Below, piece after piece: positions 1 to 64,000 of a stretch of DNA of 64,000 bases. Origin of the DNA: Hyphomonas sp. CY54-11-8 (GTDB lineage Bacteria > Pseudomonadota > Alphaproteobacteria > Caulobacterales > Hyphomonadaceae); the NCBI RefSeq assembly GCF_000682735.1, contig NZ_AWFD01000001.1, positions 496,001 through 560,000 on the forward strand, written 5' to 3'. The first letter of the stretch is position 1; every line of letters begins with the position of its first letter. A model generated the notes under the pieces. That model made no database searches and was not told the origin of the DNA. It saw only the letters and a program-made list of their open reading frames with translations. The position numbers and the translations under genes are program-made.

Positions 1-91
1 ACAGCGCATTCAGCGCATCCGGGCGGTTCATCTGGATCACGGCAACGCCGGTATCCTCGTCGAACTCTGTCAGAAGTGTTTCGTAGGGCAT
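1..91 (-). CDS. Enoyl-CoA hydratase/isomerase, N-terminal fragment
   Basis: The first 30 codons are readable from an ATG at 91 leftwards before the window ends. They contain the crotonase start pattern: a short strand followed by QMNRPDALNAL, the usual first substrate-binding segment of enoyl-CoA hydratases. Members hydrate trans-2-enoyl-CoA in fatty-acid beta-oxidation or related CoA pathways in the cytoplasm. The rest of the gene, including the oxyanion-hole glycines and catalytic Glu, lies outside, so exact specificity cannot be judged. It is transcribed away from the ABC1 kinase gene. Confidence 0.75.
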   Translation of the reverse strand, partial: MPYETLLTEFDEDTGVAVIQMNRPDALNAL

Positions 92-367
92 GGAAAGGGT
101 ATCCTTTCGGTGGCCGCGAACTGTCCTCAGGACAGCACAAGGGCCCAGTATGAGAGTATCTTGGTTAAGAAGGGATTGGCATGGCCGGACGCGCCGGCGG
201 GTACCTCTTGTGGTTAACCGTGCATTACAGGCCGGTCATGAATTCGAGCGGCGCGCTATAACGCCGCCTGATGGGCTTGTCACCCCGTGGAGTCAGAAAG
301 CTGTTGAGACCTGTATTCTGGCCTGCGGCGCCGCAAACCCTGTGCCAGTCTCGTGCGTACACTCTAT
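92..367. other. Divergent intergenic region with a small hairpin
   Basis: These 276 bases separate the enoyl-CoA hydratase and the ABC1-kinase gene and should hold both promoters. I see no gene. An inverted repeat GCGGCG / CGCCGC (248-253 and 262-267) encloses a CGCTATAA loop, so a TATAA-like element sits inside a potential hairpin. No clear -35 partner is visible. Two TTAA-containing stretches occur near 164 and 212, but they lack the spacing of a full CtrA site. Confidence 0.3.
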
Positions 368-1741
368 ATGAGTGACATGAGCGACACGCCTGACCGCCCG
401 CAAGATCCTGAACGCAACCGCCTGACCGGGCGCCTCAGCCGTACGGCAAAGGTTGGCGCGAACCTGTCCGGGGCAGGGCTGACCTTCGCCGCGCAGAGCC
501 TGTTCGGCGGCGACCAGGGCGACGAGAAGATCGCCCGCGCGCTGGCCGCCGCGCTCGGCAAGTCCAAAGGCCCGCTGATGAAAGTGGCGCAGATGCTTTC
601 CACCGTGCCGGACCTGTTGCCGGAGAAATACGCTGCCGAATTCGCGCAGCTTCAGGCCGAGGCGCCGGCCATGGGCTGGCCCTTTGTGCGCAGGCGCATG
701 CGGGCGGAGCTTGGTGGGGACTGGCAGGGCAGGTTCGCGACGTTCGGGCAAGAGGCCTCTCACGCTGCCTCGCTGGGGCAAGTGCACGCGGCAACACTGC
801 ATGATGGGCGCAAGGTTGCCTGCAAGCTGCAATATCCGGACATGGCCAGCGCCGTAGAGAGCGATGTCGGCCAGCTGAAGACGGTGCTCGGCCTGTTCAA
901 GCGCATGGACGGCTCGATCGACCCGACCGCCATGGTGGAGGAGATCACCGACCGCTTGCGCGAGGAGCTCGATTATGCCCGCGAGGCCAAGCATATGGAG
1001 CTCTACGCCCTGATGCTGGCGGGGAAGGACTTCGTGCAGGTGCCGGAACCAGTAGAGGACCTTTCCACCGACCGCCTGCTCACCATGACCTGGCTGACCG
1101 GCCAGCGCCTCACCGCTTTCGAGGACGCGCCTCAGGCGACGCGCAATCATATCGCCGAAATGCTGTTCTGGACCTGGTGGGGGCCGTTCAACTCTCACGC
1201 CGTGATCCATGGCGACCCGCATCTCGGCAATTACCAGGTGACAGGGGAGGGCACAGGGCTGAACCTGCTCGACTTCGGCTGCATCCGCATCTTCCCGCCA
1301 ACCTTTGTCGAAGGCGTGGTCGATCTCTACCGCGCCCTCCAGCGGGATGACTTCGATGCGGCCTATGCCGCTTATGAAAAGTGGGGCTTTGTCGGCCTTT
1401 CGAAAGAGCTGGTCGAGGTGCTGAACATCTGGGCGCGCTTTATCTATGGCCCGCTGCTGGACGACCGCGTGCGTTCTGTCGCCGATGGGGTCACCGCCGG
1501 GGAGTATGGCCGCAAGGAGGCCTTCACGGTCCGCAAGCTGCTCAAGGAAAAAGGCCCGGTGAAGATCCCGCGCGAGTTCGTCTTCATGGACCGGGCCGCC
1601 ATCGGCCTCGGCGCCGCCTATCTGCGCCTTGGCGCAGAGCTCAATTATTGCCGCCTGTTCGAAGAGAGCCTCGAAGGCTTCTCGGTGGAGACTGTTGCAA
1701 AAAGACAGGCCGACGCGCTGGCAGCGGTCGGCCTGAACTGA
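368..1741 (+). CDS. ABC1/UbiB (AarF) family atypical protein kinase
   Basis: A protein of 457 residues with the marks of the ABC1/ADCK/UbiB family: the KxxQ-type segment KGPLMKVAQ (67-75), an AASLGQVH nucleotide-binding loop (133-140), a Lys at 153, the catalytic HGDPHLGN (281-288) and LDFG (301-304). Family members support ubiquinone biosynthesis or related lipid homeostasis as ATPases or atypical kinases. No membrane helix is obvious at the C-terminus, unlike true UbiB, so it is probably one of the stand-alone ABC1 paralogues. The start at ATG 368 is uncertain: GTG 353 and ATG 377 are in frame and none has a strong ribosome site. Confidence 0.85.
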   Translation: MSDMSDTPDRPQDPERNRLTGRLSRTAKVGANLSGAGLTFAAQSLFGGDQGDEKIARALAAALGKSKGPLMKVAQMLSTVPDLLPEKYAAEFAQLQAEAPAMGWPFVRRRMRAELGGDWQGRFATFGQEASHAASLGQVHAATLHDGRKVACKLQYPDMASAVESDVGQLKTVLGLFKRMDGSIDPTAMVEEITDRLREELDYAREAKHMELYALMLAGKDFVQVPEPVEDLSTDRLLTMTWLTGQRLTAFEDAPQATRNHIAEMLFWTWWGPFNSHAVIHGDPHLGNYQVTGEGTGLNLLDFGCIRIFPPTFVEGVVDLYRALQRDDFDAAYAAYEKWGFVGLSKELVEVLNIWARFIYGPLLDDRVRSVADGVTAGEYGRKEAFTVRKLLKEKGPVKIPREFVFMDRAAIGLGAAYLRLGAELNYCRLFEESLEGFSVETVAKRQADALAAVGLN

Positions 1742-1759
1742 AGCTTGTGGGCGAGGGCC

Positions 1760-3034
1760 CTAGTTCATCTTGAATTTGATCGGGATCGATTTCGGGCCGG
1801 AGACGAAGTTCGCCTGGACGCGGCTCGGTTTGCCGTTCAGTTCGACCGACTGGAGGCGCGGCAGTAGCTCTTCCCACAGGATGCGCATTTCCATCCGGCC
1901 GAGGTGCTGGCCGAGGCAGACATGCGCGCCATAGCCGAAGGCGACGTGCTTGTTCGGTGTGCGGTCGATCTTGAAGGAATAGGGATCGTCGAACACATCC
2001 TCATCGCGGTTGCCGGACGGATAGGACAGGAACAGCCAGTCATTTTTCTTGATCTGCTTGCCGGCGACCTCGGTGTCTGCGGTGGCGGTGCGCATGAAGT
2101 GTTTCACGGGCGTTTCCCAGCGGATGGATTCTTCCACCATGGACGGGATCAGCGAGAGATCGTCCTTCAGTTTACGGAACTGGTCCTGGTTCTCGGCAAG
2201 GGCCCAGAGCGCGCCGCCGGTCGTGTTGGACGTCGTGTCATGTCCGGCCGTGGCGGCGATGATATAGTAGGACATGGCTTCGAGGTGGCCGAGCGGCTTG
2301 CCATAGACTTCGCCGTTCGCGATCACGCTGGCGAGGTCTTCGCGCGGGTTCTTGCGGCGGTCTTCGGTCATCTCCACGAAATAGGTGAAGAAGTCTGCGA
2401 CAGTGGCCTGGATGTTGGCGAGGCCGGTATCGGAGTCGGTGACTTCTGCGCCGGAACGGTTCACTTCCGGATCCTGCGCGCCGAACAATTCCTGCGTCAG
2501 TTTCAGCATGCGCGGCTCGTCGATCTCCGGCACGCCCAGCACTTCCATGATGACGTGCAGAGGATAGAGGAAAGCCACGTCGCGGGCGAAGTCGCACTCA
2601 GTGCCCTTGTCGGCCATCTTGTCGATGAAGCCGCGGGCGATCTCGCGGATGCGGTCTTCCAGCTTGCGGAGGTTCTGCGGCATGAACCAGGCCTGCGTCA
2701 GGCGGCGGTACTGCATGTGGTCCGGATTATCCATCTGCACCAGCGAGCGGAGCAGGTTGGGCGAGCCGCCCATCATCTCGCGGACCTTCTTGTCGGTCTC
2801 GATATTGGTCAGCGTCGCCGAGCGGTCTTCATTGTGGAAGAGGTCGTTCTGCTTCTCGATGTTCTGGATGTCGGCATGTTTGCTGACCACCCAGAATGGA
2901 TCGAAGCCCTCGATCTCGGCGACATCCAGCGGCGCGTTCTTGCGCAGCCAGGCAAAGGCCTCGTGCGAGCGATCCCAGTCGGCATAGGCCTTCGGATCGA
3001 CAACGGCTTCGGCGATATGGGCGGGTATGGTCAT
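1760..3034 (-). CDS. Cytochrome P450
   Basis: A complete bacterial soluble P450 of 424 residues. It carries the I-helix oxygen-binding motif AGHDTTS (263-269), the K-helix ExxR as EESIR (301-305), and the heme-ligand loop FGYGAHVCLG (366-375) with Cys373. It would insert one oxygen atom into a hydrophobic substrate, using electrons from a ferredoxin or similar carrier. The start is ATG 3034 because GGAGGAAA lies just upstream; a longer in-frame reading to 3091 would cover the shared promoter. It is divergent from a TetR regulator followed by a rubredoxin, which suggests local substrate-controlled expression. The substrate cannot be told from sequence; actinobacterial CYP125/CYP142-type sterol or alkane enzymes are loose relatives. 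Confidence 0.93.
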   Translation of the reverse strand: MTIPAHIAEAVVDPKAYADWDRSHEAFAWLRKNAPLDVAEIEGFDPFWVVSKHADIQNIEKQNDLFHNEDRSATLTNIETDKKVREMMGGSPNLLRSLVQMDNPDHMQYRRLTQAWFMPQNLRKLEDRIREIARGFIDKMADKGTECDFARDVAFLYPLHVIMEVLGVPEIDEPRMLKLTQELFGAQDPEVNRSGAEVTDSDTGLANIQATVADFFTYFVEMTEDRRKNPREDLASVIANGEVYGKPLGHLEAMSYYIIAATAGHDTTSNTTGGALWALAENQDQFRKLKDDLSLIPSMVEESIRWETPVKHFMRTATADTEVAGKQIKKNDWLFLSYPSGNRDEDVFDDPYSFKIDRTPNKHVAFGYGAHVCLGQHLGRMEMRILWEELLPRLQSVELNGKPSRVQANFVSGPKSIPIKFKMN

Positions 3035-3085
3035 GCTTTCCTCCGGTGGTGGGAGCAGCTCCCGGCTCCCGGTTGGAACAGCATT

Positions 3086-3121
3086 TAACATATACTTGCT
3101 ATACAGCCAACAAATATGTTA
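3086..3121. promoter_or_regulatory. Candidate TetR operator (inverted repeat)
   Basis: The arms TAACATAT (3086-3093) and ATATGTTA (3114-3121) form an 8-base perfect inverted repeat with a 20-base spacer between the divergent P450 and TetR genes. The right arm overlaps an upstream in-frame ATG of the regulator (3116), which favours the downstream start at 3131. A TetR dimer binding here could repress both directions. This is inferred from position and symmetry only. Confidence 0.45.
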
Positions 3122-3130
3122 GGCGGTATT

Positions 3131-3784
3131 ATGTCCCAAGCGTCCACAGCCTCATCGACCGATCCTGCCGCCGCCCAGGGCGGACGGCTCACGCAGGCTG
3201 AGCGGCGTGAACGGTCCGAACAGGAATTGCTGGAAGCGACGATGCGGGTCGTGTCCGCCAACGGTGTGGCAGCCGCGACGTTTGATGCGATCGGCAAGGA
3301 GGCGGGCTATTCCCGCGGCCTCGTCACGCAGCGCTTCGGGTCCAAGGACGGGCTGATCCGCAGTCTCATCGCTGCCCTGCACGGCTGGCAGCGCGAAGCG
3401 CTGGAGGCGGCAGACGTGGAGCGCATGGATGGCCTCGCGGCCCTGTGCGCCTTTGTCGAGCTGCACTGCCGGTCGCTGGACGGGCGGGAAGAAGACAAGG
3501 CCTATTACATGCTGCTGGCCGCAGCAGTTGCCGACCGGCTGGAAACCCGCGCGGCCTTCGCCGAGTCCCACGAGGTGGAACGCGTGCTGATCCGCAGCCT
3601 CATTGAGCGCGGGCAAGCCGAAGGCAGCATCCGCAAAGATGCCGACGCCGACGCGACCGCCCTGATGGCGGGCTGCGCGCTGATCGGCATTCGCATGCAG
3701 AACATGATCGACCCGGGCACGGACATCGCACCCATCAAGGATGCGCTGGTCCAGTCATTGCGCGCGCGCCTGGCACCGGTCTGA
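3131..3784 (+). CDS. TetR/AcrR family transcriptional regulator
   Basis: A 217-residue protein. The N-terminal third reads as a TetR helix-turn-helix (about residues 25-75: a helix, then the FDAIGKEAGYSRGLVTQRFGSKDGL region). The remainder is a helical ligand-binding domain. It faces the P450 gene across a 96-base region containing an inverted repeat, so it probably controls the P450 and itself in response to a small hydrophobic ligand. ATG 3131 has an AGGCGG sequence upstream; ATG 3116 would also be in frame but overlaps the putative operator. The rubredoxin gene follows 14 bases after the stop, indicating co-transcription. Confidence 0.88.
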   Translation: MSQASTASSTDPAAAQGGRLTQAERRERSEQELLEATMRVVSANGVAAATFDAIGKEAGYSRGLVTQRFGSKDGLIRSLIAALHGWQREALEAADVERMDGLAALCAFVELHCRSLDGREEDKAYYMLLAAAVADRLETRAAFAESHEVERVLIRSLIERGQAEGSIRKDADADATALMAGCALIGIRMQNMIDPGTDIAPIKDALVQSLRARLAPV

Positions 3785-3798
3785 GGAGGAGGGAAGGA

Positions 3799-3978
3799 AT
3801 GAGCGAGGCACCTTACAAGGTCTGGCAGTGCCGCACCTGCGGCTACATTTACGAAGAAGAACATGGCGACCCGACAGAAGGGCTGGCGCCCGGCACGCGC
3901 TGGGCCGACATTCCGGAGGATTGGGTCTGCCCGCTCTGCGGCACGCCCAAATCCGATTTCGACATGATCGAGCTCTGA
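3799..3978 (+). CDS. Rubredoxin
   Basis: A 59-residue iron protein with the two rubredoxin knuckles, CRTCGYIY (Cys11, Cys14) and CPLCGTPK (Cys44, Cys47), and the aromatic core residues typical of the fold. It carries one electron on a single Fe(Cys)4 centre and usually donates to alkane hydroxylases or acts in oxygen and peroxide defence. GGAGGAGGG lies upstream of the ATG. It sits 14 bases downstream of the TetR gene and close to the divergent P450, so a role in feeding electrons to a hydroxylase is possible, though P450s normally use ferredoxins. No rubredoxin reductase is in the window. Confidence 0.95.
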   Translation: MSEAPYKVWQCRTCGYIYEEEHGDPTEGLAPGTRWADIPEDWVCPLCGTPKSDFDMIEL

Positions 3979-4064
3979 AGAATAGCGTCAAAACAGGCGA
4001 ATTATTTTCTACACTGAGTAGGACTGCGCAGAAAAATCATCCCCAAAATCAAGTGATATGCGAA

Positions 4065-4086
4065 ATAGTTAATTTGTGTTAACTAT
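4065..4086. promoter_or_regulatory. 22-base palindrome upstream of an exported protein gene
   Basis: ATAGTTAA (4065-4072) and TTAACTAT (4079-4086) are perfect inverted arms around a 6-base spacer. They lie 30 bases before a start codon in an AT-rich stretch (about 3979-4115) that stands out from the GC-rich surroundings. The size and symmetry fit the operator of a dimeric repressor. Its partner protein is unknown. Confidence 0.4.
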
Positions 4087-4115
4087 GTCGAATAAAAAAT
4101 AAGGGAGGAAATATA

Positions 4116-4604
4116 ATGCGTTTGATCCATTCACTGAAAATCACCGGCGTGGCGCTCACCGTCGCGCTGGCGGGCTGTATCACCAGTGCGACCGCACAGG
4201 AGCCGGCCGCAGAGGCTGCCACAGCCGATGATGGTTATCCGCTGGTCAGCGGCGACTTCTGGGAAATCACGGGCGTCGACATCAAACCCGGTGGCGGCCT
4301 CTATTATGCCAACCATCTGGCGGACCGCTGGCGTGCTTCGCAGGAGTTCGCCAAATCGCAGGGCTGGATCAAGGGCTACATGGTCTTCGGCAACTATTAT
4401 AACCGGGCTGGCGAGCCGGACCTTTATCTCGTGACCATCATGGAGAAGATCCCGAGCGGGCCGGAATCCGAAGCGCAGTATGCGGCGTTCCGGGAGTGGG
4501 CCGAAGCGTCTACGGAACAGCTTGTTTCGGAAAATGCCGACCGGGCGGAGTTCCGTGAAATCACCGGAACGACCCTTCTGCAGGAAATGAATTTCCGCGA
4601 CTAG
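4116..4604 (+). CDS. Small exported protein or lipoprotein, function unknown
   Basis: A 162-residue protein with an N-terminal signal: basic start, hydrophobic core, then LAGC (18-21), which could be a lipobox. An AxA-type cleavage site near residue 27 (ATAQ-E) is the alternative. The mature part is rich in aromatic residues (WEITGVDIK, YYANHLADRW, GYMVFGNYYNR) and reads as a compact alpha/beta domain, perhaps of the dimeric ferredoxin-like type; this is a guess. A strong GGGAGGAAA ribosome site precedes the ATG. The AT-rich upstream region with a palindrome suggests regulated expression. A hairpin terminator follows at once, so it is monocistronic. Confidence 0.75.
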   Translation: MRLIHSLKITGVALTVALAGCITSATAQEPAAEAATADDGYPLVSGDFWEITGVDIKPGGGLYYANHLADRWRASQEFAKSQGWIKGYMVFGNYYNRAGEPDLYLVTIMEKIPSGPESEAQYAAFREWAEASTEQLVSENADRAEFREITGTTLLQEMNFRD

Positions 4605-4622
4605 GTTTTGGGCCATCGACAG

Positions 4623-4648
4623 AAGCCGCCGGTTTGCGCCGGCGGCTT
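4623..4648 (+). terminator. Hairpin terminator after the exported protein gene
   Basis: AAGCCGCCGG (4623-4632) and CCGGCGGCTT (4639-4648) make a perfect 10-base stem with a TTTGCG loop, 18 bases after the upstream stop. No T-run follows, as is common for hairpins in this window. Confidence 0.6.
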
Positions 4649-4752
4649 ACCGTTGTCTGCCGTATTTGTGTTCCAGTGTAAGCTTGATCCCCGGGGCCGG
4701 GAGTTCTACGGGTGCGGTTCAATTTGGCATACAGCAGGGACGGGCGACACAA

Positions 4753-5403
4753 GTGACCAGGCTTCGCTCGATGGTCTGGACGGCAATCATTGTCGCCGTC
4801 GCTTACCAGTTCCTGGTCATCCTGCCGGCGATCGTTGTCCATGGCCTGATGCCGGGCATGTCGATCATCACGCTGTCCGGCATTGCCAATGTCCTGACCG
4901 TGATGGCGATCTATGGCTATCTCAAGGTTCAGGGGGTGGCTGACGAAGTGGCCGAGCCCGGCGACATGAACCTGATGATCGTGCTATTCGCCGTCGTGGT
5001 GGCCATGATCGCGGTTGCCCTTGCCACCTTCATGGCTGACCTTCTGGCCACGATGTTCGGACCAGGGGGGCTGAGCGTCAGTGACAGTTTTACGCAACAA
5101 CTGCAGACCGGCCGGCGGGCGGAAATCCTGTTTGCTGTGGTTCTGGTCGCCCCTTTTGCGGAAGAGTTCGTCTATCGAGGGCTGGTCATGGGCGTCCTGC
5201 TCGCCCGCGGCTGGTCGCCGTTTTCAGCAGCAGGCCTCTCGGCCGCGATCTTTGCCATCCAGCATATCCAGTATGGCTGGATCGGCATCCTGATGGTGAT
5301 GATGTACGGCATGGTGCTGGGCCTACTGCGTGTGGCGAGCGGCGGCCTGTTCCTGCCGATCATGGCGCATTTGTTCATCAACCTTATCTCGCTGACGATG
5401 TGA
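4753..5403 (+). CDS. CPBP family intramembrane metalloprotease (Abi/CAAX-like)
   Basis: A hydrophobic protein of about 216 residues with five or six membrane helices. It contains the CPBP signature EEFVYRG (Glu137, Glu138, Arg142), FAIQH (167-171) and a final His in HLFIN (206), which form the metal site of Rce1-like intramembrane proteases. Relatives process membrane proteins, prenylated peptides or bacteriocins; the bacterial substrate is usually unknown. The start is chosen as GTG 4753. ATG 4771 is the first ATG, and a further upstream TTG at 4666 is in frame but lies just after the terminator hairpin. No operon partner is evident. Confidence 0.82.
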   Translation: MTRLRSMVWTAIIVAVAYQFLVILPAIVVHGLMPGMSIITLSGIANVLTVMAIYGYLKVQGVADEVAEPGDMNLMIVLFAVVVAMIAVALATFMADLLATMFGPGGLSVSDSFTQQLQTGRRAEILFAVVLVAPFAEEFVYRGLVMGVLLARGWSPFSAAGLSAAIFAIQHIQYGWIGILMVMMYGMVLGLLRVASGGLFLPIMAHLFINLISLTM

Positions 5404-5474
5404 CGCGCCCAGTGCAGCGCCCCTTCGTTGGGGGAGGGCTGGCAAATCCCGGCGGACAGCGCTAAGCGGTCGCC

Positions 5475-5951
5475 ATGACTGACGATCTTTCACGCAACCA
5501 GACATTCGACCTGCCGGAAGGCTACCAGATGCTGCCCTGGCACCGGGGTTTTGGCCGCCAGGTGGGTCCGCTGTTCGAGAAGCGGGACGAGACGGGCGGC
5601 CTGACCCGCGCCTTCCGTGTCGAGGAGCATCACACCAACGGCATGATGAATGCCCATGGCGGCATGCTCATGACCTTTGCCGACATGGCCTGGGGCGCGG
5701 CGGTGGAGAAGGATGACGACACCTGGTGGGTGACGGTCCGCCTGATGTGCGACTTCCTGTCGGGCGCCAGCATGGGCAGCTTCGTCGAAGGCAAGGGCCA
5801 TGTAATCGGCCGGCAGGACGATGTCTTCACGGTCGAGGGGAAGATCTGGGCCGGTGACAAGCTGCTGATGCGGGGCACGGGCATCTTCAAGGTGATCGAG
5901 CGCCGGGACGGGCAGCAGAAGCCGTTCACACGGCAGGAACAGAACGCCTGA
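5475..5951 (+). CDS. PaaI-type hotdog thioesterase
   Basis: A 158-residue single-hotdog protein. The segment NAHGGMLMTFADMAWG (59-74) matches the PaaI/acyl-CoA thioesterase active-site pattern, with an HGG turn and Asp70 on the central helix as the likely catalytic residue. It would hydrolyse an acyl- or aryl-CoA to free acid and CoA in the cytoplasm. The start ATG 5475 follows GCTAAGCGGTCGCC without a clear ribosome site. It ends 8 bases before the -35 element of the histidine operon and is probably transcribed separately. Confidence 0.82.
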   Translation: MTDDLSRNQTFDLPEGYQMLPWHRGFGRQVGPLFEKRDETGGLTRAFRVEEHHTNGMMNAHGGMLMTFADMAWGAAVEKDDDTWWVTVRLMCDFLSGASMGSFVEGKGHVIGRQDDVFTVEGKIWAGDKLLMRGTGIFKVIERRDGQQKPFTRQEQNA

Positions 5952-5959
5952 GCTTTCGG

Positions 5960-5988
5960 TTGACTTTGCCGGGCCGCCCCCGTATCGG
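5960..5988 (+). promoter_or_regulatory. Sigma-70-type promoter of the histidine operon
   Basis: TTGACT (5960-5965) and TATCGG (5983-5988) are separated by 17 bases. Transcription should begin near 5991-5996, only a few bases before the leader peptide ATG at 5999. The leader mRNA would therefore be leaderless or nearly so, which fits the absence of a ribosome-binding site. Confidence 0.55.
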
Positions 5989-5998
5989 CCATTTCGTA

Positions 5999-6037
5999 AT
6001 GAACACTGCACTGAACCACCATCACCATCATTCGTGA
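5999..6037 (+). CDS. hisL: Histidine operon leader peptide
   Basis: A 12-codon open frame encodes MNTALNHHHHHS and stops at TGA 6035-6037. Five consecutive His codons (CAC CAT CAC CAT CAT, 6017-6031) lie directly upstream of hisS-hisZ-hisG, the context expected of a his attenuator leader. Ribosomes short of His-tRNA should stall here and change the folding of the downstream RNA. A promoter with its expected start a few bases upstream implies leaderless translation. A chance run of five His codons at this exact location is very unlikely, but the mechanism itself is inferred. Confidence 0.8.
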   Translation: MNTALNHHHHHS

Positions 6038-6136
6038 CGCGCCGACGAGGCGCGAACCGATCCGGCTGCGCCTCTGCTAAAGTGTTCCCCCGAAGAACCA
6101 GACCAGACGAGGCAGGCCACCGCCGGGGCGTGCCTG
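6038..6136 (+). promoter_or_regulatory. Candidate his attenuator: mutually exclusive hairpins
   Basis: Right after the hisL stop, CGCGCC (6038-6043) can pair with GGCGCG (6049-6054). The overlapping segment GAGGCGC (6047-6053) can instead pair with GCGCCTC (6068-6074), so the two hairpins exclude each other. A further stem AGGCAgGCC / GGCgTGCCT (6110-6118 with 6127-6135, one mismatch) could be a late terminator-like element. Its AGGC part, with the base before it, may also compete for 6070-6074. No U-run follows, so transcription attenuation by a classic terminator is not proven; Rho or translational control are alternatives. Confidence 0.5.
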
Positions 6137-6220
6137 ATGTTGACGTGTCGCCTTCCAATCCGGACCAGCACCGACTATGCGGTGCGCAAACACGACTAAG
6201 AGCGACCCCAAGAGCGAAAC

Positions 6221-7702
6221 ATGAGCGACAAAGACAGCCAGCCTCTCTCCGGCAAAGACCTCGCCCGCAAGCCGCGCGGCTTTCCCGACAAGCGCGAGGG
6301 CCTGATCCATGCCCAGGCAGAGCTGGTCGGCAAGGTCACCGCGGTTTACCGCCAGTGGGGTTTCGAGGCGCTCGACACCGGCGCGTTCGAATATGCCGAT
6401 GCGTTGGGCAAGTTCCTTCCCGACGACGATCGACCGAATGCCGGCGTCTTTTCGCTTCAGGACGATGACGAGCAGTGGATCTCGCTGCGCTATGACCTGA
6501 CGGCGCCGCTCGCGCGTTTTGTGGCAGAGGCTGGCCAGTCGCTCGGCAAGCCGTTCCGCCGTTATGCTGCCGGGCCTGTCTGGCGCAACGAGAAGCCAGG
6601 GCCGGGGCGCTTCCGCGAATTCTGGCAGTGCGATGCGGACACAGTTGGCGCACCGGGCTTCCATGCCGATGCCGAGATGATCGCCATGGGCGCCGAAGCC
6701 CTCCGCGCCGTGGGCATGGAGACGGGCGAGTTCGTGCTCCGCGTGAACACGCGCCGCCTGCTGAATGGTGTGCTGGACGGGGTGGGTGCCTCCAGCGCTG
6801 AGACGCGCCTCGCCATCCTGCGCGCGCTCGACAAGCTGGACCGGCTCGGGTCTTCCGGCGTTGCCGACCTGCTGGGCAAGGGCCGCATGGATGAGAGCGG
6901 CGACTTCACCAAGGGTGCCGGGCTGGATGCGGACAAGGTGAAGACGGTGCTCGCCTTCGCGGAAGCCGGTGCGGCAACGCGGGCCGAAACGCTGGCCAAT
7001 CTTTCGAAAGCCACAGGTGCGACGGAAGAGGGCAAGGCGGGCCTTGCCGAACTGGAAGCCATCGCGCTCGCGCTCGATGCGCTGGGCGCGCCGGAAGGCG
7101 ATGTCGTGATCGACCCGTCGGTCGTGCGCGGCCTCGAATACTATACCGGCCCGGTCTATGAGGCCGAGCTGCTGCGAGAAGTGACCGGCGAAGATGGCAA
7201 GACCTATCGCATTGGCTCCATTGGCGGCGGCGGGCGGTATGACGACCTCGTCGCGCGCTTCACCGGCGAGACGGTTCCGGCGACGGGCTTCTCCATCGGA
7301 ATCTCCCGCCTCGCGTCCGCCCTGCAGATCATGGGCGAGACAGGCAAGCTGGACGGCCCGGTTGTGGTGTTGAACCTCGACAAGGAAAATCCGTCCACGG
7401 CACTCTCCATCGCGACGGACCTCCGCCGCGCAGGCATCCGGGCTGAGGCGTACATGGGCGCCTCCGGCATGCGGCCGCAAATGAAATATGCTGACCGCCG
7501 CAACGCACCCGCCGTCGTCATCGTCGGCGAGGACGAGATGGCCAAGGGCACGGTGACGATCAAGGACCTTGAAATGGGTGCGCTTAAAGCGAAGGCCATC
7601 AAGTCCAATGAGGAATACCGCGAAGCCCGCCCGGGCCAGATCGAAGTACCGCGCGCAGAGATGGTTGAAGCCATCCGCCGCATCGTCGAGGCTCAGGCAT
7701 GA
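6221..7702 (+). CDS. hisS: Histidyl-tRNA synthetase
   Basis: A 493-residue class II synthetase that charges tRNA-His. Motif 2 (about 113-140) reads RRYAAGPVWRNEKPGPGRF. The histidine-binding signatures are VRGLEYYTG (302-310) and GSIGGGGRYDDL (332-343), and motif 3 is GFSIGISRL (356-364). The NEKPGPGRFREF form of motif 2 is typical of alphaproteobacterial enzymes, many of which act on tRNA-His lacking the usual G-1 base. The gene follows a His leader peptide and overlaps hisZ by 4 bases, so synthetase and biosynthesis genes share one transcript. Only a weak AAGAG sequence precedes the ATG. Confidence 0.95.
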   Translation: MSDKDSQPLSGKDLARKPRGFPDKREGLIHAQAELVGKVTAVYRQWGFEALDTGAFEYADALGKFLPDDDRPNAGVFSLQDDDEQWISLRYDLTAPLARFVAEAGQSLGKPFRRYAAGPVWRNEKPGPGRFREFWQCDADTVGAPGFHADAEMIAMGAEALRAVGMETGEFVLRVNTRRLLNGVLDGVGASSAETRLAILRALDKLDRLGSSGVADLLGKGRMDESGDFTKGAGLDADKVKTVLAFAEAGAATRAETLANLSKATGATEEGKAGLAELEAIALALDALGAPEGDVVIDPSVVRGLEYYTGPVYEAELLREVTGEDGKTYRIGSIGGGGRYDDLVARFTGETVPATGFSIGISRLASALQIMGETGKLDGPVVVLNLDKENPSTALSIATDLRRAGIRAEAYMGASGMRPQMKYADRRNAPAVVIVGEDEMAKGTVTIKDLEMGALKAKAIKSNEEYREARPGQIEVPRAEMVEAIRRIVEAQA

Positions 7703-8829
7703 CCTATGCAGCTGTCGTGAAGGCGGCCCGGTCCCGGTTCGAGGCCTCCGGTGCCAAACCGGTGAACCCGGCCTATATCCTGCCGTCCGACATTCCGCTG
7801 GAATTGTCAGGCGAGGCGGTCCGCGCGCGACTTTGCGTGTTTACGGATCATCGCGGAAACGAAATGGTCATGCGCCCGGACCTGACCCTGCCGGTGGCGG
7901 GGCTGGAAGCAGACCGGCTCGCCGGCGGGACCAACGGCCCGAAGGCCTATTGCTATGCCGCTGAGGCCTTCCGACTGCCAGCAGCCGCTGGCGACCCGAT
8001 GGAATTCACGCAGGTCGGCTTTGAACGCTTCGGGCGGGACTCCGATCCGGTCGAGGATGCCGAGGCCTTTGCGCTGGTGCACGAAGCCGTTCGCGATTGC
8101 GGTGTGGTGCCTGTGGCAATTGCCACCGGAGACCTCGCAATCTTCCCGGCGTTCATCGATGCGCTGGGCCTGCCGCGCGTCACGGCAGACCTGTTGAAGC
8201 GCGCGTTCCGGCAGGAAGGCGGCGTACGGGCGCTGGTCGAGGCATCGCCAGCGCCGATCGAGGCAGACCTTGTGCCGACGCTGGAAGCTGCCACGCTGGA
8301 AGAAGCCGAAACGGCCTTCCGGGCAGCACTGGCCGAGCGGGGCATCCCCTTGATCGGGACACGGAGCGTTCCGGAAATCATCGCTGGGCTGCGTGCCCGG
8401 GCCGCGGCGCTTGCTGCAGGCGGGGTGCCGGAAAAAGTGCGAGAGGTCATCGGCGCGCTGGCGGCGGTGAACTGCACCGCTGCCGAGGCCGCTGACCAGT
8501 TGGACGCAATCGCTGTGAAATACAGCCTGTCACGCACCTCCAGTGCGATCGACCGTGTGGCCCGGCGCATGGAACTGATCCGGGAATTGCTGCCTGAGGT
8601 GAAGGCGATCTGCCGCTTCCGGTCCGGCTTCGGGCGGCGGTTCACCTATTATGACGGCTTCCTGTTCGAGACGCTGGGGCCGAATTTGAGCGAGCGCCAG
8701 CCCATCGCTTCCGGCGGGCGGTATGACGGTCTCGTTTCCGGTCTCTCGAACGGCAAGGCGAACGCCACCGCCATTGGCGGCGTTGTGCGGCCCGACCGCG
8801 TGCTGCGTGCAAAGGGGAGGGGCGCATGA
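7699..8829 (+). CDS. hisZ: ATP phosphoribosyltransferase regulatory subunit
   Basis: A 376-residue paralogue of the HisRS catalytic core. It retains class II features, such as the segment RPDLTLPVAG and the C-terminal SGGRYDGLVSGL resembling the HisRS histidine-binding loop, but lacks the anticodon domain. HisZ pairs with the short form of HisG to build the hetero-octameric ATP phosphoribosyltransferase and makes it sensitive to histidine. ATGA overlaps on both sides (with hisS and hisG) indicate translational coupling and equal output. The direct adjacency of HisRS and its derived paralogue HisZ is notable. Confidence 0.92.
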   Translation: MTYAAVVKAARSRFEASGAKPVNPAYILPSDIPLELSGEAVRARLCVFTDHRGNEMVMRPDLTLPVAGLEADRLAGGTNGPKAYCYAAEAFRLPAAAGDPMEFTQVGFERFGRDSDPVEDAEAFALVHEAVRDCGVVPVAIATGDLAIFPAFIDALGLPRVTADLLKRAFRQEGGVRALVEASPAPIEADLVPTLEAATLEEAETAFRAALAERGIPLIGTRSVPEIIAGLRARAAALAAGGVPEKVREVIGALAAVNCTAAEAADQLDAIAVKYSLSRTSSAIDRVARRMELIRELLPEVKAICRFRSGFGRRFTYYDGFLFETLGPNLSERQPIASGGRYDGLVSGLSNGKANATAIGGVVRPDRVLRAKGRGA

Positions 8830-9548
8830 CCCGTCTGTCACTCGCCATTCCGTCCAAGGGGCGGCTGAAGGAAAAATCCGAGGCATGGCTGGCCTCCGCA
8901 GGCTTCCCCGTCACCCAGATTGGCGGCGAGCGCGGCTACCAAGCCCAGATCGAAGGGCTTGGCGATGTGGAGATGCGTCTCCTGTCGGCGCGGGAGATCG
9001 CGCAAGGCCTTGTCGATGGCAGCCTGCATGCGGGCGTAACCGGCGAAGACCTGCTGCATGACCTCGCCCCGACCGGGGAGAGCGATTTCGACGTCGTGAA
9101 ACGGCTGGGCTTCGGTGGGGCAGACGTGATCGTCGCCGTGCCGCAGGCCTGGGTGGATGTCGACACGATGTCCGACCTTGAAGCGGCCGGGGCTGCGTTC
9201 CGCAAGGCGCACCACCGCCGCCTGCGGGTTGCGACCAAATATATGCGCCTGACCCGGCGCTTCTTCGCGGCGCGGTCGGTCGGCGAATACCGCCTCGTCG
9301 AGAGCGCGGGAGCGACTGAAGCCGCCCCAACGACAGGTTCGGCCGACGTGATCGTGGATATCACCTCCACCGGGGCGACGCTGAAGGCCAACGGACTGAA
9401 GATCCTGTCAGACGGGCTGATTCTGAAAAGCGAGGCGGTCTTTGCGGTGTCACCGGGTGCCGTATGGTCATCTGAAGCCAAGGCCAGCCTGGAGGTCTTG
9501 TTCGCAGGTGCAGCAATTAAAGGTAAGGAATTACTAGAAAAAATCTAG
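8826..9548 (+). CDS. hisG: ATP phosphoribosyltransferase, short-form catalytic subunit
   Basis: A 240-residue protein catalysing the first step of histidine synthesis, ATP plus PRPP to phosphoribosyl-ATP. It opens with LSLAIPSKGRLKE, the usual HisG N-terminus, and contains the PRPP-binding loop segment ADVIVDITSTGATLKANGL. It lacks the C-terminal ACT-like regulatory domain of long HisG proteins, so it needs HisZ, which is encoded just upstream with a 4-base overlap. It is the last gene of the operon; a strong hairpin follows at 9618-9661. The other his genes are not in the window. Confidence 0.95.
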   Translation: MTRLSLAIPSKGRLKEKSEAWLASAGFPVTQIGGERGYQAQIEGLGDVEMRLLSAREIAQGLVDGSLHAGVTGEDLLHDLAPTGESDFDVVKRLGFGGADVIVAVPQAWVDVDTMSDLEAAGAAFRKAHHRRLRVATKYMRLTRRFFAARSVGEYRLVESAGATEAAPTTGSADVIVDITSTGATLKANGLKILSDGLILKSEAVFAVSPGAVWSSEAKASLEVLFAGAAIKGKELLEKI

Positions 9549-9617
9549 GACACAATCTTGACACATCCGGAAATGCGCGGCCTTATGTCCCAGCAAGTTT
9601 CTGGGAGGAAACGCTGC

Positions 9618-9661
9618 AAACGGTGGGAGGCGCGGACCAAGGGTCCGCGCCTCTTCCGTTT
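9618..9661 (+). terminator. Terminator of the hisS-hisZ-hisG operon
   Basis: A 12-base perfect stem GAGGCGCGGACC (9627-9638) / GGTCCGCGCCTC (9642-9653) with a 3-base loop is extended by AAACGG (9618-9623) and CCGTTT (9656-9661). It lies 70 bases after the hisG stop. A smaller stem CCCAG / CTGGG sits just before it, around 9589-9605. Confidence 0.75.
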
Positions 9662-9762
9662 GGGGGGTATAATTCAGGGTAAGTGAAGACCGGGCAGACC
9701 GGAGCAACGGCTCAGGTGAGGTAGGGGGCGTTTGGACATCACATCCGTCCCGCCCGGCTTCA

Positions 9763-9792
9763 CGATTAACAATAAGTACTTATCGTTTATCG
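9763..9792. promoter_or_regulatory. 30-base imperfect palindrome in AT-rich DNA
   Basis: The core ATAAGTACTTAT (9772-9783) is a perfect 12-base palindrome. Around the same centre AAC pairs with GTT and CGAT with ATCG, giving 13 of 15 symmetric positions over 9763-9792. The surrounding bases to 9816 are unusually AT-rich and repeat TATCGTTT-like words. It lies between the his terminator and the 3' end of the exported-protein gene, so it is not in an obvious promoter position for either. It could be a protein-binding site or a bidirectional end structure. Confidence 0.35.
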
Positions 9793-9816
9793 TCAAGTTC
9801 TATTATCGTTTTTCGA

Positions 9817-10230
9817 TTAATCTTTTGTAATAGTGATCAGCCAGCTAGGGCTTCCGTCTTCCGGAACGACCCTCAGGATTCGCGTGTCGCCGTCGGGCGT
9901 GAGGGTTTCGCTGATCTCTGCGCCCGACACTTCGATCTTCAGGGAATCGGGTGCGTCATCCGGCTGATCGAGCTCGACATTGAATTCGCTGGCCCGGTCG
10001 GACGGCACAAACAGCTCTGCAGCTTCAGCCGGTGTGAGGAACCGGACCGTTCCGTCTTCCTCGATCACCATGGATTGACGCTGCGACACTTCCGGGCTGT
10101 CAGACCTCTCCGGAACGGCCGGGGCCTGCACGACATTCAGGGGCGGAGACAGCCGTCCACCAACCGACTGGGCGGCTGCCGGCAGCACAAGCAGGCCGAG
10201 CCCCGTGGCCAGGCTGGCGAGCGTCTTCAT
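9817..10230 (-). CDS. Exported hypothetical protein
   Basis: A 137-residue protein with a clear Sec signal peptide (MKTLASLATG, hydrophobic core, cleavage after PAAAQ at about residue 21). The mature protein is acidic, rich in Pro, Glu and Asp, and has no recognised domain; a segment TVRFLTPAEAAELF resembles short structured regions in periplasmic proteins. ATG 10230 is preferred because GGGAG lies 7-12 bases upstream; an in-frame ATG at 10248 has none. It is divergent from argD, with 148 bases between the starts. Confidence 0.65.
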   Translation of the reverse strand: MKTLASLATGLGLLVLPAAAQSVGGRLSPPLNVVQAPAVPERSDSPEVSQRQSMVIEEDGTVRFLTPAEAAELFVPSDRASEFNVELDQPDDAPDSLKIEVSGAEISETLTPDGDTRILRVVPEDGSPSWLITITKD

Positions 10231-10378
10231 CCTCTGACTCCCGTTCATTTCAGCCGTACATAAGCGTGAATCGAACCCACTGTCACATGCACAGGTGCGC
10301 TGTGTGTTGACTTCCGGTCAGCCCCCCGTCATGCGTGGCGCCCTGAGAGAAATCCTCGCGACATCGGAAGGGCAAAAG

Positions 10379-11569
10379 ATGAGCGATCCCCGCCAGCATA
10401 TCATGCCGGTCTACCGGCCGCCAGAACAGGTCTTCGACAAAGGGGAGGGTGTCTACCTCTACACCGAAGACGGCACGCGATATCTGGACTTCATTGCAGG
10501 CATTGCGGTCAACGCGCTTGGCCATTCGCACCCGGCCATGGTGGACGCCCTGCGCGAGCAGGCGGGCAAGCTGTGGCATACGTCCAACATGTTCCGTGTA
10601 CGCGGCGCCGAAGAGCTGGCCGACAAGATCTGCCGCGACACCTTCGCCGACCGCGTCTTTTTCACGAACTCCGGCACCGAAGCGATCGAGTGCGCGATCA
10701 AGTCCGCGCGCAAGTATCAGTGGGCCAATGGCCATGAAGACCGGATCGACATCATCACCTTCACGGGCGCCTTCCACGGCCGTTCGCTGGGCGCGATCAA
10801 TGCCGGCGGCAATCCGAAATACCTGGAAGGCTTCGGCCCGGCGCTGCCTGGTTTCGTCCATCTCGAATGGGGCGACCATGATGCGCTGAAGGAAGCCGTG
10901 GCCCGGCCGACCGCTGCGGCGGTCCTGGTCGAGCCTGTGCAGGGCGAAGGCGGCGTGCGCGCCATGCCGGAACAGTGCCTGAAGGGCCTGCGTGACCTGT
11001 GCGACGAACACGGCGTGCTGCTGATCTTTGACGAAGTCCAGTGCGGCATGGGCCGGACCGGCAAGCTTTTCGCCCATGAATGGGCCGAAGGCGCGGCGCC
11101 GGACATCCTGTGCTCGGCCAAGGGCATCGGCGGCGGCTTCCCATTCGGCGCGTGCCTGACGACAGAGGCTTGCGGCGAGCACATGCAGCCGGGCAGCCAC
11201 GGCTCGACCTATGGCGGCAACCCGCTGGCCATGGCCGTCGGCAACGTCGTCTGGGACATCATTTCGGACGAGGACTTCCTGGCAGAAGTGCGCCGCGTCT
11301 CCGGCACGATGGCGCAAAGCCTGAAGAGCATCGCCGACAGCCATCCCGACAAGGTGGAAGGCGTGACCGGCAGGGGCCTGTTGACTGGCCTGAAAATGAA
11401 GGCTGATCCGAAAGGCCTGCAGGGCGTCTGCCGCGACAAGAACCTTCTGACCGGTGTTGCCGGAAACAATGTGCTGCGTCTCGCACCGCCGCTGGTGATT
11501 ACGGATGAAAACGTCCGCGAAGCTACCCGCATCATGGACGAGGCCATCGGCGAATGGGACCCGGCATAG
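10379..11569 (+). CDS. argD: Acetylornithine aminotransferase
   Basis: A 396-residue class III PLP aminotransferase. It shows NSGTEA (97-102), the PLP-phosphate contact region FTGAFHGRSLGA, FDEVQCGMGRTG (217-228), and the Schiff-base lysine in SAKGIGGGFP (Lys248). It converts N-acetylglutamate semialdehyde to N-acetylornithine in arginine synthesis and may also serve as the succinyldiaminopimelate aminotransferase. GGAAGGG precedes ATG 10379; an upstream in-frame start at 10295 is unlikely. argF lies 7 kb downstream rather than adjacent. The GFA-type gene follows 4 bases after the stop. Confidence 0.9.
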   Translation: MSDPRQHIMPVYRPPEQVFDKGEGVYLYTEDGTRYLDFIAGIAVNALGHSHPAMVDALREQAGKLWHTSNMFRVRGAEELADKICRDTFADRVFFTNSGTEAIECAIKSARKYQWANGHEDRIDIITFTGAFHGRSLGAINAGGNPKYLEGFGPALPGFVHLEWGDHDALKEAVARPTAAAVLVEPVQGEGGVRAMPEQCLKGLRDLCDEHGVLLIFDEVQCGMGRTGKLFAHEWAEGAAPDILCSAKGIGGGFPFGACLTTEACGEHMQPGSHGSTYGGNPLAMAVGNVVWDIISDEDFLAEVRRVSGTMAQSLKSIADSHPDKVEGVTGRGLLTGLKMKADPKGLQGVCRDKNLLTGVAGNNVLRLAPPLVITDENVREATRIMDEAIGEWDPA

Positions 11570-11573
11570 GATC

Positions 11574-11987
11574 ATGACGCACTGGGAAGGGTCTTGTCAT
11601 TGCGGGGCCGTCCGGTTCCGCTTCGAGGCTGACATCACGGATGTCTACCAGTGCGACTGTTCCCTTTGCGCCATGAAAGGCGCGACCATGACCAGCGTTC
11701 CGAAGGATCGCTTCACGCTGGTCTCCGGTGAAGAGTCACTCAGCGAATATCGCTGGAACACCGGCGTCGCCCGGCACTATTTCTGCTCGACCTGCGGCAT
11801 CTATCCGTTTCACAGCAAGCGGGCGATGCCGGACCATTACGGCGTCAACGTGAACTGCCTGAAGGGCTTCGACGTGAGCGCCATCAAGATCCGCCAGACC
11901 GAAGGCCAGGGCATGACCGTCAATCCCGACGGCGACCGCGCTGTCTGGCCGGGACCGAGAACAGAAGCGGCCGCCCGCAAAGATTGA
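11574..11987 (+). CDS. GFA/CENP-V type zinc protein
   Basis: A 137-residue protein with the cysteine pattern of the glutathione-dependent formaldehyde-activating (GFA/CENP-V) fold: CHC (Cys8, Cys10), CDCSLC (Cys27, 29, 32) and CSTC (Cys71, Cys74), which bind two zinc ions. Most members have no established activity, and the formaldehyde-activating role of Gfa itself is disputed. It begins 4 bases after argD and is probably co-transcribed, but there is no evident link to arginine synthesis. Confidence 0.85.
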   Translation: MTHWEGSCHCGAVRFRFEADITDVYQCDCSLCAMKGATMTSVPKDRFTLVSGEESLSEYRWNTGVARHYFCSTCGIYPFHSKRAMPDHYGVNVNCLKGFDVSAIKIRQTEGQGMTVNPDGDRAVWPGPRTEAAARKD

Positions 11988-12073
11988 TGTGAAATTCTCC
12001 CTTTGGGGGTTCTGTCTTTGTGCCGCGCGGCTAATCTGGCGGTCAGAAGACAGAATGTCCGGGAGGAACTTTC

Positions 12074-12910
12074 ATGCAGGCGTCAGACGATTTCGAACAG
12101 GCGACGCGGCTTCAGCCGATCGGAAAAGGGCATTGGGCTGTCGACCTTCCGGAAAGCTGGGGCCTGTGGAGCCCGGCGGGCGGATTCATCACCACGCTTG
12201 CCTTGCGGGCGACCGGTGAGGCGAGCAGCCTGTCCCGCCCGGCCAGCATGTCCTGTCATTTCCTCCGCATGGGCAAATATGCCACGGCGGAAATCCGCGT
12301 CGAGCCCGTGAAGGCGGGCAAGCGGAGCGAGCTGCTGAGAGCTGAGCTGATTCAGGAGGGTAAGACGCTTCTGCTGTGTCATGTTTGGACCGTATCCGAC
12401 ATGCTGCCCGGGCTGGTACATGACGATACGCAGGAAGAGCTGCCGGACCCGGAAAGCGTACCCACTTTTGAAGAACAGTATCCCGACGAACCTTCGCATC
12501 CATTCTTCCGGCATTTCGAACAGCGCCCGATCCGGGGGACGCCGCGCAAGGGTGAAGCGGCCCGCGATCCGGAACTGACCGGCTTTTACCGCTTCACGCC
12601 GCGGGCCGTGGCGGAGGATGCCTTCGCCGATGCCGGGCGCGCGATCATCCTGATGGATACGTTCGGCTGGCTGGCCCAGTATCCGGCCCATCCGACCGAC
12701 GGCCCATCGCCCTGGATCGCGCCGAACATCGACTATCACTACCGCTTTCACCGTCCCACCAGTCATGCAGACTGGCTGCACATGCGGGTGCGGGCGCCGG
12801 TCGCGGAAAACGGGCTGATGGCAACCGATGGGGAAATCCGGGATGCGCAGGGCAGGCTGCTGGTGACCGGATCATCACAGCTGATGTGCCTGCCCCGGCC
12901 AGGAGGGTGA
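12074..12910 (+). CDS. Acyl-CoA thioesterase-like double hotdog protein
   Basis: A 278-residue protein of the TesB-like thioesterase superfamily. The N-terminal half has the GLWSPAGGFITTLALRA helix expected of the first hotdog and the C-terminal half has the RFHRPTSHADWLHMRVRAP strand pair of the second. Such proteins hydrolyse acyl-CoAs, but residues decisive for activity cannot be assigned by eye. GGGAGGAA precedes the ATG. A hairpin shared with the convergent cytochrome b561 gene ends transcription. Confidence 0.72.
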   Translation: MQASDDFEQATRLQPIGKGHWAVDLPESWGLWSPAGGFITTLALRATGEASSLSRPASMSCHFLRMGKYATAEIRVEPVKAGKRSELLRAELIQEGKTLLLCHVWTVSDMLPGLVHDDTQEELPDPESVPTFEEQYPDEPSHPFFRHFEQRPIRGTPRKGEAARDPELTGFYRFTPRAVAEDAFADAGRAIILMDTFGWLAQYPAHPTDGPSPWIAPNIDYHYRFHRPTSHADWLHMRVRAPVAENGLMATDGEIRDAQGRLLVTGSSQLMCLPRPGG

Positions 12911-12913
12911 AAA

Positions 12914-12934
12914 GAGGCCTGAAGTTCAGGCCTC
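12914..12934. terminator. Bidirectional terminator between convergent genes
   Basis: GAGGCCTG and CAGGCCTC form a perfect stem around AAGTT, between the thioesterase and cytochrome b561 genes. It overlaps the stop codon of the latter. Its symmetry allows use in both directions. Confidence 0.6.
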
Positions 12935-13582
12935 ATCGTGCACCTGCTTGCGGCCGGTCACCATGGCGCGGGCGAGGTTTTCCTTGTGGGCGAGGCTTGA
13001 GGCGACGACACCGGCAAGGTGCAGGCCGACCAGGGCCAGCGTGATGTAGACGAAGGCCTTGTGCACGCCTTCGAGCAATTCCTCGGCCCCGGATTCCTCA
13101 TGGCCTCCATGCTCGCCTTCCTCTCCGAAGGCAGAAGCGAGCGGCGCGAAGGTTTCTTCCGTCACGATCCCGGCCAGCGGCCCGGCATTGTCTTCAACTG
13201 CGTAGAGCGCCATGCCGGCCGATGTTGTGACCAGCAGGCTGAAGAGCAGGGCGATGACCATGGCGCCGCCCGCCGGATTGTGGCCGGCATAGTCCTTCGC
13301 TTTGCCTGAGAAAAGGCTGCGCAGGTATCCGAGGACGGCGCCGGGGCCGCGCACGAAATCTGTAAACCGCGCATGCCTTGTGCCGATCACGCCCCAGACG
13401 ATGCGGACCAGCACATAGCCCGCCACGACATAGCCGGCCCATTTGTGGATGTTGAACAGGTCGTCGCCAGACAGGTAGGCGGTGAAAAACGCGATCACCA
13501 GCGTCCAGTGCCCGATACGGACAAGGGGGTCCCATACCGGGCGGGTGGGGGCCGGACGAGTGGAGGTATTGGTCTGGCTCAT
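12926..13582 (-). CDS. Cytochrome b561 family membrane protein
   Basis: A 218-residue, four-helix membrane protein. Four histidines placed as heme b ligands are visible: His25 (RIGHW), His46 (NIHKW), His174 (GVHKA) and His188 (GLHLA). A hydrophilic, His/Glu-rich loop of about 35 residues (135-170, including HGGHEESG) separates helices 3 and 4 and is longer than usual. Such proteins pass electrons between the quinone pool and a periplasmic partner, often a diheme or monoheme cytochrome c; none is encoded next to it. The Glu/His loop could bind metal. It is divergent from the membrane-anchored LuxR-type gene. Confidence 0.88.
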   Translation of the reverse strand: MSQTNTSTRPAPTRPVWDPLVRIGHWTLVIAFFTAYLSGDDLFNIHKWAGYVVAGYVLVRIVWGVIGTRHARFTDFVRGPGAVLGYLRSLFSGKAKDYAGHNPAGGAMVIALLFSLLVTTSAGMALYAVEDNAGPLAGIVTEETFAPLASAFGEEGEHGGHEESGAEELLEGVHKAFVYITLALVGLHLAGVVASSLAHKENLARAMVTGRKQVHDEA

Positions 13583-13695
13583 GCGAATGTCTCCGTCGCT
13601 ACCTGCTGACCGGGAAAACCTGGCGGAAACATGGTGCCAAAACCATCCGTCAATTGACGCATTCCCTTTGCCCGCGCTTTGGGGGAGAAGGGCGT

Positions 13696-14202
13696 ATGTC
13701 AGATGACGTATCCGGACGCAGAGGCCTTCTGGGCATCGCCGCGCTGTTTGGCGCGATTGCCCTGTTCATCGGGGCAGACTTGATCACCGACAGTGGAGAA
13801 GGCGCAGGCGCAGGGCATCTTGCGGCCGAACTGGTCGTACTGGTCGCCGCATCCTTCGGGCTGGGGGCCATGCTGTGGCGTCTCGGACGCCTGCGCCGTG
13901 CACTGGCCGATGCGCGGCAGGACGCCGGGCGCTGGCAGGCGGAAAACCGTGAACTTGTGCAAGGACTGGGCATCGCCATCGCGCGCCAGTTTTCGGCCTG
14001 GGGGCTGACGGATGCCGAGTCCGACGTTGGCCTGTTGCTGTTGAAGGGGCTTTCGCTGCAGGAGATCGCCGACCTGCGCGAGACAAGTGAACGCACGGTT
14101 CGCGAACAGGCGCGGGCCGTTTACCGCAAGAGCAGTCTTGCCGGGCGAAACGCGCTGTCTGCCTATTTTCTGGAAGACTTGCTTCCCGGAAGCGGTGGAT
14201 AA
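13696..14202 (+). CDS. Membrane-anchored LuxR-type helix-turn-helix protein
   Basis: A 168-residue protein with two N-terminal membrane helices (about residues 10-30 and 40-60), a short coiled region (LRRALADARQDAGRWQAENRE), and a C-terminal LuxR/GerE-like DNA-binding domain (LTDAESDVGLLLLKGLSLQEIADLRETSERTVREQARAVYRKS, from about 109). Attachment of a GerE domain directly to the inner membrane implies sensing of a membrane or envelope state. GGAGAAGGG precedes ATG 13696. It faces the cytochrome b561 gene and may regulate it. Confidence 0.8.
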   Translation: MSDDVSGRRGLLGIAALFGAIALFIGADLITDSGEGAGAGHLAAELVVLVAASFGLGAMLWRLGRLRRALADARQDAGRWQAENRELVQGLGIAIARQFSAWGLTDAESDVGLLLLKGLSLQEIADLRETSERTVREQARAVYRKSSLAGRNALSAYFLEDLLPGSGG

Positions 14203-14246
14203 GGATGTCGGCTGGCGCTCTTCGCGCGCGGCGCTAGGATCGGAAC

Positions 14247-15083
14247 ATGACCAAGATTACTGCTGCCTGTGTCCAGATGCGTTCTGGTGTGGAAGTTGCC
14301 CCGAACATTGCGGCGGCGTCCGCGCTCATCCGTGAAGCGGCCGGGAACGGCGCGAAATTCATCGCGACCCCGGAGATGACGAACCTGCTCGACATCCGCC
14401 CCGGCATGGCGCGACCGAAGATTGTGGAACAGGACGATATTCCCCTGCATGCCTTCCAGGCGCTGGCTGTTGAGCTCGGCGTGACCCTTCTGATCGGCTC
14501 GCTTGCGGTGACGCTGGAGAGCGAAGAGCGCTTCGCCAACCGCTCCTTCCTGATCGGGCCGGATGGCGGCGTGATTGCCCGCTACGACAAGATCCACATG
14601 TTCGATGTGGAGGTCGGCGACGGGCAGAACTATCGCGAGAGTCGGGCTTACCGACCGGGCGAGACGGCTGTGCTGGCCAAGGCGCCGTTCGGCGAGGTCG
14701 GCATGACGATCTGCTACGACCTTCGCTTCCCGCATCTTTACCGGAAGCTCGCGCAGGCGGGGGCGGACATCCTGACCATCCCGGCGGCCTTCACCCGCGT
14801 GACGGGCGAGGCGCATTGGCACGTGCTGGTCCGGGCGCGGGCGATCGAGACGGGCTGTTTCGTCGTTTCCCCGGCGCAGGGTGGCAAGCATGAGGACGGG
14901 CGCGAAACCTTCGGCCATTCCCTGATCGTCTCACCCTGGGGCGAGGTGATCGCAGAGGCCAAAGGCGCCGAGCCCGGTATCGTGCTGGCGGAGCTGGACC
15001 TTGATGAGGTGGCGAAGGCCCGCGCGCGCATTCCGTCGCTCGGGAACGACCGGGAAATAGACGTTACACGGATGGGCGGTTAA
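14247..15083 (+). CDS. Carbon-nitrogen hydrolase (Nit1/Nit2-type)
   Basis: A 278-residue nitrilase-superfamily enzyme with the catalytic triad Glu43 (TPEMTN), Lys115 (YDKIHMFDV) and Cys156 (ICYDLRFP). The length and motifs match the Nit1/Nit2 branch, which removes amide groups from deaminated glutathione or omega-amides such as alpha-ketoglutaramate. AGGA precedes the ATG. Its 3' end overlaps by 4 bases a possible small gene on the other strand. Confidence 0.88.
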   Translation: MTKITAACVQMRSGVEVAPNIAAASALIREAAGNGAKFIATPEMTNLLDIRPGMARPKIVEQDDIPLHAFQALAVELGVTLLIGSLAVTLESEERFANRSFLIGPDGGVIARYDKIHMFDVEVGDGQNYRESRAYRPGETAVLAKAPFGEVGMTICYDLRFPHLYRKLAQAGADILTIPAAFTRVTGEAHWHVLVRARAIETGCFVVSPAQGGKHEDGRETFGHSLIVSPWGEVIAEAKGAEPGIVLAELDLDEVAKARARIPSLGNDREIDVTRMGG

Positions 15084-15163
15084 ATGGTCGCGGCACCCGG
15101 CGCGAGCAGGCACACTGCCAGAAGGCAGAGTACAAGACATCCGAGTGCGATACGCCCAGCCAT
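15080..15163 (-). CDS. Possible 27-residue hydrophobic peptide
   Basis: From ATG 15163, preceded by GGAGG at a 7-base spacing, a 27-codon frame encodes a Cys- and Leu-rich hydrophobic segment (AGRIALGCLVLCLLAVCLLA) ending PGAATI. It could be a single-span membrane peptide or a very short lipoprotein-like product with three Cys. The stop overlaps the end of the nitrilase gene convergently. Good ribosome site and composition support it; there is no homology evidence. Confidence 0.38.
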   Translation of the reverse strand: MAGRIALGCLVLCLLAVCLLAPGAATI

Positions 15164-15241
15164 GCGCATTCCTCCGAGCCCTTAGACTGGCACGAAGTGA
15201 GGAAGATCCGGTGAAAGAGTTCTGGGAAATTTAAAGGAATT

Positions 15242-16381
15242 CTACCTGCCGAGGCGGCGGCGGAATTCTTCGTAGCCGAAATGCGAGACCTGTTCGACGC
15301 GGCCGTCTTCCCAGCGGATGGCGAGATTGGCGAGCGGCGTGCCGTTGAATGTGTTTGTCTTCACGAAGCTGTAGTGCATCTGGTCTGTGAAGACGATCTG
15401 GTCGCCCGGCTGCAATGGTTTGTGGAAGGAGTAATCCCCGATCACGTCACCCGTCATGCAGGTCTTGCCGCCGAGGCGGTAAGTGTGCGGTTTCTCGCCC
15501 GGCTGGCCTGCGCCGACAATGTCCGGCCGGTAGGGGACTTCCAGAACGTCCGGCATGTGCGTGGAGGCGGAGGCATCCAGAATGGCGAGATCCATCTCGT
15601 TCCAGTGCAGGGCGAGCACCGTCGAATAAAGTTCGCCCGTGTTGACGACGAGGCCAGCGCCCGGCTCGAGGATGACGTCGACGCCGAAGCGCGCCTTGAA
15701 GGCCTTGATCGCCTCGATGAGGACGTCGACATCATAACCCGGCTTGTTCATGAAGTGCCCGCCGCCGAAATTCACGGCAGAGACTTGCTCGATATATTGT
15801 CCGAACTTGTCGGCCACATGCTGGATCAGTCCGGCGGAGCCGCCGTGCAGACTCTCGCACAGGGCGTGGACATGGAAGATGTCGACGCCGGACCAGTCGA
15901 CATCGGCCAGCTTTACCGGGACTTCGCCAAACCGGCTGCCCGGTGCGCAGGGATCGTAGAGATCGCCGCCGAGGGTCGCGTTGGAATAGCCGGGGTTTAC
16001 GCGCAGGCCGACATGGGCGCCTGCATCGCGGGCGATGTCGCCAAAGCGCGCAAGCTGTTCGGCCGAGTTGAAATAGATGTGCTCCGCAATTTTCGTCAGG
16101 CGGCGGACTTCATCTTCCGTATAGGCCGGGGAGTAGACATGCACTTCCTTGCCGAAGCTCTCATGCCCCATGATGGCTTCATGCTCGCCGCTGGCCGTGG
16201 TGCCGTCGAGATAGTCGGTCATCACCGGGAAAGCCGCCGGCATGGCGAAGGCCTTGGTGGCCAGCAGCACCTTGCAGCCAGCCTCCTCCCGCACGCGCTT
16301 TGCCGTCTCCAGATTCTTCCGGAGGCGGGCAATGTCGAGGACGAAAATGGGAGTTGGAATGTCCGACGGCAAGGTGGTCAA
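15242..16381 (-). CDS. nspC: Carboxy(nor)spermidine decarboxylase
   Basis: A fold-III PLP decarboxylase of about 379 residues, related to diaminopimelate decarboxylase. The PLP lysine is in LLATKAFAMP (Lys43). The C-terminal catalytic segments are recognisable (HALCESLHGG, LEPGAGLVV, GKTCMTGDVIGDY). It removes CO2 from carboxynorspermidine or carboxyspermidine to give norspermidine or spermidine. The upstream gene, 1 base away, makes its substrate. The best start is TTG 16381, just after the upstream stop with GGTGGAG in front; no ATG is in a suitable place. Confidence 0.88.
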   Translation of the reverse strand: MTTLPSDIPTPIFVLDIARLRKNLETAKRVREEAGCKVLLATKAFAMPAAFPVMTDYLDGTTASGEHEAIMGHESFGKEVHVYSPAYTEDEVRRLTKIAEHIYFNSAEQLARFGDIARDAGAHVGLRVNPGYSNATLGGDLYDPCAPGSRFGEVPVKLADVDWSGVDIFHVHALCESLHGGSAGLIQHVADKFGQYIEQVSAVNFGGGHFMNKPGYDVDVLIEAIKAFKARFGVDVILEPGAGLVVNTGELYSTVLALHWNEMDLAILDASASTHMPDVLEVPYRPDIVGAGQPGEKPHTYRLGGKTCMTGDVIGDYSFHKPLQPGDQIVFTDQMHYSFVKTNTFNGTPLANLAIRWEDGRVEQVSHFGYEEFRRRLGR

Positions 16382-16382
16382 A

Positions 16383-17597
16383 TCAGGTCTCCACCGCAAA
16401 CAGCTCTTCCTGGTCGCCCGGCTTCACATCGATGACGTGCCAGGGCAGGCCGCGCTTGGCGACGTCTTCGAGGAAGGGTTTCGCCGGGAATTGCTCCACA
16501 TTGAACACGCCCTTGCCGGCCCATTCCCCGCGGAAGAACATGGCCGCGCCGGACACAGGCGGCACGCCCGTCGTGTAGGAGACGGCCTGGGCGGAGACTT
16601 CCTTGTTCGTCTCGGCATGGTCCGAGACGTTGTAGATCATCTTGGTCAGCGGCTTGCCATCCTTCTTGCCACGGAAGATCACGCCAATGCTGGTCTTGCC
16701 GGTATAGTTCTCGGCGAGGGAGGACGGCGGCGGCAGCAAGTCCTTCAGGAACTCCATCGGAATGATGTCCATACCCTTGTGCTTGATCGGTTCGAGGCCG
16801 ATCAGGCCAATGCTTTTGAATACCTGAAGGTGCTTGATATATTCCGCGCCGAACGTCATCCAGAAGCGGATCTGCTTCAGGCCCTTGATGTTCTTCACAA
16901 GGCTTTCCTCTTCCTCGTGATAGATGAGGTAGGAATCCTTCGGACCGACTTCCGGATAGTCGATGTCGCAATTGATGGAGAGGGCGGGAATCTCGATCCA
17001 CTCGCCATTCTTCCAGTATTTTCCGTCCTGCGTGACTTCGCGCAGGTTGATCTCCGGATTGAAGTTCGTGGCGAAGGTCTTGCCATGGTCGCCGGCATTG
17101 CAATCCACAATGTCGATATATTCGATCACGTCGAACAGGTGCTCCTGCGCATAGGCGCAGTAGACGTTGGTCACGCCGGGGTCGAAGCCGCAGCCGAGAA
17201 TGGCGGTGATGCCCTTCTCCTTGAAGCGGTCGTGATAGGCCCACTGCCAATGATATTCGAACTTGGCCACATCGCGCGGCTCATAGTTCGCCGTGTCCAT
17301 ATAGTTGCAGCCGGTCTCGAGGCAGGCGTCCATGATCGGCAGGTCCTGATAGGGCAGGGCCATGTTGATCAGCAGGTCCGGTTTCACCTTTTCGATCAGG
17401 GCGACGACTTCCGGCACATTGTCAGCATCGACTTGCGCGATCTCGATCGGCGTCTTGCAGAGCGTCGCCACCTTCTCGCAACTTTCGAGGCGGCGCGAGG
17501 CGAGCGTGATGTGCTTGAACGTGTCGCGGTCCATCGCGCATTTCTGGGCGACGACCGAACCGGCAGCGCCGGCACCGATGATGAGAACGCGGTCCAT
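16383..17597 (-). CDS. Carboxy(nor)spermidine dehydrogenase (saccharopine dehydrogenase family)
   Basis: A 404-residue oxidoreductase starting MDRVLIIGAGAAGSVV, a Rossmann dinucleotide loop. It has the saccharopine-dehydrogenase-like segments LINMALPYQDLPIMDACL and GCGFDPGVTNVYCAYA. In polyamine synthesis this enzyme condenses aspartate semialdehyde with putrescine (or diaminopropane) and reduces the imine with NADPH to the carboxylated polyamine. It forms an operon with the decarboxylase downstream, giving the S-adenosylmethionine-independent route found in many alphaproteobacteria. Spermidine is the likely product. Confidence 0.88.
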   Translation of the reverse strand: MDRVLIIGAGAAGSVVAQKCAMDRDTFKHITLASRRLESCEKVATLCKTPIEIAQVDADNVPEVVALIEKVKPDLLINMALPYQDLPIMDACLETGCNYMDTANYEPRDVAKFEYHWQWAYHDRFKEKGITAILGCGFDPGVTNVYCAYAQEHLFDVIEYIDIVDCNAGDHGKTFATNFNPEINLREVTQDGKYWKNGEWIEIPALSINCDIDYPEVGPKDSYLIYHEEEESLVKNIKGLKQIRFWMTFGAEYIKHLQVFKSIGLIGLEPIKHKGMDIIPMEFLKDLLPPPSSLAENYTGKTSIGVIFRGKKDGKPLTKMIYNVSDHAETNKEVSAQAVSYTTGVPPVSGAAMFFRGEWAGKGVFNVEQFPAKPFLEDVAKRGLPWHVIDVKPGDQEELFAVET

Positions 17598-17760
17598 GAT
17601 GGGAGGGCCTCCAAAACTCTGCGGGGTTCCTGAATTGACCCGTCACATAGGGCAAACCGGGGGGCTTCGCCAGTGGAGACATGAAGGGGTGGCGCAGCGC
17701 AGGCAGATCGCTTTAGGGGGAAGAAACAAGGCTCCGCCCGCGCTGCGGCCGTGAGAAGGC

Positions 17761-17952
17761 TCAGGCAGCCTGCCGGTAGGTCGACAGGCGGGAGAGCTCC
17801 TCGTTTAACCAGTCATAATGGCGGGCCAGCCGCTCAACCTGCTGTAGATCGGCGTCGGGCCGGCTGGACAGCTCGGCCTGCCAGGCTTCGATCACACGCA
17901 GCTGCGTCTGCAGCCAGCACAGCATGGCGGAGTCATCGACTGGAACACACAT
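17761..17952 (-). CDS. Small 63-residue protein, possibly iron-regulated
   Basis: A short Cys-containing start (MCVPVDDSAMLCW) is followed by two amphipathic helices (QTQLRVIEAWQAELSS and LQQVERLARHYDWLNEELSRL), suggesting a helical hairpin or coiled-coil protein. AAGGA precedes ATG 17952. A start at 18000 is also in frame with an AGAAGG site, but that extension would run across a Fur-like box. I do not recognise the family. Two Fur-like palindromes upstream hint at control by iron. Confidence 0.55.
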   Translation of the reverse strand: MCVPVDDSAMLCWLQTQLRVIEAWQAELSSRPDADLQQVERLARHYDWLNEELSRLSTYRQAA

Positions 17953-17970
17953 GACACAATTCCTTGCAAC

Positions 17971-18029
17971 TGCGAAGCATTCGCAGAAATGAATATGCAT
18001 AAGCCACCCTTCTTTGCAAGTCATTCTCA
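17971..18029 (-). promoter_or_regulatory. Two Fur-like boxes upstream of the 63-residue protein gene
   Basis: TGCGAAGCATTCGCA (17971-17985) is a perfect 6-3-6 palindrome. TGCAAGTCATTCTCA (18015-18029) matches the same 7-1-7 layout with an ATTCTCA half-site. Both resemble Fur/Irr-type boxes (TGAnAAT-N-ATTnTCA). They lie 19 and 63 bases upstream of ATG 17952. The assignment is by similarity to the general consensus only. Confidence 0.4.
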
Positions 18030-18153
18030 AAAATGTCATAGATGGCGGATGCGATGACCTGCCTTGGGAGGGGGAACGAATGCCGGTCCTGAGGGTTGTA
18101 CGCTTAACAGTCCGGCCTGTTCCCGGTGCCGGAAAACCATGAGGAGACACCAG

Positions 18154-18408
18154 ATGACCCTTGAAGGGCTTATCATTTTTCTGCTGGTCGGCGGCGTGGC
18201 TGGCTGGCTGGCCGGGCTGATCGTGCGCGGTGGCGGCTTTGGCATCGTGGGCAATATTGCCGTAGGCATCGTCGGCGCGTTCATTGCCGGGTTCCTTTTC
18301 CCGGTTATCGGCATCAGCCTCGCCGGCGGCATTGTCGGGTCCATCGTGCATGCCACGATCGGCGCAGTGGTCCTGCTCCTGATTGTGCGTGTGCTGAAGC
18401 GCGCCTGA
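18154..18408 (+). CDS. GlsB/YeaQ/YmgE family small membrane protein
   Basis: An 84-residue protein of three hydrophobic, Gly-rich helices (GLIIFLLVGGVAGWLAGLIV, then GFGIVGNIAVGIVGAFIAGF, then a C-terminal helix ending in RVLKRA). This is the layout of the transglycosylase-associated/GlsB family, inner-membrane proteins often induced by stress and of unknown activity. GAGGAG lies 8 bases before the ATG. A strong hairpin follows 47 bases after the stop. Confidence 0.85.
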   Translation: MTLEGLIIFLLVGGVAGWLAGLIVRGGGFGIVGNIAVGIVGAFIAGFLFPVIGISLAGGIVGSIVHATIGAVVLLLIVRVLKRA

Positions 18409-18455
18409 TCTGCTCCGACAGGTGTAAACCAGCAATTCCTGCAACAGACTGGTAC

Positions 18456-18483
18456 CGCGGGCCATAATGCGCTATGGCCCGCG
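18456..18483 (+). terminator. Hairpin terminator after the GlsB-like gene
   Basis: CGCGGGCCATA (18456-18466) and TATGGCCCGCG (18473-18483) form an 11-base perfect stem with a 6-base loop, followed by the pyrimidine-rich CTTCCTTTTCC. It ends the GlsB-like transcript before argF. Confidence 0.7.
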
Positions 18484-18519
18484 CTTCCTTTTCCAGGCCC
18501 TTTAACGGGGAGACTCTCC

Positions 18520-19446
18520 ATGGCAGGCCGTCACTTCATCGATCTCTGGCATCTCGACCATGTCGAACTGCGCGAAATTCTCGACATGGCCCACGCCATG
18601 AAGAAAGCGCGCGCCGGCTGGCCGAAGGGCCGCGTCGATGACGGCGCCCCGCTGGAAGGCCATACGCTGGCGATGATCTTCGAGAAATCCTCGACCCGGA
18701 CGCGCTATTCCTTCGACATGGCGATGCGCCAGCTGGGCGGCTCGTCGATCACCACATCGTCCGGTGACATGCAACTCGGCCGGGGCGAGACGATCGAGGA
18801 TACGGCCCGCGTGATCTCCCGCTATGTCGACGCGGTGATGATCCGGGCCAATGACCATTCAGATGTCGAGGCATTTGCAGAGTTTTCCTCCGTCCCCGTC
18901 ATCAACGGCCTGACCGACCGCTCGCACCCCTGCCAGATCATGGCGGACCTGCAGACGCTGGAAGAGAAGGGGCTGGAGCTGCGCGGCGCGCGCCTCGCCT
19001 GGGTCGGCGACGGCAACAATGTCTGCGCGAGCTTCATTCATGCGGCGGCGAAGTTCGGCTTCTCGCTGGCCGTCGGCACGCCCGCCCGGTTTGCGCCGGA
19101 CGATGAGGATCTCGACATTGCCCGCGAATTGCAGGGCAAGATCGATCTTTATGAAACAGCCGAAGAAGCCGTTGCAGGGGCAGACGTCGTCATCGCCGAC
19201 ACGTTCGTCTCGATGGGTGACAAGGATGCCGAGCGCCGCCTCGAAATCCTGGAGCCTTATGCCGTCACCGAAGACCTGATGGATCTGGCGAACAAGGGCG
19301 CATACTTTCTGCACTGCCTGCCGGCGCACCGGGGCGAGGAAGTTGATGCCGAAGTGATCGACGGCCCGCAAAGCCTTGTCTTCGACGAAGCGGAAAACCG
19401 CCTGCACGCCCAGAAGGCCGTGCTTCGCTGGTGCCTCGAAAAATAA
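18520..19446 (+). CDS. argF: Ornithine carbamoyltransferase
   Basis: A 308-residue transcarbamylase converting ornithine and carbamoyl phosphate to citrulline. The diagnostic motifs are all present: SSTRTR (57-62) for carbamoyl phosphate, HPCQ (136-139), and HCLPAHRG (265-272) with the ornithine-binding Cys. GGGGAGA precedes the ATG. It stands alone here; argD is 7 kb upstream on the same strand. It meets the MFS gene convergently with only 3 bases between the stops and no visible terminator. Confidence 0.96.
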
Positions 19447-19449
19447 GCC

Positions 19450-20757
19450 TCAGCCGGACTGGACCTCTTCCAGCCCCAGCGCAGATACGGCCGCGAGCGC
19501 GCTCATGACGCCGAGAATGGCGATGACGGTCGCCAATCCGGCATAACTCGCCACAAGGCTGAAGCCCCCGCCGAGGATCAGCACCATGCCGATGATTGTG
19601 TTGGAGAGTGCAGTATAGGCCGCGCGCGTTTCCGCCGTTGCCATGTCGACAAGATGGGTGGAGCGTCCAAGCCGCACGCCCTGATAAGCAATCATCAGGA
19701 TAAAGATCATCACCGGCAGTCCAGCATTCGCGGCAAGCAGGCCAGCAACATTCAGGCCCAGCGTGCCGAACAGGGCAAGCGCCCCGGCAAGACCCGTCAG
19801 AATCAGGACTTTGCGGCTCGACCGGTCGGCCAGGCGGCCCCAGACATAGGAGCTGAGCAGGCCTGCGCCTGCCGAGGCGACGACCAGAAGGCCAAGGCCG
19901 CCGAACATGTTGGGCGCCGACTGCGCCTGCGTCCCCAGCGCCACCATGAAGGGTGGGGCCAGCGCGGTGGACGTGAGTAGGGCCCGCACAAGGATGAACC
20001 GGCGCAGCTGGGCATCGCGGGCCAGCAGGCCGAGATCTTCCGCAAGGCGCCGGGCCGGGCCGGAGCCCGTTTCCTGCTCGCTTGCCTCTTCGGCGATGCT
20101 GGCAAACACCACGGCGCCTGCGATCCAGAGGACGCCAGCCAGAACGAGACCGCCGGTCACCAGCGCCAGCCGGTCTTCCCCCGCAAAGGCCAGCAGGACG
20201 CCATAGGCCAGCACCGCGCCCGCGCCGATCGTCCCCGCCGTGCCGGTCGCAGTGCCGCGCCGGGATTTCGCAATCGTCTTGCCGAGCACGTCCTTGTAGG
20301 TGACCGAACAGACCGACCGGGCGAGCGCCAGCATGGCCAGTGCGCCGAGGATGACCCAGCCCGCCACCGCACCGGTCAGCAGCAGGGCCGCCAGTCCCAT
20401 GGCGATGGCGGCCATGCCTTCCACCAGCGCGCCGCCTGCCCAGGCCCATTTCCGGCGCTTCAATTGGCGCAGCGCCCCGGCGGTGAACATTTGCGGGAAG
20501 AGCGCGCCAGCTTCGCGGATCGGCACCAGAAGACCCAGCAGGCCGGCCGGCGCGCCCAGCGCGGTCAGCATCCAGCTCAGTACGAGTTTCGGATCGATCA
20601 GGCCATCGGCGATCTTGCTGGCCGACAGGCTGGTGACGTGCCGGAAGAAATTGTCCGGCTCGTGTTCGCGGGCGGTATCGGAAATATCCAGATTGCCAGG
20701 CGTTTCGCTCGTTGAGGTCAACAGGCGGAAAACCGCTCTCTTCTTGTCTTGCGCCAT
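19450..20757 (-). CDS. Major facilitator superfamily transporter
   Basis: A protein of about 435 residues with around 12 hydrophobic segments. A conserved loop (VWGRLADRSSRKVLILTG) matches MFS motif A in its second half. The first 60 residues are hydrophilic, unusual for the family, and two further in-frame ATGs (20799, 20850) lie upstream, so the start is uncertain; ATG 20757 (MAQDKKRAVF) is preferred. Substrate unknown. It is divergent from the radical SAM gene. Confidence 0.75.
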   Translation of the reverse strand: MAQDKKRAVFRLLTSTSETPGNLDISDTAREHEPDNFFRHVTSLSASKIADGLIDPKLVLSWMLTALGAPAGLLGLLVPIREAGALFPQMFTAGALRQLKRRKWAWAGGALVEGMAAIAMGLAALLLTGAVAGWVILGALAMLALARSVCSVTYKDVLGKTIAKSRRGTATGTAGTIGAGAVLAYGVLLAFAGEDRLALVTGGLVLAGVLWIAGAVVFASIAEEASEQETGSGPARRLAEDLGLLARDAQLRRFILVRALLTSTALAPPFMVALGTQAQSAPNMFGGLGLLVVASAGAGLLSSYVWGRLADRSSRKVLILTGLAGALALFGTLGLNVAGLLAANAGLPVMIFILMIAYQGVRLGRSTHLVDMATAETRAAYTALSNTIIGMVLILGGGFSLVASYAGLATVIAILGVMSALAAVSALGLEEVQSG

Positions 20758-20922
20758 CGCCCGGATTGCCCTCAGCCGTTCGGACCCCGAAAGGATCATG
20801 TTTCGTGCATAAAAGGCAATTGCAAAGGCCCGCCGACAGTTCCGCCACACGCGCCGATCAAACCTTTGTCAGATCGGTATTTTCCCGCTGGAATGCATCG
20901 CGCACACGGGTAGGGTGCGGAC

Positions 20923-21873
20923 ATGCCAGACACACTTTTTCCCGCGCAGAAATTCTCTCATCCGGACATCACGGCGAAGGGCGAGACCCGTGCCACCGTG
21001 GCGTGGGCGGGACTGAAAACACTGTGGTTCAACACCGGAACGCTCTGCAATATCGAGTGCCGGAACTGCTACATTCTCTCGTCCCCGAAGAATGACCGGC
21101 TGGTCTACCTGACGCTCGCCGATGTCATGCCCTACCTGGATGAGGTCGACCGGATGACCTCAGGCGAGGTGGAGATCGGCATCACGGGCGGCGAGCCCTT
21201 CATGTGCCCGGACATCCTGCCGATCATGGAGGCCATCCTGTTCCGCGGGCACAGCCTGCTGTTCCTGACCAATGCGATGCGCCCGATGATGCGGCCCCGC
21301 ATCCAGGAAGGCCTCCGGCGCCTGCGCAAGAACGGCCTGGCGGACAAGCTGATCCTCCGGGTTTCCCTCGACAGTCATGACCAGGCCCTGCACGAAGCCG
21401 AACGCGGGGAAGGGGCCTTTGACGAGGCCTGCACCGGCCTGCGCTGGCTGGCGGAGGAGGGCTTTCAGGTCGCCATTGCCGGACGCCAGTCCCTGCACGA
21501 AGACGAGACCGAGGCCCGCGCCGGCTATGGCGCGCTGGCTGCCTCGCTCGGCCTGTCGCTGGACCCGGCCGATCCGAAACAGCTGGTCCTGTTCCCGGAG
21601 ATGATCCCGCAGGATGATCCGCCGGAAATCACCACGGCTTGCTGGGGGATTCTCAACAAGTCACCCGACAGCATCATGTGCGCAGACCAGCGCATGGTGA
21701 TCCGCCGCAAGGGCGCGGGACGGGCGAGCGTGACGGCCTGCACGCTTCTTGTGGACGATCCGGCGTTTGAGCTGGGGCACACGCTGAAGCAGGCGACCGC
21801 CGAGCCGGTGAAGCTGAACCACCCCTGGTGCGCCAGTTTCTGCGTCCTTGGCGGCGGCAGCTGCTCGGCCTGA
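20923..21873 (+). CDS. Radical SAM protein with extra C-terminal cysteines
   Basis: A 316-residue protein. CNIECRNC (Cys42, Cys46, Cys49) binds the [4Fe-4S] cluster that cleaves S-adenosylmethionine. GITGGEPF (the GGE motif) and LRVSLDS strands follow as in the partial TIM barrel. The C-terminal third adds cysteines in ACWGIL, IMCADQ, TACTLL and finally CASFC and GGSC (303, 307, 314), suggesting an auxiliary cluster or substrate-binding site like SPASM domains, though the spacing is not canonical. No precursor peptide is seen beside it. The substrate is unknown. Confidence 0.85.
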   Translation: MPDTLFPAQKFSHPDITAKGETRATVAWAGLKTLWFNTGTLCNIECRNCYILSSPKNDRLVYLTLADVMPYLDEVDRMTSGEVEIGITGGEPFMCPDILPIMEAILFRGHSLLFLTNAMRPMMRPRIQEGLRRLRKNGLADKLILRVSLDSHDQALHEAERGEGAFDEACTGLRWLAEEGFQVAIAGRQSLHEDETEARAGYGALAASLGLSLDPADPKQLVLFPEMIPQDDPPEITTACWGILNKSPDSIMCADQRMVIRRKGAGRASVTACTLLVDDPAFELGHTLKQATAEPVKLNHPWCASFCVLGGGSCSA

Positions 21874-21959
21874 TTCACGAGGCCGCGCGCGATCGCAGAG
21901 CCTGCTCTTGATGCAAGGGGGGTGGACTGCCACATGGGGGCGCTACAAGGACTCCCGCC

Positions 21960-22883
21960 ATGTCTATTACCTCCAGCGATTTCGTCGCAAATTTCCAGAT
22001 CGAGAACCGACCCGTACGCGGCCGGGCCGTGCGCATGGGCCCGGCGAGCATTTCGCCGATCCTTCACCGGCATGACTATCCCGACAATCTCGCCCGCATC
22101 CTGGGCGAGGCGGTTACGCTTGCGGCGCTGGTCGGGTCGTCCCTCAAGTTCGAGGGGCGCCTTCTGGTGCAAGCCGAGGGCGACGGACCGGTGAAGATGC
22201 TGGTCGGCGAATACCGCTCCGATGGGGGTGTGCGCGGCTATGCACGCTTCGATGCCGACGCCTGGGCGCATCTCGACAAGCTGAACAAGGGCGCAGCCCC
22301 GCACATGCCCCAGCTATTCGGCCCTGCCGGTCGGCTTGGCCTGATCATCATTCAGGACAATCCGGCGATCCAGCCTTATCAGGGCATCGTCCCGCTCGTG
22401 AAAGGGACGCTGGCGGAATGCGCGGAGGATTACTTCGACCAGTCCGAACAGGTCCCGACACGCATCCGCCTGTCGCTGGCAGAGTTTGAGCGGCCGGGCG
22501 ATCCGGCGCTCTGGGTGTCCGGCGGCATGATGATCCAGCGGATCGCCGGGGATGAAGCCCGAGGCGACACGGAAGAGGCGTGGGACGAGGCGCAGGCCCT
22601 GTTCGCCACGATCACCGATGCCGAACTTGCCGATCCGGACCTGCCGATGGAACAGCTGCTTTTCCGCCTGTTCCATGAGCAGGGAGTGCGGATGGAGCCG
22701 CCACAGGTGCTGGACGACCGCTGTACCTGCAATGAGGAGCGCCTCATTGCGACGCTGCAGAACATGCCCGACGATGGCCTGCGGGATCTCGTCGAAGACG
22801 ACGGCAATCTGTCCATCGACTGCCAGTTCTGCGGCCGGCACTACACTGTGCCGATCGAAAAGGTGACCGGCGCGTCGAACTAG
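21960..22883 (+). CDS. hslO: Redox-regulated chaperone Hsp33
   Basis: A 307-residue holdase. The N-terminal domain has the HslO pattern (FQIENRPVRGRAVRMG) and the C-terminal redox switch is intact: CTC (Cys255, Cys257) and CQFC (Cys288, Cys291), which bind zinc when reduced and form disulfides under oxidative and heat stress, activating the chaperone. AAGGA precedes the ATG. The gene ends in a perfect 38-base palindromic terminator. Confidence 0.94.
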   Translation: MSITSSDFVANFQIENRPVRGRAVRMGPASISPILHRHDYPDNLARILGEAVTLAALVGSSLKFEGRLLVQAEGDGPVKMLVGEYRSDGGVRGYARFDADAWAHLDKLNKGAAPHMPQLFGPAGRLGLIIIQDNPAIQPYQGIVPLVKGTLAECAEDYFDQSEQVPTRIRLSLAEFERPGDPALWVSGGMMIQRIAGDEARGDTEEAWDEAQALFATITDAELADPDLPMEQLLFRLFHEQGVRMEPPQVLDDRCTCNEERLIATLQNMPDDGLRDLVEDDGNLSIDCQFCGRHYTVPIEKVTGASN

Positions 22884-22890
22884 AATAGCC

Positions 22891-22928
22891 GCCCCATCTC
22901 CCGCCGCAATTGCGGCGGGAGATGGGGC
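22891..22928. terminator. 38-base perfect palindrome after hslO
   Basis: Positions 22891-22928 read identically on both strands: a 17-base stem (GCCCCATCTCCCGCCGC) around AATT. It begins 8 bases after the hslO stop. It has no T-run but would make a very stable RNA hairpin, probably the end of the hslO transcript. Confidence 0.7.
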
Positions 22929-22980
22929 CCTGCCTACATTCCGCATTGCCTCGGCGCCCGCTCGCTGGCACACCGCGCGG

Positions 22981-23649
22981 ATGAACTTCAAATGGCTCCC
23001 CAATGCGCTGACGGTTGCGCGCTGCGTGTTCGCGCTGCTCTGCCTTGGCGGCATTGTTCAGGCCCTGCGCGTGCAGGACCTGATCGACCTCGGCACGACG
23101 CAGGAGATCGCCGCAACGGATCAGGAAAACCGGATCGCGGTGCAGCAGCTCTGGTACCAGTTTGCCCTCCTGTCCTTTTTGTCCGGAGCACTGACGGATT
23201 TTCTTGACGGCTGGCTGGCCCGCAAACTTCAGGCCCAGTCCCGTTTCGGCGTCTGGCTCGATCCGATTGCGGACAAATTCCTGGTCGGCTTCGCCTTGCT
23301 CGGTCTCGCGCTGATCTTCCACACCTGGCTGATCTACATTCCGGCCGCAGCGATCATTGCCCGCGATGCCTTCATGACCTGGCTGCGCACGACACCGGCC
23401 GGCAAGGCGGTGGTGGATCCATCCAACCTCGCCAAATGGAAAACCGCGTTCGAGATGGCCGCGATTATCGGCCTGATGCTGCCGCTGGCGGCCATTCCGC
23501 AGAACGCCGTGACGCAAGGCGCCACGACAGCGAATCTGGCGGAACTTGCTGCGGTTGCGCTGGTCGGCCTGCTCTGGATCGCGGCGTTCCTTTCCCTGTG
23601 GACCGGCTGGCGGTACATGGTGGCGGCGGTGGGCAGCCGGAAGGGCTGA
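22981..23649 (+). CDS. CDP-alcohol phosphatidyltransferase
   Basis: A 222-residue membrane enzyme with the family signature D-G-x2-A-R-x8-G-x3-D-x3-D at Asp76, Gly77, Ala80, Arg81, Gly90, Asp94 and Asp98. It joins CDP-diacylglycerol to an alcohol, most often glycerol-3-phosphate (PgsA) in phospholipid synthesis. The start LPNALTVAR resembles PgsA. A hydrophilic insertion of about 25 residues (31-57) between the first helix and the catalytic helix is atypical, so it may be a paralogue rather than the main PgsA. A strong terminator follows. Confidence 0.85.
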   Translation: MNFKWLPNALTVARCVFALLCLGGIVQALRVQDLIDLGTTQEIAATDQENRIAVQQLWYQFALLSFLSGALTDFLDGWLARKLQAQSRFGVWLDPIADKFLVGFALLGLALIFHTWLIYIPAAAIIARDAFMTWLRTTPAGKAVVDPSNLAKWKTAFEMAAIIGLMLPLAAIPQNAVTQGATTANLAELAAVALVGLLWIAAFLSLWTGWRYMVAAVGSRKG

Positions 23650-23699
23650 ACGCAAGAACGCCGGCCCTAGGGGAAAAAGAGCCGGCGTTCCGTTTGCGT
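23650..23699 (+). terminator. Terminator after the phosphatidyltransferase gene
   Basis: GAACGCCGGC (23656-23665) and GCCGGCGTTC (23681-23690) form a perfect 10-base stem. Outer arms ACGCAA (23650-23655) and TTGCGT (23694-23699) extend it after a 3-base bulge. The 15-base loop contains AAAAAGA. Confidence 0.7.
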
Positions 23700-23904
23700 C
23701 ACCGGCGCGCAGGGCAAAGGGAAACCCGCTGCACCGATTGTCTGTTGATGACGAGAACTGGTTCACTCCCCCGTCACGACAAAAGCGTCTCACCGGTAAA
23801 TTAAAAGCAACTTAATGCTCGGGGCGGAAATGGGGCGCCATTTCCACGAAACTGCCACGAGACTGGCCTCTGTGCTGCCGCATTCGAGGCAGACCACTGA
23901 GTTT

Positions 23905-24666
23905 ATGAAACGTAAACGCCCCGTCGATGCCTGGAAGCTTGTGGCCGTCTTCAGCGCGGCGATGGCGTTCCTCTGCCTGCCGGCCGTTCTGGCCGTGGCG
24001 GGGGTGGACGACGTGCGTGAAACCCCGCGCTCGCGTGCCGTTGTCGAAGCGCATACCGAGGCACTCAGCGAAGCGCTGGCGGAGCAGGACTCTCACCTTG
24101 GCGCGCCCGTTTACCTCCGGCTTACCAAGGATCCTGCTGTCCTGACGGCCTATGTGGCGAATGAAGAAGGGGTGTACGAACCGTTCCGTTCCTGGCCGGT
24201 GTGTGCCTATTCCGGAAAACTTGGGCCAAAACTGACCGAAGGCGACATGCAGGCGCCGGAAGGCTTCTATTCGGTCGCCCCGGGCCAGATGAATGCGGCA
24301 TCGGACTATCACCTCGCCTTCAATCTCGGTTATCCGAACGCCTATGACCGCGCCCACGACCGCACGGGCTCCTACCTCATGGTGCATGGAGACTGCGTTT
24401 CGATCGGCTGCTACGCCATGACCGATGAAGCGATCGAGGAGATCTGGACCCTGATGCAGGCGGCGATGGGCGAGGGGCAGAAATCCGTTCCGGTGCACAT
24501 CTATCCGTTCCCGATGACGGCGGCGAACCTGCAGCGTCATGCCGGGGACCCGAACGCCGCCTTCTGGCGATCGCTCGCCCCGGCCTGGGAAGCATTCGAA
24601 AAGACAGGTCACGTGCCTGTGGTGCAGGTCTCCGGCGGGAAGTACGAAATATCCTCGGCCAGCTGA
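23905..24666 (+). CDS. Exported L,D-transpeptidase (YkuD/YafK type)
   Basis: A 253-residue protein with a basic start and one membrane or signal segment (LVAVFSAAMAFLCLPAVLAVAG), then a YkuD domain. The catalytic motif is HGDCVSIGC (His161 to Cys169), the H-x-S-x-G-C pattern, with Cys169 as nucleophile. YafK-like enzymes act on peptidoglycan cross-links or release outer-membrane protein attachments in the periplasm. ATG 23905 puts the signal sequence at the N-terminus; earlier in-frame ATGs (23815, 23830) lie in the upstream spacer. It is convergent with the Nudix gene. Confidence 0.85.
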   Translation: MKRKRPVDAWKLVAVFSAAMAFLCLPAVLAVAGVDDVRETPRSRAVVEAHTEALSEALAEQDSHLGAPVYLRLTKDPAVLTAYVANEEGVYEPFRSWPVCAYSGKLGPKLTEGDMQAPEGFYSVAPGQMNAASDYHLAFNLGYPNAYDRAHDRTGSYLMVHGDCVSIGCYAMTDEAIEEIWTLMQAAMGEGQKSVPVHIYPFPMTAANLQRHAGDPNAAFWRSLAPAWEAFEKTGHVPVVQVSGGKYEISSAS

Positions 24667-24699
24667 TCTGGCTCAGCGCCTTATACCGGCATTCTGGTC

Positions 24700-25170
24700 T
24701 TAGCGTCCCGGCGCCCAGTAGGGTGAGGGCGGGGTCCCGGCATAGATTTCCTGAAGTTTGCTGAATGTGCCCGGCGTTGTGCCTTCCGGCGGGGCGAGCG
24801 GGTCCGCCCAGACGGCTTCCGCGATTTCGCCGCGAGAGGTCGCTTCGCCCTGTGTCCAAGTGCCGGGGCAGGCCCGGTAAAGCACGACATGATCATTCGG
24901 AAACACGAAATGGTTGGAATAGATGCCGATCAGGTCCGGCGAGGCCGTCAGCTGGAAACCGCCTTCCTCCAGCAATTCCCGCTCAAGCGATTCCAGGCTG
25001 GTTTCAGCCTTCTCCACGCCTCCGCCCGGCAGGTACCAGCCAGGCGTGTAAGTGTGGCGGATCATGAAGACTTTTCCGGCCTGATTCTCCACCACGGCGC
25101 GCACGCCCAGGGTCATTGGCCGGGACAGGCGGAACCAGGACTGGAAGACGCGGGTGCGGATGCGGGCCAT
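24700..25170 (-). CDS. Nudix hydrolase
   Basis: A 156-residue protein containing a full Nudix box, G-x5-E-x7-REUxEExGU, at residues 50-72 (ending RELLEEGGF). It would hydrolyse a nucleoside diphosphate linked to another group, with Mg2+. AGGAGG stands 6 bases before ATG 25170, deciding the start against a longer reading to 25293. The substrate cannot be predicted. It meets the transpeptidase gene convergently. Confidence 0.92.
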   Translation of the reverse strand: MARIRTRVFQSWFRLSRPMTLGVRAVVENQAGKVFMIRHTYTPGWYLPGGGVEKAETSLESLERELLEEGGFQLTASPDLIGIYSNHFVFPNDHVVLYRACPGTWTQGEATSRGEIAEAVWADPLAPPEGTTPGTFSKLQEIYAGTPPSPYWAPGR

Positions 25171-25367
25171 GGCGTTCCTCCTAGCGAAATCGTCCCAAGA
25201 AGAGGTGAATGCAAAAATTTTCCTGCAATTGGACCAAAATACGGTATTTCGGCGAAAAATCGGGTGGAAACCCTGCCGAATTGGGCTCGCCATGCGCGGC
25301 GCACCGCGCTATGCACACGCCAGCGAACACAATCACGTGACAAAGATAACACAAGCGAGAAAGCGAC

Positions 25368-25454
25368 ATGATCCATCCGTCCCTGCTTGCCATTGCTGCC
25401 ATCGTCGTCGTCTTCGGCGTTCTGAATCTGATTGAATTCAAGCGACTGGACTAA
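25368..25454 (+). CDS. 28-residue single-span membrane peptide
   Basis: ATG 25368 opens a 28-codon frame with a hydrophobic core (LLAIAAIVVVFGVLNLIEF) flanked by MIHPS and the charged tail KRLD. The shape is that of tiny conserved membrane proteins that are usually missed in annotation. GCGAGAAAG lies upstream as a weak ribosome site. Its stop is 9 bases before the TTG start of the cation antiporter, so it may be its small partner or part of the same operon. Function unknown. Confidence 0.6.
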   Translation: MIHPSLLAIAAIVVVFGVLNLIEFKRLD

Positions 25455-25463
25455 ACGCTAGGC

Positions 25464-26459
25464 TTGCCCATCCCGGAGCTCTCTCTGATCGCAGCCCTCG
25501 TCGGGGGGCTTGTGATCATGGCACTGGCGGGAAATGCGCTGGTCAGCGGAGCTGTGTCCCTTGCTGCCCGCATGGGGGTTTCGCCCCTCGTTGCGGGCAT
25601 TTTTATTGTCGGTTTCGGAACCTCCGCTCCTGAGATGATCGTGTCGCTCGATGCGGCCCTGTCGGACCGTTCCGGTCTCGCCCTCGGCAATATTGTCGGA
25701 TCCAATATTGCCAATGTGTTCCTCGTTCTGGGCCTGCCGGCCCTGATCGCACCCATTGCGGCGGGCGGTGTAGGAGAAAAGCGCGGCCTGATCGCCGTCG
25801 TCGTCGCGGCGGTGGCCTGGATCGGCATCACGGCCCTGATGCCGCTGACGCCACTGGTCGGCCTCTGCTTCATCGCGCTTCTGATTGCCTATTCGGGCCT
25901 CACCTTCATTGCGGCGCGCCGCGCGGTGGCCGCAGGCAAGGATCCCGGCGTGACGGAGGAGGAAGACCCGCACCTGGCGCTCTGGCTGGCGCTTGTCTAT
26001 GTCCCGCTCGGCATCCTTGGGTTGATCCTCGGCGCGGACCTCGTGATCGAGGGCGGTGTCGGCATCGCCATGTTCCTGAATGTGCCGGAGGAATATATCG
26101 GCCTCACCCTGCTCGCGATCGGGACGTCGCTGCCGGAAATCGGCGCGGGCCTTGTCGCCGTGGTGAAGAAGCAGGGCGAAGTGCTGATCGGCAACGTGCT
26201 CGGTTCGAATGTGTTCAACATACTCGGGGCAGGCGGCATTCTCTCCCTTTTCGGACCGATCCGGATGGCGCCGACATTCCAGCAATATGACCATTGGGCG
26301 CTGGCGCTCGCCACGCTGGTGATCGGGATCGTGATCCTGACCAAGGCGCGTATCAGCCGCCTGACGGCCGTGCTGCTCCTGCTGGTCTACTCAGCCTACA
26401 TTTACGGCCTGATCACCGGGCTCAACATCACCGGCTTGTTCCAGCCGGCCGGGACATGA
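25464..26459 (+). CDS. Calcium/sodium antiporter (CaCA family, YrbG-like)
   Basis: A 331-residue membrane protein with about ten helices and the two inverted alpha-repeats of cation/Ca2+ exchangers: GFGTSAPEM with GNIVGSNIANV in the first half, and AIGTSLPEI with GNVLGSNVFNI in the second. The paired Glu residues in the SxPE motifs coordinate cations. It would exchange Ca2+ (or a similar cation) for Na+ or H+ across the inner membrane. The start is TTG 25464. Its stop overlaps the SDR start by 4 bases, although the two functions seem unrelated. Confidence 0.93.
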   Translation: MPIPELSLIAALVGGLVIMALAGNALVSGAVSLAARMGVSPLVAGIFIVGFGTSAPEMIVSLDAALSDRSGLALGNIVGSNIANVFLVLGLPALIAPIAAGGVGEKRGLIAVVVAAVAWIGITALMPLTPLVGLCFIALLIAYSGLTFIAARRAVAAGKDPGVTEEEDPHLALWLALVYVPLGILGLILGADLVIEGGVGIAMFLNVPEEYIGLTLLAIGTSLPEIGAGLVAVVKKQGEVLIGNVLGSNVFNILGAGGILSLFGPIRMAPTFQQYDHWALALATLVIGIVILTKARISRLTAVLLLLVYSAYIYGLITGLNITGLFQPAGT

Positions 26460-27208
26460 CGCCCGGTATCGCGCTCGTCACCGGCGCCGGGGCCCGCCTC
26501 GGCCGCGCCATGGCCCTCGCTCTGGGCGAAGATGGCTGGAAGGTCGCTGTCCACTATCACAGCTCTTCTGACGGTGCGGATGAGACCTGCGAGATGATCC
26601 GCAAGGCGGGTGGCATCGCAGAAGCCATACAGGCTGATCTTTCTGATGAAGAGACCCGCGGCGACCTTGTCGCCCGTGCAGCAAAGGCGCTGGGCGGACC
26701 GGTCTGCCTACTGATCAATTCAGCCTCTACCTTCCATGACGATACCGCGCTGACCCATTCCCGGGAAGACTGGGACGCGCATATGGAGCCCAATCTGCGG
26801 GCGCCTATCCATCTCGCCCAGCAGCTCGCATCAGACCTGCCGGATGGGCGGAAGGGGCTCGTGATCAATATGATCGACCAGCGGGTCTGGAAGCTGAATC
26901 CCGTCTTTTTCACCTACACACTGTCCAAGGCCGCGCTGTGGCAGGCGACGCAGACGCTGGCGCAGGCGCTCGCGCCCGATGTGCGGGTCAACGGGATCGG
27001 CCCCGGACCAACCCTCGCCAGTGTTCATCAGACGCCGGAGGAGTTTGCGGCGGAGAAAGCGGCAACGCTGACGGGGGAGGGCTCCTCGCCGGAAGAGATC
27101 GTGCGTGCCATGCGTTATCTCGTCTCGGCCGCCAGCGTGACCGGCCAGATGATCGCCAGCGATGGCGGCCAGCATTTGATGTGGCAGACCCCGGACGTCC
27201 AGATATGA
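26456..27208 (+). CDS. SDR oxidoreductase, pteridine reductase/FolM-like
   Basis: A 250-residue short-chain dehydrogenase. TGAGARLG (9-16), with Arg14, is the NADPH-binding TGxxxRxG loop of pteridine reductases. The catalytic Tyr154 and Lys158 lie in FTYTLSK, and an Asp (NMIDQRV, Asp141) stands where most SDRs have Ser, again typical of this branch. FolM-like enzymes reduce dihydromonapterin or dihydrofolate. ATGA overlaps with both neighbours (antiporter and aldolase) mark a tight operon. Confidence 0.86.
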   Translation: MTPGIALVTGAGARLGRAMALALGEDGWKVAVHYHSSSDGADETCEMIRKAGGIAEAIQADLSDEETRGDLVARAAKALGGPVCLLINSASTFHDDTALTHSREDWDAHMEPNLRAPIHLAQQLASDLPDGRKGLVINMIDQRVWKLNPVFFTYTLSKAALWQATQTLAQALAPDVRVNGIGPGPTLASVHQTPEEFAAEKAATLTGEGSSPEEIVRAMRYLVSAASVTGQMIASDGGQHLMWQTPDVQI

Positions 27209-28227
27209 ATTTTTCGTCCGATACGTCGGCGCCGGCGCATCCGCGCGTGATCGAGGCGCTGGCCTCCGTGAACGGCGGCATGGAAGCGAGCTATGGCGGC
27301 GACACCGTCACGGCGGCCCTGCGCAAAAAACTCGCTGCCGTGTTTGAGACAGAGGATTTCGATTACTGGCTGACCGCGTCGGGCACCGCGTCCAATGCCT
27401 TGGCGCTGTCCTGCTTCTGCTCGTCTGTCGGCGCTGTGCTCTGCCATGAGGAAGCTCACATCGCGCGGGATGAGCGCGGCGCACCGGAATTCTTCACAGG
27501 CGGCGGCAAGCTGCAGCTGCTGACCGGGTTCGGCGCGCGGATCGACCGTGAGGCGCTGGAAACGGCGCTCGGTCAGATCAATCCATCCTTTGTGCACGAG
27601 ACGCCAGCTGAGGCGCTGTCGCTGACCAATCTCACCGAATGCGGCACGGCCTACCGTGCGGCCGAGATTGCCCTCTATGCCAGCCTCGCGAAAGAGAAGG
27701 GGCTCTACGTGCACCTCGATGGCGCGCGGCTTGGCAATGTGCTCGCCCACGGCAAGGTGACGGTCGCGGAAATGACCTGGCAGGCCGGCATCGATGTGCT
27801 GACCTTCGGCCTCACCAAGACCGGCGCCATCGGCTGCGAGATCATTCTTCTGTTCGGCGGTGCCCGGAAGAAATTTGGCGAGTTGAAAGCCCGCGCCAAG
27901 CGGTCCGGTCATATGCCGCCCAAGATGCGGTTCCTGGCCGCGCAGGCCCATGCCATGCTGGAGGATGGGCTCTGGCTGCAACTGGCAGGGCAGGCGAATG
28001 CCCGCGCGCAGGTGCTGGCAGATGTGTTCACCCAGGCCGGGTTCGATATAGCCTATCCGGTCGATGGCAATGAAGTCTTCCCGATGCTGACCGAAGAGGC
28101 CGCCCGCCGGCTGCAAGCAGCCGGTGGTGTCTTCTATCCCTGGCCGGGCGGGGCTTACCGGTTCGTCTGTTCCTGGAACACACCGGAGGCGGAGATCGCC
28201 GCCGTGGCAGAGGCGTTGGCGGCCTAG
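27205..28227 (+). CDS. Threonine aldolase family PLP enzyme
   Basis: A 340-residue fold-I PLP enzyme. Lys205 in FGLTKTGAIG is the Schiff-base lysine, LDGARLGN (171-178) carries the pyridine-nitrogen Asp, and the His pair near 81-85 (HEEAHI) stacks on the cofactor. Low-specificity L-threonine aldolases split L-threonine or allo-threonine into glycine and acetaldehyde; family members also act on phenylserine-like beta-hydroxy amino acids. It overlaps the SDR gene by 4 bases and ends in a 4-base convergent overlap with a TetR gene. Confidence 0.9.
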   Translation: MNFSSDTSAPAHPRVIEALASVNGGMEASYGGDTVTAALRKKLAAVFETEDFDYWLTASGTASNALALSCFCSSVGAVLCHEEAHIARDERGAPEFFTGGGKLQLLTGFGARIDREALETALGQINPSFVHETPAEALSLTNLTECGTAYRAAEIALYASLAKEKGLYVHLDGARLGNVLAHGKVTVAEMTWQAGIDVLTFGLTKTGAIGCEIILLFGGARKKFGELKARAKRSGHMPPKMRFLAAQAHAMLEDGLWLQLAGQANARAQVLADVFTQAGFDIAYPVDGNEVFPMLTEEAARRLQAAGGVFYPWPGGAYRFVCSWNTPEAEIAAVAEALAA

Positions 28228-28847
28228 GCCGTCTCGGCTATGGCGCCGCCCAGCCAGTTGCTGAGCTGTTCCACGGCTGACTGATTGTCCAGCGGCGCGA
28301 CTGCACGGCCGCCAAGCAGATGCTGATGCAGGCTCATCATGATGACGGGCGAGAACATGGCGATGGCGGCGATACGGATTTCATTCCCGTCGGTTGGAGA
28401 CCCGGGCGTACCAGCGAGCTTGCGGCACACGCAGTCCATCGACGGTTCCAGAATGTGTTCCAGATAGGCTTGTCCGACATCCGGCTCTGCCATGCCTTCG
28501 ACCATGCCGAAGGCGTGCATCCGGACGAAAATGTCGTCTTCCATCCGCGCCACGGCGTGCCGGAAACATGCGGCGACAGCCTCTTCAACGCTCGGTGCCG
28601 GTTCTTCCAGTTGCTGCCAGATGGGCTGGGCGCGTTCGCCCAGTTCGACGATCATGGCAATCACCAGGCCTTTGCGGTCCGTAAAGTAATGGCGCAGAGT
28701 CGGCTCGGATGTTTCCGCGGCGAGCGCCAGCTGGCGAAGGGAGGGACGCTGGATCTCTCCGGACAAGGCGAAGTTGATCACACTGTCCAGCAGTGCCAAA
28801 CGCTTCGCGTCAAAGTTGTAATTCCGGGCGCCGGGTGTTCGGGCCAT
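28224..28847 (-). CDS. TetR/AcrR family transcriptional regulator
   Basis: A protein of about 207 residues with an N-terminal TetR helix-turn-helix (LRQLALAAETSEPTLRHYF, about 36-55) and a helical effector domain. The short, basic start MARTPGARNYNF is common in this family; ATG 28874 is an alternative in-frame start. A perfect TAGTTGCAACTA palindrome lies 62 bases upstream and is the likely autoregulatory operator. No obvious target gene is adjacent upstream; the convergent aldolase operon shares only its end. Confidence 0.83.
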   Translation of the reverse strand: MARTPGARNYNFDAKRLALLDSVINFALSGEIQRPSLRQLALAAETSEPTLRHYFTDRKGLVIAMIVELGERAQPIWQQLEEPAPSVEEAVAACFRHAVARMEDDIFVRMHAFGMVEGMAEPDVGQAYLEHILEPSMDCVCRKLAGTPGSPTDGNEIRIAAIAMFSPVIMMSLHQHLLGGRAVAPLDNQSAVEQLSNWLGGAIAETA

Positions 28848-28908
28848 GGATGGACCTGCCTCTCTTAGCGACATTGAGTGGAAACTTCTGGTCGAAGCCC
28901 TCATTCAA

Positions 28909-28920
28909 TAGTTGCAACTA
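28909..28920. promoter_or_regulatory. Candidate TetR operator palindrome
   Basis: TAGTTGCAACTA is a perfect 12-base palindrome just upstream of the TetR-family gene, the expected place for an autoregulatory site. The evidence is symmetry and location only. Confidence 0.4.
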
Positions 28921-29269
28921 GTGTAATGCGCCAATCAGTGTCAACGACGCAAGGCCTGCCGGTCGCCGGATACTGTCAGGCGTCACGAAAATTTGGCTGG
29001 ATTTGCCTTGATTTGCACCACTGTCGGCGTTTGCGGCACCAAGTCAGCGTGCCATTTTTGCGTGTATGCCTGCTGCCTCCTGTCCGGCACGGATTGCCGT
29101 AAGTCTCTGCACCGCGTTGCGGCGTTCGACTGACAGGTTAGCATATTTGCGCATCCGGCGGCACTCGGTCCAGCGACCGAAAAAGGATATACCGGTATGT
29201 AAGTTGCGCCGTATGGGTGTGCCCCGGCTGAACATGGCTTCAGGGGGGTATTCCTGGCTGCAGGTATCC
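28921..29269. other. Intergenic region without a convincing gene
   Basis: About 350 bases between the TetR promoter region and the 3' end of the SGNH esterase gene. A minus-strand frame (29044-29235) would give 63 residues with a basic C-terminal half, but it lacks a ribosome site, has mixed codon use and no recognisable motif. No tRNA, hairpin with T-run or repeat is evident. It may contain the 3' untranslated part of the esterase transcript. Confidence 0.3.
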
Positions 29270-29983
29270 CTATTTGTTGTGCGCGCGCAGATCGTCGAGG
29301 ATCAGTTCCGCCATGTGATCGTGAGCCGGCACGGACGGGTGCCACTGGCAGCCAAAGGCAACCGACGGATCGCCGCCATCCAGTGCGAGATAGCGGATGG
29401 CTGTGTCTTTTTCCGTGTTTACCGCCTCGACGGCCGTTTCCACGGCATGATCGAAGAAAATCCGGTCATTTCCGCTCAGCATCGGGCCGGTCAGGGCATA
29501 GATCGTTGCATCGGAATAGCGTGTGCTCATCTGGGACAACAGGTCTTCCATCGCCGGGACAAACTGCTCAGACGGGTCATTCTGATAGAAATCGTGGGTG
29601 CCGAGGTTCACCAGGACGAGTTGCACCGGGTCGGCGGCGTCCAGACGCGCGGTCTCATCTTCGCGGGCCAGGCGCATCGACATCGTATTGGTCTGATCTT
29701 CCCCATAATTGTGAACCAGCCCAATGCCCGGCCATGCGAACATGACATAATCAACGCCCAGGGCCTCGGCGACCTGAACGCCATAGGAGTGGCTGACCGA
29801 ATTGAATTCCGGGGTCAACGGGCAGTTCTGATCCGGCCCCATCGCGCCAAAGCCGAGGGAAATCGAATCCCCGACGATCAACACCTTGCCTGGCAGGTCC
29901 GGCAGGGCACCTTGAGGTGAATCCTGATTGGCGCAGGCGGGTACTGCCAGCAGCAGCGCGCTCATAACAATGTGTTTCAGCAT
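29270..29983 (-). CDS. Exported SGNH/GDSL hydrolase, probable lipoprotein
   Basis: A 237-residue esterase-like protein. The signal region MLKHIVMSALLLAVPAC ends in a lipobox-like VPAC (Cys17). The SGNH blocks follow: GDSISLGFG with Ser40 as nucleophile, the Gly block around GIGLVHNYG, the Asn block (NLGTHDF), and the Asp/His pair in WHPSVPAHDHMAE. The layout is close to carbohydrate esterase family 2-like deacetylases, so removal of acetyl groups from saccharides is plausible but unproven. It should face the periplasm. Confidence 0.85.
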   Translation of the reverse strand: MLKHIVMSALLLAVPACANQDSPQGALPDLPGKVLIVGDSISLGFGAMGPDQNCPLTPEFNSVSHSYGVQVAEALGVDYVMFAWPGIGLVHNYGEDQTNTMSMRLAREDETARLDAADPVQLVLVNLGTHDFYQNDPSEQFVPAMEDLLSQMSTRYSDATIYALTGPMLSGNDRIFFDHAVETAVEAVNTEKDTAIRYLALDGGDPSVAFGCQWHPSVPAHDHMAELILDDLRAHNK

Positions 29984-30052
29984 GGTGGATTCCGTTTCCT
30001 TTAGCCGGTCCAGCGCGAAATTACCTTCGTGCTGTGCAGGGTACGTGCCACT

Positions 30053-30598
30053 CTACTCCATTTTTTGCTGCATTATCAGGGCTGACAGAACAAATGCTAT
30101 TCGATCTTCCACGGAGATCTTCGGCAGGATGTGCGTGGAATAGCCAAGCGCCGGGAAGGCGGCTTCCAGGCGGGCATACTCCGCGACGGCCTCGCCCATG
30201 CCGTGCCGACGGGCTTCGTCGCCTGTGAAAATGTCCGGCCAGGGCGGGGCCAGGAACACTGACGGATTGTACCGGTATTCGCCTGCCGGATCAGCGGCGG
30301 CAGGATTGCCGGTCACATGGGCCAGCGCCATGGCGGCATCCAAGACACCCCGGTCGAAGAAGACCGGCCCGGTGAGGTCCTGTGCGGCCTTGTGGTCGGC
30401 GATCGCAAGGTCCAGCGTGCGGTGCAGGAAGGCCTCGATATCCGTCCAGGGCAGGGCATTGCCGCCGCTTGCCTGTTCTGCCTCCACGACGCGCCGGCCC
30501 GGTTCCTCCACGACCTGATGGCCCTGCGCCTTCAGCGCCGTCAGCAGCGTCGACTTGCCCCCACCGGAGCAACCGGAAATCAGGATGAAATTGTCCAT
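30053..30598 (-). CDS. P-loop ATPase/kinase-like protein
   Basis: A 181-residue protein beginning MDNFILISGCSGGGKSTL, a Walker A loop (GCSGGGKST, 9-17), with a nucleoside-kinase-like core (VFFDRGVLDAAMAL, a probable Walker B/DR-x region). It resembles the AAA_28/NadR-like predicted ATPases of unknown substrate. GGGAGA precedes ATG 30598. It is on the same strand as rnpB, which lies 125 bases upstream and ends in hairpins before this gene. Confidence 0.78.
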   Translation of the reverse strand: MDNFILISGCSGGGKSTLLTALKAQGHQVVEEPGRRVVEAEQASGGNALPWTDIEAFLHRTLDLAIADHKAAQDLTGPVFFDRGVLDAAMALAHVTGNPAAADPAGEYRYNPSVFLAPPWPDIFTGDEARRHGMGEAVAEYARLEAAFPALGYSTHILPKISVEDRIAFVLSALIMQQKME

Positions 30599-30640
30599 GG
30601 GGGGCTCTCCCAATGTGAAATCTGTGCGGGTGCGGAGTGT

Positions 30641-30671
30641 AAGCCTTCGCTTGCGCTTAAGGCTTTTTTTT
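30641..30671 (+). terminator. Plus-strand hairpin followed by T-run
   Basis: AAGCCTT (30641-30647) and AAGGCTT (30659-30665) form a 7-base stem followed by a run of T to 30670. This is a standard terminator in the plus direction, yet both neighbouring genes (the ATPase and rnpB) are on the minus strand. It would stop any antisense transcript before it enters rnpB. Confidence 0.45.
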
Positions 30672-30676
30672 CCTTC

Positions 30677-30713
30677 ATTCGATCCTCGATCGAATTGTCG
30701 CGCATTGCGCGAC
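30677..30713 (-). terminator. Two tandem hairpins downstream of rnpB
   Basis: Read on the minus strand after the RNase P RNA, GTCGCGC-AAT-GCGCGAC (30713-30697) and ATTCGATC-GAG-GATCGAAT (30695-30677) are consecutive perfect hairpins. They probably end or protect the rnpB precursor 3' end. No T-run follows. Confidence 0.5.
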
Positions 30714-30723
30714 CGGAAGAAAA

Positions 30724-31097
30724 GACCAGACGGCCTGTAAGCCGGGTTCTGTTCGCCTGATTGCTCAGGTCTGGCAGCCATTCCTCTGGGATGCCTGTTG
30801 CCAGGCACCTCACGCGACACACCCGGGGCGCAGGCGGGATACAGCCCATGCGCGCCCCCTATTCGGTCTTGCTCCGGGCGGGGTTTACCGTGCCGGTCCT
30901 GTCGCCAGTCCCGCGGTGGGCTCTTACCCCACCCTTTCACCCTTACCTCCCGCGAGGGGAGGCGGTTTGCTTTCTGTGGCACTTTCCCTCGGCTTGCGCC
31001 GGGCGGCCGTTAGCCGTCGCCCTGTATCCCTGGAGCCCGGACTTTCCTCCAGCATGCCGTTACCAGCATGCCAGCGGCTGCCCGGCCGTCTGGTCTG
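30724..31097 (-). ncRNA. rnpB: RNase P RNA (class A)
   Basis: The catalytic RNA of RNase P, which trims tRNA 5' ends. On the minus strand the conserved 5' block GAGGAAAGTCCGGGCTCC and the 3' block ACAGAACCCGGCTTA are both present. Helix P1 is formed by GGCCGTCTGGTC (31095-31084 on the opposite strand) and its complement at 30724-30735, which fixes the ends to within a few bases. The length of about 374 bases is normal. A -10 TATATA lies just upstream. Confidence 0.96.
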
Positions 31098-31103
31098 GCG
31101 CGG

Positions 31104-31132
31104 TATATAGGGCCAAGGGCCGCCCGTGGCCA
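31104..31132 (-). promoter_or_regulatory. Promoter of rnpB
   Basis: On the minus strand TGGCCA (31132-31127) and TATATA (31109-31104) are spaced by 17 bases, placing transcription start near the mapped 5' end at about 31097. It lies directly after the stop of the phosphatase-like gene. Confidence 0.5.
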
Positions 31133-31139
31133 GCCGCGT

Positions 31140-31487
31140 TTACGCCTGGCCAAAGATCAGCGGTTCGCACTTTTCGCGCAGCAGGTCGATCAGTTCGTCT
31201 TCCATGAACTGGTAGTCGTCCGGAATATCCAGCACGTGCAGCGCCTTGTACGCGACTTCCTGGCGGAAATCGGCGCGCAGGCGCTGTTCATGCTTGTCCT
31301 CCATGACGAGGATCATGTCGGCCCAGCGGATGTCCGCCACGGTGATCTTGTGACGGGCATTGTGCGCGGTCCCGGCAGACCGGGTGGCAACGCCGGGGGC
31401 GCGGGAGAACATGGCTTCGCCGGTCGGGCTGCGCCATTTGTTGTGGCTGCAGACGAACAGTACCTTTACCGGCTCTGCATCGGCCAT
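31140..31487 (-). CDS. Low-molecular-weight protein tyrosine phosphatase-like protein
   Basis: A 115-residue protein with the P-loop CSHNKWRSPT (Cys13, Arg19, Ser20), the C-x5-R-S pattern of LMW phosphatases and arsenate reductases. A following ILVMEDKH segment could supply an acid. The CxxNxxRS-P-T form marks a small subgroup of predicted phosphotyrosine phosphatases. GGGAGA precedes ATG 31487. The frame stays open upstream to ATG 31676, adding 63 mostly basic residues, so a longer product cannot be excluded. A truncated second copy of its start lies 1.3 kb away in opposite orientation. Confidence 0.82.
   Translation of the reverse strand: MADAEPVKVLFVCSHNKWRSPTGEAMFSRAPGVATRSAGTAHNARHKITVADIRWADMILVMEDKHEQRLRADFRQEVAYKALHVLDIPDDYQFMEDELIDLLREKCEPLIFGQA
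31414..31460 (-). repeat. 47-base repeat, copy 1 (in the phosphatase gene)
   Basis: This stretch encodes the phosphatase P-loop. It matches 32813-32859 in inverted orientation at 46 of 47 bases, including 38 consecutive identical bases (31423-31460). Weaker similarity continues about 35 bases upstream through the start codon and ribosome site. Confidence 0.9.
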
Positions 31488-31778
31488 CAGATTCTCCCAT
31501 TCCCGGTGTGGCCATATCTTGCCGATCTGGCGCGCGCGGCCAAGCTTGTTCGCCCGCCGGTAGATCAGTTTCCAGTTTTTCTGCTCGAAGCCGCGATAGG
31601 TCGGCTCAACCTTGCGGTCGCCATTGTGGTTGCGGGCGGCCACACGGCGTGCGGCCCGCGTTGCGGGGTGTGACATCGTCTTTTCCTCATGTTGTCGGGG
31701 TCAGCAGCCGCGGCAACACGAGAGAAGGGGGAGATAGAACCGGACGCCGCCGGATTCAAGCGAAAATCAAGCCGCCAA

Positions 31779-32681
31779 TCAGGTCTGGGCGGTGTCCTGC
31801 CAGGTGGTCCAGTACGCCCCGATGCTCTCACCGAAGGGGCGGGGCTTTTCGGCGAACAGGCGGTGGCCGTGGTGCAGGCAATCTGGTGCCAGGCGCTGCT
31901 CTTCCGCCTCGATCAGGCCGCCCAGCACTTCGCCCACTTTGGGATCTGTGCGCTCGATCAGCGGCAATACGGTCAGCCGGAAAACCGCAAAATCGTGCAG
32001 GTCCCCCAGCGACGTGGCGAGGTGGCGCGCCTCGACGATCCGTGCATGGATCATTTTCGGCCAGACATGTTTCAGCAGGCGCATGTGATACCAGTGGTAC
32101 TTCACCCGCTTGCGGAATTCATGGAACGCGACCGGCGTGCCGCCCTCTTCGGCCTGCTTCAGTGTCTTCACGGCGCGCTTGTAGGTCTCGGCCACGCCGC
32201 GGCCCAGAATGTCCGGTGCCTCGCCTTTGACTTTCCAGTCATGGGTGCGGGCGAGGGCCGCCTCGAAGGCGTCCCGCGCGGCGGCCAGCCGTTCTGTCAC
32301 GTCCGCATCATCCGACGGCGGACTGGCGGCGGCGAGCGTCTCGCGCACATCGGCAAAGAAAGTCCCGCCGATCACCTCGCCGAACCGGGCCTCCAGCGCG
32401 GTGACGGTTTCCAGCAACGCGCCGGCATCGCGCAAATCCGCCAGGCTGCGCGACAGGTCCCGGAAAGCGGCATTCTCGTCGCCGTACGCCTTGAAGCCCG
32501 GCCGCACGAGGCGCACGAGCCCGCGGACTTTCTTGCAGCGCTTGCGCAACTGGTGGACGGTTGTCACCGGGCCAAGCGTCTGATCGTCAATCTCGGCTAT
32601 CGCCGTTTCGATCTGGCTGCGCGCAATGCGGCGCACCCCATGGGTCAGGGAGTGATCGGACAGGCGAAAGGAATAGGACAA
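31779..32681 (-). CDS. CHAD domain protein
   Basis: A 300-residue, alpha-helical, Arg/His-rich protein with the two four-helix repeats of CHAD domains. Conserved basic signatures are VHQLRKRCKKVRGLVRLVRP (first repeat) and FHEFRKRVKYHWYHMRLL (second repeat). CHAD proteins bind inorganic polyphosphate through these positively charged faces and may target granules. No CYTH/triphosphate-tunnel domain or polyphosphate kinase is adjacent. The gene is bracketed by the phosphatase gene and the inverted fragment of it. Confidence 0.88.
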   Translation of the reverse strand: MSYSFRLSDHSLTHGVRRIARSQIETAIAEIDDQTLGPVTTVHQLRKRCKKVRGLVRLVRPGFKAYGDENAAFRDLSRSLADLRDAGALLETVTALEARFGEVIGGTFFADVRETLAAASPPSDDADVTERLAAARDAFEAALARTHDWKVKGEAPDILGRGVAETYKRAVKTLKQAEEGGTPVAFHEFRKRVKYHWYHMRLLKHVWPKMIHARIVEARHLATSLGDLHDFAVFRLTVLPLIERTDPKVGEVLGGLIEAEEQRLAPDCLHHGHRLFAEKPRPFGESIGAYWTTWQDTAQT

Positions 32682-32785
32682 GGCGGTGTCTCGTTTGCGG
32701 CGAAGGCTTTATGTATCGCAACCGGGCGCCGCCGCCAAAGCGATACGCGTGAGAGTGGAATCAGGGTGGGGGATGGGAGACCCTG

Positions 32786-32896
32786 ATGGCGGATGCCATG
32801 CCCATAAAACTTCTGTTCGTCTGCAGCCACAACAAATGGCGCAGCCCGACAGGCGAAGCAAGGCCACACGTGCCGCCGATCCCGAACACGCACTGA
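32786..32896 (+). pseudogene. Truncated copy of the phosphatase gene start
   Basis: From ATG 32786 the frame reads MADAMPIKLLFVCSHNKW and on through RSPTGEA, nearly the same as the complete gene (MADAEPVKVLFVCSHNKW and RSPTGEA). It then breaks into unrelated sequence and stops after 36 codons. The preceding WETL codons and GGGAGA also match the other copy (WENL, GGGAGA). The P-loop alone cannot be a working enzyme, so this is a remnant of an inverted partial duplication. A 29-codon frame starts right after (ATG 32897) and looks like chance. The rest up to 33135 holds no recognisable gene. Confidence 0.75.
32813..32859 (+). repeat. 47-base repeat, copy 2 (in the remnant)
   Basis: This is the inverted partner of 31414-31460, with one mismatch at 32851. 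Together the copies flank the CHAD gene as inverted repeats about 1.35 kb apart, and so could support inversion by recombination. Confidence 0.9.
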
Positions 32897-33135
32897 ATGC
32901 CCGCCGCCATCGCCCTCGTCTCCGTCGGGCTGACCGTGCAGCTGCTCGAAGCGCTGAAACGGTGGCCGGATCCGGACACGGGCTGAGCCAACCCACAATC
33001 AGGAAACTCGCCGGAACGCCGAGGCGTTACCGCGCAAGGGTGCTGAGAAAAGAGGTTGCATGGCCAAGCCCTCCGAACCGGCTTAAACAAATGCCAACCC
33101 TCCCGGCTCAAACTTCCCGGAGCGACAGGATTCCC

Positions 33136-34068
33136 ATGCGGCCATGGATTGAGAAACTGCCCCTGCCGGACTGGCTGAAAGTCTGGGCCGTCGAGCCGGT
33201 CTGGGGCGCGATCATGCGCCTGTCGAAGCCGGAAGTCCGCATCGTCACCGGCGGCATCAGCTTCTATGCGCTGTTCTCGATCTTCCCGATCGTCTACCTG
33301 ACGCTGAGCTTGTTGTTCGCTCTTCTGCCGCTGGACCTGTCGCAGCGCCTCGCCGGAACGGTGGACGAAGTGCTCGTCTCGGCGGTCGCGCCCTTGTCGC
33401 GGGCGGATCTTGAAACGATCCGGCAGGTGACCCCTCAAGGCATTACCCTGCGGGCATTGCTGGCAGTTATTATCGTTCTGTATACGGCAAGTTCCGGCGC
33501 CAAGGCGGCGATCACCGGCATCCGCATGGTGACAGGGTCTGAGCGGCGCACCCGCATCATCCGGTTCCAGGGCGTGTCGATCCTGATGACGGCGCTCCTG
33601 ATCCTCACGGTCTGGCTGCTCGGCGCGCTGCAGCTGATCCTGTCCTTCATCACGGAGAAGCAGGGCTTTATCGCCTATGATGTGGCGCTGCAGGTCAGCC
33701 ACCTAGCCTCGCAGCTCTGGCTCGGCAAATGGATCGCCTGTTTCGCGATCTTCTACATGATCCTCGCCGTCGCCCTGCACGGGCGCCTCAGGGGGAACCG
33801 GGCGAAAGCAGCTGGCGCAGCCGCCGGGGCACTCACCTGGGTGATCGCCACTTGGGGCTTTCACCTCTATCTGAAATTCACCGCGCTCGACAATTTTTAT
33901 GGCGCGCTGGCCTCTGTGATCCTCGGCTTTATCTGGCTGGCGACCTCTGTGTCTTCACTCCTCTTCGGCGCGGCGCTGACAGCCGAATGGGCGTCCCGTC
34001 AGGCGGAGCCGGAACTGATCGAGGAAGAGGACGAGGATGACGACATTAACCTCGGTGGGGAAGGCTAG
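33136..34068 (+). CDS. YihY/BrkB family membrane protein
   Basis: A 310-residue protein with about six membrane helices. The family start is visible: a helix containing GGISFYALFSIFPIVYLTLSLLF, then a long loop, and later GALTWVIATWGFHLYLKF and a final helix pair. YihY proteins were once annotated as RNase BN; that activity belongs to another gene, and the true role is unknown, possibly transport or envelope-related. The C-terminus is strongly acidic (EEEDEDDD). AGGA precedes ATG 33136. It overlaps the convergent amidase by 4 bases. Confidence 0.86.
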   Translation: MRPWIEKLPLPDWLKVWAVEPVWGAIMRLSKPEVRIVTGGISFYALFSIFPIVYLTLSLLFALLPLDLSQRLAGTVDEVLVSAVAPLSRADLETIRQVTPQGITLRALLAVIIVLYTASSGAKAAITGIRMVTGSERRTRIIRFQGVSILMTALLILTVWLLGALQLILSFITEKQGFIAYDVALQVSHLASQLWLGKWIACFAIFYMILAVALHGRLRGNRAKAAGAAAGALTWVIATWGFHLYLKFTALDNFYGALASVILGFIWLATSVSSLLFGAALTAEWASRQAEPELIEEEDEDDDINLGGEG

Positions 34069-34811
34069 TCTGCGGTGTAAAGCGTGTGGATCGCATCGAT
34101 CCGGCGCAGGGTGCGCGTATCGGCGCTGCCGTTCACCCGCTCCGGCAGCCAGCGGCGCTGGAAGGCGCGGACAACCGCTTCGGTTCGCTCATCATAGGTG
34201 CCGGTGAGGTCGATTCCGTAGCCGATGCGCAGGAGATGTTCCTGCATCCGCCGCACGTTGGCCGAGCTGTCACCGGGGGAGAGGCCGTTGCCCGAAACGT
34301 CCGCCCCCTCAGTGTCCGGCCAGATGCCGATCCCGGCGCGGGCGAGCCGCTCCCACGGGAAATGCTCACCGGGATCCTGCTTGCGGAGCGGGGCAATGTC
34401 CGAATGGCCGACAATCCGCGTCTGCGGAATGTCGTGGACCGTCAGGATCTGGTGGCAGAGTTCGATCAGCGCATCGATCTGGGCCGCGGGGTAAGGCGGC
34501 AGCGTACCATCGGCCTGCGGGAAATCATGCCCGCCATTGACGATCTCGATGCCGATGGACCGCGAGTTCAGATCCTCGTCATCCTGCCAGCTGGAGACCC
34601 CTGCATGCCAGGCCCGGCGGTCTTCGGCCACCATCTGGTCCACCCGGCCATCCTCCCAGAGGAGGTAGTGCGAGGAGACCTTTGCCTCCGGGTTGCGAAG
34701 CTGGTCAAACGCGGCCTGGCCCGTCACCATGCCGGTATAGTGTAGCACAAGCATGTCCACGGCATGCTTGCGGTCATCGAAGTTCGGGCTGGGTGAGAAA
34801 ATGATCTCCAT
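34065..34811 (-). CDS. N-acetylmuramoyl-L-alanine amidase (AmiD type)
   Basis: A 248-residue amidase_2 protein. The zinc ligands appear as His24 (VLHYTG), His136 (VGHSDIAP) and Asp146 (KQDPGEHFPW), with a catalytic Glu in GIEIVN (Glu89). A C-terminal peptidoglycan-binding module (about 180-240, ending in the VRAFQRRW repeat) follows, as in E. coli AmiD. It cleaves the amide between muramic acid and the stem peptide, including anhydro-forms, and helps recycle cell wall. No signal peptide is seen at this start, so it may be cytoplasmic like AmpD. It touches the EamA gene by one base. Confidence 0.9.
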   Translation of the reverse strand: MEIIFSPSPNFDDRKHAVDMLVLHYTGMVTGQAAFDQLRNPEAKVSSHYLLWEDGRVDQMVAEDRRAWHAGVSSWQDDEDLNSRSIGIEIVNGGHDFPQADGTLPPYPAAQIDALIELCHQILTVHDIPQTRIVGHSDIAPLRKQDPGEHFPWERLARAGIGIWPDTEGADVSGNGLSPGDSSANVRRMQEHLLRIGYGIDLTGTYDERTEAVVRAFQRRWLPERVNGSADTRTLRRIDAIHTLYTAD

Positions 34812-35713
34812 CAGCTATCTCCGGCGCCGGCTTTCCGGCCAAGCGCGGCCTCAGGGAGGCGGGTGTTCTGGCGCACCGCGATCATGAACACACCGGCCAG
34901 CGCGATGACAGCGCCCATCAGCAGCCTTGGCGAGACCGGCTCGTTCAGTAGGGCCACACCGAACACAACACCCCAGATCGGCGTCATCAGGGTCAGCGGC
35001 GAAAGCATGGAGACGTCATACTTCTTGATCAGCGTGTAGAATGCGCCATGCCCGAAGATGGAGACGCCCGCGATGGCAAACAGGCTGGCCAGCCAGACCG
35101 GCCAGCCGCCATGGATATAGGCATCCACCTGTCCGCGCTCCCACAGGAAGGAAACGGCAAACAGCGGTGCAAAGCTGAACAGGCCGACCCAGGCCTGAAC
35201 CTGCAGGCCTGTCAGCGGTGGCATCTTCTTCATCAGGATGCCGCCGAAGGACCCGATAAAGGCGGAGCCGACAACGAACATCAGGCCGACCGAAATCTGG
35301 AAGCTCGACGGGTCGAACGCAATCAACACAACGCCAGCAAAGGACAGCATGATGCCGAGCCCCCGGCGCCAGCCAATCGTTTCACCAAGGAACGCCATGC
35401 TCATCAGCGTGGAGATCGGCACGCCCAGCTGTCCGGTCACAGCAACGGCGGAAGCTTCCGCCGATTGCAGGCCGAGGAACAACAAGGCGAAGTTCAGCGA
35501 TCCGATCAATACCGAGATCAGGAGCAGGGTAAACAGCTTGTCCGGGATCGGACGCAGGAACGGGATGAGGAACAGGGCCACCCCGGCAAAGCGGACGGCG
35601 GCGAAGAACAGCGGCGGAATGTGCATATCCGCCACTACCCACCGCGTCAGCACGATATTGAGGCCCCAGACAAGGCAGACGCCGAACAGGAGAAGAAAGT
35701 CGCGAAAGTTCAT
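34811..35713 (-). CDS. EamA (DMT) family transporter
   Basis: A 300-residue membrane protein with ten hydrophobic segments arranged as two EamA repeats (first starting FLLLFGVCLVWGLNIVLTRW, second around GLMFVVGSAFIGSFGGILM). Members export amino acids or other metabolites; specificity is unknown. The stop overlaps the amidase start by one base, so the two are co-transcribed. Confidence 0.87.
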   Translation of the reverse strand: MNFRDFLLLFGVCLVWGLNIVLTRWVVADMHIPPLFFAAVRFAGVALFLIPFLRPIPDKLFTLLLISVLIGSLNFALLFLGLQSAEASAVAVTGQLGVPISTLMSMAFLGETIGWRRGLGIMLSFAGVVLIAFDPSSFQISVGLMFVVGSAFIGSFGGILMKKMPPLTGLQVQAWVGLFSFAPLFAVSFLWERGQVDAYIHGGWPVWLASLFAIAGVSIFGHGAFYTLIKKYDVSMLSPLTLMTPIWGVVFGVALLNEPVSPRLLMGAVIALAGVFMIAVRQNTRLPEAALGRKAGAGDS

Positions 35714-35891
35714 GTTTGCCCCGTATCAGGCTTTTCCCCGTTTGGGCAGAGTGTGTGAAGGTGGTCGCCGGGGAACCTGAGGCGACTTTCATGCGTACAC
35801 TTGTGGCCGCATTCAGGCTGGGTTTAAGTTAATGTTTCTAAGGGTGAGCGGTTAAGCTGCCGGCGTCCGGCGGCCTTTTGGGAGTAGGTGG

Positions 35892-36599
35892 ATGTCTCTG
35901 ATCTGGTGGATTCTGCCAGCAATTTCAGGCGTGATCGGGCTCATGCTGCTGTTTGCCGGCTTCGGCAAGCTGGCCAGTCTGAAGCCGGTCAGTGGCGGCG
36001 GCCGGCTGATTTTCGGCGTCGGCTTCCTCGGCCTGGCCGGGATTGTTGCGCTGTCCGGCCTAAATTTGCAGACCTACAAACGTCTGACGCTGGAGCGGGA
36101 TGCGGCCCATATCCGCTTCGATGCGGTGGCTGGCCAGCCGAATACCTATCAGGCGACCCTCACCGTGCCGCAGGAAGTGGAACCGCGTATCTACACGCTG
36201 ACAGGCGACGAGTTCTCGATGGGCGCGCAGGTGATCAAGTTCAAGCCGCTCGCGAATATGCTGGGCTATGACTCGGTCTACCGGCTGGAATATCTCGAAG
36301 GACGGTATTCGAACCGCTACTCGACCGAAGGTGTCACCAAGGCGGAAACCCATGGCATCCGCCTCTATGCCAATCCCGGCCTGGATGTCCGCAAGTTCGC
36401 AGCGGAGCAAGGGGCGCGTTTCGGCCTGGAAGACGCGCAGTATGGTTCGGCGACCTATATGCCGATGGGCGATGGGTATGAATTCGATGTGAACATCACG
36501 CAGGACGCGCTGGTCGCCCGGCCGACCGAGCCGACGCGCCTGCTGATGCAACGGGCAGCCTATCCCGGCTTTCAGCCCGGCGTGGAGACGAAACAGTGA
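35892..36599 (+). CDS. Conserved membrane-anchored protein, function unknown
   Basis: A 235-residue protein with two N-terminal membrane helices (about 3-24 and 38-58) and a soluble C-terminal domain, probably periplasmic, rich in beta-strand segments (TYQATLTVPQEVEPRIYTLTG, YDSVYRLEYLEGRYSNRY). I do not recognise the domain with certainty. GGAG lies upstream of the ATG. The stop overlaps the GTG start of the methyltransferase by 4 bases, so the pair is translationally coupled; the domain may act on a membrane lipid together with that enzyme. Confidence 0.7.
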   Translation: MSLIWWILPAISGVIGLMLLFAGFGKLASLKPVSGGGRLIFGVGFLGLAGIVALSGLNLQTYKRLTLERDAAHIRFDAVAGQPNTYQATLTVPQEVEPRIYTLTGDEFSMGAQVIKFKPLANMLGYDSVYRLEYLEGRYSNRYSTEGVTKAETHGIRLYANPGLDVRKFAAEQGARFGLEDAQYGSATYMPMGDGYEFDVNITQDALVARPTEPTRLLMQRAAYPGFQPGVETKQ

Positions 36600-37222
36600 A
36601 TCCCTGGGAAAAATATGTCGTTCCGAACCTGATTTCATGCGCCTGCGCATCGAAGCCGATGATGAAGCAGCGCGAGAAAGTCATTCCGCATGCAGAGGGG
36701 AAGGTGCTGGAAATCGGTTGCGGCAGCGGCACGAACTTTTCCTATTATGACCCGGACAAGGTGGAGCACCTCTACGCGCTGGAACCATCTGAAGGCATGC
36801 TGAAAAAGGCGCGGCGTACGGCAGGCGCGCTTGGTTATGGCAACAATATCGAATTCCTGGAGACCGGCGCGGAATCTGTCCCGCTGGAAGACCATTCCAT
36901 CGATACGGTCGTCTACACTTTCGTGCTGTGCACCATTCCGGACTGGAAAGGCGCGCTGGAGGAAACACGCCGCCTGCTGAAGCCTGGCGGCAAGATCATC
37001 TTCTCCGAGCATGGCCTGGCGCCGGATGAAGGCGTCGCGAAATGGCAGCGCCGGGTTGAGCCGATCTGGAAACCTCTGGCCGGTGGCTGCCACCTGACGC
37101 GCGACACGCGGAAGATGCTTGAGGAAGCAGGGTTCGAGCTGAAAGACTCCGAGACCATGTACCTGCCGGGGACTCCGAAGATTGCCGGCTTCTGCTCCTG
37201 GGGTTCTGCCGTTCCGGCCTGA
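36596..37222 (+). CDS. SAM-dependent methyltransferase (METTL7/phospholipid methyltransferase-like)
   Basis: A 208-residue class I methyltransferase. VLEIGCGSGTNFSYY is the SAM-binding motif I, LEPSEGM the acidic loop, and LLKPGGKIIFSEHG motif III. The sequence pattern, with an amphipathic N-terminus (WEKYVVPNLISCACASKPM), resembles METTL7 and phosphatidylethanolamine methyltransferase-like proteins. The start is GTG 36596, overlapping the upstream stop. A DUF3445 gene follows 1 base after the stop. Confidence 0.85.
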   Translation: MNPWEKYVVPNLISCACASKPMMKQREKVIPHAEGKVLEIGCGSGTNFSYYDPDKVEHLYALEPSEGMLKKARRTAGALGYGNNIEFLETGAESVPLEDHSIDTVVYTFVLCTIPDWKGALEETRRLLKPGGKIIFSEHGLAPDEGVAKWQRRVEPIWKPLAGGCHLTRDTRKMLEEAGFELKDSETMYLPGTPKIAGFCSWGSAVPA

Positions 37223-37223
37223 C

Positions 37224-38042
37224 ATGCGGGATCCACCCTATTTGCCATTCCTTTCCGGTCCGGCGAGCCTTGCGCCGGGGCTGAAACCTATTCCAGCAGA
37301 AAACCTGATCGCACCCGATACGGAGGCAGAGGTCTGGCTGCCGGAAAAGCGGCGGATCATGAAAGAGCGGCGCGCGGACGTTTTTGTTTCGCGTTTGCCG
37401 GAAAAAATGCTGGCAGAAGCGGCGGACTACGTCACCCGGCACCTTCCGCCAGCGGCGGAAGGCTGGCCTACGCCACTGGAAGCCGCGGCGGCGCGCGTCT
37501 CCGATGATCTGTGCCTGCTTCAGCGAGGTAAAGATGGTCTCTGGCGTCTGGAAGCGGCGAGTCTTGTCGCACCGACCTTCTGGCTTTTGTCGGAGAAGGC
37601 GGGCCAGCCGCTCGGAGGGCTTCATGATCCGGTTCCGGATGCCAATCCCGGCCTCGTCTCGCGGATCGCGCGCATGTTCGATGCGCTGCGTCCGGGGCAG
37701 GTGCTGGAACGGTTCAACTGGACCGTCCAGGCTGGCGACGCCCGGTTCACGCCAAGCGCCGTGCCGTTGAAGGCGCTGGCGGCTGCGACGCCGAAGGAGG
37801 CGGCACTGGATGTGCTGCATCTTCGTGTCGAGCGGCAGACGATTTCGAAATTGCCGGACAGCGGCCTTTTATTGTTTACGATCCGCATTGCGGTCGATCC
37901 GCTCGCGGCCGCGCTGTCTTCGCCGGATCGTGTCTATGCGTTCCGGCAAGCATGGGAAGGCACAGACAAGGCACTGGCAGCCTACAAGGGCTGGCCAGCC
38001 TATGAGCGGCTGGTGCGTGCTGCGCTTGGCCGCCTTTCCTGA
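37224..38042 (+). CDS. DUF3445 heme-dependent oxidative N-demethylase-like protein
   Basis: A 272-residue protein matching the HODM/DUF3445 family: DDLCLLQRGKDG (a PAS-like heme pocket strand), APTFWLLSEKAGQPLGGLHDPVP (the conserved core) and LERFNWTVQAGDARFTP. The characterised member demethylates dimethylamine with a heme b centre and partner flavin subunits; none is encoded here, so it may use other partners. ATG 37224 follows the methyltransferase stop by 1 base, indicating an operon. Confidence 0.82.
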   Translation: MRDPPYLPFLSGPASLAPGLKPIPAENLIAPDTEAEVWLPEKRRIMKERRADVFVSRLPEKMLAEAADYVTRHLPPAAEGWPTPLEAAAARVSDDLCLLQRGKDGLWRLEAASLVAPTFWLLSEKAGQPLGGLHDPVPDANPGLVSRIARMFDALRPGQVLERFNWTVQAGDARFTPSAVPLKALAAATPKEAALDVLHLRVERQTISKLPDSGLLLFTIRIAVDPLAAALSSPDRVYAFRQAWEGTDKALAAYKGWPAYERLVRAALGRLS

Positions 38043-38120
38043 CATACCTTTTCTGAGTGGGGCAACCACGTTATGCCTCAGTCCGAATCAGACATCGCAG
38101 AATGAGAGACGGAAGACGCA

Positions 38121-38558
38121 ATGAAATACTGGCTGATCAAATCCGAACCTGATGCGTGGAGCTGGGACGAACAGGTCGCCAAGGGGGATGAAGGTGAGGA
38201 GTGGAGCGGTATCCGCAATTACCAGGCTCGCAATTTCATGCGCGAGATGAAACTCGGTGACCGGCTGTTCTTCTATCATTCCAACAAGGGACTCGAAGTC
38301 GTCGGTATTGCAGAGGTCTGCAAGGAAAGCACACCGGATTCGACGACGGATGATCCGCGTTGGGACTGTGTCTGGGTCAAGGCGCTGGCGCCAATGCCGA
38401 AGCCGGTCAGCCTGAAGGACGTGAAGGCCAATCCGAAACTGAGCGAGATGAGCCTCGTCACTTCATTCCGCCTGTCCGTTCAGCCGGTCACCGCGGCGGA
38501 GTGGAAAGAAGTCTGCAAAATGGGCGGCATCGACCCGAAGACACTGAAGCCCGTCTAA
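38121..38558 (+). CDS. EVE domain protein
   Basis: A 145-residue protein with the EVE fold signature: MKYWLIKSEPDAWSWDE, WSGIRNYQARNFMREMKLGDRLFFYHSN, then VVGIAEV and a C-terminal SLVTSFRLSVQPVT region. EVE domains are PUA-like folds that read modified bases in DNA or RNA; the human relative is THYN1. Alone in bacteria their role is not settled. It overlaps the convergent methyltransferase by 4 bases. Confidence 0.93.
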   Translation: MKYWLIKSEPDAWSWDEQVAKGDEGEEWSGIRNYQARNFMREMKLGDRLFFYHSNKGLEVVGIAEVCKESTPDSTTDDPRWDCVWVKALAPMPKPVSLKDVKANPKLSEMSLVTSFRLSVQPVTAAEWKEVCKMGGIDPKTLKPV

Positions 38559-39289
38559 GCGGGCTTCCGGTAGACGGAGATGTGCATCCGGCTGTTGGCC
38601 GTGAAAGGGGATTTGTCCCAGCCGCCCCAGCGGGTTTCGAGTTCGAGCCCGGCAAGCTGCGCCATCAGATCGGTCTCCTGTGGCCAGGCATAGCGCATCG
38701 GCAGCGGCGTCAGCTTGGTCCCTTCAGGTGTGACCCGCAGGACCTGGTAGTCGATCTTCTGCGTCACCGGATCATGAATGGCGGCCTCCAGTGCGAGTGC
38801 GCCGAAACTGATGTGGCGCGGCTTCACGCTGCGATGGTCGTGGAACTGGGAGAGATCCGGCACGAAGGCCTCGACCAGGAAAGCTCCGCCGGGCGCGAGC
38901 ATGTCAGCGGCATTCCGGAAGCACTTCACCTGCGCCGCCTGACTGGTGAGATTGTAGAGCGTGTTGAAGATCAGGAAGATGAAATCGAAGCTGCCATTGG
39001 CTTTGACGTCCGACATGTCGCCGAGGGTGACGGGAATGTTCTGTCCGCCTGGCTTCTCGCGCAGTTTTTCCACCATCAAGGGAGATGCTTCTATGCCTTC
39101 GATGCTGCAACCGCGTTCAGCCAGGGGCAGTGCGACACGTCCGGTGCCTATGGCAAATTCCAGAGTGCGTCCAGGCAGGGCAAATTCAGAGAGCAGATCA
39201 ATAGCGGCTTGTGTCGTGCCGGGATTGTGTAGCAAATCGTATTCGTCGGCGTTCAGCTCGCCGAAGGTTTCCGGACCGTAGTTTTTCAT
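38555..39289 (-). CDS. SAM-dependent methyltransferase
   Basis: A 244-residue class I methyltransferase with LEFAIGTGRVALPLA as motif I, EGIEASPLMVEKL as the acidic loop and LAPGGAFLVEAFVPD as motif III. The C-terminal beta-rich part (ISFGALALEAAIHDPVTQKIDYQVLRV) may bind substrate, which is unknown. ATG 39289 is chosen; an in-frame TTG at 39301 is possible. It stands alone between convergent and same-strand genes. Confidence 0.85.
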   Translation of the reverse strand: MKNYGPETFGELNADEYDLLHNPGTTQAAIDLLSEFALPGRTLEFAIGTGRVALPLAERGCSIEGIEASPLMVEKLREKPGGQNIPVTLGDMSDVKANGSFDFIFLIFNTLYNLTSQAAQVKCFRNAADMLAPGGAFLVEAFVPDLSQFHDHRSVKPRHISFGALALEAAIHDPVTQKIDYQVLRVTPEGTKLTPLPMRYAWPQETDLMAQLAGLELETRWGGWDKSPFTANSRMHISVYRKPA

Positions 39290-39369
39290 CGCCGGATACA
39301 ATCAGAGGACAGATAAATCATCGCCTGCCCATAGCATGGGATGGACCTCAACGTGAAGTCGTTTTTTGG

Positions 39370-39900
39370 TTACCCCCGGTTGCCTTCTTCAAAGCTGGCG
39401 AGGGTCCATTCTGCGAACTGCGCGAGGTTCCCGCCGCTGAAGAGAAAGCCGGCGATGCCTGCGGCGCGTGCGGCCTGCATGTCGGCTTCCTTGTCGCCGA
39501 TCATGAAGCTCATTTCCCGCTTCACCGGAAAGTCCGACATGGCGTGGAGCAGCATACCGGGCTTTGGTTTGCGGTCGAAGCTGTCCTTCCGGTAGGCAGG
39601 GTTTTCGCCTGCTTCGTGGTAGGGGCAATAGTAGATCCGGTCGATATGAGCGCCGGCCTTGGCGAGTTCTGCCTGCATCCATTCATGCAGCGCATGCATG
39701 TCCGCTTCGGTGTAGTAGTTTCGCGCAATGCCGGACTGGTTGGTCACAACGAAAACATACCAGCCGCGCCTGTTGAAGGCCGCAATGGTTTCAGCCGCGC
39801 CTTCGACCCATTCGAAATCTTCGATACGGTTTACATAGCCCTTGTCGACGTTGATCACGCCGTCGCGGTCGAGGAACAGGGCAGGACGCATTTCAGCCAT
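39370..39900 (-). CDS. gmhB: HAD phosphatase, GmhB-like (heptose bisphosphate phosphatase)
   Basis: A 176-residue HAD-IIIA phosphatase with the nucleophile motif FLDRDGVIN (Asp11, Asp13), motif II VVTNQSGIA and motif III/IV KPKPGM and MIGDKEADM (Asp136). GmhB removes the 7-phosphate from D-glycero-D-manno-heptose 1,7-bisphosphate in lipopolysaccharide core synthesis. The zinc loop is only half present: CPYH (Cys92, His95) is there, but the second Cys pair normally before RKP is replaced by YRKDSFDRKP. It may use a reduced metal site, or act on another sugar phosphate. Confidence 0.82.
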   Translation of the reverse strand: MAEMRPALFLDRDGVINVDKGYVNRIEDFEWVEGAAETIAAFNRRGWYVFVVTNQSGIARNYYTEADMHALHEWMQAELAKAGAHIDRIYYCPYHEAGENPAYRKDSFDRKPKPGMLLHAMSDFPVKREMSFMIGDKEADMQAARAAGIAGFLFSGGNLAQFAEWTLASFEEGNRG

Positions 39901-40013
39901 CGGGCCGGTCTTTGCCTGTATCTCCCGTCGCTGGCAACTGCGGCGAATGCAGGCGGGGGTGGACGCCGGCAGGAAGTCAGCGTTTGTTGCAGGCCTGCCG
40001 GGAGATTGTGCCG

Positions 40014-40268
40014 ATGGGTTTTCTAGTGTCCGTTCTGCTGAGCGCCCTGGGCGGTATTGTTGCCGGTCTCGTGGCCGCGCGCCTCACCCGCGGGAACATG
40101 ACCGGCGGATTGCTTGGGGGCATGATCGGCGCGATGGCAGTGTTCTTTTACTTGCACCCGGTATCGGAGGGGGGCTCGCCGGGGCTGCTGATGGCGCTGC
40201 TGGAAGGGGCTTCTGGCGGAGCAGTACTCGGCCTCGCAGGCGGCTTCATGATGCGCAAGAAGACCTGA
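40014..40268 (+). CDS. Small membrane protein, function unknown
   Basis: An 84-residue protein of three Gly-rich membrane segments (FLVSVLLSALGGIVAGLVAA, MTGGLLGGMIGAMAVFFYLH and LLEGASGGAVLGLAGGFMM) ending in MRKKT. GGGAG lies 8 bases before ATG 40014. It resembles small GlsB-like or TIGR-type membrane proteins in shape but I cannot assign a family. It ends 3 bases from the convergent MFS gene. Confidence 0.6.
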   Translation: MGFLVSVLLSALGGIVAGLVAARLTRGNMTGGLLGGMIGAMAVFFYLHPVSEGGSPGLLMALLEGASGGAVLGLAGGFMMRKKT

Positions 40269-40271
40269 CGC

Positions 40272-41525
40272 TTATTCGGCTGAGGATGGAATGGCGTCCC
40301 GGTTGACGGCCACGCCGCGCATGAAGGGTGCGAGCGAAACGAGGGTAAGCATTCCGGCGAGCAGGAAGGCCGCGCCGGCAAAGTGAACCGCTGCGCCGTC
40401 GTGCGTGAAAGCAAACAGCACGCCGTTCATGGTGAGCGGTCCGATGATCATGGCCATCGCATTCAGGCTGGAAGAGGCACCCTGAAGCTCGCCCTGCGCA
40501 TTGGCCGGGGTCACGGTCGACATCAGCGAGTTCAGCGAGGGGGAGGCGACACCGCCCAGCGCGCCGAACGGAATGATCGCGTAGACCATCCAGCCATGGC
40601 TCGCGAATGCGTAGGCGAACAACGACACGACGTTCACGCCGAACCCCAGCAGGGCCGTTTTCACCGTGCCAATCCGGTCGAGGATCAGTCCCATCAGGCC
40701 GGCCTGCACCACGGCAGCGCCTACGCCGACCAGTCCAAGCGAGAAGCCGATTTCCTTCGGTGTCCAGTTGTAGCGGATCTCGGAATAGACGTTCCAGGTC
40801 GACGGGAAGACGGTGTGCGCCAGCATGAAGATGCCGGCTGCAATCAGGAACCAGCCGACATGCGGCAGTTTGGAGAAATGCTTTGCAGCGCCGAGCGGAT
40901 TGGCGCGCCGGATGTCGAAGGCACGGCGATTTTCCGGCGCCAGCGATTCCGGCAAGACGACCAGGCCATAGAGGAAGTTCAGCAAGGCCAGGCCGGCCCC
41001 TGCGAAGAAAGGCGCGCGCGGGTCGATCTCTCCGAGGAAGCCGCCGATCACCGGGCCGAACACGAAGCCAAACCCGAAAGCCGCGCCGATCATGCCGAAG
41101 GCGCGGCCCCGATCCCCCGGCGTTGTCACATCCGCGATGTAGGCATTGGCGGTCGAATACGTTGCCCCGGAGATGCCGGAAAGGGCCCGGCCAAGGAACA
41201 ACAGCCAGATATTGTGGGCAAAGCCCATGATGAGAAAATCGAGTGCCAGCGTCGAAATCGAGGCCAGCAGGACGGGGCGTCTGCCGAACTTGTCTGACAG
41301 CGCGCCCATGACCGGACCAAACAGGAAGTTCATCACCGCATAGGTCGCTGCCAGAGGGCCGAGCCAGAGCGTCGCTTCCTCCGACGTCACATGCGCCAGT
41401 TCGCGGATCAGCGCGGGAATGACGGGAATGATGAGGCCAAAGGCCAGCATGTCCAGCGCGACCGTCACGATCACGAAGAAGAAGGCGTTCTTGCCGTGCT
41501 TTCTGGGAGAGGCGCTGTCCGACAT
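40272..41525 (-). CDS. MFS transporter, TCR/Tet type
   Basis: A 417-residue, 12-helix transporter. The loop 2-3 motif A is clear (GPVMGALSDKFGRRPVLLAS), the start of helix 1 (VALDMLAFGLIIPVIPALI) carries the TetA-like Asp, and motif C (GPVIGGFLGEIDPRAPF) matches drug:H+ antiporters of the 12-helix DHA1 family. It could export tetracycline-like or other hydrophobic compounds; a resistance phenotype should not be assumed. It is divergent from a GNAT gene across 96 bases. Confidence 0.88.
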   Translation of the reverse strand: MSDSASPRKHGKNAFFFVIVTVALDMLAFGLIIPVIPALIRELAHVTSEEATLWLGPLAATYAVMNFLFGPVMGALSDKFGRRPVLLASISTLALDFLIMGFAHNIWLLFLGRALSGISGATYSTANAYIADVTTPGDRGRAFGMIGAAFGFGFVFGPVIGGFLGEIDPRAPFFAGAGLALLNFLYGLVVLPESLAPENRRAFDIRRANPLGAAKHFSKLPHVGWFLIAAGIFMLAHTVFPSTWNVYSEIRYNWTPKEIGFSLGLVGVGAAVVQAGLMGLILDRIGTVKTALLGFGVNVVSLFAYAFASHGWMVYAIIPFGALGGVASPSLNSLMSTVTPANAQGELQGASSSLNAMAMIIGPLTMNGVLFAFTHDGAAVHFAGAAFLLAGMLTLVSLAPFMRGVAVNRDAIPSSAE

Positions 41526-41569
41526 GGCTGGCAGGTTTGGCCTTGCCCGCCGGAAGGGTCAATCGGTTT

Positions 41570-41582
41570 TGACGTATCGTCA
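41570..41582. promoter_or_regulatory. Short palindrome between divergent MFS and GNAT genes
   Basis: TGACG-TAT-CGTCA is a perfect 13-base interrupted palindrome 45 bases upstream of the MFS start and 40 upstream of the GNAT start. It could be an operator for both genes, but the arms are only 5 bases and no regulator gene is adjacent. Confidence 0.25.
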
Positions 41583-41621
41583 TGGATTGCCGGATCATCA
41601 GCCAAGGCGCAGTATGTTGTC

Positions 41622-42239
41622 ATGACGGAGGGCATTCCGATCACGCGCCATCCGGCCCCGCCGGAACAGGTTGAGGGCATCCGTGCCGCGGTTCGCGGGG
41701 CGGAAATGCTTCGCGATTCCCGTCTTGCACGGCCAGAAGATGCGGACGGGCTCTATGCCCTGTTCGCCGAGCCGAAGGTGAATGCGCCGATTTACTCCCT
41801 GCCACGTCCGCTGAATGTGGAGAATGTCCGCAATTTCATCGAGGATCATATCGCCCAGCGGGCGCGCGGGGAGGGGCTGCTTTTCGTGCGGGATGCCGGA
41901 GACGGCCGGATCATGGGCTATTCCGATATCCAGATCTGGCCGGAATGGGCCGCGGGCGAAATCGCTGGCGGCCTGCATCCATCGCTGCATTCAAAGGGCA
42001 GCGGAACGCAAGGCGCCGCGCAGACCTTCACCTGGATGTTCGAAGTGCTTTACCTGGACCTGATCTGTGAGACGGCGAGCCTCGAGAACGTGATCACACA
42101 GCGCATGCTGGACGGCATGGGCTTTCACCGAATGGGTCAGGTCACCTCAACCCGGCCCGATGGCACGACACGGGAATCTCTGGTGTGGGAAATGACGCGA
42201 CAGGAATGGGCCGCCTCGCATGGGTCCCCGCAGGGGTGA
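41622..42239 (+). CDS. GNAT family N-acetyltransferase
   Basis: A 205-residue protein whose later part follows the GNAT pattern: a strand with VRDAGDGRIMGYSDIQIW, GLHPSLHSKGSGTQGA (the acetyl-CoA pyrophosphate loop, in a modified form) and LDLICETASLENVITQRMLDGMGF (the usual N-x2-S/Q-x-R-M-x-x-x-M-G-F end). It resembles the RimJ-like branch (E-T-A-x-x-N). The acceptor is unknown. The first 30 residues are extra. Confidence 0.85.
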   Translation: MTEGIPITRHPAPPEQVEGIRAAVRGAEMLRDSRLARPEDADGLYALFAEPKVNAPIYSLPRPLNVENVRNFIEDHIAQRARGEGLLFVRDAGDGRIMGYSDIQIWPEWAAGEIAGGLHPSLHSKGSGTQGAAQTFTWMFEVLYLDLICETASLENVITQRMLDGMGFHRMGQVTSTRPDGTTRESLVWEMTRQEWAASHGSPQG

Positions 42240-42302
42240 CACCTTAACAGCGCGGCCAATGCTGGATATGCATGAATCTTCCAGATTTGGAGGACGCGAC
42301 TC

Positions 42303-42866
42303 GTGGGACTTTACATAACCGGCGCCATTCTGATCCTGCTGATCATCGGCGTGATCCTGATCTATAATGGGCTCGTTCAGAAATCTCAGATGGCGGACAA
42401 TGGCTGGTCCGATATCGACGTCCAGCTGAAGCGCCGGGCCAATCTGATTCCGCAACTCGTGAACACCGTGCAGGGCTACGCCACGCATGAGCGGGAACTG
42501 TTCGCCGATATCGCGGAGAAACGGGCAAAGGCGCTCGCCGCCGGGGATGACCTTGCGAGCCGCGGCGAAGCGGAAAGCGAGCTGTCGCGGCCTGTCGCGA
42601 AACTGATGGCGGTGGCCGAAGATTATCCCGACATGAAGGCCAGCCAGAACTTCCTGGACCTGCAGCAGGAGCTGGCGGACACCGAAGACAAGATCGAGAT
42701 GGCTCGCCGGTTTTACAATGGTGCCGTGCGCGAGCTGAACACGCGTGTGCAGAGTTTTCCGGCAAACCTGATGGCCGGCATGTTCGGTTTCCGCACGCGG
42801 GAGTTCTTTGAAGTGTCCATGCCCGAGCGGGCGTTGCCGAAGGTCGACCTCGGAGGCGCAAGCTGA
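42303..42866 (+). CDS. LemA family protein
   Basis: A 187-residue protein with one N-terminal membrane helix (about 3-22) followed by an alpha-helical bundle. YNGLVQKSQMADNGWSDIDVQLKRRANLIPQLVNTV and NTRVQSFPANLMAGMFGF are the LemA hallmarks. Such proteins sit in the membrane with a soluble domain and are often paired with DUF2207 or TPM-domain proteins. The start is GTG 42303 with GGAGGA 9 bases before it. The stop overlaps the DUF2207 start (TGATG). Confidence 0.92.
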   Translation: MGLYITGAILILLIIGVILIYNGLVQKSQMADNGWSDIDVQLKRRANLIPQLVNTVQGYATHERELFADIAEKRAKALAAGDDLASRGEAESELSRPVAKLMAVAEDYPDMKASQNFLDLQQELADTEDKIEMARRFYNGAVRELNTRVQSFPANLMAGMFGFRTREFFEVSMPERALPKVDLGGAS

Positions 42867-44575
42867 TGCTGCGTTACCTGCTAGGCGCGCTGGCTGCCTG
42901 CCTGTTTGTTCTGGCGGCGGGCGCTGAGGAGAAGATCAACCGGTTCGATGTCGGAATCGATGTCCAGAAGGACGGCGATATCATCGTCACCGAGACGATC
43001 AATGTGACCGTCGAAGGCCGGGACATCCGCCGCGGCATCTTTCGAGACCTGCCGCGCTATTATGCAGACGATCTGAAGCCGGACGACAAGCTACCCTACC
43101 AGTATGACATTCGCCGGGTGCGCCGGGACGGCAGCAAGGAACCCTACACGGTCGAACACGATGGAAATTCCTATCGTATCCGGATCGGCGATGCCGATGT
43201 GCTTCTCGACTATGGCGACCACACCTATGTGATCGAATACGAGGTGAAGAACCAGATCCGGTATTTCGACAGCCATGACGAGCTCTACTGGAACGTCACG
43301 GGCAATTACTGGCTGTTCCCTATTGAAGCGGCTTCGGCCCGGATAGCGCTCCCGGACGGGGCGAGAGTGACGGAGGCGATCGCCTATACCGGCAAGTCCG
43401 GAGACGTGGGCCAGGACTATTCATACCGGCAGGATGGCAATGTGCTCGTCTTTGAGACGACCCGCCCGATGGCCCGGTTTGAAGGCATGACGGTATCTGT
43501 GTCGATGCCCAAGGGGACGATTGCGCCCCCGTCCCTTGGCGACAAGGGGACGCTCTGGTGGTTGCGCAACGGAGCGCTGGCCATACTGGTCGCGTCTTTC
43601 TGCGGGGTCTTCTGGTTTCTGATGTCGGGGTTTCAGAAGGTGGGTCAGGACCCGCCCAAAGGGCCGGTCTTTCCGCGCTACGAGCCGCCGGATGGCTATT
43701 CTCCCGCCGCGGCGCATTACATTTTCTATCGCGGCCTGCGCGGGCATGGCGCGCTGATTTCGACCCTTATCGGCATGGGCGTGAAGGGGCTGGTCGACAT
43801 TGATGCTTCGAGCAAGAAGGAAACCACGCTGACGCGCAAGCAGGGTGGCAATGCTGCGATCACCCCCGATGAGGCAGTCCTCGATGCCGGCCTGTTTGGC
43901 GGGCTGACCGAGCGTACCCTTGGCGGAAAGTATGATGCGACTTTCACCTCGGCGTATCAGAAATTCCGCAGCGCGCTTTCCCGCAAATATGGCAGCGCCT
44001 ATTTCCGCTGGAACATCGGGTACACGCTGGCCGCGGCTGTGATGACCATCGCAGCGGTGGCATTCGCCATATTCCAGGCAACCAACTGGTCCGGCTGGCA
44101 TACGCTGGTGGTCCTGGCCTTTGCCGGCCTTAACGGGCTTTTCATGTACCTTATGCCGGCGCCAACCGTGAAAGGGCAAAAAATCCGTACGGAAATCGAG
44201 GGTTTCCGCCTTTACCTCGAAACCGCCGAAAAGCTTCAGATGAATGCCGTCAAGGTCGGCAGCGACGCGCCGCCGCCCATGAGCCTGGAGCGGTATGAAC
44301 GATTTCTGCCATACGCTGTGGCGCTGAACGTGGAAAAGCCGTGGACAAAATACTTTGAACACCAACTACCCACGGAGGCAGAAAACTATGCCCCGGCCTG
44401 GGGCCAGTTCGGCAATCGCTCCTTCAGCAATGTCGGAGGCATGAACGATGCGATCATGTCCAGCATGAACACGGGCGTCTCCAGTTCCCTGCCGCAGAGT
44501 TCCAGTTCGTCTGGTGGGGGAGGCGGTGGCTCGTCTGGTGGTGGCGGCGGTGGTGGTGGCGGCGGCGGCTGGTAA
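42866..44575 (+). CDS. DUF2207 membrane protein
   Basis: A 569-residue protein with a signal peptide (LLGALAACLFVLAAGAEE), a large periplasmic beta-rich DUF2207 domain (about 25-225, including FDVGIDVQKDGDIIVTETI and RGIFRDLPRYY), several membrane helices (about 233-252, 393-412 and 418-434), and a cytoplasmic C-terminal part. The last 28 residues are almost only Ser and Gly, ending in Trp. The LemA gene upstream is translationally coupled, as in many bacteria. The function is unknown; a role in envelope remodelling is the usual guess. Confidence 0.9.
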   Translation: MLRYLLGALAACLFVLAAGAEEKINRFDVGIDVQKDGDIIVTETINVTVEGRDIRRGIFRDLPRYYADDLKPDDKLPYQYDIRRVRRDGSKEPYTVEHDGNSYRIRIGDADVLLDYGDHTYVIEYEVKNQIRYFDSHDELYWNVTGNYWLFPIEAASARIALPDGARVTEAIAYTGKSGDVGQDYSYRQDGNVLVFETTRPMARFEGMTVSVSMPKGTIAPPSLGDKGTLWWLRNGALAILVASFCGVFWFLMSGFQKVGQDPPKGPVFPRYEPPDGYSPAAAHYIFYRGLRGHGALISTLIGMGVKGLVDIDASSKKETTLTRKQGGNAAITPDEAVLDAGLFGGLTERTLGGKYDATFTSAYQKFRSALSRKYGSAYFRWNIGYTLAAAVMTIAAVAFAIFQATNWSGWHTLVVLAFAGLNGLFMYLMPAPTVKGQKIRTEIEGFRLYLETAEKLQMNAVKVGSDAPPPMSLERYERFLPYAVALNVEKPWTKYFEHQLPTEAENYAPAWGQFGNRSFSNVGGMNDAIMSSMNTGVSSSLPQSSSSSGGGGGGSSGGGGGGGGGGGW

Positions 44576-44695
44576 ACATTTCCGGCCGGCGCGGCGGCAG
44601 AAAAATGAAATTTCAAAGGCAGTGCAATTTTATGATTGCGTGAGAAGAAAAGTGAGACTACGGGGCGAAAATACACCGGACTCGCGAGGCGCTCC

Positions 44696-45073
44696 ATGTC
44701 TGTTACGCACTTGCTCATTGAGATGTCCGGCTGGGCCGGTGCCGTTCTCATCCTGATTGCCTACCTGATGCTTTCCGCCGGAAAGATGGATGGGCGCTCG
44801 AAAGCCTATCAGGTGATGAACGTGGTCGGCGCGACCGGGTTCATCATCAACAGCGGCTACAACGGCGCCATCCCATCGACCACGATCAATGTCATCTGGG
44901 TCGGGATCGGATTCTTCACGCTGTGGCAGGGCCGCCGCCTGACGGAGCGGCCCGGTGCGCCTTACCTCTCAGAAGACGCCGCCGCGGCCGATGCCGGCGG
45001 CGAAACGTTTGGCGCCATTCCGGGTTTCTCCCATCTCGATGACGCGCAGGCCACCTGCGATCTCCCGGCGTAA
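44696..45073 (+). CDS. CBU_0592-like small membrane protein
   Basis: A 125-residue protein with three membrane helices: EMSGWAGAVLILIAYLMLSAGK, AYQVMNVVGATGFIINSGYNG and TINVIWVGIGFFTLWQG. This matches the CBU_0592-type conserved domain of unknown function. The C-terminal 40 residues are hydrophilic and their codons lie antisense to the end of the enoyl-CoA hydratase gene, an overlap of 105 bases between convergent genes. ATG 44696 follows GAGGCG. Confidence 0.75.
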   Translation: MSVTHLLIEMSGWAGAVLILIAYLMLSAGKMDGRSKAYQVMNVVGATGFIINSGYNGAIPSTTINVIWVGIGFFTLWQGRRLTERPGAPYLSEDAAAADAGGETFGAIPGFSHLDDAQATCDLPA

Positions 45074-45751
45074 CGCTTCGTCCATGGGAAGGGACCATTG
45101 CGCTATGGCCGAGGCGCGGTCCGTCCGCATACAGAATTGCGGGAATGCGGCGATCCTTCGGGCGACCTCCAGCGCCTTCTGAAGAGCGGAGTCTTCCTCC
45201 GATACATAATTGGCCAACCCGAAGGTAAGCGCCTCTTCCGCACCGACTTCCCGGCCCGTGAGGATCATGTCCATTGCCCGGGACGCGCCGATCAGCCGGG
45301 GCAGGCGGATCGTGCCGCCATCAATCAGAGGGACACCGAAGCGGCGGCAGAATACGCCGAACTTCGCCCCCGGCGAGGCAACCCGGAGGTCACACCAGCA
45401 GGCAAGCTCCAACCCGCCAGCGACGGCATACCCGTCGACGGCGGCGATCACGGGCTTGGACAGCTCCAGCCGGGATGGTCCCATCGGGCCGTAATCACCA
45501 TCGGGTACGGATTTGTTCCCCCGTCCCTCGGCAACGGCTTTCAGGTCGGCACCTGCGCAGAAATTTCCGTTCGCACCGGTCAGGATTGCCACCGAAAGGG
45601 CGCCATCCGCGTCAAAGGATTTGAACGTTTCGTAGAGCGCGTCGGCGGTTGGCCGATCGACCGCGTTGCGGGCCTCGGGGCGATCGATGGTGACGATCAG
45701 GACCTCGCCATCAGTTTCTGTTCGGATACCGGGAGGCGCGGGCGTCGTCAT
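44969..45751 (-). CDS. Enoyl-CoA hydratase/isomerase family protein
   Basis: A 260-residue crotonase. IDRPEARNAV, FCAGADL (64-70, first oxyanion hole) and VAGGLELA (110-117, second oxyanion hole) are present, and the C-terminus ends with the usual KRFAAG-GRGG segment. Where ECH enzymes carry catalytic Glu residues this protein shows RRFGVPLIDGG, so hydratase activity is uncertain; a related crotonase reaction is possible. AGGA precedes ATG 45751. Its 3' end overlaps the CBU_0592-like gene. Confidence 0.87.
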   Translation of the reverse strand: MTTPAPPGIRTETDGEVLIVTIDRPEARNAVDRPTADALYETFKSFDADGALSVAILTGANGNFCAGADLKAVAEGRGNKSVPDGDYGPMGPSRLELSKPVIAAVDGYAVAGGLELACWCDLRVASPGAKFGVFCRRFGVPLIDGGTIRLPRLIGASRAMDMILTGREVGAEEALTFGLANYVSEEDSALQKALEVARRIAAFPQFCMRTDRASAIAQWSLPMDEALRREIAGGLRVIEMGETRNGAKRFAAGIGRGGVF

Positions 45752-45765
45752 GTGTCTTTTCCTAA

Positions 45766-46470
45766 TCAGCGGATCAGCCAGGCAAAGGCCTGGCGCAAAA
45801 AGGCTTCTCCGCCGGTCTTCACCCACTCGCCATGGGCCATGATGATCCGGTCAGGATGCGTGGCGGCGACTTTGCCGAATGCCGCGCGTGCGGGCGTGCG
45901 GTTTGTAAAGCTGAGCCGCCATTCCAGCGGGGCATAACCCTTGCCGACCACAATGCCCCAGGGTTTCGCGATCAGCCGCTTCCAGCCTTTCCAGTAGCGT
46001 GCCAGGAAGCTGTCGCTGAAGTGTTCAGACAGGTCAGCGAAGATGGCCGTACCGGTCGGCCGGTGGACGAAGGCGATCTCGTCCATGAAGAAGGAGCCGC
46101 GGAACCACGCCTGTTCGAACACACCTTGCCAGTCACGGGGGGGGACATCCTCCAGCGCGGGCTGGAAGGGCAGGTCTTTCCGTTTGCGGATCGTGGAGGC
46201 TGGCCCCCAGAGTTTCGCCTCGGGATAGGCGGCATGCCATTCGGTCAGGTAAAGGTGGTGGATCTTGTTCGGGCTGACGAGGTGACCCACCGGGCCAAGC
46301 GCATCCACTTCCTTTTTCAGTTCAGGCGTCAGCGCCACAGGCGACCAAACCCACAGCGTTCTATCTGGCAATCGCACGATCACGCTTCGCGTAGGATAGG
46401 GGAAGCCGTGAAAATCGACGACCGGTCCTTCGGTCAGCCATAGGTCTGTGTCGACCGGTTCAAGCATCAT
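45766..46470 (-). CDS. DUF4336 domain protein (metallo-beta-lactamase-like)
   Basis: A 234-residue protein of the DUF4336 group, a branch related to the metallo-beta-lactamase fold. It shows LVSPNKIHHLYLTEW (a reduced form of the HxHxDH region), DLSEHFSDSF and HPDRIIMAHGEW. A typical HxHxDH metal motif is absent, so metal binding may be partial. ATG 46470 overlaps the stop of the alpha/beta hydrolase (ATGA), and the enoyl-CoA hydratase follows 14 bases after its stop, so the genes probably form one operon with the two hydrolases. Confidence 0.75.
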   Translation of the reverse strand: MMLEPVDTDLWLTEGPVVDFHGFPYPTRSVIVRLPDRTLWVWSPVALTPELKKEVDALGPVGHLVSPNKIHHLYLTEWHAAYPEAKLWGPASTIRKRKDLPFQPALEDVPPRDWQGVFEQAWFRGSFFMDEIAFVHRPTGTAIFADLSEHFSDSFLARYWKGWKRLIAKPWGIVVGKGYAPLEWRLSFTNRTPARAAFGKVAATHPDRIIMAHGEWVKTGGEAFLRQAFAWLIR

Positions 46471-47378
46471 GCTGGCCCTGATGGCGCGGTTTGGCCAAGG
46501 AATGGCACGATGCGATTCAGCAGGACCGGCATGACAGCCTCCGGCAAGTCGTGGCCCCATTTCTCGATGATCTCGATGTTGGCATCGGGAACACGCCGCG
46601 CGATGTCCTGTCCGGCCGCAGGCAGGATCAGATTATCCATTTCGCCGTGCAGAACGAGCGTTGGCAGATCCAGGCTGCCAAGGCGGTCGTGCCAGCGGGG
46701 CTGGGCCAGAATGGCAGCATATTGCCGGGCGACGCCCATGGGCCGGTCTGATCGTTGCATGGCCGTAATTGCACTCGCGCGAATTTCGTCATCCGGCGTA
46801 CGCACGTCCGGATGGGAACCATAAGCGGCCCTCCCTTTGACGGCGAGATCGGCGATGGCTTCGGGCGTGCGTTCCTCCGGAACGGCTGTCAGCGCGGCGG
46901 TCGCCTCTGGCGTGGCCGGAGGCAGCGATGGGTCGCCGGACGTTGTCATCACAGGGATCAGCGTGCGGACCCGCTCGGGATGATTGAGCGCCATCAGCTG
47001 GACAATCATGCCCCCCATGGAGACCCCCATGACATCGGCTTTGTCTGCGCCGAGTGCTTCGATCAGTGCGGCGGCATCAGCCGCCATGTCGTCCAGCAGG
47101 TAGGGCACTTTTTCATGCATCGCTTCTCCGGCCGCGATCCCTTTGACGATGTCGCGCGGAGACGGGGGAACATGGCCTTCGAATTCGGTGCTGAGGCCGA
47201 TGTCGCGATTGTCAAAAATCACGACCCGCCGGCCGGCATCGGTCAGGCCTCTGATCAGGCTTTCCGGCCAATTGATCATCTGGCTCGAAAATCCCATGAC
47301 GAGGAGCATGAGCGGATCGTCCTTCGATCCGAATTCCTCGTATTCGAACTCTATGCCATTGGCCTTGATTTTCGCCAT
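46467..47378 (-). CDS. Alpha/beta hydrolase, paralogue 1
   Basis: A 303-residue alpha/beta hydrolase with nucleophile Ser120 in GVSMGG, an acid in HGEMDN and His in EKWGHDLPE. The N-terminus IKANGIEFEYEEFGSKDDP is typical of small-molecule esterases or lipases of this group. It is about half identical to the next gene upstream, with which it shares the segments LIEALGADKADVMGVSMGGM, HPERVRTL and MTTSGDP: a clear tandem duplication. Substrate unknown. Confidence 0.88.
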   Translation of the reverse strand: MAKIKANGIEFEYEEFGSKDDPLMLLVMGFSSQMINWPESLIRGLTDAGRRVVIFDNRDIGLSTEFEGHVPPSPRDIVKGIAAGEAMHEKVPYLLDDMAADAAALIEALGADKADVMGVSMGGMIVQLMALNHPERVRTLIPVMTTSGDPSLPPATPEATAALTAVPEERTPEAIADLAVKGRAAYGSHPDVRTPDDEIRASAITAMQRSDRPMGVARQYAAILAQPRWHDRLGSLDLPTLVLHGEMDNLILPAAGQDIARRVPDANIEIIEKWGHDLPEAVMPVLLNRIVPFLGQTAPSGPA

Positions 47379-47425
47379 GTCGTTCCTCCCGGGATGTCTG
47401 ATTTCTTATGGCAGGTTTTTCGCAA

Positions 47426-48352
47426 TCATGCAGGTTTTGCGTGCCTCGAGCGTTCCAGAAATGGCAGGATTTCCGCCAGCAGTTTGGGCGCAACTTTTTC
47501 CGGCAGGTCATGTCCCCATTTGTCGATGATGCTGATTTCTGCACCCGGGATACGCCGGGCAATATCGCTGCCGCATTCCGGCGGAATCAGGCGGTCCACC
47601 GCACCATGCAAAACGAGGGTCGGTTGCTGGATGGAGCCAAGCCGGTCATGCCAGCGCGGCTGGGCCAACAAGGCTGCAAACTGGCGGGCGAGGCCGAGGG
47701 GACGGTTTGCCCGCTGCACATCCGCAATGGCGGAGGCTCTCAGGTCTGCATCCGGCGCGCGCAGGTCCGGGTGAGATCCGATGGCGTGATAGGTGCTGAC
47801 TGCCAGGTCGCCTATAGCGTCCAGTGTTTCGTTTTCAGGTTCGGCCGTCAGGGCTTCGAGGGCTTCTGGCTCAGAAGGTGGCAGGGCGGGGTCGCCTGAT
47901 GTCGTCATGACCGGCATCAATGTGCGTACACGCTCAGGATGGTTCAGCGCCAAGAGCTGTACGATCATGCCGCCCATCGACAGGCCAAGCACGTCGGCCT
48001 GATCCGCGCCCAGTGCTTCGATCAGCGCAGCGGCGTCTTCGGCCATGTTGTCCAGCACATAAGGCACCCGCTCATGCACCGGCTGGCCTTCGGCGGCGCC
48101 TTGCATCAGCTCTTCCATGGGAGGCGGTACCTGGTCCTCGAGCGCCGGATCGTCGACCGAACGTGTGAGACCGATGTCGCGATTGTCGAACACGATGACT
48201 CGCCTGCCCGTATTGGCCAGGGCCTGTTTGAAACTGTCCGGCCATTCTGTCATCTGGCCCATATAACCGGAGACCAGAAGCATCATGGGATCATCGGGTG
48301 AACCGGTCTCTTCATATTCGAATTCGAGTCCGTTCGCCCTGATACGCGGCAT
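47426..48352 (-). CDS. Alpha/beta hydrolase, paralogue 2
   Basis: A 308-residue paralogue of the downstream hydrolase, with GLSMGG as nucleophile motif, HGAVDRL for the acid and DKWGHDLPE for the His. ATG 48352 is chosen because AAGGAG lies 6 bases upstream and it aligns with the paralogue start; a second in-frame ATG at 48358 is part of that site. A CCGGAA/TTCCGG hairpin overlaps the ribosome site (48365-48381) and could affect translation. The 47-base gap to paralogue 1 suggests one transcript. Confidence 0.88.
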   Translation of the reverse strand: MPRIRANGLEFEYEETGSPDDPMMLLVSGYMGQMTEWPDSFKQALANTGRRVIVFDNRDIGLTRSVDDPALEDQVPPPMEELMQGAAEGQPVHERVPYVLDNMAEDAAALIEALGADQADVLGLSMGGMIVQLLALNHPERVRTLMPVMTTSGDPALPPSEPEALEALTAEPENETLDAIGDLAVSTYHAIGSHPDLRAPDADLRASAIADVQRANRPLGLARQFAALLAQPRWHDRLGSIQQPTLVLHGAVDRLIPPECGSDIARRIPGAEISIIDKWGHDLPEKVAPKLLAEILPFLERSRHAKPA

Positions 48353-48443
48353 GGCCATCTCCTTCCGGAAGTTAATTCCGGCCCACACTAGGAGGCATGG
48401 CTCAAACCTCAAGCAGCCCGTTGGGAATTCGGATGAATGTTTC

Positions 48444-48929
48444 TCAATCATCCTTCTGATTGACGAAAATCAGGATGATGGCGCTGGCCGCGTGGTACAT
48501 GAACGCGCCTTCGAAGGATCCGACACCCACCTGGCTCTGCCACATCTGGAAGAGGGCGGCGCCGAACACCTGGAAGATGCCGAACCAGACGATCAGCGCG
48601 ACGCAGCAGCCCGCAATGGCCCAGGTCTTGGACGCATTGAACGCGCCAGCGTCTGAACCCACCTGCTTCCACATGTCGAATGCGCCCTTGAAGCAAAGCA
48701 ATCCGACCAGCAACTCGCCGGTCATGATCCCGATCAGCGCCAGCTTGATCAGGAAGGGGGACGTGATCGCCGGAATGACGAGGTTCGGATAGGCCGGGCT
48801 GTCAGCCTGGCCCAGCACTGCTCCAACTGCCATCTGGGCGTATTCCCAGTTCACGGCGTTTGAAATGAAATAGAACAGGCCCTGAAGCCCGACGAAAACG
48901 ATCAGGACAGTCTTGAAATAGCGGATCAT
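48444..48929 (-). CDS. DUF2165 family small membrane protein
   Basis: A 161-residue protein with four membrane helices (about 8-28, 58-80, 100-122 and 138-158). FKTVLIVFVGLQGLFYFISNAVNWEYA and MYHAASAIILIFV are typical of DUF2165. GGGGAAA precedes ATG 48929. The function is not known. It is on the same strand as the hydrolases but 91 bases upstream, with the promoter possibly at its own start. Confidence 0.85.
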   Translation of the reverse strand: MIRYFKTVLIVFVGLQGLFYFISNAVNWEYAQMAVGAVLGQADSPAYPNLVIPAITSPFLIKLALIGIMTGELLVGLLCFKGAFDMWKQVGSDAGAFNASKTWAIAGCCVALIVWFGIFQVFGAALFQMWQSQVGVGSFEGAFMYHAASAIILIFVNQKDD

Positions 48930-49012
48930 GATTTCCCCTTTTGGTCCGTGTTTCATCGGTGCACGAGACGTGCTCCGGACGATTCACAAGATCCGTGGGA
49001 GGAAAGGGTGTG

Positions 49013-50194
49013 CTAGCGGCTCAATTCCTTCATTGCCTCGTCCAATCCGCCAAGCGTCAGCTCAAACATGCGCTGCGGGCCGATCAGTTCACGGATCAAC
49101 TTGATGGAGCCTGTGTATTCCCAGGCGCCTTCCTTGACCGGATTCAGCCAGACGAGGTTCGGGTAGCGTTCGACGAAACGCTGGATCCACAGGCCGCCCG
49201 CCTCTTCGTTCCAGTGTTCGACCGAGCCGCCGGCATAGGTGATCTCGTACGGGCTCATCGTGGCGTCGCCGACGATGATGACCTTGTAGTCCGACGGATA
49301 TTTGTTCAGCACGTCCCAGGTCGGGATGCGATTGTTCATGCGGCGGCGATTGTCCTTCCACAGACCCTCATACGGGCAGTTGTGGAAGTAATAGTATTCG
49401 AGGTTCTTGATCTCGGACCGGGCGGCAGAGAACAGCTCCTCCATCACGCGCACATAGGGGTCCATTGAGCCGCCGACATCCAGTAACAGGAGGACCGAGA
49501 CCGTGTTGCGCTTTTCCGGGCGCATCTCGATGTCGAGATAGCCTTTACGGGCGGTGTTGTTGATCGTGCCGTCCAGGTCAAGTTCGTCCGGCGCGCCCTT
49601 GCGGGCCCATTTGCGCAGGCGCTTCATGGCAACTTTGATGTTGCGCGTGCCAAGCTCGACACTGTCGTCGTAATTCTTGAACTCCCGCTTGTCCCAGACT
49701 TTCACGGCGCGGCGGTGGCGGGATTTTTCCTGCCCGACGCGCACGCCTTCCGGATTGTAGCCGTTGGCGCCGAAGGGGGAGGTGCCGCCCGTGCCGATCC
49801 ACTTGTTCCCGCCTTCATGGCGCTTCTTCTGCTCTTCGAGACGCTGTTTCAGTGTCTCCATCAGCTTCTCGAAGCCGCCCATGGCCTCGATTTCGTCCAT
49901 TTCCTCCTGAGTGAGGAATTTCTCGGTCATCTTGCGCAGCCATTCTTCCGGCAGATCCTGCACGTCCACAGCGTCTGCCAGGGAGTCGAGACCTTTGAAG
50001 ACGTGGGAGAAGACCTTGTCGAACTTGTCGATATTCCGCTCGTCTTTCACCAATGCGGCGCGGGAGAGATAGTAGAAGTCCTCGACATCCATATCGGTGA
50101 CTTTCTTGTCCATCGCTTCCATCAGCATCAGGTATTCCTTCAGCGTGACGGGCACCTTGGCTTCGCGCAATTGGTTGAAGAAATTGAGGAACAT
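49013..50194 (-). CDS. VWA domain protein (CoxE-like) with altered MIDAS
   Basis: A 393-residue protein with a helical N-terminal half and a von Willebrand A domain from about residue 230. The metal site reads LLLLDVGGSM (Asp239, Ser243): the usual D-x-S-x-S is D-x-G-x-S, so the first Ser is lost. CoxE-like proteins work with MoxR AAA+ ATPases as metal-cofactor or protein-complex insertion chaperones. The likely partner MoxR gene is at 53104-53979, separated by three genes of which two are on the other strand. No obvious client enzyme is near. Confidence 0.88.
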   Translation of the reverse strand: MFLNFFNQLREAKVPVTLKEYLMLMEAMDKKVTDMDVEDFYYLSRAALVKDERNIDKFDKVFSHVFKGLDSLADAVDVQDLPEEWLRKMTEKFLTQEEMDEIEAMGGFEKLMETLKQRLEEQKKRHEGGNKWIGTGGTSPFGANGYNPEGVRVGQEKSRHRRAVKVWDKREFKNYDDSVELGTRNIKVAMKRLRKWARKGAPDELDLDGTINNTARKGYLDIEMRPEKRNTVSVLLLLDVGGSMDPYVRVMEELFSAARSEIKNLEYYYFHNCPYEGLWKDNRRRMNNRIPTWDVLNKYPSDYKVIIVGDATMSPYEITYAGGSVEHWNEEAGGLWIQRFVERYPNLVWLNPVKEGAWEYTGSIKLIRELIGPQRMFELTLGGLDEAMKELSR

Positions 50195-50316
50195 GGGGAT
50201 GTCTCACTTTAGCCTGTCATAAACATAGACTGCCTGCCGCCCGGTGTCCAAGCTGACGTCACGCTAACTGTCCGCTCATGCTGTGTTCAGCTTCCGGCCG
50301 TTAGCTGTGTATCGAC

Positions 50317-51063
50317 ATGATGCGTGTCTTTTTCCTGTCCCTTTACTTGCTCTTCGCCGGGCCGATGGCCGCGGCGGATACAGCTTGTCCGCCGGGGGAG
50401 GGCGAAAAAAACTGCATGGTTCAGGCGATCTGGGAGGCGGCCGCCGGGTATCCGGCTGACAAGCGGGAACGTCTGAGACCGATATTTCTGAATACCTTAG
50501 CGCTGAGTGGGGACACAGCGCTGCTCGCGGAGTGGGAGGGACGGCTAGGCGGCGTGGCAGCGCCGCAGCCGGAATATCCCGACTATATCCGCGAGCGGGC
50601 GGAGGCCGAGCTGCGGGAAGCTGATTGGAATCGCTTCCTGCAGCGGGCCCAGGCCGGGCTTCCGCCCTTCAATATCGGCCGGCCGGAACTGATGGCGGCT
50701 GGCGCGCGCCTTGCGCCGGACACAGCCACGCGCCGGCGTGTCGTGGAGGCCATGTTCGCTCTGGCAGGCCCGCCGCAGCCGAGCGCCCGGCCGCTGGAGA
50801 ATTTCGAGCGGGGCGATTTTGGTCACGTGCTGAGCGAGCTCGCGATGGAAACCTGCGATCTCGCAGCGTTCGACCGGGCCGTGCAGCTGACAGTCGAGCC
50901 GGACGGGCTGCGCTATGCGTTCTGGCGGGCCCGGATTACCGGTGGTGCCAGTGCGCTCGCCAGCCGGGTGAGGGCCGAAGGTGCGCGCGAAGATACCCGC
51001 CATGTGCGCGAAGCGCTGGAAGGCTATGGGGCAATTCTGGAGCGCGGATACTGCCCGGCTTGA
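50317..51063 (+). CDS. Exported hypothetical protein
   Basis: A 248-residue protein with a signal peptide (RVFFLSLYLLFAGPMAAADT, cleavage near 21) and Cys24/Cys33 (ACPPGEGEKNC), which could form a disulfide. The rest is alpha-helical, resembling repeat-type scaffolds (RERAEAELREADWNRFLQRA), with another Cys near the end. No family recognised. It lies before the DUF2270 gene and may be co-transcribed with it (47-base gap). Confidence 0.65.
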   Translation: MMRVFFLSLYLLFAGPMAAADTACPPGEGEKNCMVQAIWEAAAGYPADKRERLRPIFLNTLALSGDTALLAEWEGRLGGVAAPQPEYPDYIRERAEAELREADWNRFLQRAQAGLPPFNIGRPELMAAGARLAPDTATRRRVVEAMFALAGPPQPSARPLENFERGDFGHVLSELAMETCDLAAFDRAVQLTVEPDGLRYAFWRARITGGASALASRVRAEGAREDTRHVREALEGYGAILERGYCPA

Positions 51064-51109
51064 TCCGGCAGCCTTTTTGGGAGTAGGCGGGGGCAAGGAA
51101 ACGCCGCGC

Positions 51110-51895
51110 ATGACCGAATTTGACGATAGAGACGACCCGGTTCTGGCTGAACCAACCGACGGAGACCCGGATGGGGATCCGCCGACAGGCATTTCCGGAA
51201 ACAAGGAAGTCGGCGCGATCGCGCACCTCTACCGGGCGGAAGTCTACCGTTCGACCGTCTGGCGCCAGCGCCTGGACCAGACCACCAACTGGGCCGTGAT
51301 CTCGACCGGTATCGGCCTGTCAGCTGCTTTTGCGTCTGAGCGTGCCTCACCGTTCCCCATCGTGCTGGTCGGCGCGCTCTGCATCATGTTCCTGATGCTG
51401 GAAGCGCGGCGTTATCGTTTCTTCTATGTCTGGCGGTTCCGGGCGCGGGTTCTGGAGATTGCCTTCTATGTGCCGATGCTGCGCGGAGAGGGGGCACAGA
51501 TCCCGCTCGACCGCGGCACAGCCCTGTCTGACGATTATGTCAAACCGCAATACCGGATCTCGATGATCCGCTCGGTCGGCCGGCGCCTGCGCCGGAATTA
51601 TGGCTGGATTTTTGCCATTCTCGGCGCGGCTTATTTCGCCAAGATCGCCATTCATCCGACCGATGTGGACAATTTTGCCCACTTCATGCGCCGCGCGCAT
51701 ATCGGGCCGATTCCAGGCTGGCTGGCACTGATCTGCGGTGTCGCTTTCCATATCGGCTGGATCACCCTTGCCTGGAAAACCTGGTGGGATGAGCGCACCG
51801 ACAAGACCAAGATGGCCGACTTCCTGAAAAGCCGCGAAGACGTGAACTTCCGTCCGCCGACCAAAGGCGTGACACCCATGAAGGCGGACGACTGA
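51110..51895 (+). CDS. DUF2270 membrane protein
   Basis: A 261-residue protein with a hydrophilic acidic start, then IAHLYRAEVYRSTVWRQRLDQTTNWAV, the DUF2270 signature, and about four membrane helices. The function is unknown. AAGGAA lies upstream of ATG 51110. It is convergent with the LuxR-type gene. Confidence 0.86.
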   Translation: MTEFDDRDDPVLAEPTDGDPDGDPPTGISGNKEVGAIAHLYRAEVYRSTVWRQRLDQTTNWAVISTGIGLSAAFASERASPFPIVLVGALCIMFLMLEARRYRFFYVWRFRARVLEIAFYVPMLRGEGAQIPLDRGTALSDDYVKPQYRISMIRSVGRRLRRNYGWIFAILGAAYFAKIAIHPTDVDNFAHFMRRAHIGPIPGWLALICGVAFHIGWITLAWKTWWDERTDKTKMADFLKSREDVNFRPPTKGVTPMKADD

Positions 51896-51904
51896 AATCT
51901 CGGA

Positions 51905-53008
51905 TCAGCGGCGCGCAAACAATGATTGGATCCTGGCCGCCAGTTCAGATTGGCGTTTGGCATCCATCTTGGCGAGTACCGACTTCAGAAAACTGCGTAC
52001 GGTTGAGAGCTTTACACCCATGCGTTCAGCGATTTCGTCGGGACTGAGGCCAAGTGCGATAAAAATGGCTGTCTCGGCTTCCCTTTGGGTCAGCTGGTAA
52101 GCGCTCACAAGTACCGAAGCAGCTTCTGGCGGCAGCGGCTCCGGCGAAGTGAACGTGACGATGACAAAATGCTTCTGTGCCGGCCCTCCAGCCATCGTTC
52201 GCACGCTTTCTGCCAGGCCCGTATTCAGTCTGACAACGCGGACCAATAAGGGCGCCATGCCGTCTGCCGTGGTCATGAGGAACGTAGCAGGCATGCCGCT
52301 CCTGATGGCCACTTCCAGGGAGTGTTCAAGCTTTTTGTGGGCTGACTGGTCCCGAAGGACAATTCGCCCGTGCCGGATATCGATTCCTGGGTTCTTTCTC
52401 CGAGTATCCCGGGCGAGCGCATTCTCCGCCACGATGCGGTAGTGCGGATCAATAATGAAAGTTTGTCCTGGAATGTGATTGATCGCCTGTTCCAGAAGAA
52501 CGCGGTCGTGTGAGAGCTCGCCAAAGACTTGCTGCAGGCTCAGAGCTCGTTTCAGGTGCGGCGCCAGGAACAGCATTTTTTCGAAGTCGGATGTTTGAAA
52601 AACGTCCTGGGACCGGGACCGGTATAATGAGATGCTGGCCGTCAAACCCGGCGTGTCGATGACGCGCGTGCTCAATCCGTCATATGTGTCCGCCGCTTCC
52701 AGCACATGGTGACGATAGTCTGCGGGAATGTCCCTGTAGGCGCACATCTGATGGCCGGACAGGACGGTCTCGGATGATCGGACCAAAAACTCCTTCATCC
52801 AGATGTCACCGTGCCAGAGGTGTTGGTTGTAGGCATCAGCCGATTCCGGGCTGACGCTGTTCTGCATCAGAAAATAGCGATCTGGTTCTGCAATGACGAG
52901 TGCAGAAGAGTGAGAATTCAGTTCGTCCTGAAGGCGGGTCGCCAAAATGGCGAGGCGCCCCCTGTCCGTCACCGTCTCGTATATTTCTCCCACCAGATCA
53001 TCGAGCAT
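51905..53008 (-). CDS. LuxR-type transcriptional regulator
   Basis: A 367-residue protein. The C-terminal GerE-like helix-turn-helix (about 300-360: YQLTQREAETAIFIALGLSPDEIAERMGVKLSTVRSFLKSVLAKM) is clear. The N-terminal 290 residues form an uncharacterised sensor, with a possible PAS-like segment (IPGQTFIIDPHYRIVAENALA). It is not of the acyl-homoserine-lactone type by its N-terminus. It sits between the MoxR gene and the DUF2270 gene with no clear target. Confidence 0.85.
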   Translation of the reverse strand: MLDDLVGEIYETVTDRGRLAILATRLQDELNSHSSALVIAEPDRYFLMQNSVSPESADAYNQHLWHGDIWMKEFLVRSSETVLSGHQMCAYRDIPADYRHHVLEAADTYDGLSTRVIDTPGLTASISLYRSRSQDVFQTSDFEKMLFLAPHLKRALSLQQVFGELSHDRVLLEQAINHIPGQTFIIDPHYRIVAENALARDTRRKNPGIDIRHGRIVLRDQSAHKKLEHSLEVAIRSGMPATFLMTTADGMAPLLVRVVRLNTGLAESVRTMAGGPAQKHFVIVTFTSPEPLPPEAASVLVSAYQLTQREAETAIFIALGLSPDEIAERMGVKLSTVRSFLKSVLAKMDAKRQSELAARIQSLFARR

Positions 53009-53103
53009 GACCCATTTCTTATATCAGTAGAAACGCTGAATAATCCAGATGGAATCAATTTCATCGCCCGATGAGGCTGGTGCAGTGAAAAATAAAGCCG
53101 TGA

Positions 53104-53979
53104 TCAGCCAGCCGGGCCGCGGCGGCCGCCGCCCGGGCCGTCCTGACGGCGGGCGAGGAAGGCGAGGCGCTCGAAGAGGGCGATGTCCTGTTCGTTCTTC
53201 AGAAGCGCACCATGCAGCGGCGGGGTGAGCCGCTCGGGGTCCTTCTCGCGCAGGGTTTCGAGGTCGATGTCCTCGTTCATCAGCAGCTTCAGCCAGTCGA
53301 GCAGTTCGCTGGTCGACGGCTTTTTCTTCACGCCCGGCAGTTCGCGCATGGCGTAGAAGGTCGTCAGCGCGTCCTTCACGAGCTTCTGCTTGATGCCCGG
53401 ATAGTGAACATCGATGATTTCCTGCATCGTGTCCTCGTCCGGGAACTTGATGAAGTGGAAGAAGCAGCGGCGCAGGAAGGCGTCTGGCAGCTCTTTCTCA
53501 TTGTTCGAAGTGATGATCACGATCGGACGCTGCTTCGCCTTCACGGTTTCATCGGTTTCGTAGACATAGAACTCCATCCGGTCGAGTTCCTGCAAGAGGT
53601 CGTTCGGAAACTCGATGTCGGCCTTGTCGATCTCGTCGATCAGCAGCACAGGGCGCTTGTCGGCGGTGAACGCCTCCCACAGCTTGCCCTTCTTGATGTA
53701 GTTCTTGACGTCCTTGGCGCGCTCTTCGCCCATCTGGCCGTCGCGCAGGCGGGACACGGCATCATACTCATAGAGGCCCTGGTTCGCCTTGGTGGTAGAC
53801 TTGATGTGCCACTCGATCAGCTCGCAGCCGAGGGCCTTGGCCACTTCGATGGCCAGCACGGTCTTGCCGGTGCCGGGCTCGCCTTTGACGAGCAGCGGGC
53901 GCTCCAGTGCAATGGCGGCGTTGACGGCCACGCGCAGGTCGTCAGTTGCCACATAGTTTTCAGTGCCTTCGAAACGCAT
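53104..53979 (-). CDS. MoxR-like AAA+ ATPase
   Basis: A 291-residue AAA+ protein with Walker A GEPGTGKT (33-40), Walker B VLLIDEIDKAD, sensor 1 IVIITSNN and an arginine finger in FLRRCFF. MoxR proteins remodel client complexes or insert cofactors together with a VWA partner; the CoxE-like VWA gene is 3 kb downstream on the same strand. Its C-terminus is Gly/Arg-rich (RRQDGPGGGRRGPAG). Confidence 0.93.
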   Translation of the reverse strand: MRFEGTENYVATDDLRVAVNAAIALERPLLVKGEPGTGKTVLAIEVAKALGCELIEWHIKSTTKANQGLYEYDAVSRLRDGQMGEERAKDVKNYIKKGKLWEAFTADKRPVLLIDEIDKADIEFPNDLLQELDRMEFYVYETDETVKAKQRPIVIITSNNEKELPDAFLRRCFFHFIKFPDEDTMQEIIDVHYPGIKQKLVKDALTTFYAMRELPGVKKKPSTSELLDWLKLLMNEDIDLETLREKDPERLTPPLHGALLKNEQDIALFERLAFLARRQDGPGGGRRGPAG

Positions 53980-54380
53980 GGGTGTGCCGTCCTTATCTGT
54001 CTTTCCTCCACAATAGGGAGTGCCCCGAAGGGAGCAAGCTCTGACGTGGCGGGAGGTACGTTCCGCACTGCAGCACGGGTTTCATTTTTCGCCCCCTCAA
54101 GCCTGTGGTAAACAGGATCTGCCATGCGCACGGCCGCAGTGTCTCATGCTTCAGCGGAGTGCCGCACCGGTCCGGGCAGGTCTGATCCCTTTGGGTCGGG
54201 ACAGGCCCGGGCCGATGCAGGACTTATGATCCAGAACCCTGTCGGGAATCGCGCGCATGGCACTTTTCCGTGCGGGATTGAGGCCGCCTCGCGCTAACGT
54301 GGAAAGTTCGTGAACCGGCAATCAAGCGTTAACGCCTTCCTGCGATTCTTTGCGAAATTCGCCGCATTGGATCTGGAACC
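53980..54380. other. 400-base spacer upstream of flbT
   Basis: No gene is convincing here. It should contain the divergent promoters of the MoxR gene and flbT. Visible elements are a small hairpin CCTGT-GGTAA-ACAGG (54102-54116) and the palindrome GCGTTAACGC (54326-54335), which contains a TTAAC half-site of the CtrA type without the second half. No good sigma-54 or sigma-28 flagellar promoter was found. Confidence 0.3.
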
Positions 54381-54767
54381 ATGCCTCTCAAACTGTCGCT
54401 CAAGCCGGGTGAAACGTTCGTTGTGAACGGGGCCGTTGTGCGCAATGGCGACCGCCGGGGCGTTCTGCTGCTGGAAAACCAGGCCCGGGTCCTGCGCGAG
54501 AAGGACATCCTGCATCCGCGCGATGCCACGACGCCGGCGGCGCGCGCCTATTTCAGCGTGATGCAGATGTACCTGCTCGGCGAAGCGGACGGGCCGACCT
54601 ATTCGCAGGCCGCCGAGTCGCTCGCCACGCTGCTGGCCGCCAGCGAGACCGAAGAGTCCCGCGCGGCCGTGCTGGATATTTCCGCCGATGTGGCCTGCTC
54701 CAACCTTTACCGCGCCCTCAGCCGGTGCCGGCGTCTGCTGGCTGACGGCGAAGCGGCGGCGGCCTGA
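54381..54767 (+). CDS. flbT: Flagellin mRNA regulator FlbT
   Basis: A 128-residue protein matching FlbT: MPLKLSLKPGETFVVNGAVVRNGDRRGVLLLENQA and DILHPRDATTPAARAYF are typical. In Caulobacter FlbT binds flagellin mRNA and limits its translation until the hook is complete, with FlaF as the opposing partner. Here the next gene is not FlaF but an unrelated 103-residue protein, coupled by a TGATG overlap. Flagellin genes are not in the window. Confidence 0.93.
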   Translation: MPLKLSLKPGETFVVNGAVVRNGDRRGVLLLENQARVLREKDILHPRDATTPAARAYFSVMQMYLLGEADGPTYSQAAESLATLLAASETEESRAAVLDISADVACSNLYRALSRCRRLLADGEAAAA

Positions 54768-55078
54768 TGGCGGACGGCTCCGCGATGCGCGTCCACCCCG
54801 CTCCCGACACCAAGCCGCTGGGCCTGGACGAGGCTATCCGACTTCTGGAAGCCGGACAGGGGCAGGACATCTGCGTCGATCTTGGCGACGGGCGCCTTGC
54901 CCGTGCCGACGGCCCGCGTGGCTCCGAAGGTCTGCTGCAGCGGCTTCGCGGTCACAAGATGATGCTGGCGCTTGCCTCCGGCGCGGCGGATCTGTCGCAT
55001 TTCACCGCCAGCCCCCATGCGTTGACGATTGCACCGGGCGTGCAGGAAATCCTCGACGCAACGACGCAGAGAGACTAG
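54767..55078 (+). CDS. FlbT-coupled protein, function unknown
   Basis: A 103-residue protein sharing a TGATG overlap with flbT. It is moderately basic, with a middle helix-rich part (LGLDEAIRLLEAGQG) and segments such as VDLGDGRLARADGP and GLLQRLRGHKMMLALASGAADL. I see no known domain and no Cys. Its position where flaF commonly lies suggests a role in flagellin regulation or assembly, but this rests on context only. Confidence 0.6.
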   Translation: MADGSAMRVHPAPDTKPLGLDEAIRLLEAGQGQDICVDLGDGRLARADGPRGSEGLLQRLRGHKMMLALASGAADLSHFTASPHALTIAPGVQEILDATTQRD

Positions 55079-55088
55079 AGCGCCGCGC

Positions 55089-55739
55089 ATGAGCGCAGAA
55101 CTCCTCTCCCTGTTCACGGCAACGTTTGTCACATTTTTCGTCCTGATTGACTCGCTCGGTGTGGCGCCGATGTTTGCAACGCTGACGGCGCGCGGCGATA
55201 CCGCCTATCGCCGGCAGATGGCGTTCAAGTCGATCTTCGTCGCAGCCGTGATCATCTTCGCCTTCGCCTTCGGTGGCGCCTGGCTGATGGATGCCATGCA
55301 TATCTCGATCGATGCGTTTCGGGCGGCGGGCGGGGTTCTGCTGTTCCTGATTGCGCTCGACATGGTGTTCGAGAAGCGCACCGAGCGCCGCGAGCACCGC
55401 ACGGAAGAACATCTCGGCCAGCATGAGACGGATCCGGAACCGGACGATGTCTCAGTCTTCCCGCTGGGTATTCCTATGATCGCGGGGCCGGGCTCCATCG
55501 CCACGGCGATGTTTTACATGTCCGACACGGAAAACTGGATGGAGAAGGGGGTCATTCTGGCCGCCATCGGCCTGAACCTGCTCCTGACACTGGTCATTTT
55601 CCTGGCGGCAGGTCCGCTGGTGCGTTTGCTGGGCGCAAGTGTGGCCGGGGCGCTGACGCGGATCCTCGGCGTTGTGCTGGCGGCCTTGTCGATCCAGTTG
55701 CTGATCGACGGAATTAAAGGCGCGTTCAATCTCGGCTGA
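55089..55739 (+). CDS. MarC family membrane protein
   Basis: A 216-residue protein with six membrane helices and the MarC signatures FFVLIDSLGVAPMFATLT and FPLGIPMIAGPGSIATAM. A Glu/His-rich cytoplasmic loop (FEKRTERREHRTEEHLGQHETD) separates the halves. MarC was once linked to multiple antibiotic resistance, but its function is unknown. It follows 10 bases after the FlbT-coupled gene. Confidence 0.9.
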   Translation: MSAELLSLFTATFVTFFVLIDSLGVAPMFATLTARGDTAYRRQMAFKSIFVAAVIIFAFAFGGAWLMDAMHISIDAFRAAGGVLLFLIALDMVFEKRTERREHRTEEHLGQHETDPEPDDVSVFPLGIPMIAGPGSIATAMFYMSDTENWMEKGVILAAIGLNLLLTLVIFLAAGPLVRLLGASVAGALTRILGVVLAALSIQLLIDGIKGAFNLG

Positions 55740-55755
55740 GTTTGTCGGCTGGAGG

Positions 55756-57039
55756 TCAGGCCCCCATCGGTTCCAGTTTCTTCTTTTTCCGGATATTCCG
55801 GCGGAACGTTGACCAGGTCACGAAGATCAGGGCGAGGCCCGCAGCCGTCATGCCCATCACCTGCAGCACCATCTGAAGAGTCCAGCGGATGCCTGTGTCG
55901 GCGGTGCGCAGTGCGCCCGCACCGGATTGCTTGACGAGGGCGACAGCCCGGTCGCCGCCCGCTTCGGCGATCAGTCGGACCCGGCGGAGGTCGGACGCAT
56001 CTTCCACCTGTTCCAGAAGGGTCACCGCCGCAGCCGGGCTGGTCAGTCTGCCGATCCGGTCAATCTGTTCGAGATCGGCTTCAAGCCGTTGCAGGCCGCG
56101 CGCATCGATGGAGGCGATGAAGGCGGCTTTGGCTCGTTCTGTCCGGACATCAATCGTGGCGAGTTCCCCCAACGCCTCTTCAAGGGCGGGGCGCAAGGTG
56201 CTGTCGGGCAGGGCGGCATTCACCCGTGCGGACAGATAATCCTCGAAATCTTCCGTGAGGCGACGCGCGCGGAGCGCGGACTTCAGGATCGAGGCGGCAC
56301 GGATATTGGCATCCGACAGGCCATCTGCGGTTTCTGCCTCCAGCAAGCCAATCGCGGTGATCTTCAGGGCGACTTCGTCCATCCGGTCGCCATGTACCCA
56401 GCGTTCGGAATTTTCTGCGAGGTCCCGAAACGTGCCGAGCAGGCGGAAACGCGTATCCGATGCCGTACGTTCGGACGATACCTCGACTTCAGGCCCGCCC
56501 TGGTTTTCTGTTTCGCCATCTGCGACTTCAATGACTGTTTCCGGAACGTCGACCAGACCGGACTGCACGTCCATGACCCGGGCCGATACCTGGGCTTCTT
56601 CGTATTTCAGGCTGATCGCCGTCGGCAGTTTGCGAAGGGCTGCAGCCGTCAGCCGCTCGTCCGCACGATCCAGCCGTTCAGCGTCGGCCGCCACCATCAG
56701 CTCTTTGACATCCTTGCGGTCCAGCATCTGGGGGGCGGCGAGGAGGAAGCCATGCGCAGCAGCAACATCGCGCTCGCTCAGCTCACGATCGACGACATCA
56801 TACCAGAATTCATACCGGTCGGACGGGTTGCGCGGTGCAAATGAGGCGAACGCGTCGTCCATGTTTTTGCGGGTCTGGTCGATCGCCTCAATTCCCGGGG
56901 AATCGGAGAAGGCCGACCCGGAAAAGGCTGCGCCCAGCACCTGCGCGCCGATCACCGGAAGCAGGATGAGCATAGAGTTAAAAACGACAGCCTGCATCCA
57001 GCCCGAGGTTTTTCCAGTGCTTTTCCGGCGTCGGGCCAT
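55756..57039 (-). CDS. Two-helix membrane protein with large central domain, function unknown
   Basis: A 427-residue protein. A short basic N-terminus precedes one helix (VVFNSMLILLPVIGAQVLGAAF, about 19-40), and a second helix lies near the C-terminus (MVLQVMGMTAAGLALIFVTW) before a basic tail (RRNIRKKKK). The roughly 350 residues between should be periplasmic and look mainly helical, with many Asp/Glu/Arg. No known domain recognised. It is convergent with marC. Confidence 0.65.
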   Translation of the reverse strand: MARRRKSTGKTSGWMQAVVFNSMLILLPVIGAQVLGAAFSGSAFSDSPGIEAIDQTRKNMDDAFASFAPRNPSDRYEFWYDVVDRELSERDVAAAHGFLLAAPQMLDRKDVKELMVAADAERLDRADERLTAAALRKLPTAISLKYEEAQVSARVMDVQSGLVDVPETVIEVADGETENQGGPEVEVSSERTASDTRFRLLGTFRDLAENSERWVHGDRMDEVALKITAIGLLEAETADGLSDANIRAASILKSALRARRLTEDFEDYLSARVNAALPDSTLRPALEEALGELATIDVRTERAKAAFIASIDARGLQRLEADLEQIDRIGRLTSPAAAVTLLEQVEDASDLRRVRLIAEAGGDRAVALVKQSGAGALRTADTGIRWTLQMVLQVMGMTAAGLALIFVTWSTFRRNIRKKKKLEPMGA

Positions 57040-57299
57040 GAACGCTGAAACCGTTGCAAAAGCTGTACATTGGGCGAGTTTTCATAGAGCGCGTGGGGGC
57101 ACGAAAGATCAAGCCCCGGCCTGCATATTGCACTGGATTCTGTCTGTTCGTCTGGCCCAGGCCGGTCACAATTTTACGACAATTCGGGGTTATTGGCTCA
57201 GGCGCCTGAAAAGGTGGGAAAAATTAACTCAGCTTTGCCGATTGCGATGAATCGCCTGCGGCTTTATATCCCGGCCAAGTTTCAATGAGGTGTCCTGCG

Positions 57300-57716
57300 A
57301 TGAGTGTGGAAATTGCAGACGACTATCGTCCCTCGGATGACGAGGAATTCATGAACGAAAAGCAGCTGGCTTACTTCCGCCGGCTGCTTGAGAACTGGAA
57401 AGCCGACATTCTCGACGGCGCCAAGCAGACCATCACAAATCTGCAGGATGAGTCCGGTTCACTGCCCGATATTGTCGACCGGGCGTCCGCGGAAAGCGAC
57501 AAGGCGCTGGAACTGCGCACCCGCGACCGCCAGCGCAAGCTGATCTCCAAGATCGATGCGGCCCTGCGACGGATCGAGGACGGGTCTTACGGTTTCTGCG
57601 AAGTGACCGGTGAGCCGATTGGCCTGCGCCGGCTGGAAGCCCGCCCGACAGCGACGCTTAGCCTGGAGGCCCAGGAGCGCCACGAGCGCAAGGAACGCAC
57701 CCTGCGCGACGATTGA
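57300..57716 (+). CDS. dksA: RNA polymerase-binding protein DksA
   Basis: A 138-residue secondary-channel protein with the coiled-coil tip segment DIVDRASAESD, where the Asp residues act on RNA polymerase, and the C-terminal globule EDGSYGFCEVTGEPIGLRRLEARPTATLSLEAQERHE. Together with ppGpp it controls rRNA and stress promoters. Three of the four zinc cysteines of E. coli DksA are replaced (CEVT and LSLEAQ), so this is the zinc-poor alphaproteobacterial form. GAGGTG precedes ATG 57300. A classic terminator follows. Confidence 0.94.
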   Translation: MSVEIADDYRPSDDEEFMNEKQLAYFRRLLENWKADILDGAKQTITNLQDESGSLPDIVDRASAESDKALELRTRDRQRKLISKIDAALRRIEDGSYGFCEVTGEPIGLRRLEARPTATLSLEAQERHERKERTLRDD

Positions 57717-57746
57717 GGCGTAAGAAAACCCTACCTTGGAATTATT

Positions 57747-57787
57747 TGCGGCGGCGTCTCCAATAGAGGCGCCGCCGCATTTTTTTT
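57747..57787 (+). terminator. Rho-independent terminator of dksA
   Basis: TGCGGCGGCG (57747-57756) pairs with CGCCGCCGCA (57770-57779) and the stem continues inward to 14 pairs around a CAATA loop. Eight T residues follow (57780-57787). It is the only classic hairpin plus T-run I found directly downstream of a gene in the window. Confidence 0.9.
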
Positions 57788-57788
57788 A

Positions 57789-57828
57789 TCATCCCAACGC
57801 CACGGCTGATTCATCCCAACGCCACGGC
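57789..57828. repeat. Tandem 18-base direct repeat
   Basis: TCATCCCAACGCCACGGC occurs at 57789-57806 and again at 57811-57828, a 22-base period, immediately after the dksA terminator. It may be a protein-binding array or simply a local duplication. Confidence 0.6.
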
Positions 57829-58079
57829 GCTTTATCGTCTCCGCGGCCGCCTGTTCCGCGGTGAATGGACAATGCCAGCAAGGTCCAAACGATCTGTTAC
57901 ATCTTGGTAATCAAGGTCTTAAGGCTGAAGCCTTATGTTTAACAGCAAGTGCCGATTTGTTAGGAACGATGCGACTCGCCTGGCTGTCTGACAGGCATTG
58001 ACTGGGCCCGGGAATTCCAATTCCTAACTGCCCGTTAACCCTCTCCGCTGCAGAAGTAACCATTACGGAAGCGCCGCGC
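57829..58079. other. Upstream region of the fliM-like gene
   Basis: It contains a hairpin TAAGGC-TGAA-GCCTTA (57920-57935), a GGAATTCCAATTCC segment and a GTTAACC box near 58035, as sometimes found near CtrA-controlled flagellar promoters; the second TTAA half at the right distance is missing. No gene is seen. Confidence 0.25.
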
Positions 58080-59171
58080 ATGAAGTCAGACCTCCCTCTT
58101 GCCGCCGACGACGGCTGGGACATGTCACCCCGCCGGGAATCGGCGGTGATGGTGGACATGCCGACTTCGTTCGAGCCTCTGTCTCCCCAACGGCCGCTGC
58201 CATCGTCGCGCGGTGTGCTGAGCGCTGCGGAGATCGAGGCCCTGCTTCGGCCCGACCTTTCGGATCTGCCGGATAGCCCGCCAGAGCCTGCGCCCGAGAC
58301 GATTGCCGACAAGCCCTTGCCGGATGTCGAAGCAAACGGGCCGGAGCCTGCCGAAAGTGACGCCCCGACCACGGATATTCCGGTCACGGCACGGCGACTT
58401 GCGTCGCGCCTCTCGCTTGGGTTGCGCAAGGGATGCGGCCTGCGGGCAGCTGCCGCGGCCCGCGCGGTCCGGGAAGGGGATTTCGATACCGGCCTCACCG
58501 GCAACGTTGCCGGGCAGGGGGCAGCCATCGCCTGTTTCGCGGTCGGCGAGGGCGAGGTGGACGCCATGCTCGTCCTGTCGCCGGAGCTCGCAAACGCCCT
58601 GATTGAAACAGCTTGCGGCGGAGGCGGCATGCCGGGGGACTGGTCTCCGCGTGAGCTGACCCCGCTCGACAGCGCTCTGCTGGAAGGCCTTGTCCGGCCG
58701 CTGGGCCATGCGATCGCGCCGGGCCTCAGCTTTGCCGGCATGGAGACCGAGGCGGACTTTGCGGCCGCGCTGGCCCGTCCGGGCACGGCGGAAATCATCG
58801 ACTTCGAAATCCGCGTCGATGGTGGGCGTCATGCGGCACGCCTTATCCTGTCGGGTGAGCTGGCGGCTGAGGATATGCCGGACGCCCTCTCGGCGCCTGC
58901 GACCGCTCCGGCAACTGCGCTCCCGGCCGAAGTTGCACCATCGTCCGTCACCGTGCTTTTGACCGCGCGCGTTGCCTCGCTCAGCGTACCGCTGTCGCGC
59001 CTGTCAGACCTCACCGCCGGGTCCACACTTCTGTTGGGCGTGCCAGCAGATCAGCCGGTGGAATTGCTCTCCGGCGGGCGTGACGGACCGGTCGTGGCGG
59101 AAGCCCAGATCGGGCGCAAAGGCAACAAAATGGCGCTGCGAATCTCGCGCCGCGTGCCGGGCTTCCGTTAA
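58080..59171 (+). CDS. fliM: Flagellar motor switch protein FliM-like
   Basis: A 363-residue protein. LSAAEIEALL (about 48-57) matches the CheY-binding N-terminus of FliM (LSQDEIDALL), the middle (about 100-265, with ELTPLDSALLEGLVRP) resembles the FliM core domain, and the C-terminus (about 285-355) is a SpoA/FliN-like domain (LTARVASLSVPLSRLSDLTAGSTLLLG). FliM forms the cytoplasmic C-ring that sets rotation direction. The first 45 residues are an extra Pro-rich region. It is separated from the other flagellar gene, flbT, by marC, dksA and one other gene. The identity with FliM is by domain order; a FliM paralogue is possible. Confidence 0.8.
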   Translation: MKSDLPLAADDGWDMSPRRESAVMVDMPTSFEPLSPQRPLPSSRGVLSAAEIEALLRPDLSDLPDSPPEPAPETIADKPLPDVEANGPEPAESDAPTTDIPVTARRLASRLSLGLRKGCGLRAAAAARAVREGDFDTGLTGNVAGQGAAIACFAVGEGEVDAMLVLSPELANALIETACGGGGMPGDWSPRELTPLDSALLEGLVRPLGHAIAPGLSFAGMETEADFAAALARPGTAEIIDFEIRVDGGRHAARLILSGELAAEDMPDALSAPATAPATALPAEVAPSSVTVLLTARVASLSVPLSRLSDLTAGSTLLLGVPADQPVELLSGGRDGPVVAEAQIGRKGNKMALRISRRVPGFR

Positions 59172-59174
59172 CAC

Positions 59175-59825
59175 TTATTGCTTCAGAAATTCCGCCTCGA
59201 TCTGGATTCGGACCTCATCGGTTACCAGGCCGGAAAAAGCGGATATTTCAAAATCAGTCCGGTCGATCACGGCATTTACGCTGAAACCTGCCACCTGAGT
59301 TCCGCGGATGGGCTCGAACGCGGTGCCGTTGAATTGTACGTCCAGCGTCACGGGCCGGGTCTGACCGTGCAGTGTCAGCTCGCCATTCACTTCTGCGCCG
59401 CCGTTCTCGCCCGGCGTCACGGACAAGGTCCGGAAAACAGCCTGCGGATACCGGGCGGCGTCGAAGAATTTCGGCCCCATCAGTTCCTCGGCGAAACTGT
59501 CATTCGCAATGTCGAGCGACGTCATGTCGATGACGGCGTCAGCGCGTGCCGAGGCCGGATCGGATGCATCGCCCGTCAAGGAGACGTCAAACGACTCAAA
59601 CCGGCCGATCAGGTCGGAATAGCCGAGATGATTGATCCGGAAGATGAGCGCGGCATGGGTCGGATCGAGCTTCCAGTCGCCAGCTGGCAGTGCCGCGATC
59701 TCGGCCGACAGCTTCGGCTTAAGCAGCGGCGCCGCCAAAGAGGCGCAGCCCCCCAGCGCCAGGGCGGCGAGGGGCAGGGCCATCCATCCGGCGGCTAGTT
59801 TCCGGCTTTGGTTTCGGCGATCCAT
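59175..59825 (-). CDS. YceI family lipoprotein
   Basis: A 216-residue protein with a lipoprotein signal (LPLAALALGGC, Cys27) and a YceI lipocalin-like domain: WKLDPTHAALIFRINHLGYSDLIGRF, then VNGELTLHGQTRPVTLDVQF. YceI proteins bind isoprenoid-type molecules in the periplasm. It overlaps the end of the DUF885 gene by 31 bases on the same strand, so they share a transcript. An internal ATG at 59783 would shorten the signal. Confidence 0.88.
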   Translation of the reverse strand: MDRRNQSRKLAAGWMALPLAALALGGCASLAAPLLKPKLSAEIAALPAGDWKLDPTHAALIFRINHLGYSDLIGRFESFDVSLTGDASDPASARADAVIDMTSLDIANDSFAEELMGPKFFDAARYPQAVFRTLSVTPGENGGAEVNGELTLHGQTRPVTLDVQFNGTAFEPIRGTQVAGFSVNAVIDRTDFEISAFSGLVTDEVRIQIEAEFLKQ

Positions 59826-61699
59826 GCGTCGACATTCTCCTCCAGAATGTTCAGCGGTACAGCCCCGTCCTTCAACACAACATCGTGAAAGGCGCGGATG
59901 TCGAACTTGTCGCCGAGTTCGGCTTTCGCATGCGCTCGTAGCTCGAGGATGCGGTTCATGCCGATCTTGTAGGCCGTCGCCTGGCCCGGCATCACGATAT
60001 AGCGCTCAATGGCTTTGCGGCAGTCGCCTTCGGGGTTGGGCGTATTGTCCATGAGATACTGGATCGCCTGTTCGCGGGTCCAGTGCTGGTCATGGATGCC
60101 TGTGTCGACCACCAGGCGCGCAGCGCGCCAGATCTCCATGGCGAGCCGGCCGAAATCATCATACGGATCGCTGTAATAGCCCATCTCCTTGGGCAGGTAT
60201 TCCGAATAGAGGCCCCAGCCTTCGACGAAGGCGGTGAAGCCGCCATACTTGCGGAACTTCGGCACGCCGGTCAGTTCCTGCGCAATCGCGATCTGCATGT
60301 GGTGTCCCGGAATGCCTTCATGGAAGGCCAGCGCCTGCATCTGGTAGGTCGGCATATCCTGCATGCGGTAGAGGTTGGCGTAATAAGTGCCCGGGCGGCT
60401 GCCATCGGGAGCGGGCTGCGAATAAAATGCCTTGCCGGCAGACTTTTCGCGGAACGGCTCCACCGCTTTGACGATCATGTCCGCCTTGGGAAATGTGTTG
60501 AACACGGTCGGCAGGTCTTCGCGCATCTGGTCGATCCATGTTGTGGCTTCGTCCAGGTATTCGGCTTTGCCTTCCGGCGTGTTCGGCTTGAAGAATTGCG
60601 GATCGGTCCGTGTGAAGTCGAAGAACTCCTTCAGGCTGCCCTCGAAGCCGACCTGTTTCATGATCCCGCGCATTTCGTCCTGGATCCGCGCGACTTCTGC
60701 CAGGCCGAGATTGTGGATCTCCTCGGCCGTCATGTCGGTGGTCGTGTAGTCGGCGAGCCTTGCGGCGTAATACGCCTCGCCATCCGGCAGCTTCCAGGCG
60801 CCGTCATCGGTCGTGGCCGTTTTGGCCTGCTCTTCGAGTTCCGCAATGGCAGCTTCATAAGCAGGGCCAACGGAATTGGTCAGGGCATCCGTGGCCTCAT
60901 CCAGCAATTGGTCGGCGTCTTCCTGCGAGATTGTCCCGGCATCGACCAGACCGGCAACCTTCTTGCGGAAGTCGCCCATGAGCGGGCTGTCCTTGCCGCT
61001 GTCATCGAAGGGCGCTCCGGTGATCACGCCCTTGGCGTCCGACAGGACATAGTCATAAACGAAGGCAGGCGGCTGGATGCCGTCAGCCAGCGCAATCCGC
61101 GCATTCTCAAGGTTCTGTTCCATGTATGCGGGCACGCCATTGAGACGGGAGATGTAGGCCTCGGCATCGGATTTGGTGGCGATCTGGTGCTGATTGATCA
61201 GGAAAGCCGGAATCTCGGCCTGCGCGCCGTTCATCTGGTCAAAGACGTAGCGGTGGTGGCGGTATTTGTAGTCGGACTCGGCGGACTTCAGGTTCAGCTC
61301 GGCGATGCGCCACGAGAGTTTGGCCTGATGGTCCAGCAGGGCCGGATCGAAAGACGTCTTCATTTCGGCAATATTGGCGCGCTGGATCTCCAGCTCTTTC
61401 AACACATTGGCGTCGGAGACATCGTCCCACTCGCCGTAATTGTCCTTGATGCCGAGATAGGTCTGCGTGACCGGGTTGCGGGAAACGGTCTCGTCGAACT
61501 TCTGGTCGAACCACGCATTGAGCCGGGCGGATTCTGCCGCGATGTCCTCCGCGCGGGGCGCGGCCGGTGAGGCGATCGCCTCGGCCGCGGCGGCTTCGGT
61601 CCCTGCAGCAGGCGTTGCAGTTTCCTCATTCATGGCACAGCCCGCCGTTGCAATGAGCAGGGCCAGCACCGACGAACGGGCAATCAGGACAGGTTTCAT
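59795..61699 (-). CDS. DUF885 family lipoprotein, metalloprotease-like
   Basis: A 634-residue protein. A lipoprotein signal (MKPVLIARSSVLALLIATAGC, Cys21) is followed by an acidic, Ala-rich linker and an alpha-helical DUF885 domain with HEGIPGHHMQ (460-469), which resembles an HExxH metal site with altered spacing, and AFVEGWGLYSEYL nearby. Proteins of this family are probably periplasmic peptidases. ATG 61699 is chosen because GGAGA precedes it and it begins the signal; TTG 61711 is also in frame. Confidence 0.86.
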   Translation of the reverse strand: MKPVLIARSSVLALLIATAGCAMNEETATPAAGTEAAAAEAIASPAAPRAEDIAAESARLNAWFDQKFDETVSRNPVTQTYLGIKDNYGEWDDVSDANVLKELEIQRANIAEMKTSFDPALLDHQAKLSWRIAELNLKSAESDYKYRHHRYVFDQMNGAQAEIPAFLINQHQIATKSDAEAYISRLNGVPAYMEQNLENARIALADGIQPPAFVYDYVLSDAKGVITGAPFDDSGKDSPLMGDFRKKVAGLVDAGTISQEDADQLLDEATDALTNSVGPAYEAAIAELEEQAKTATTDDGAWKLPDGEAYYAARLADYTTTDMTAEEIHNLGLAEVARIQDEMRGIMKQVGFEGSLKEFFDFTRTDPQFFKPNTPEGKAEYLDEATTWIDQMREDLPTVFNTFPKADMIVKAVEPFREKSAGKAFYSQPAPDGSRPGTYYANLYRMQDMPTYQMQALAFHEGIPGHHMQIAIAQELTGVPKFRKYGGFTAFVEGWGLYSEYLPKEMGYYSDPYDDFGRLAMEIWRAARLVVDTGIHDQHWTREQAIQYLMDNTPNPEGDCRKAIERYIVMPGQATAYKIGMNRILELRAHAKAELGDKFDIRAFHDVVLKDGAVPLNILEENVDAWIAETKAGN

Positions 61700-61892
61700 G
61701 GGGGTCTCCAAGTAAGCGGGAATCTGTAATCTTGACGGGCAGTCTTAACGCTTTTTTCGCTTTCGTTAACCTTTGCCGCCTATCTCTCTGTAGACTAGGA
61801 TTCATAGCGGCTGAGTCGGCTTGCCGGCCCGGCCGGACAGTATTGCCCGGCATGCATTTCTTGTCAGCCGGTGGCGGGAGTTGAAGAGCAGC

Positions 61893-64000
61893 ATGGACAC
61901 CAATACCCGGATGCATGAGAGCCCGCCTGAAGAGGTCGAAACGGCCGAGGGCTCCGGACTGGAATTCACGCGTCCGAAGATCGACGTGATGCAGCTCCTG
62001 TTCTGGGGCTGCCTGCTGATCTCCATCGCCGCGGCCAGCGTGGCGCTCGCCTGGCCGAAGGCCTCCGGCGCGCCGGGACCGATCCTGCTGATCGCCATGG
62101 GCTCGGGTGGCCTCGTCTTCCTGCTGTGGACCGTCCGCGGGGCAGGGCGCATGCTGGGCCTCTTCCCGGAGAAAGGTTCCGCGATCCGCGCCGCGCAGGC
62201 CAGCCAGCCGCGCTTCGGCTGGATCGAGGCGCTGGACGAAAGCGTGCTGATCGCAGACCAGGGCGGCGCCCCGGTGGCGGCGAACACCGCGTACAAGGAT
62301 CTCACCAGCATGGCGCTGATGGTCAGCCAGGGCGACAATGCGCCGGTGACCGTGGACCGCCTGTTCGGCGCGAGCCCGGGCCTCGCCGCGCCGGTCTACC
62401 GCCTGTCCAAGGATGCCAAGGCCGGCATGGCACGCCGCGAAGTGTTGCCGCCGATCACGATCGGCCCGGAGCAGGTGCCGGCCCAGTACGAAATCTCTGT
62501 CTCTCCGCTGCCGCGCGGCAAGGTGCTCTGGCGCATCCGCCCGATCGCAGGCGAGCGCGAGGCGACCGGGGCAGCCGACCTGAAGTCGCTTTATGTCGAA
62601 GACGCGCCGATGGGCTTCTTCGCCGCCCGTCCCGACGGCACGATCACTTATGCGAACTCCTGGTTGCGCGACACGCTCGGCCTGCCGGAGTCGGCGCGCA
62701 ATGTCCGGATTGACGACATCATGCGCCCGGAATTCGTGAAGATGCTGTCGCGCGACCGCAAGACCGGCCTGCCGGGCCGGGTCGATGTCCAGATCCGCGG
62801 CCGCGACGGAATCGAGATCCCGGTTCATGCCATCACCACCTGGTCGGGCCGCGGCGCCGAAGCTGCCGGCCGCACGATCCTGCTGCCGAGCGCGCAGATG
62901 CTGAATGGCGGCGAGGAGCGTTTCGCCCTGACCGGCTCGCGCCCGCCGCGCCCGGATGGCGACCCGATGTTCGACGATGCGCCCTTCGGCGCGGTCCGCC
63001 TGCAGGGCGATAGCGTTCAGGGGGCGATCATTCTCGACGCCAACCGCGCGCTGATGGAAATGACCGGTGGCCAGGCAGCGCCCGGCGGCCAGTTCGCGGC
63101 CATGTTCCAGGCCGAAGACGGCGAGGATGCGCTTTCCAGCGTGCTTGTGGATGCGATCGACAAGCCGGTCGGCCTGAAGCTTGCCGGCAAGGATCCGCGC
63201 CACGTCAACGTGTTCGTCGCCCTTGATGGCAATGGCCGCCCGTCGGTCGCCTACGTCATGGACATCACAGACCAGCGCCAGTTGGAGATCCGCCTCGCGC
63301 ATGGCGAAAAGATGCAGGCCATCGGCCAACTCGCCGGCGGCGTGGCACACGACTTCAACAACGTCCTGCAGGGCATCATCCTCAACAATGAGGAACTGAT
63401 GGTGCGCCACCCGCTGGGCGATCCGTCCTATTCGAACCTCCAGTCCATCAACGAGTTCGCGATGCGGGCGAAGGAACTGGTGAAGATGCTGCTCGCCTAT
63501 GCGCGCCAGCAGACTTTCAAGCGCGAGATCTTCGCGGTGCCGGACTTCCTCAGCGAATTCTCGATCCTCCTGCGCCAGTTGCTGGACGAGCGGATCGAGC
63601 TGGAAGTCGTGCATGGTCGCGATGTGCCGCACATCAAGGCCGACAAGAACCAGCTGGAAAACGCGATCCTCAACCTCGCCACCAATGCGCGCGATGCGAT
63701 GCTGAGCCACAAGAATGGCGGCAAGCTGACGATCCGCACCGCGCGAGCGACCGGCGCCGATGCCCACGCCAAGGGCTTCAAGTTCGTCGAGGACGGCGAG
63801 TATATGCTGATCGAGGTGGAAGACACAGGCCACGGCATGTCGAAGGATGTGATGGAAAAGATCTTCCAGCCCTTCTTCACCACCAAGGAAGCCGGCGTCG
63901 GCACGGGCCTCGGCCTTGCCACCGTCTACGGCATCATCAAACAGTCCGGCGGTTATGTCTGCACGACGTCGACTGTCGGCAAAGGCACGACCTTCCACAT
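61893..64000 (+). CDS. cckA: Hybrid sensor histidine kinase CckA, N-terminal and kinase part
   Basis: The open frame runs off the window after 702 codons. Two membrane helices lie near the start (about 34-54 and 62-80), then two PAS-like regions. The H-box LAGGVAHDFNNVLQG follows with the phospho-acceptor His486, then the N-box (NLATNARDAM), DTGHGMSKD (G1) and FFTTKEAGVGTGLGLATVYG (F and G2 boxes). The sequence around the H-box and domain order match CckA, the kinase of the CckA-ChpT-CtrA pathway that controls the alphaproteobacterial cell cycle. The receiver domain must lie beyond the edge. Confidence 0.9.
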   Translation, partial: MDTNTRMHESPPEEVETAEGSGLEFTRPKIDVMQLLFWGCLLISIAAASVALAWPKASGAPGPILLIAMGSGGLVFLLWTVRGAGRMLGLFPEKGSAIRAAQASQPRFGWIEALDESVLIADQGGAPVAANTAYKDLTSMALMVSQGDNAPVTVDRLFGASPGLAAPVYRLSKDAKAGMARREVLPPITIGPEQVPAQYEISVSPLPRGKVLWRIRPIAGEREATGAADLKSLYVEDAPMGFFAARPDGTITYANSWLRDTLGLPESARNVRIDDIMRPEFVKMLSRDRKTGLPGRVDVQIRGRDGIEIPVHAITTWSGRGAEAAGRTILLPSAQMLNGGEERFALTGSRPPRPDGDPMFDDAPFGAVRLQGDSVQGAIILDANRALMEMTGGQAAPGGQFAAMFQAEDGEDALSSVLVDAIDKPVGLKLAGKDPRHVNVFVALDGNGRPSVAYVMDITDQRQLEIRLAHGEKMQAIGQLAGGVAHDFNNVLQGIILNNEELMVRHPLGDPSYSNLQSINEFAMRAKELVKMLLAYARQQTFKREIFAVPDFLSEFSILLRQLLDERIELEVVHGRDVPHIKADKNQLENAILNLATNARDAMLSHKNGGKLTIRTARATGADAHAKGFKFVEDGEYMLIEVEDTGHGMSKDVMEKIFQPFFTTKEAGVGTGLGLATVYGIIKQSGGYVCTTSTVGKGTTFH

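Follow-up and report, generated by a model that had tools for sequence, protein, structure and literature searches.

The hisS-hisZ-hisG operon of the window (the whole stretch of 64,000 nucleotides analysed, G000:C1:496001-560000) is preceded by a short leader that, judged by comparison with its relatives, is a real, conserved and histidine-sensing element, and that probably lets Hyphomonas-type bacteria make more of the hisS operon's products when histidine is short. We consider it reasonably likely that this leader operates as a ribosome-mediated RNA switch that senses the charging of tRNA-His and adds transcription into hisS-hisZ-hisG. If so, it would be a conserved alphaproteobacterial histidine attenuator that does not belong to the classical his operon, would place the tRNA-His charging enzyme and the first step of histidine synthesis under one sensor, and would provide a compact test case for attenuation on a leaderless RNA, with a 39-nt open reading frame (ORF), a fixed register and two near-equal states. 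The features concerned are listed below in window coordinates.

5960-5965 (+): -35 hexamer of promoter P1, TTGACT; TTGAC is conserved in 62/62 leaders
5983-5988 (+): -10 hexamer of P1, TATCGG; 10 nt from its end to the leader ATG
5999-6037 (+): leader ORF, MNTALNHHHHHS and stop codon (translation of the window ORF); no Shine-Dalgarno sequence seen
6001-6007 (+): arm A, GAACACT, base 3 of the ATG through codon 3; complement of X
6017-6031 (+): five histidine codons in a row; CAC/CAT drift in relatives
6038-6043 (+): arm 1, CGCGCC, immediately 3' of the stop codon
6047-6054 (+): arm 2, GAGGCGCG; pairs with arm 1 or arm 3
6064-6074 (+): arm 3, GGCTGCGCCTC; pairs with arm 2 (via 6068-6074) or arm 4
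6081-6087 (+): arm X, AGTGTTC; partner of A or X'
6095-6098 (+): arm X', GAAC; at the tip of hairpin 3:4
6109-6118 (+): arm 4, GAGGCAGGCC; pairs with arm 3
6153-6158 (+): -35-like TTCCAA of P2, the predicted hisS promoter; window score 6
6176-6181 (+): -10-like TATGCG of P2, within the conserved inverted repeat GCACCG-ACTAT-GCGGTGC
6221-7702 (+): hisS, histidyl-tRNA synthetase (P0001); TIGR00442, 372.8 bits (cut-off 286.75)
7699-8829 (+): hisZ, ATP phosphoribosyltransferase regulatory subunit (P0002); NF008953, E 6e-60, below the curated cut-off
8826-9548 (+): hisG, ATP phosphoribosyltransferase (P0003); TIGR00070, above the cut-off

Leader peptide, promoters and operon

Related loci were collected by hisS searches, which yielded 30 loci and at least 80 further loci (16 minus-strand loci were reoriented). 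Most Hyphomonas loci and many of Henriciella type had the same short His ORF 5' of hisS. A covariance model built from the first 90 nt of the leader (R1; threshold E <= 0.001) matched 63/105 family genomes, each time directly 5' of hisS and on the same strand. The leader set comprised 62 sequences, distinct over the first 150 nt, with eight identical ones merged; a second R1 match in one genome (L182 in G032) was left out of all counts. L182 has a CTG start and no TTGAC in 45 nt, and lies on a contig other than that of hisS. The 42 genomes without an R1 match comprised five without a hisS match, two in which a contig end truncates hisS, and 35 that were inspected upstream of the gene; as 42 of 105 genomes go without a match, the leader is dispensable. 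From R1-negative genomes, 31 upstream regions were taken, one of which (L257) spans only 253 nt. Locus L255 carries a short ORF that encodes three consecutive His (MRTSAHHHCA), and the region shared by L053 and L256 a decayed form (MSYGPHPHCA), both R1-negative. Four Hyphomonas-type loci lack the leader (L016, L024, L028 and L043, the last taken as G010 by matching coordinates). A promoter-like CTTGCC...CTAG is present 5' of hisS in these four loci.

The 12-codon frame with five consecutive His codons that had been described in an earlier note on this DNA is separated by 47 nt from the stop codon of the ORF before it (5475-5951). Its run of five CAY codons is unique in the window and occurs in 0/100 dinucleotide shuffles; an origin of the run by chance was rejected on account of its absence from the shuffles and its conservation in relatives. 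The peptide has 12 codons in 57/62 leaders and 11 in the other five, and its longest His run comprises six codons in 39 leaders, five in 8, four in 8, three in 3 and two in 4, so that the His codons are conserved in orthologous leaders, the test set beforehand. In the 12-codon ORFs (46 distinct ones), each position from codon 6 to codon 11 is CAC in some and CAT in others (codon 6: CAC 24, CAT 18) and non-His residues are rare, which implies that selection acts on the meaning of the codons. An ORF with cognate codons, as expected of an attenuator, is thus conserved as codons across the 62 leaders. The window's own copy is slightly worn, its first His being replaced by Asn, and CACGA is read 5' of hisS where neighbours have CAGGA.

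P1 has the form TTGAC, N17, TA.... in 62/62 leaders (17 nt separating TTGACT and TATCGG in the window), as located by a script that gave preference to TA and permitted spacings of 16-18 nt. Between the -10 element and the ATG lie 6-10 nt in 62/62 leaders (8 nt in 38), and the transcript is predicted to start at about position 5995, a few bases 5' of the ATG. The sigma-70-like promoter proposed earlier is thus borne out in its spacing, its start being a prediction. A generic sigma-70 scan of 5400-6700, which demands T at position 6 of the -10 element, listed no promoter, and the support for P1 therefore comes from conservation. The tetramers GGAG, AGGA, GAGG and AAGG are absent from the 18 nt 5' of the ATG in 60/62 leaders, that of the window included; a Shine-Dalgarno-like tetramer before the ATG is present in L046 and L183 only. 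Given the distance between promoter and ATG and the missing Shine-Dalgarno sequence, a leaderless or almost leaderless leader ORF is likely.

The reading frames of hisS and hisZ and those of hisZ and hisG overlap by 4 nt each. P0002 gave strong matches to HisZ models (best E 6e-60), all of them under the curated cut-offs. Irrespective of the presence of the leader, the order hisS-hisZ-hisG on one strand holds in 90/97 loci examined; in L015, L035 and L280, hisG was not found at the end of the contig or stretch, and L300, L301, L303 and L304 are pieces too short to span the three genes. The genes downstream of the leader thus serve the amino acid encoded by its codon run. The earlier idea of a His-sensing, near-leaderless peptide ahead of this operon gains support from the 62 conserved leaders.

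Between the switch and hisS, the window contains the P2 sequence TTCCAA-N17-TATGCG. A P2-like pair is present just 5' of hisS in 53/53 leaders with a placeable hisS start (of 62), with a spacing of 17 nt in 49/53 and a -10 element that mostly reads TATGCG (29) or TAAGCG (12). The P2 score is at least 7 in 79 % of the leaders versus 8 % of mononucleotide shuffles, the window (6) lying below this value. At roughly the place of P2, TTG...-17-TATCCC occurs in 14/31 upstream regions without an R1 match. The position of the P2-like pair downstream of the switch speaks for control at the level of transcription and implies that hisS would be supplied separately, with the leader only contributing on top of this. 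The proposal that the peptide sets the output of both the synthetase and the HisZ/HisG step was therefore too strong.

Alternative pairings of the leader RNA

Two mutually exclusive hairpins had been noted after the stop codon. Both are present, but they appear to form only part of a larger two-state switch, together with the A:X pairing and a long 3:4 hairpin. In the window, hairpin 1:2 consists of CGCGCC (6038-6043) and GGCGCG (6049-6054), and hairpin 2:3 of GAGGCGC (6047-6053) and GCGCCTC (6068-6074); they exclude each other because arm 2 is common to both. Among the 57 distinct rows of the alignment, 99.7 % of the 1:2 cells and 98.2 % of the 2:3 cells are paired. Counted from the A of the ATG, the stop codon occupies nt 37-39 and arm 1 nt 40-45, with arm 2 starting at 51/52 and arm 3 ending at about 75. 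Arm 1 adjoins the stop codon in 59/59 leaders measured (3/62 were unparsed: L013, L019 and L183) and follows it directly in 51/51 distinct leader ORFs (46 with CGCGCC, 5 with one change), a register that is kept also in peptides one codon shorter. The stop/arm 1/arm 2 register as a whole is kept in 56/59 leaders measured; as exceptions, arm 1 shifts with the stop codon in two short-peptide leaders and arm 2 begins at 54 in one. Exclusive helices in a fixed register with the stop codon, a further hallmark of attenuators, are thus found here.

Segment X (approximately nt 83-91) reads GTGTTCAT in most leaders and is the complement of the leader start, ATGAACAC. Leaders with an MKT peptide start with ATGAAAAC and have GTTTTC as X, in L183 GAGCA pairs with TGCTC in a register of its own, and G-U pairs preserve A:X in variants of codons 2-3 (e.g. 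ATGAAT, ATGAGC, ...CAT). The six core pairs are formed in nearly all of the 57 distinct rows; 90.7 % of the A:X cells are paired, and the outer two pairs hold 39/42 of the unpaired ones. The covariation score of structures containing A:X was 0.092 for A:X with 1:2 (shuffle mean 0.043) and 0.112 for A:X with 2:3 (shuffle mean 0.061), with 0/500 shuffles as high in either case, in an alignment that came from a model already containing A:X and 2:3. Six slid registers all scored lower (best, +2: 0.061 with 1:2 and 0.077 with 2:3). Pair 6 is C-G in 43 rows, A-U in 10, U-G in 2, G-C in 1 and unpaired in 1. Its switch from C-G to A-U is confined to one clade of the HisS tree, and the second change on that tree, in L015, is an uncompensated A6 that breaks the pair. 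L183 is out of register in the alignment, which invalidates three of its cells scored as changed on both sides. The best register found by the A:X script differed in 7/62 leaders; the X hexamer is still aligned in five of these (L003, L005, L026, L163 and L178), and only four pairs form in L180 and L181. A:X is thus supported by pairing that is nearly universal, by one clade with compensation, by L183 when read in its own register and by several variants that keep G-U pairs; the limitation of covariation to a single clade slightly lowered our confidence in the best explanation.

The 3:4 pairing survives sequence change, with GCGTCTCTG/CAGAGACGC in L023 (folded) and CTT/AAG replacing CTG/CAG in L006, L025 and L027 (as the alignment shows). 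Some Hyphomonas leaders also show a 4:5 pairing (GAGGCA/TGCCTT), which was dropped as a part of the switch, as it failed in Henriciella when judged by eye and uncounted. When nt 1-98 were folded, A:X formed in 60/62 leaders, 2:3 in 29/62 and 1:2 in 30/62; the two hairpins are about equally frequent with A:X, which alone thus does not select 2:3. Extension to nt 1-130 (13 examples) shifted ten leaders to 1:2 combined with a long 3:4 hairpin, at whose tip GTTC:GAAC or a similar pairing is formed, and the window (L001), L153 and L168 kept A:X and 2:3. For 132 nt of the window, the free minimum is A:X + 2:3 at -38.1 kcal/mol, compared with -36.5 kcal/mol for 1:2 + 3:4. The mean z-score of the 3:4 region was -1.86 in 34 Hyphomonas leaders, -2.67 in 14 Henriciella leaders (MNT) and -1.95 in 11 MKT leaders, a set that omits L180, L181 and L183; in the window, the 3:4 hairpin alone was no better than shuffles (z +0.53). 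The fold of the window was ordinary in comparison with shuffles as well (z -0.93 for 5995-6220, z -0.27 for 6030-6140), and given this unremarkable single-sequence fold the case for the leader rests on comparison.

The earlier statement that there is no U-run terminator stands: no terminator-like site was found on the + strand between 5400 and 6700, and an intrinsic terminator, otherwise expected of an attenuator, is therefore missing from this region. The 8 nt after 2:3 hold a mean of 2.4 T versus 1.5 in the background, a weak tendency; X is somewhat U-rich, most of all in MKT leaders, where 8 nt hold up to 5 T, and the stretch 3' of X is C-rich and G-poor in the alignment. No U-run follows 3:4 in the alignments read, some MKT leaders excepted. 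A reading of 2:3 and X as a plain intrinsic terminator was weakened by the mean of only 2.4 T per 8 nt. This low U content makes intrinsic termination doubtful, leaving Rho or a weak terminator as candidates, and the leader would represent a variant that works like a ribosome-mediated attenuator and has no clear U-run.

A proposed ribosome-mediated switch and competing explanations

In the proposed mechanism, transcription from P1 would start at the AUG or a few bases 5' of it, and the first ribosome would load onto the bare 5' end while it leaves RNA polymerase. A ribosome covers about 15 nt on either side of its P site. With ample His-tRNA, it would reach the stop codon and cover about nt 19-49 of the transcript, masking arm 1 and leaving A, at the 5' end, free, so that 2:3 and A:X could form (state I). 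With scarce His-tRNA, it would stall at the first His codons and cover about nt -2 to 28, masking A and leaving arm 1 free to form 1:2; arm 3 would thereby be released for 3:4, whose tip is formed by X:X' (state II). Of the two, state I would be OFF, either because 2:3 followed by the U-containing X acts as a weak terminator or because the C-rich stretch past X serves as an entry site for Rho. State II is predicted to be ON, given that more hisS and hisG product is needed when tRNA-His is uncharged, and P2 further downstream would provide basal hisS expression. The main argument for this mechanism is that the two natural positions of the ribosome pick out the two conserved folds.

A simpler scheme is the classical two-hairpin attenuator, with 1:2 as the antiterminator and 2:3 as the terminator, in which A:X merely hides the start codon or shields the 5' end of finished transcripts. 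It would account well for the near-invariant register of stop codon, arm 1 and arm 2 (56/59), for the greater mean stability of 2:3 compared with 1:2 (-14.7 and -11.3 kcal/mol, respectively, over 59 leaders) and for the somewhat U-rich X, especially in the MKT group. However, it gives A:X and 3:4/X:X' no part in the decision and has to rely on a weak U-tract, and we regard it as unlikely.

The missing U-run and the C-rich, G-poor stretch past X would also agree with purely translational or Rho-only control, in which the switch would act on the full-length mRNA by masking or freeing either the ribosome-binding site of hisS or a rut site. Such control is improbable, since the hisS start lies about 120-200 nt past X (134 in the window) and beyond P2, transcripts from P2 would evade it, and in seven genomes hisS is also situated behind a tRNA that RNase P should excise. 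A Rho readout as such is compatible with the ribosome-mediated switch as well. Still less credence is given to the idea that the region is mainly promoter or operator DNA and that the His-rich ORF goes unread: the third positions of the His codons drift like coding sequence and the pairing of arms 1-3 is maintained, which leaves the strong conservation of the promoter and the location of the P2 -10 element in an inverted repeat, a possible protein-binding site, as the points in its favour.

Known attenuators and variant leaders

In Rfam scans, nothing reached the gathering score for the leader in the window, and nothing was reported up to E 10 for 5940-6260. Neither the His_leader model (RF00514) matched the leader nor did any T-box model match in the window or in 5940-6260, and membership of a known RNA family was rejected on the basis of these scans. 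The enterobacterial his leader (RF00514; PMC9413887) shares with the present one a run of His codons in a short ORF, exclusive hairpins and a his gene downstream. In contrast to that system, the Hyphomonas leader precedes hisS-hisZ-hisG, has scarcely any 5' UTR, uses its start region as a switch arm, shows no clear U-run and is followed by a separate promoter-like site for hisS. A leaderless attenuator peptide is known from Sinorhizobium meliloti, whose trpL/rnTrpL RNA begins at the leader ATG (PMC7298713); this attenuator is likewise alphaproteobacterial, and the Hyphomonas transcript is predicted to start at its ATG or a few bases 5' of it. The trpL system differs in responding to Trp and in controlling other genes, and the available part of that source mentions neither an A:X pairing nor a tRNA variant. 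In bacilli, a His leader peptide precedes a hisS paralogue and hisZ (Naville and Gautheret 2010, PMC2965389), again a His-codon ORF ahead of hisS-family genes, but in Firmicutes and not ahead of hisS-hisZ-hisG; that paper reports no similarity between the leaders of Firmicutes and Proteobacteria. A map paper on Caulobacter describes leader peptides before trpS and ilv genes, and hisS is absent from its main text. Neither a leaderless attenuator peptide nor a His leader before hisS-family genes is thus new on its own. Proteobacterial attenuators are reportedly the subject of Vitreschak et al. 2004. The open-access literature searched yielded no report of an alphaproteobacterial His leader ahead of hisS.

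A His ORF of 23-26 codons (e.g. MTRTPHHHGHHHHPTSPRGIGRVRTL) lies 5' of hisS in 18/80 loci among the matches listed, mostly from Caulobacter and Phenylobacterium (L056, L058-L068, L070, L072, L075, L076, L079 and L095). A strong GCCCC...GGGGC hairpin follows the stop codon in 18/18 of these loci, which were chosen for having the ORF, and GCTATA occurs within 30 nt before the ATG in 11/18. The operon and the presence of a His run soon after the ATG are the same as in Hyphomonas, whereas the length of the peptide, the mostly split His run, the arms and the GCCCC...GGGGC hairpin differ. Caulobacter-type genomes have a His leader of another kind in front of this operon, a likeness that carries no claim of common descent. 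A scan of 450 nt upstream revealed no ORF with a run of at least three His in L071, in L107 or in the loci from Brevundimonas and Microvirga; a single CAY x3 occurs in L085 at -406, outside the listed ORFs.

A tRNA-Gln(TTG) gene with an encoded CCA end is situated between the switch and P2 in seven leaders (L049, L168, L169, L171, L173, L180 and L181), for instance:

L049:4853-4926: leader tRNA-Gln(TTG) of L049

The anticodon stems vary and yet pair (ACCGA/TCGGT, ACTGA/TCAGT, ACACG/CGTGT and GCCGG/CCGGC). An odd T loop in L181, an odd D arm in L169 and a T at position 73 in 7/7 make the function of the leader tRNA-Gln uncertain. Decayed tRNA remnants are found in L175 and L179. In one genome consisting of a single contig (G072; 39 tRNA matches), ARAGORN called two Gln(TTG) genes, the leader copy and the canonical one. 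Gln codons are present in the peptides of 7/7 tRNA-bearing leaders and in 2/55 of those without the tRNA (L148, and L179 beside its decayed tRNA), so that both traits occur in 7 of the 62 leaders, the tRNA only in 0, Gln codons only in 2 and neither in 53 (Fisher test, 7e-8). Both traits change three times on the HisS tree. The tree offers only three independent pairs, of which two agree and one is undifferentiated, and significance is unreachable with such numbers. The link between tRNA-Gln and Gln codons, as seen in these sequences, is therefore striking and not significant after phylogeny. Tentatively, and with more doubt than conviction, we propose that the start region of a leaderless ORF serves as a switch arm, so that initiation, stalling and release would all be read off one 39-nt ORF, and that in some relatives the leader may have become a double His/Gln sensor that controls the tRNA-Gln gene lying between switch and hisS, codons and tRNA being gained and lost together. 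If true, the variant would be an attenuator that changes its amino-acid specificity along with its target gene. Genes resembling the leader tRNA-Gln are located in tRNA clusters of other members of the order (L312-L315 and L317); phages match the leader tRNA-Gln, but they match the canonical tRNA-Gln likewise. The window also contains a bacterial RNase P RNA of class A at 30722-31093 on the minus strand (309 bits).
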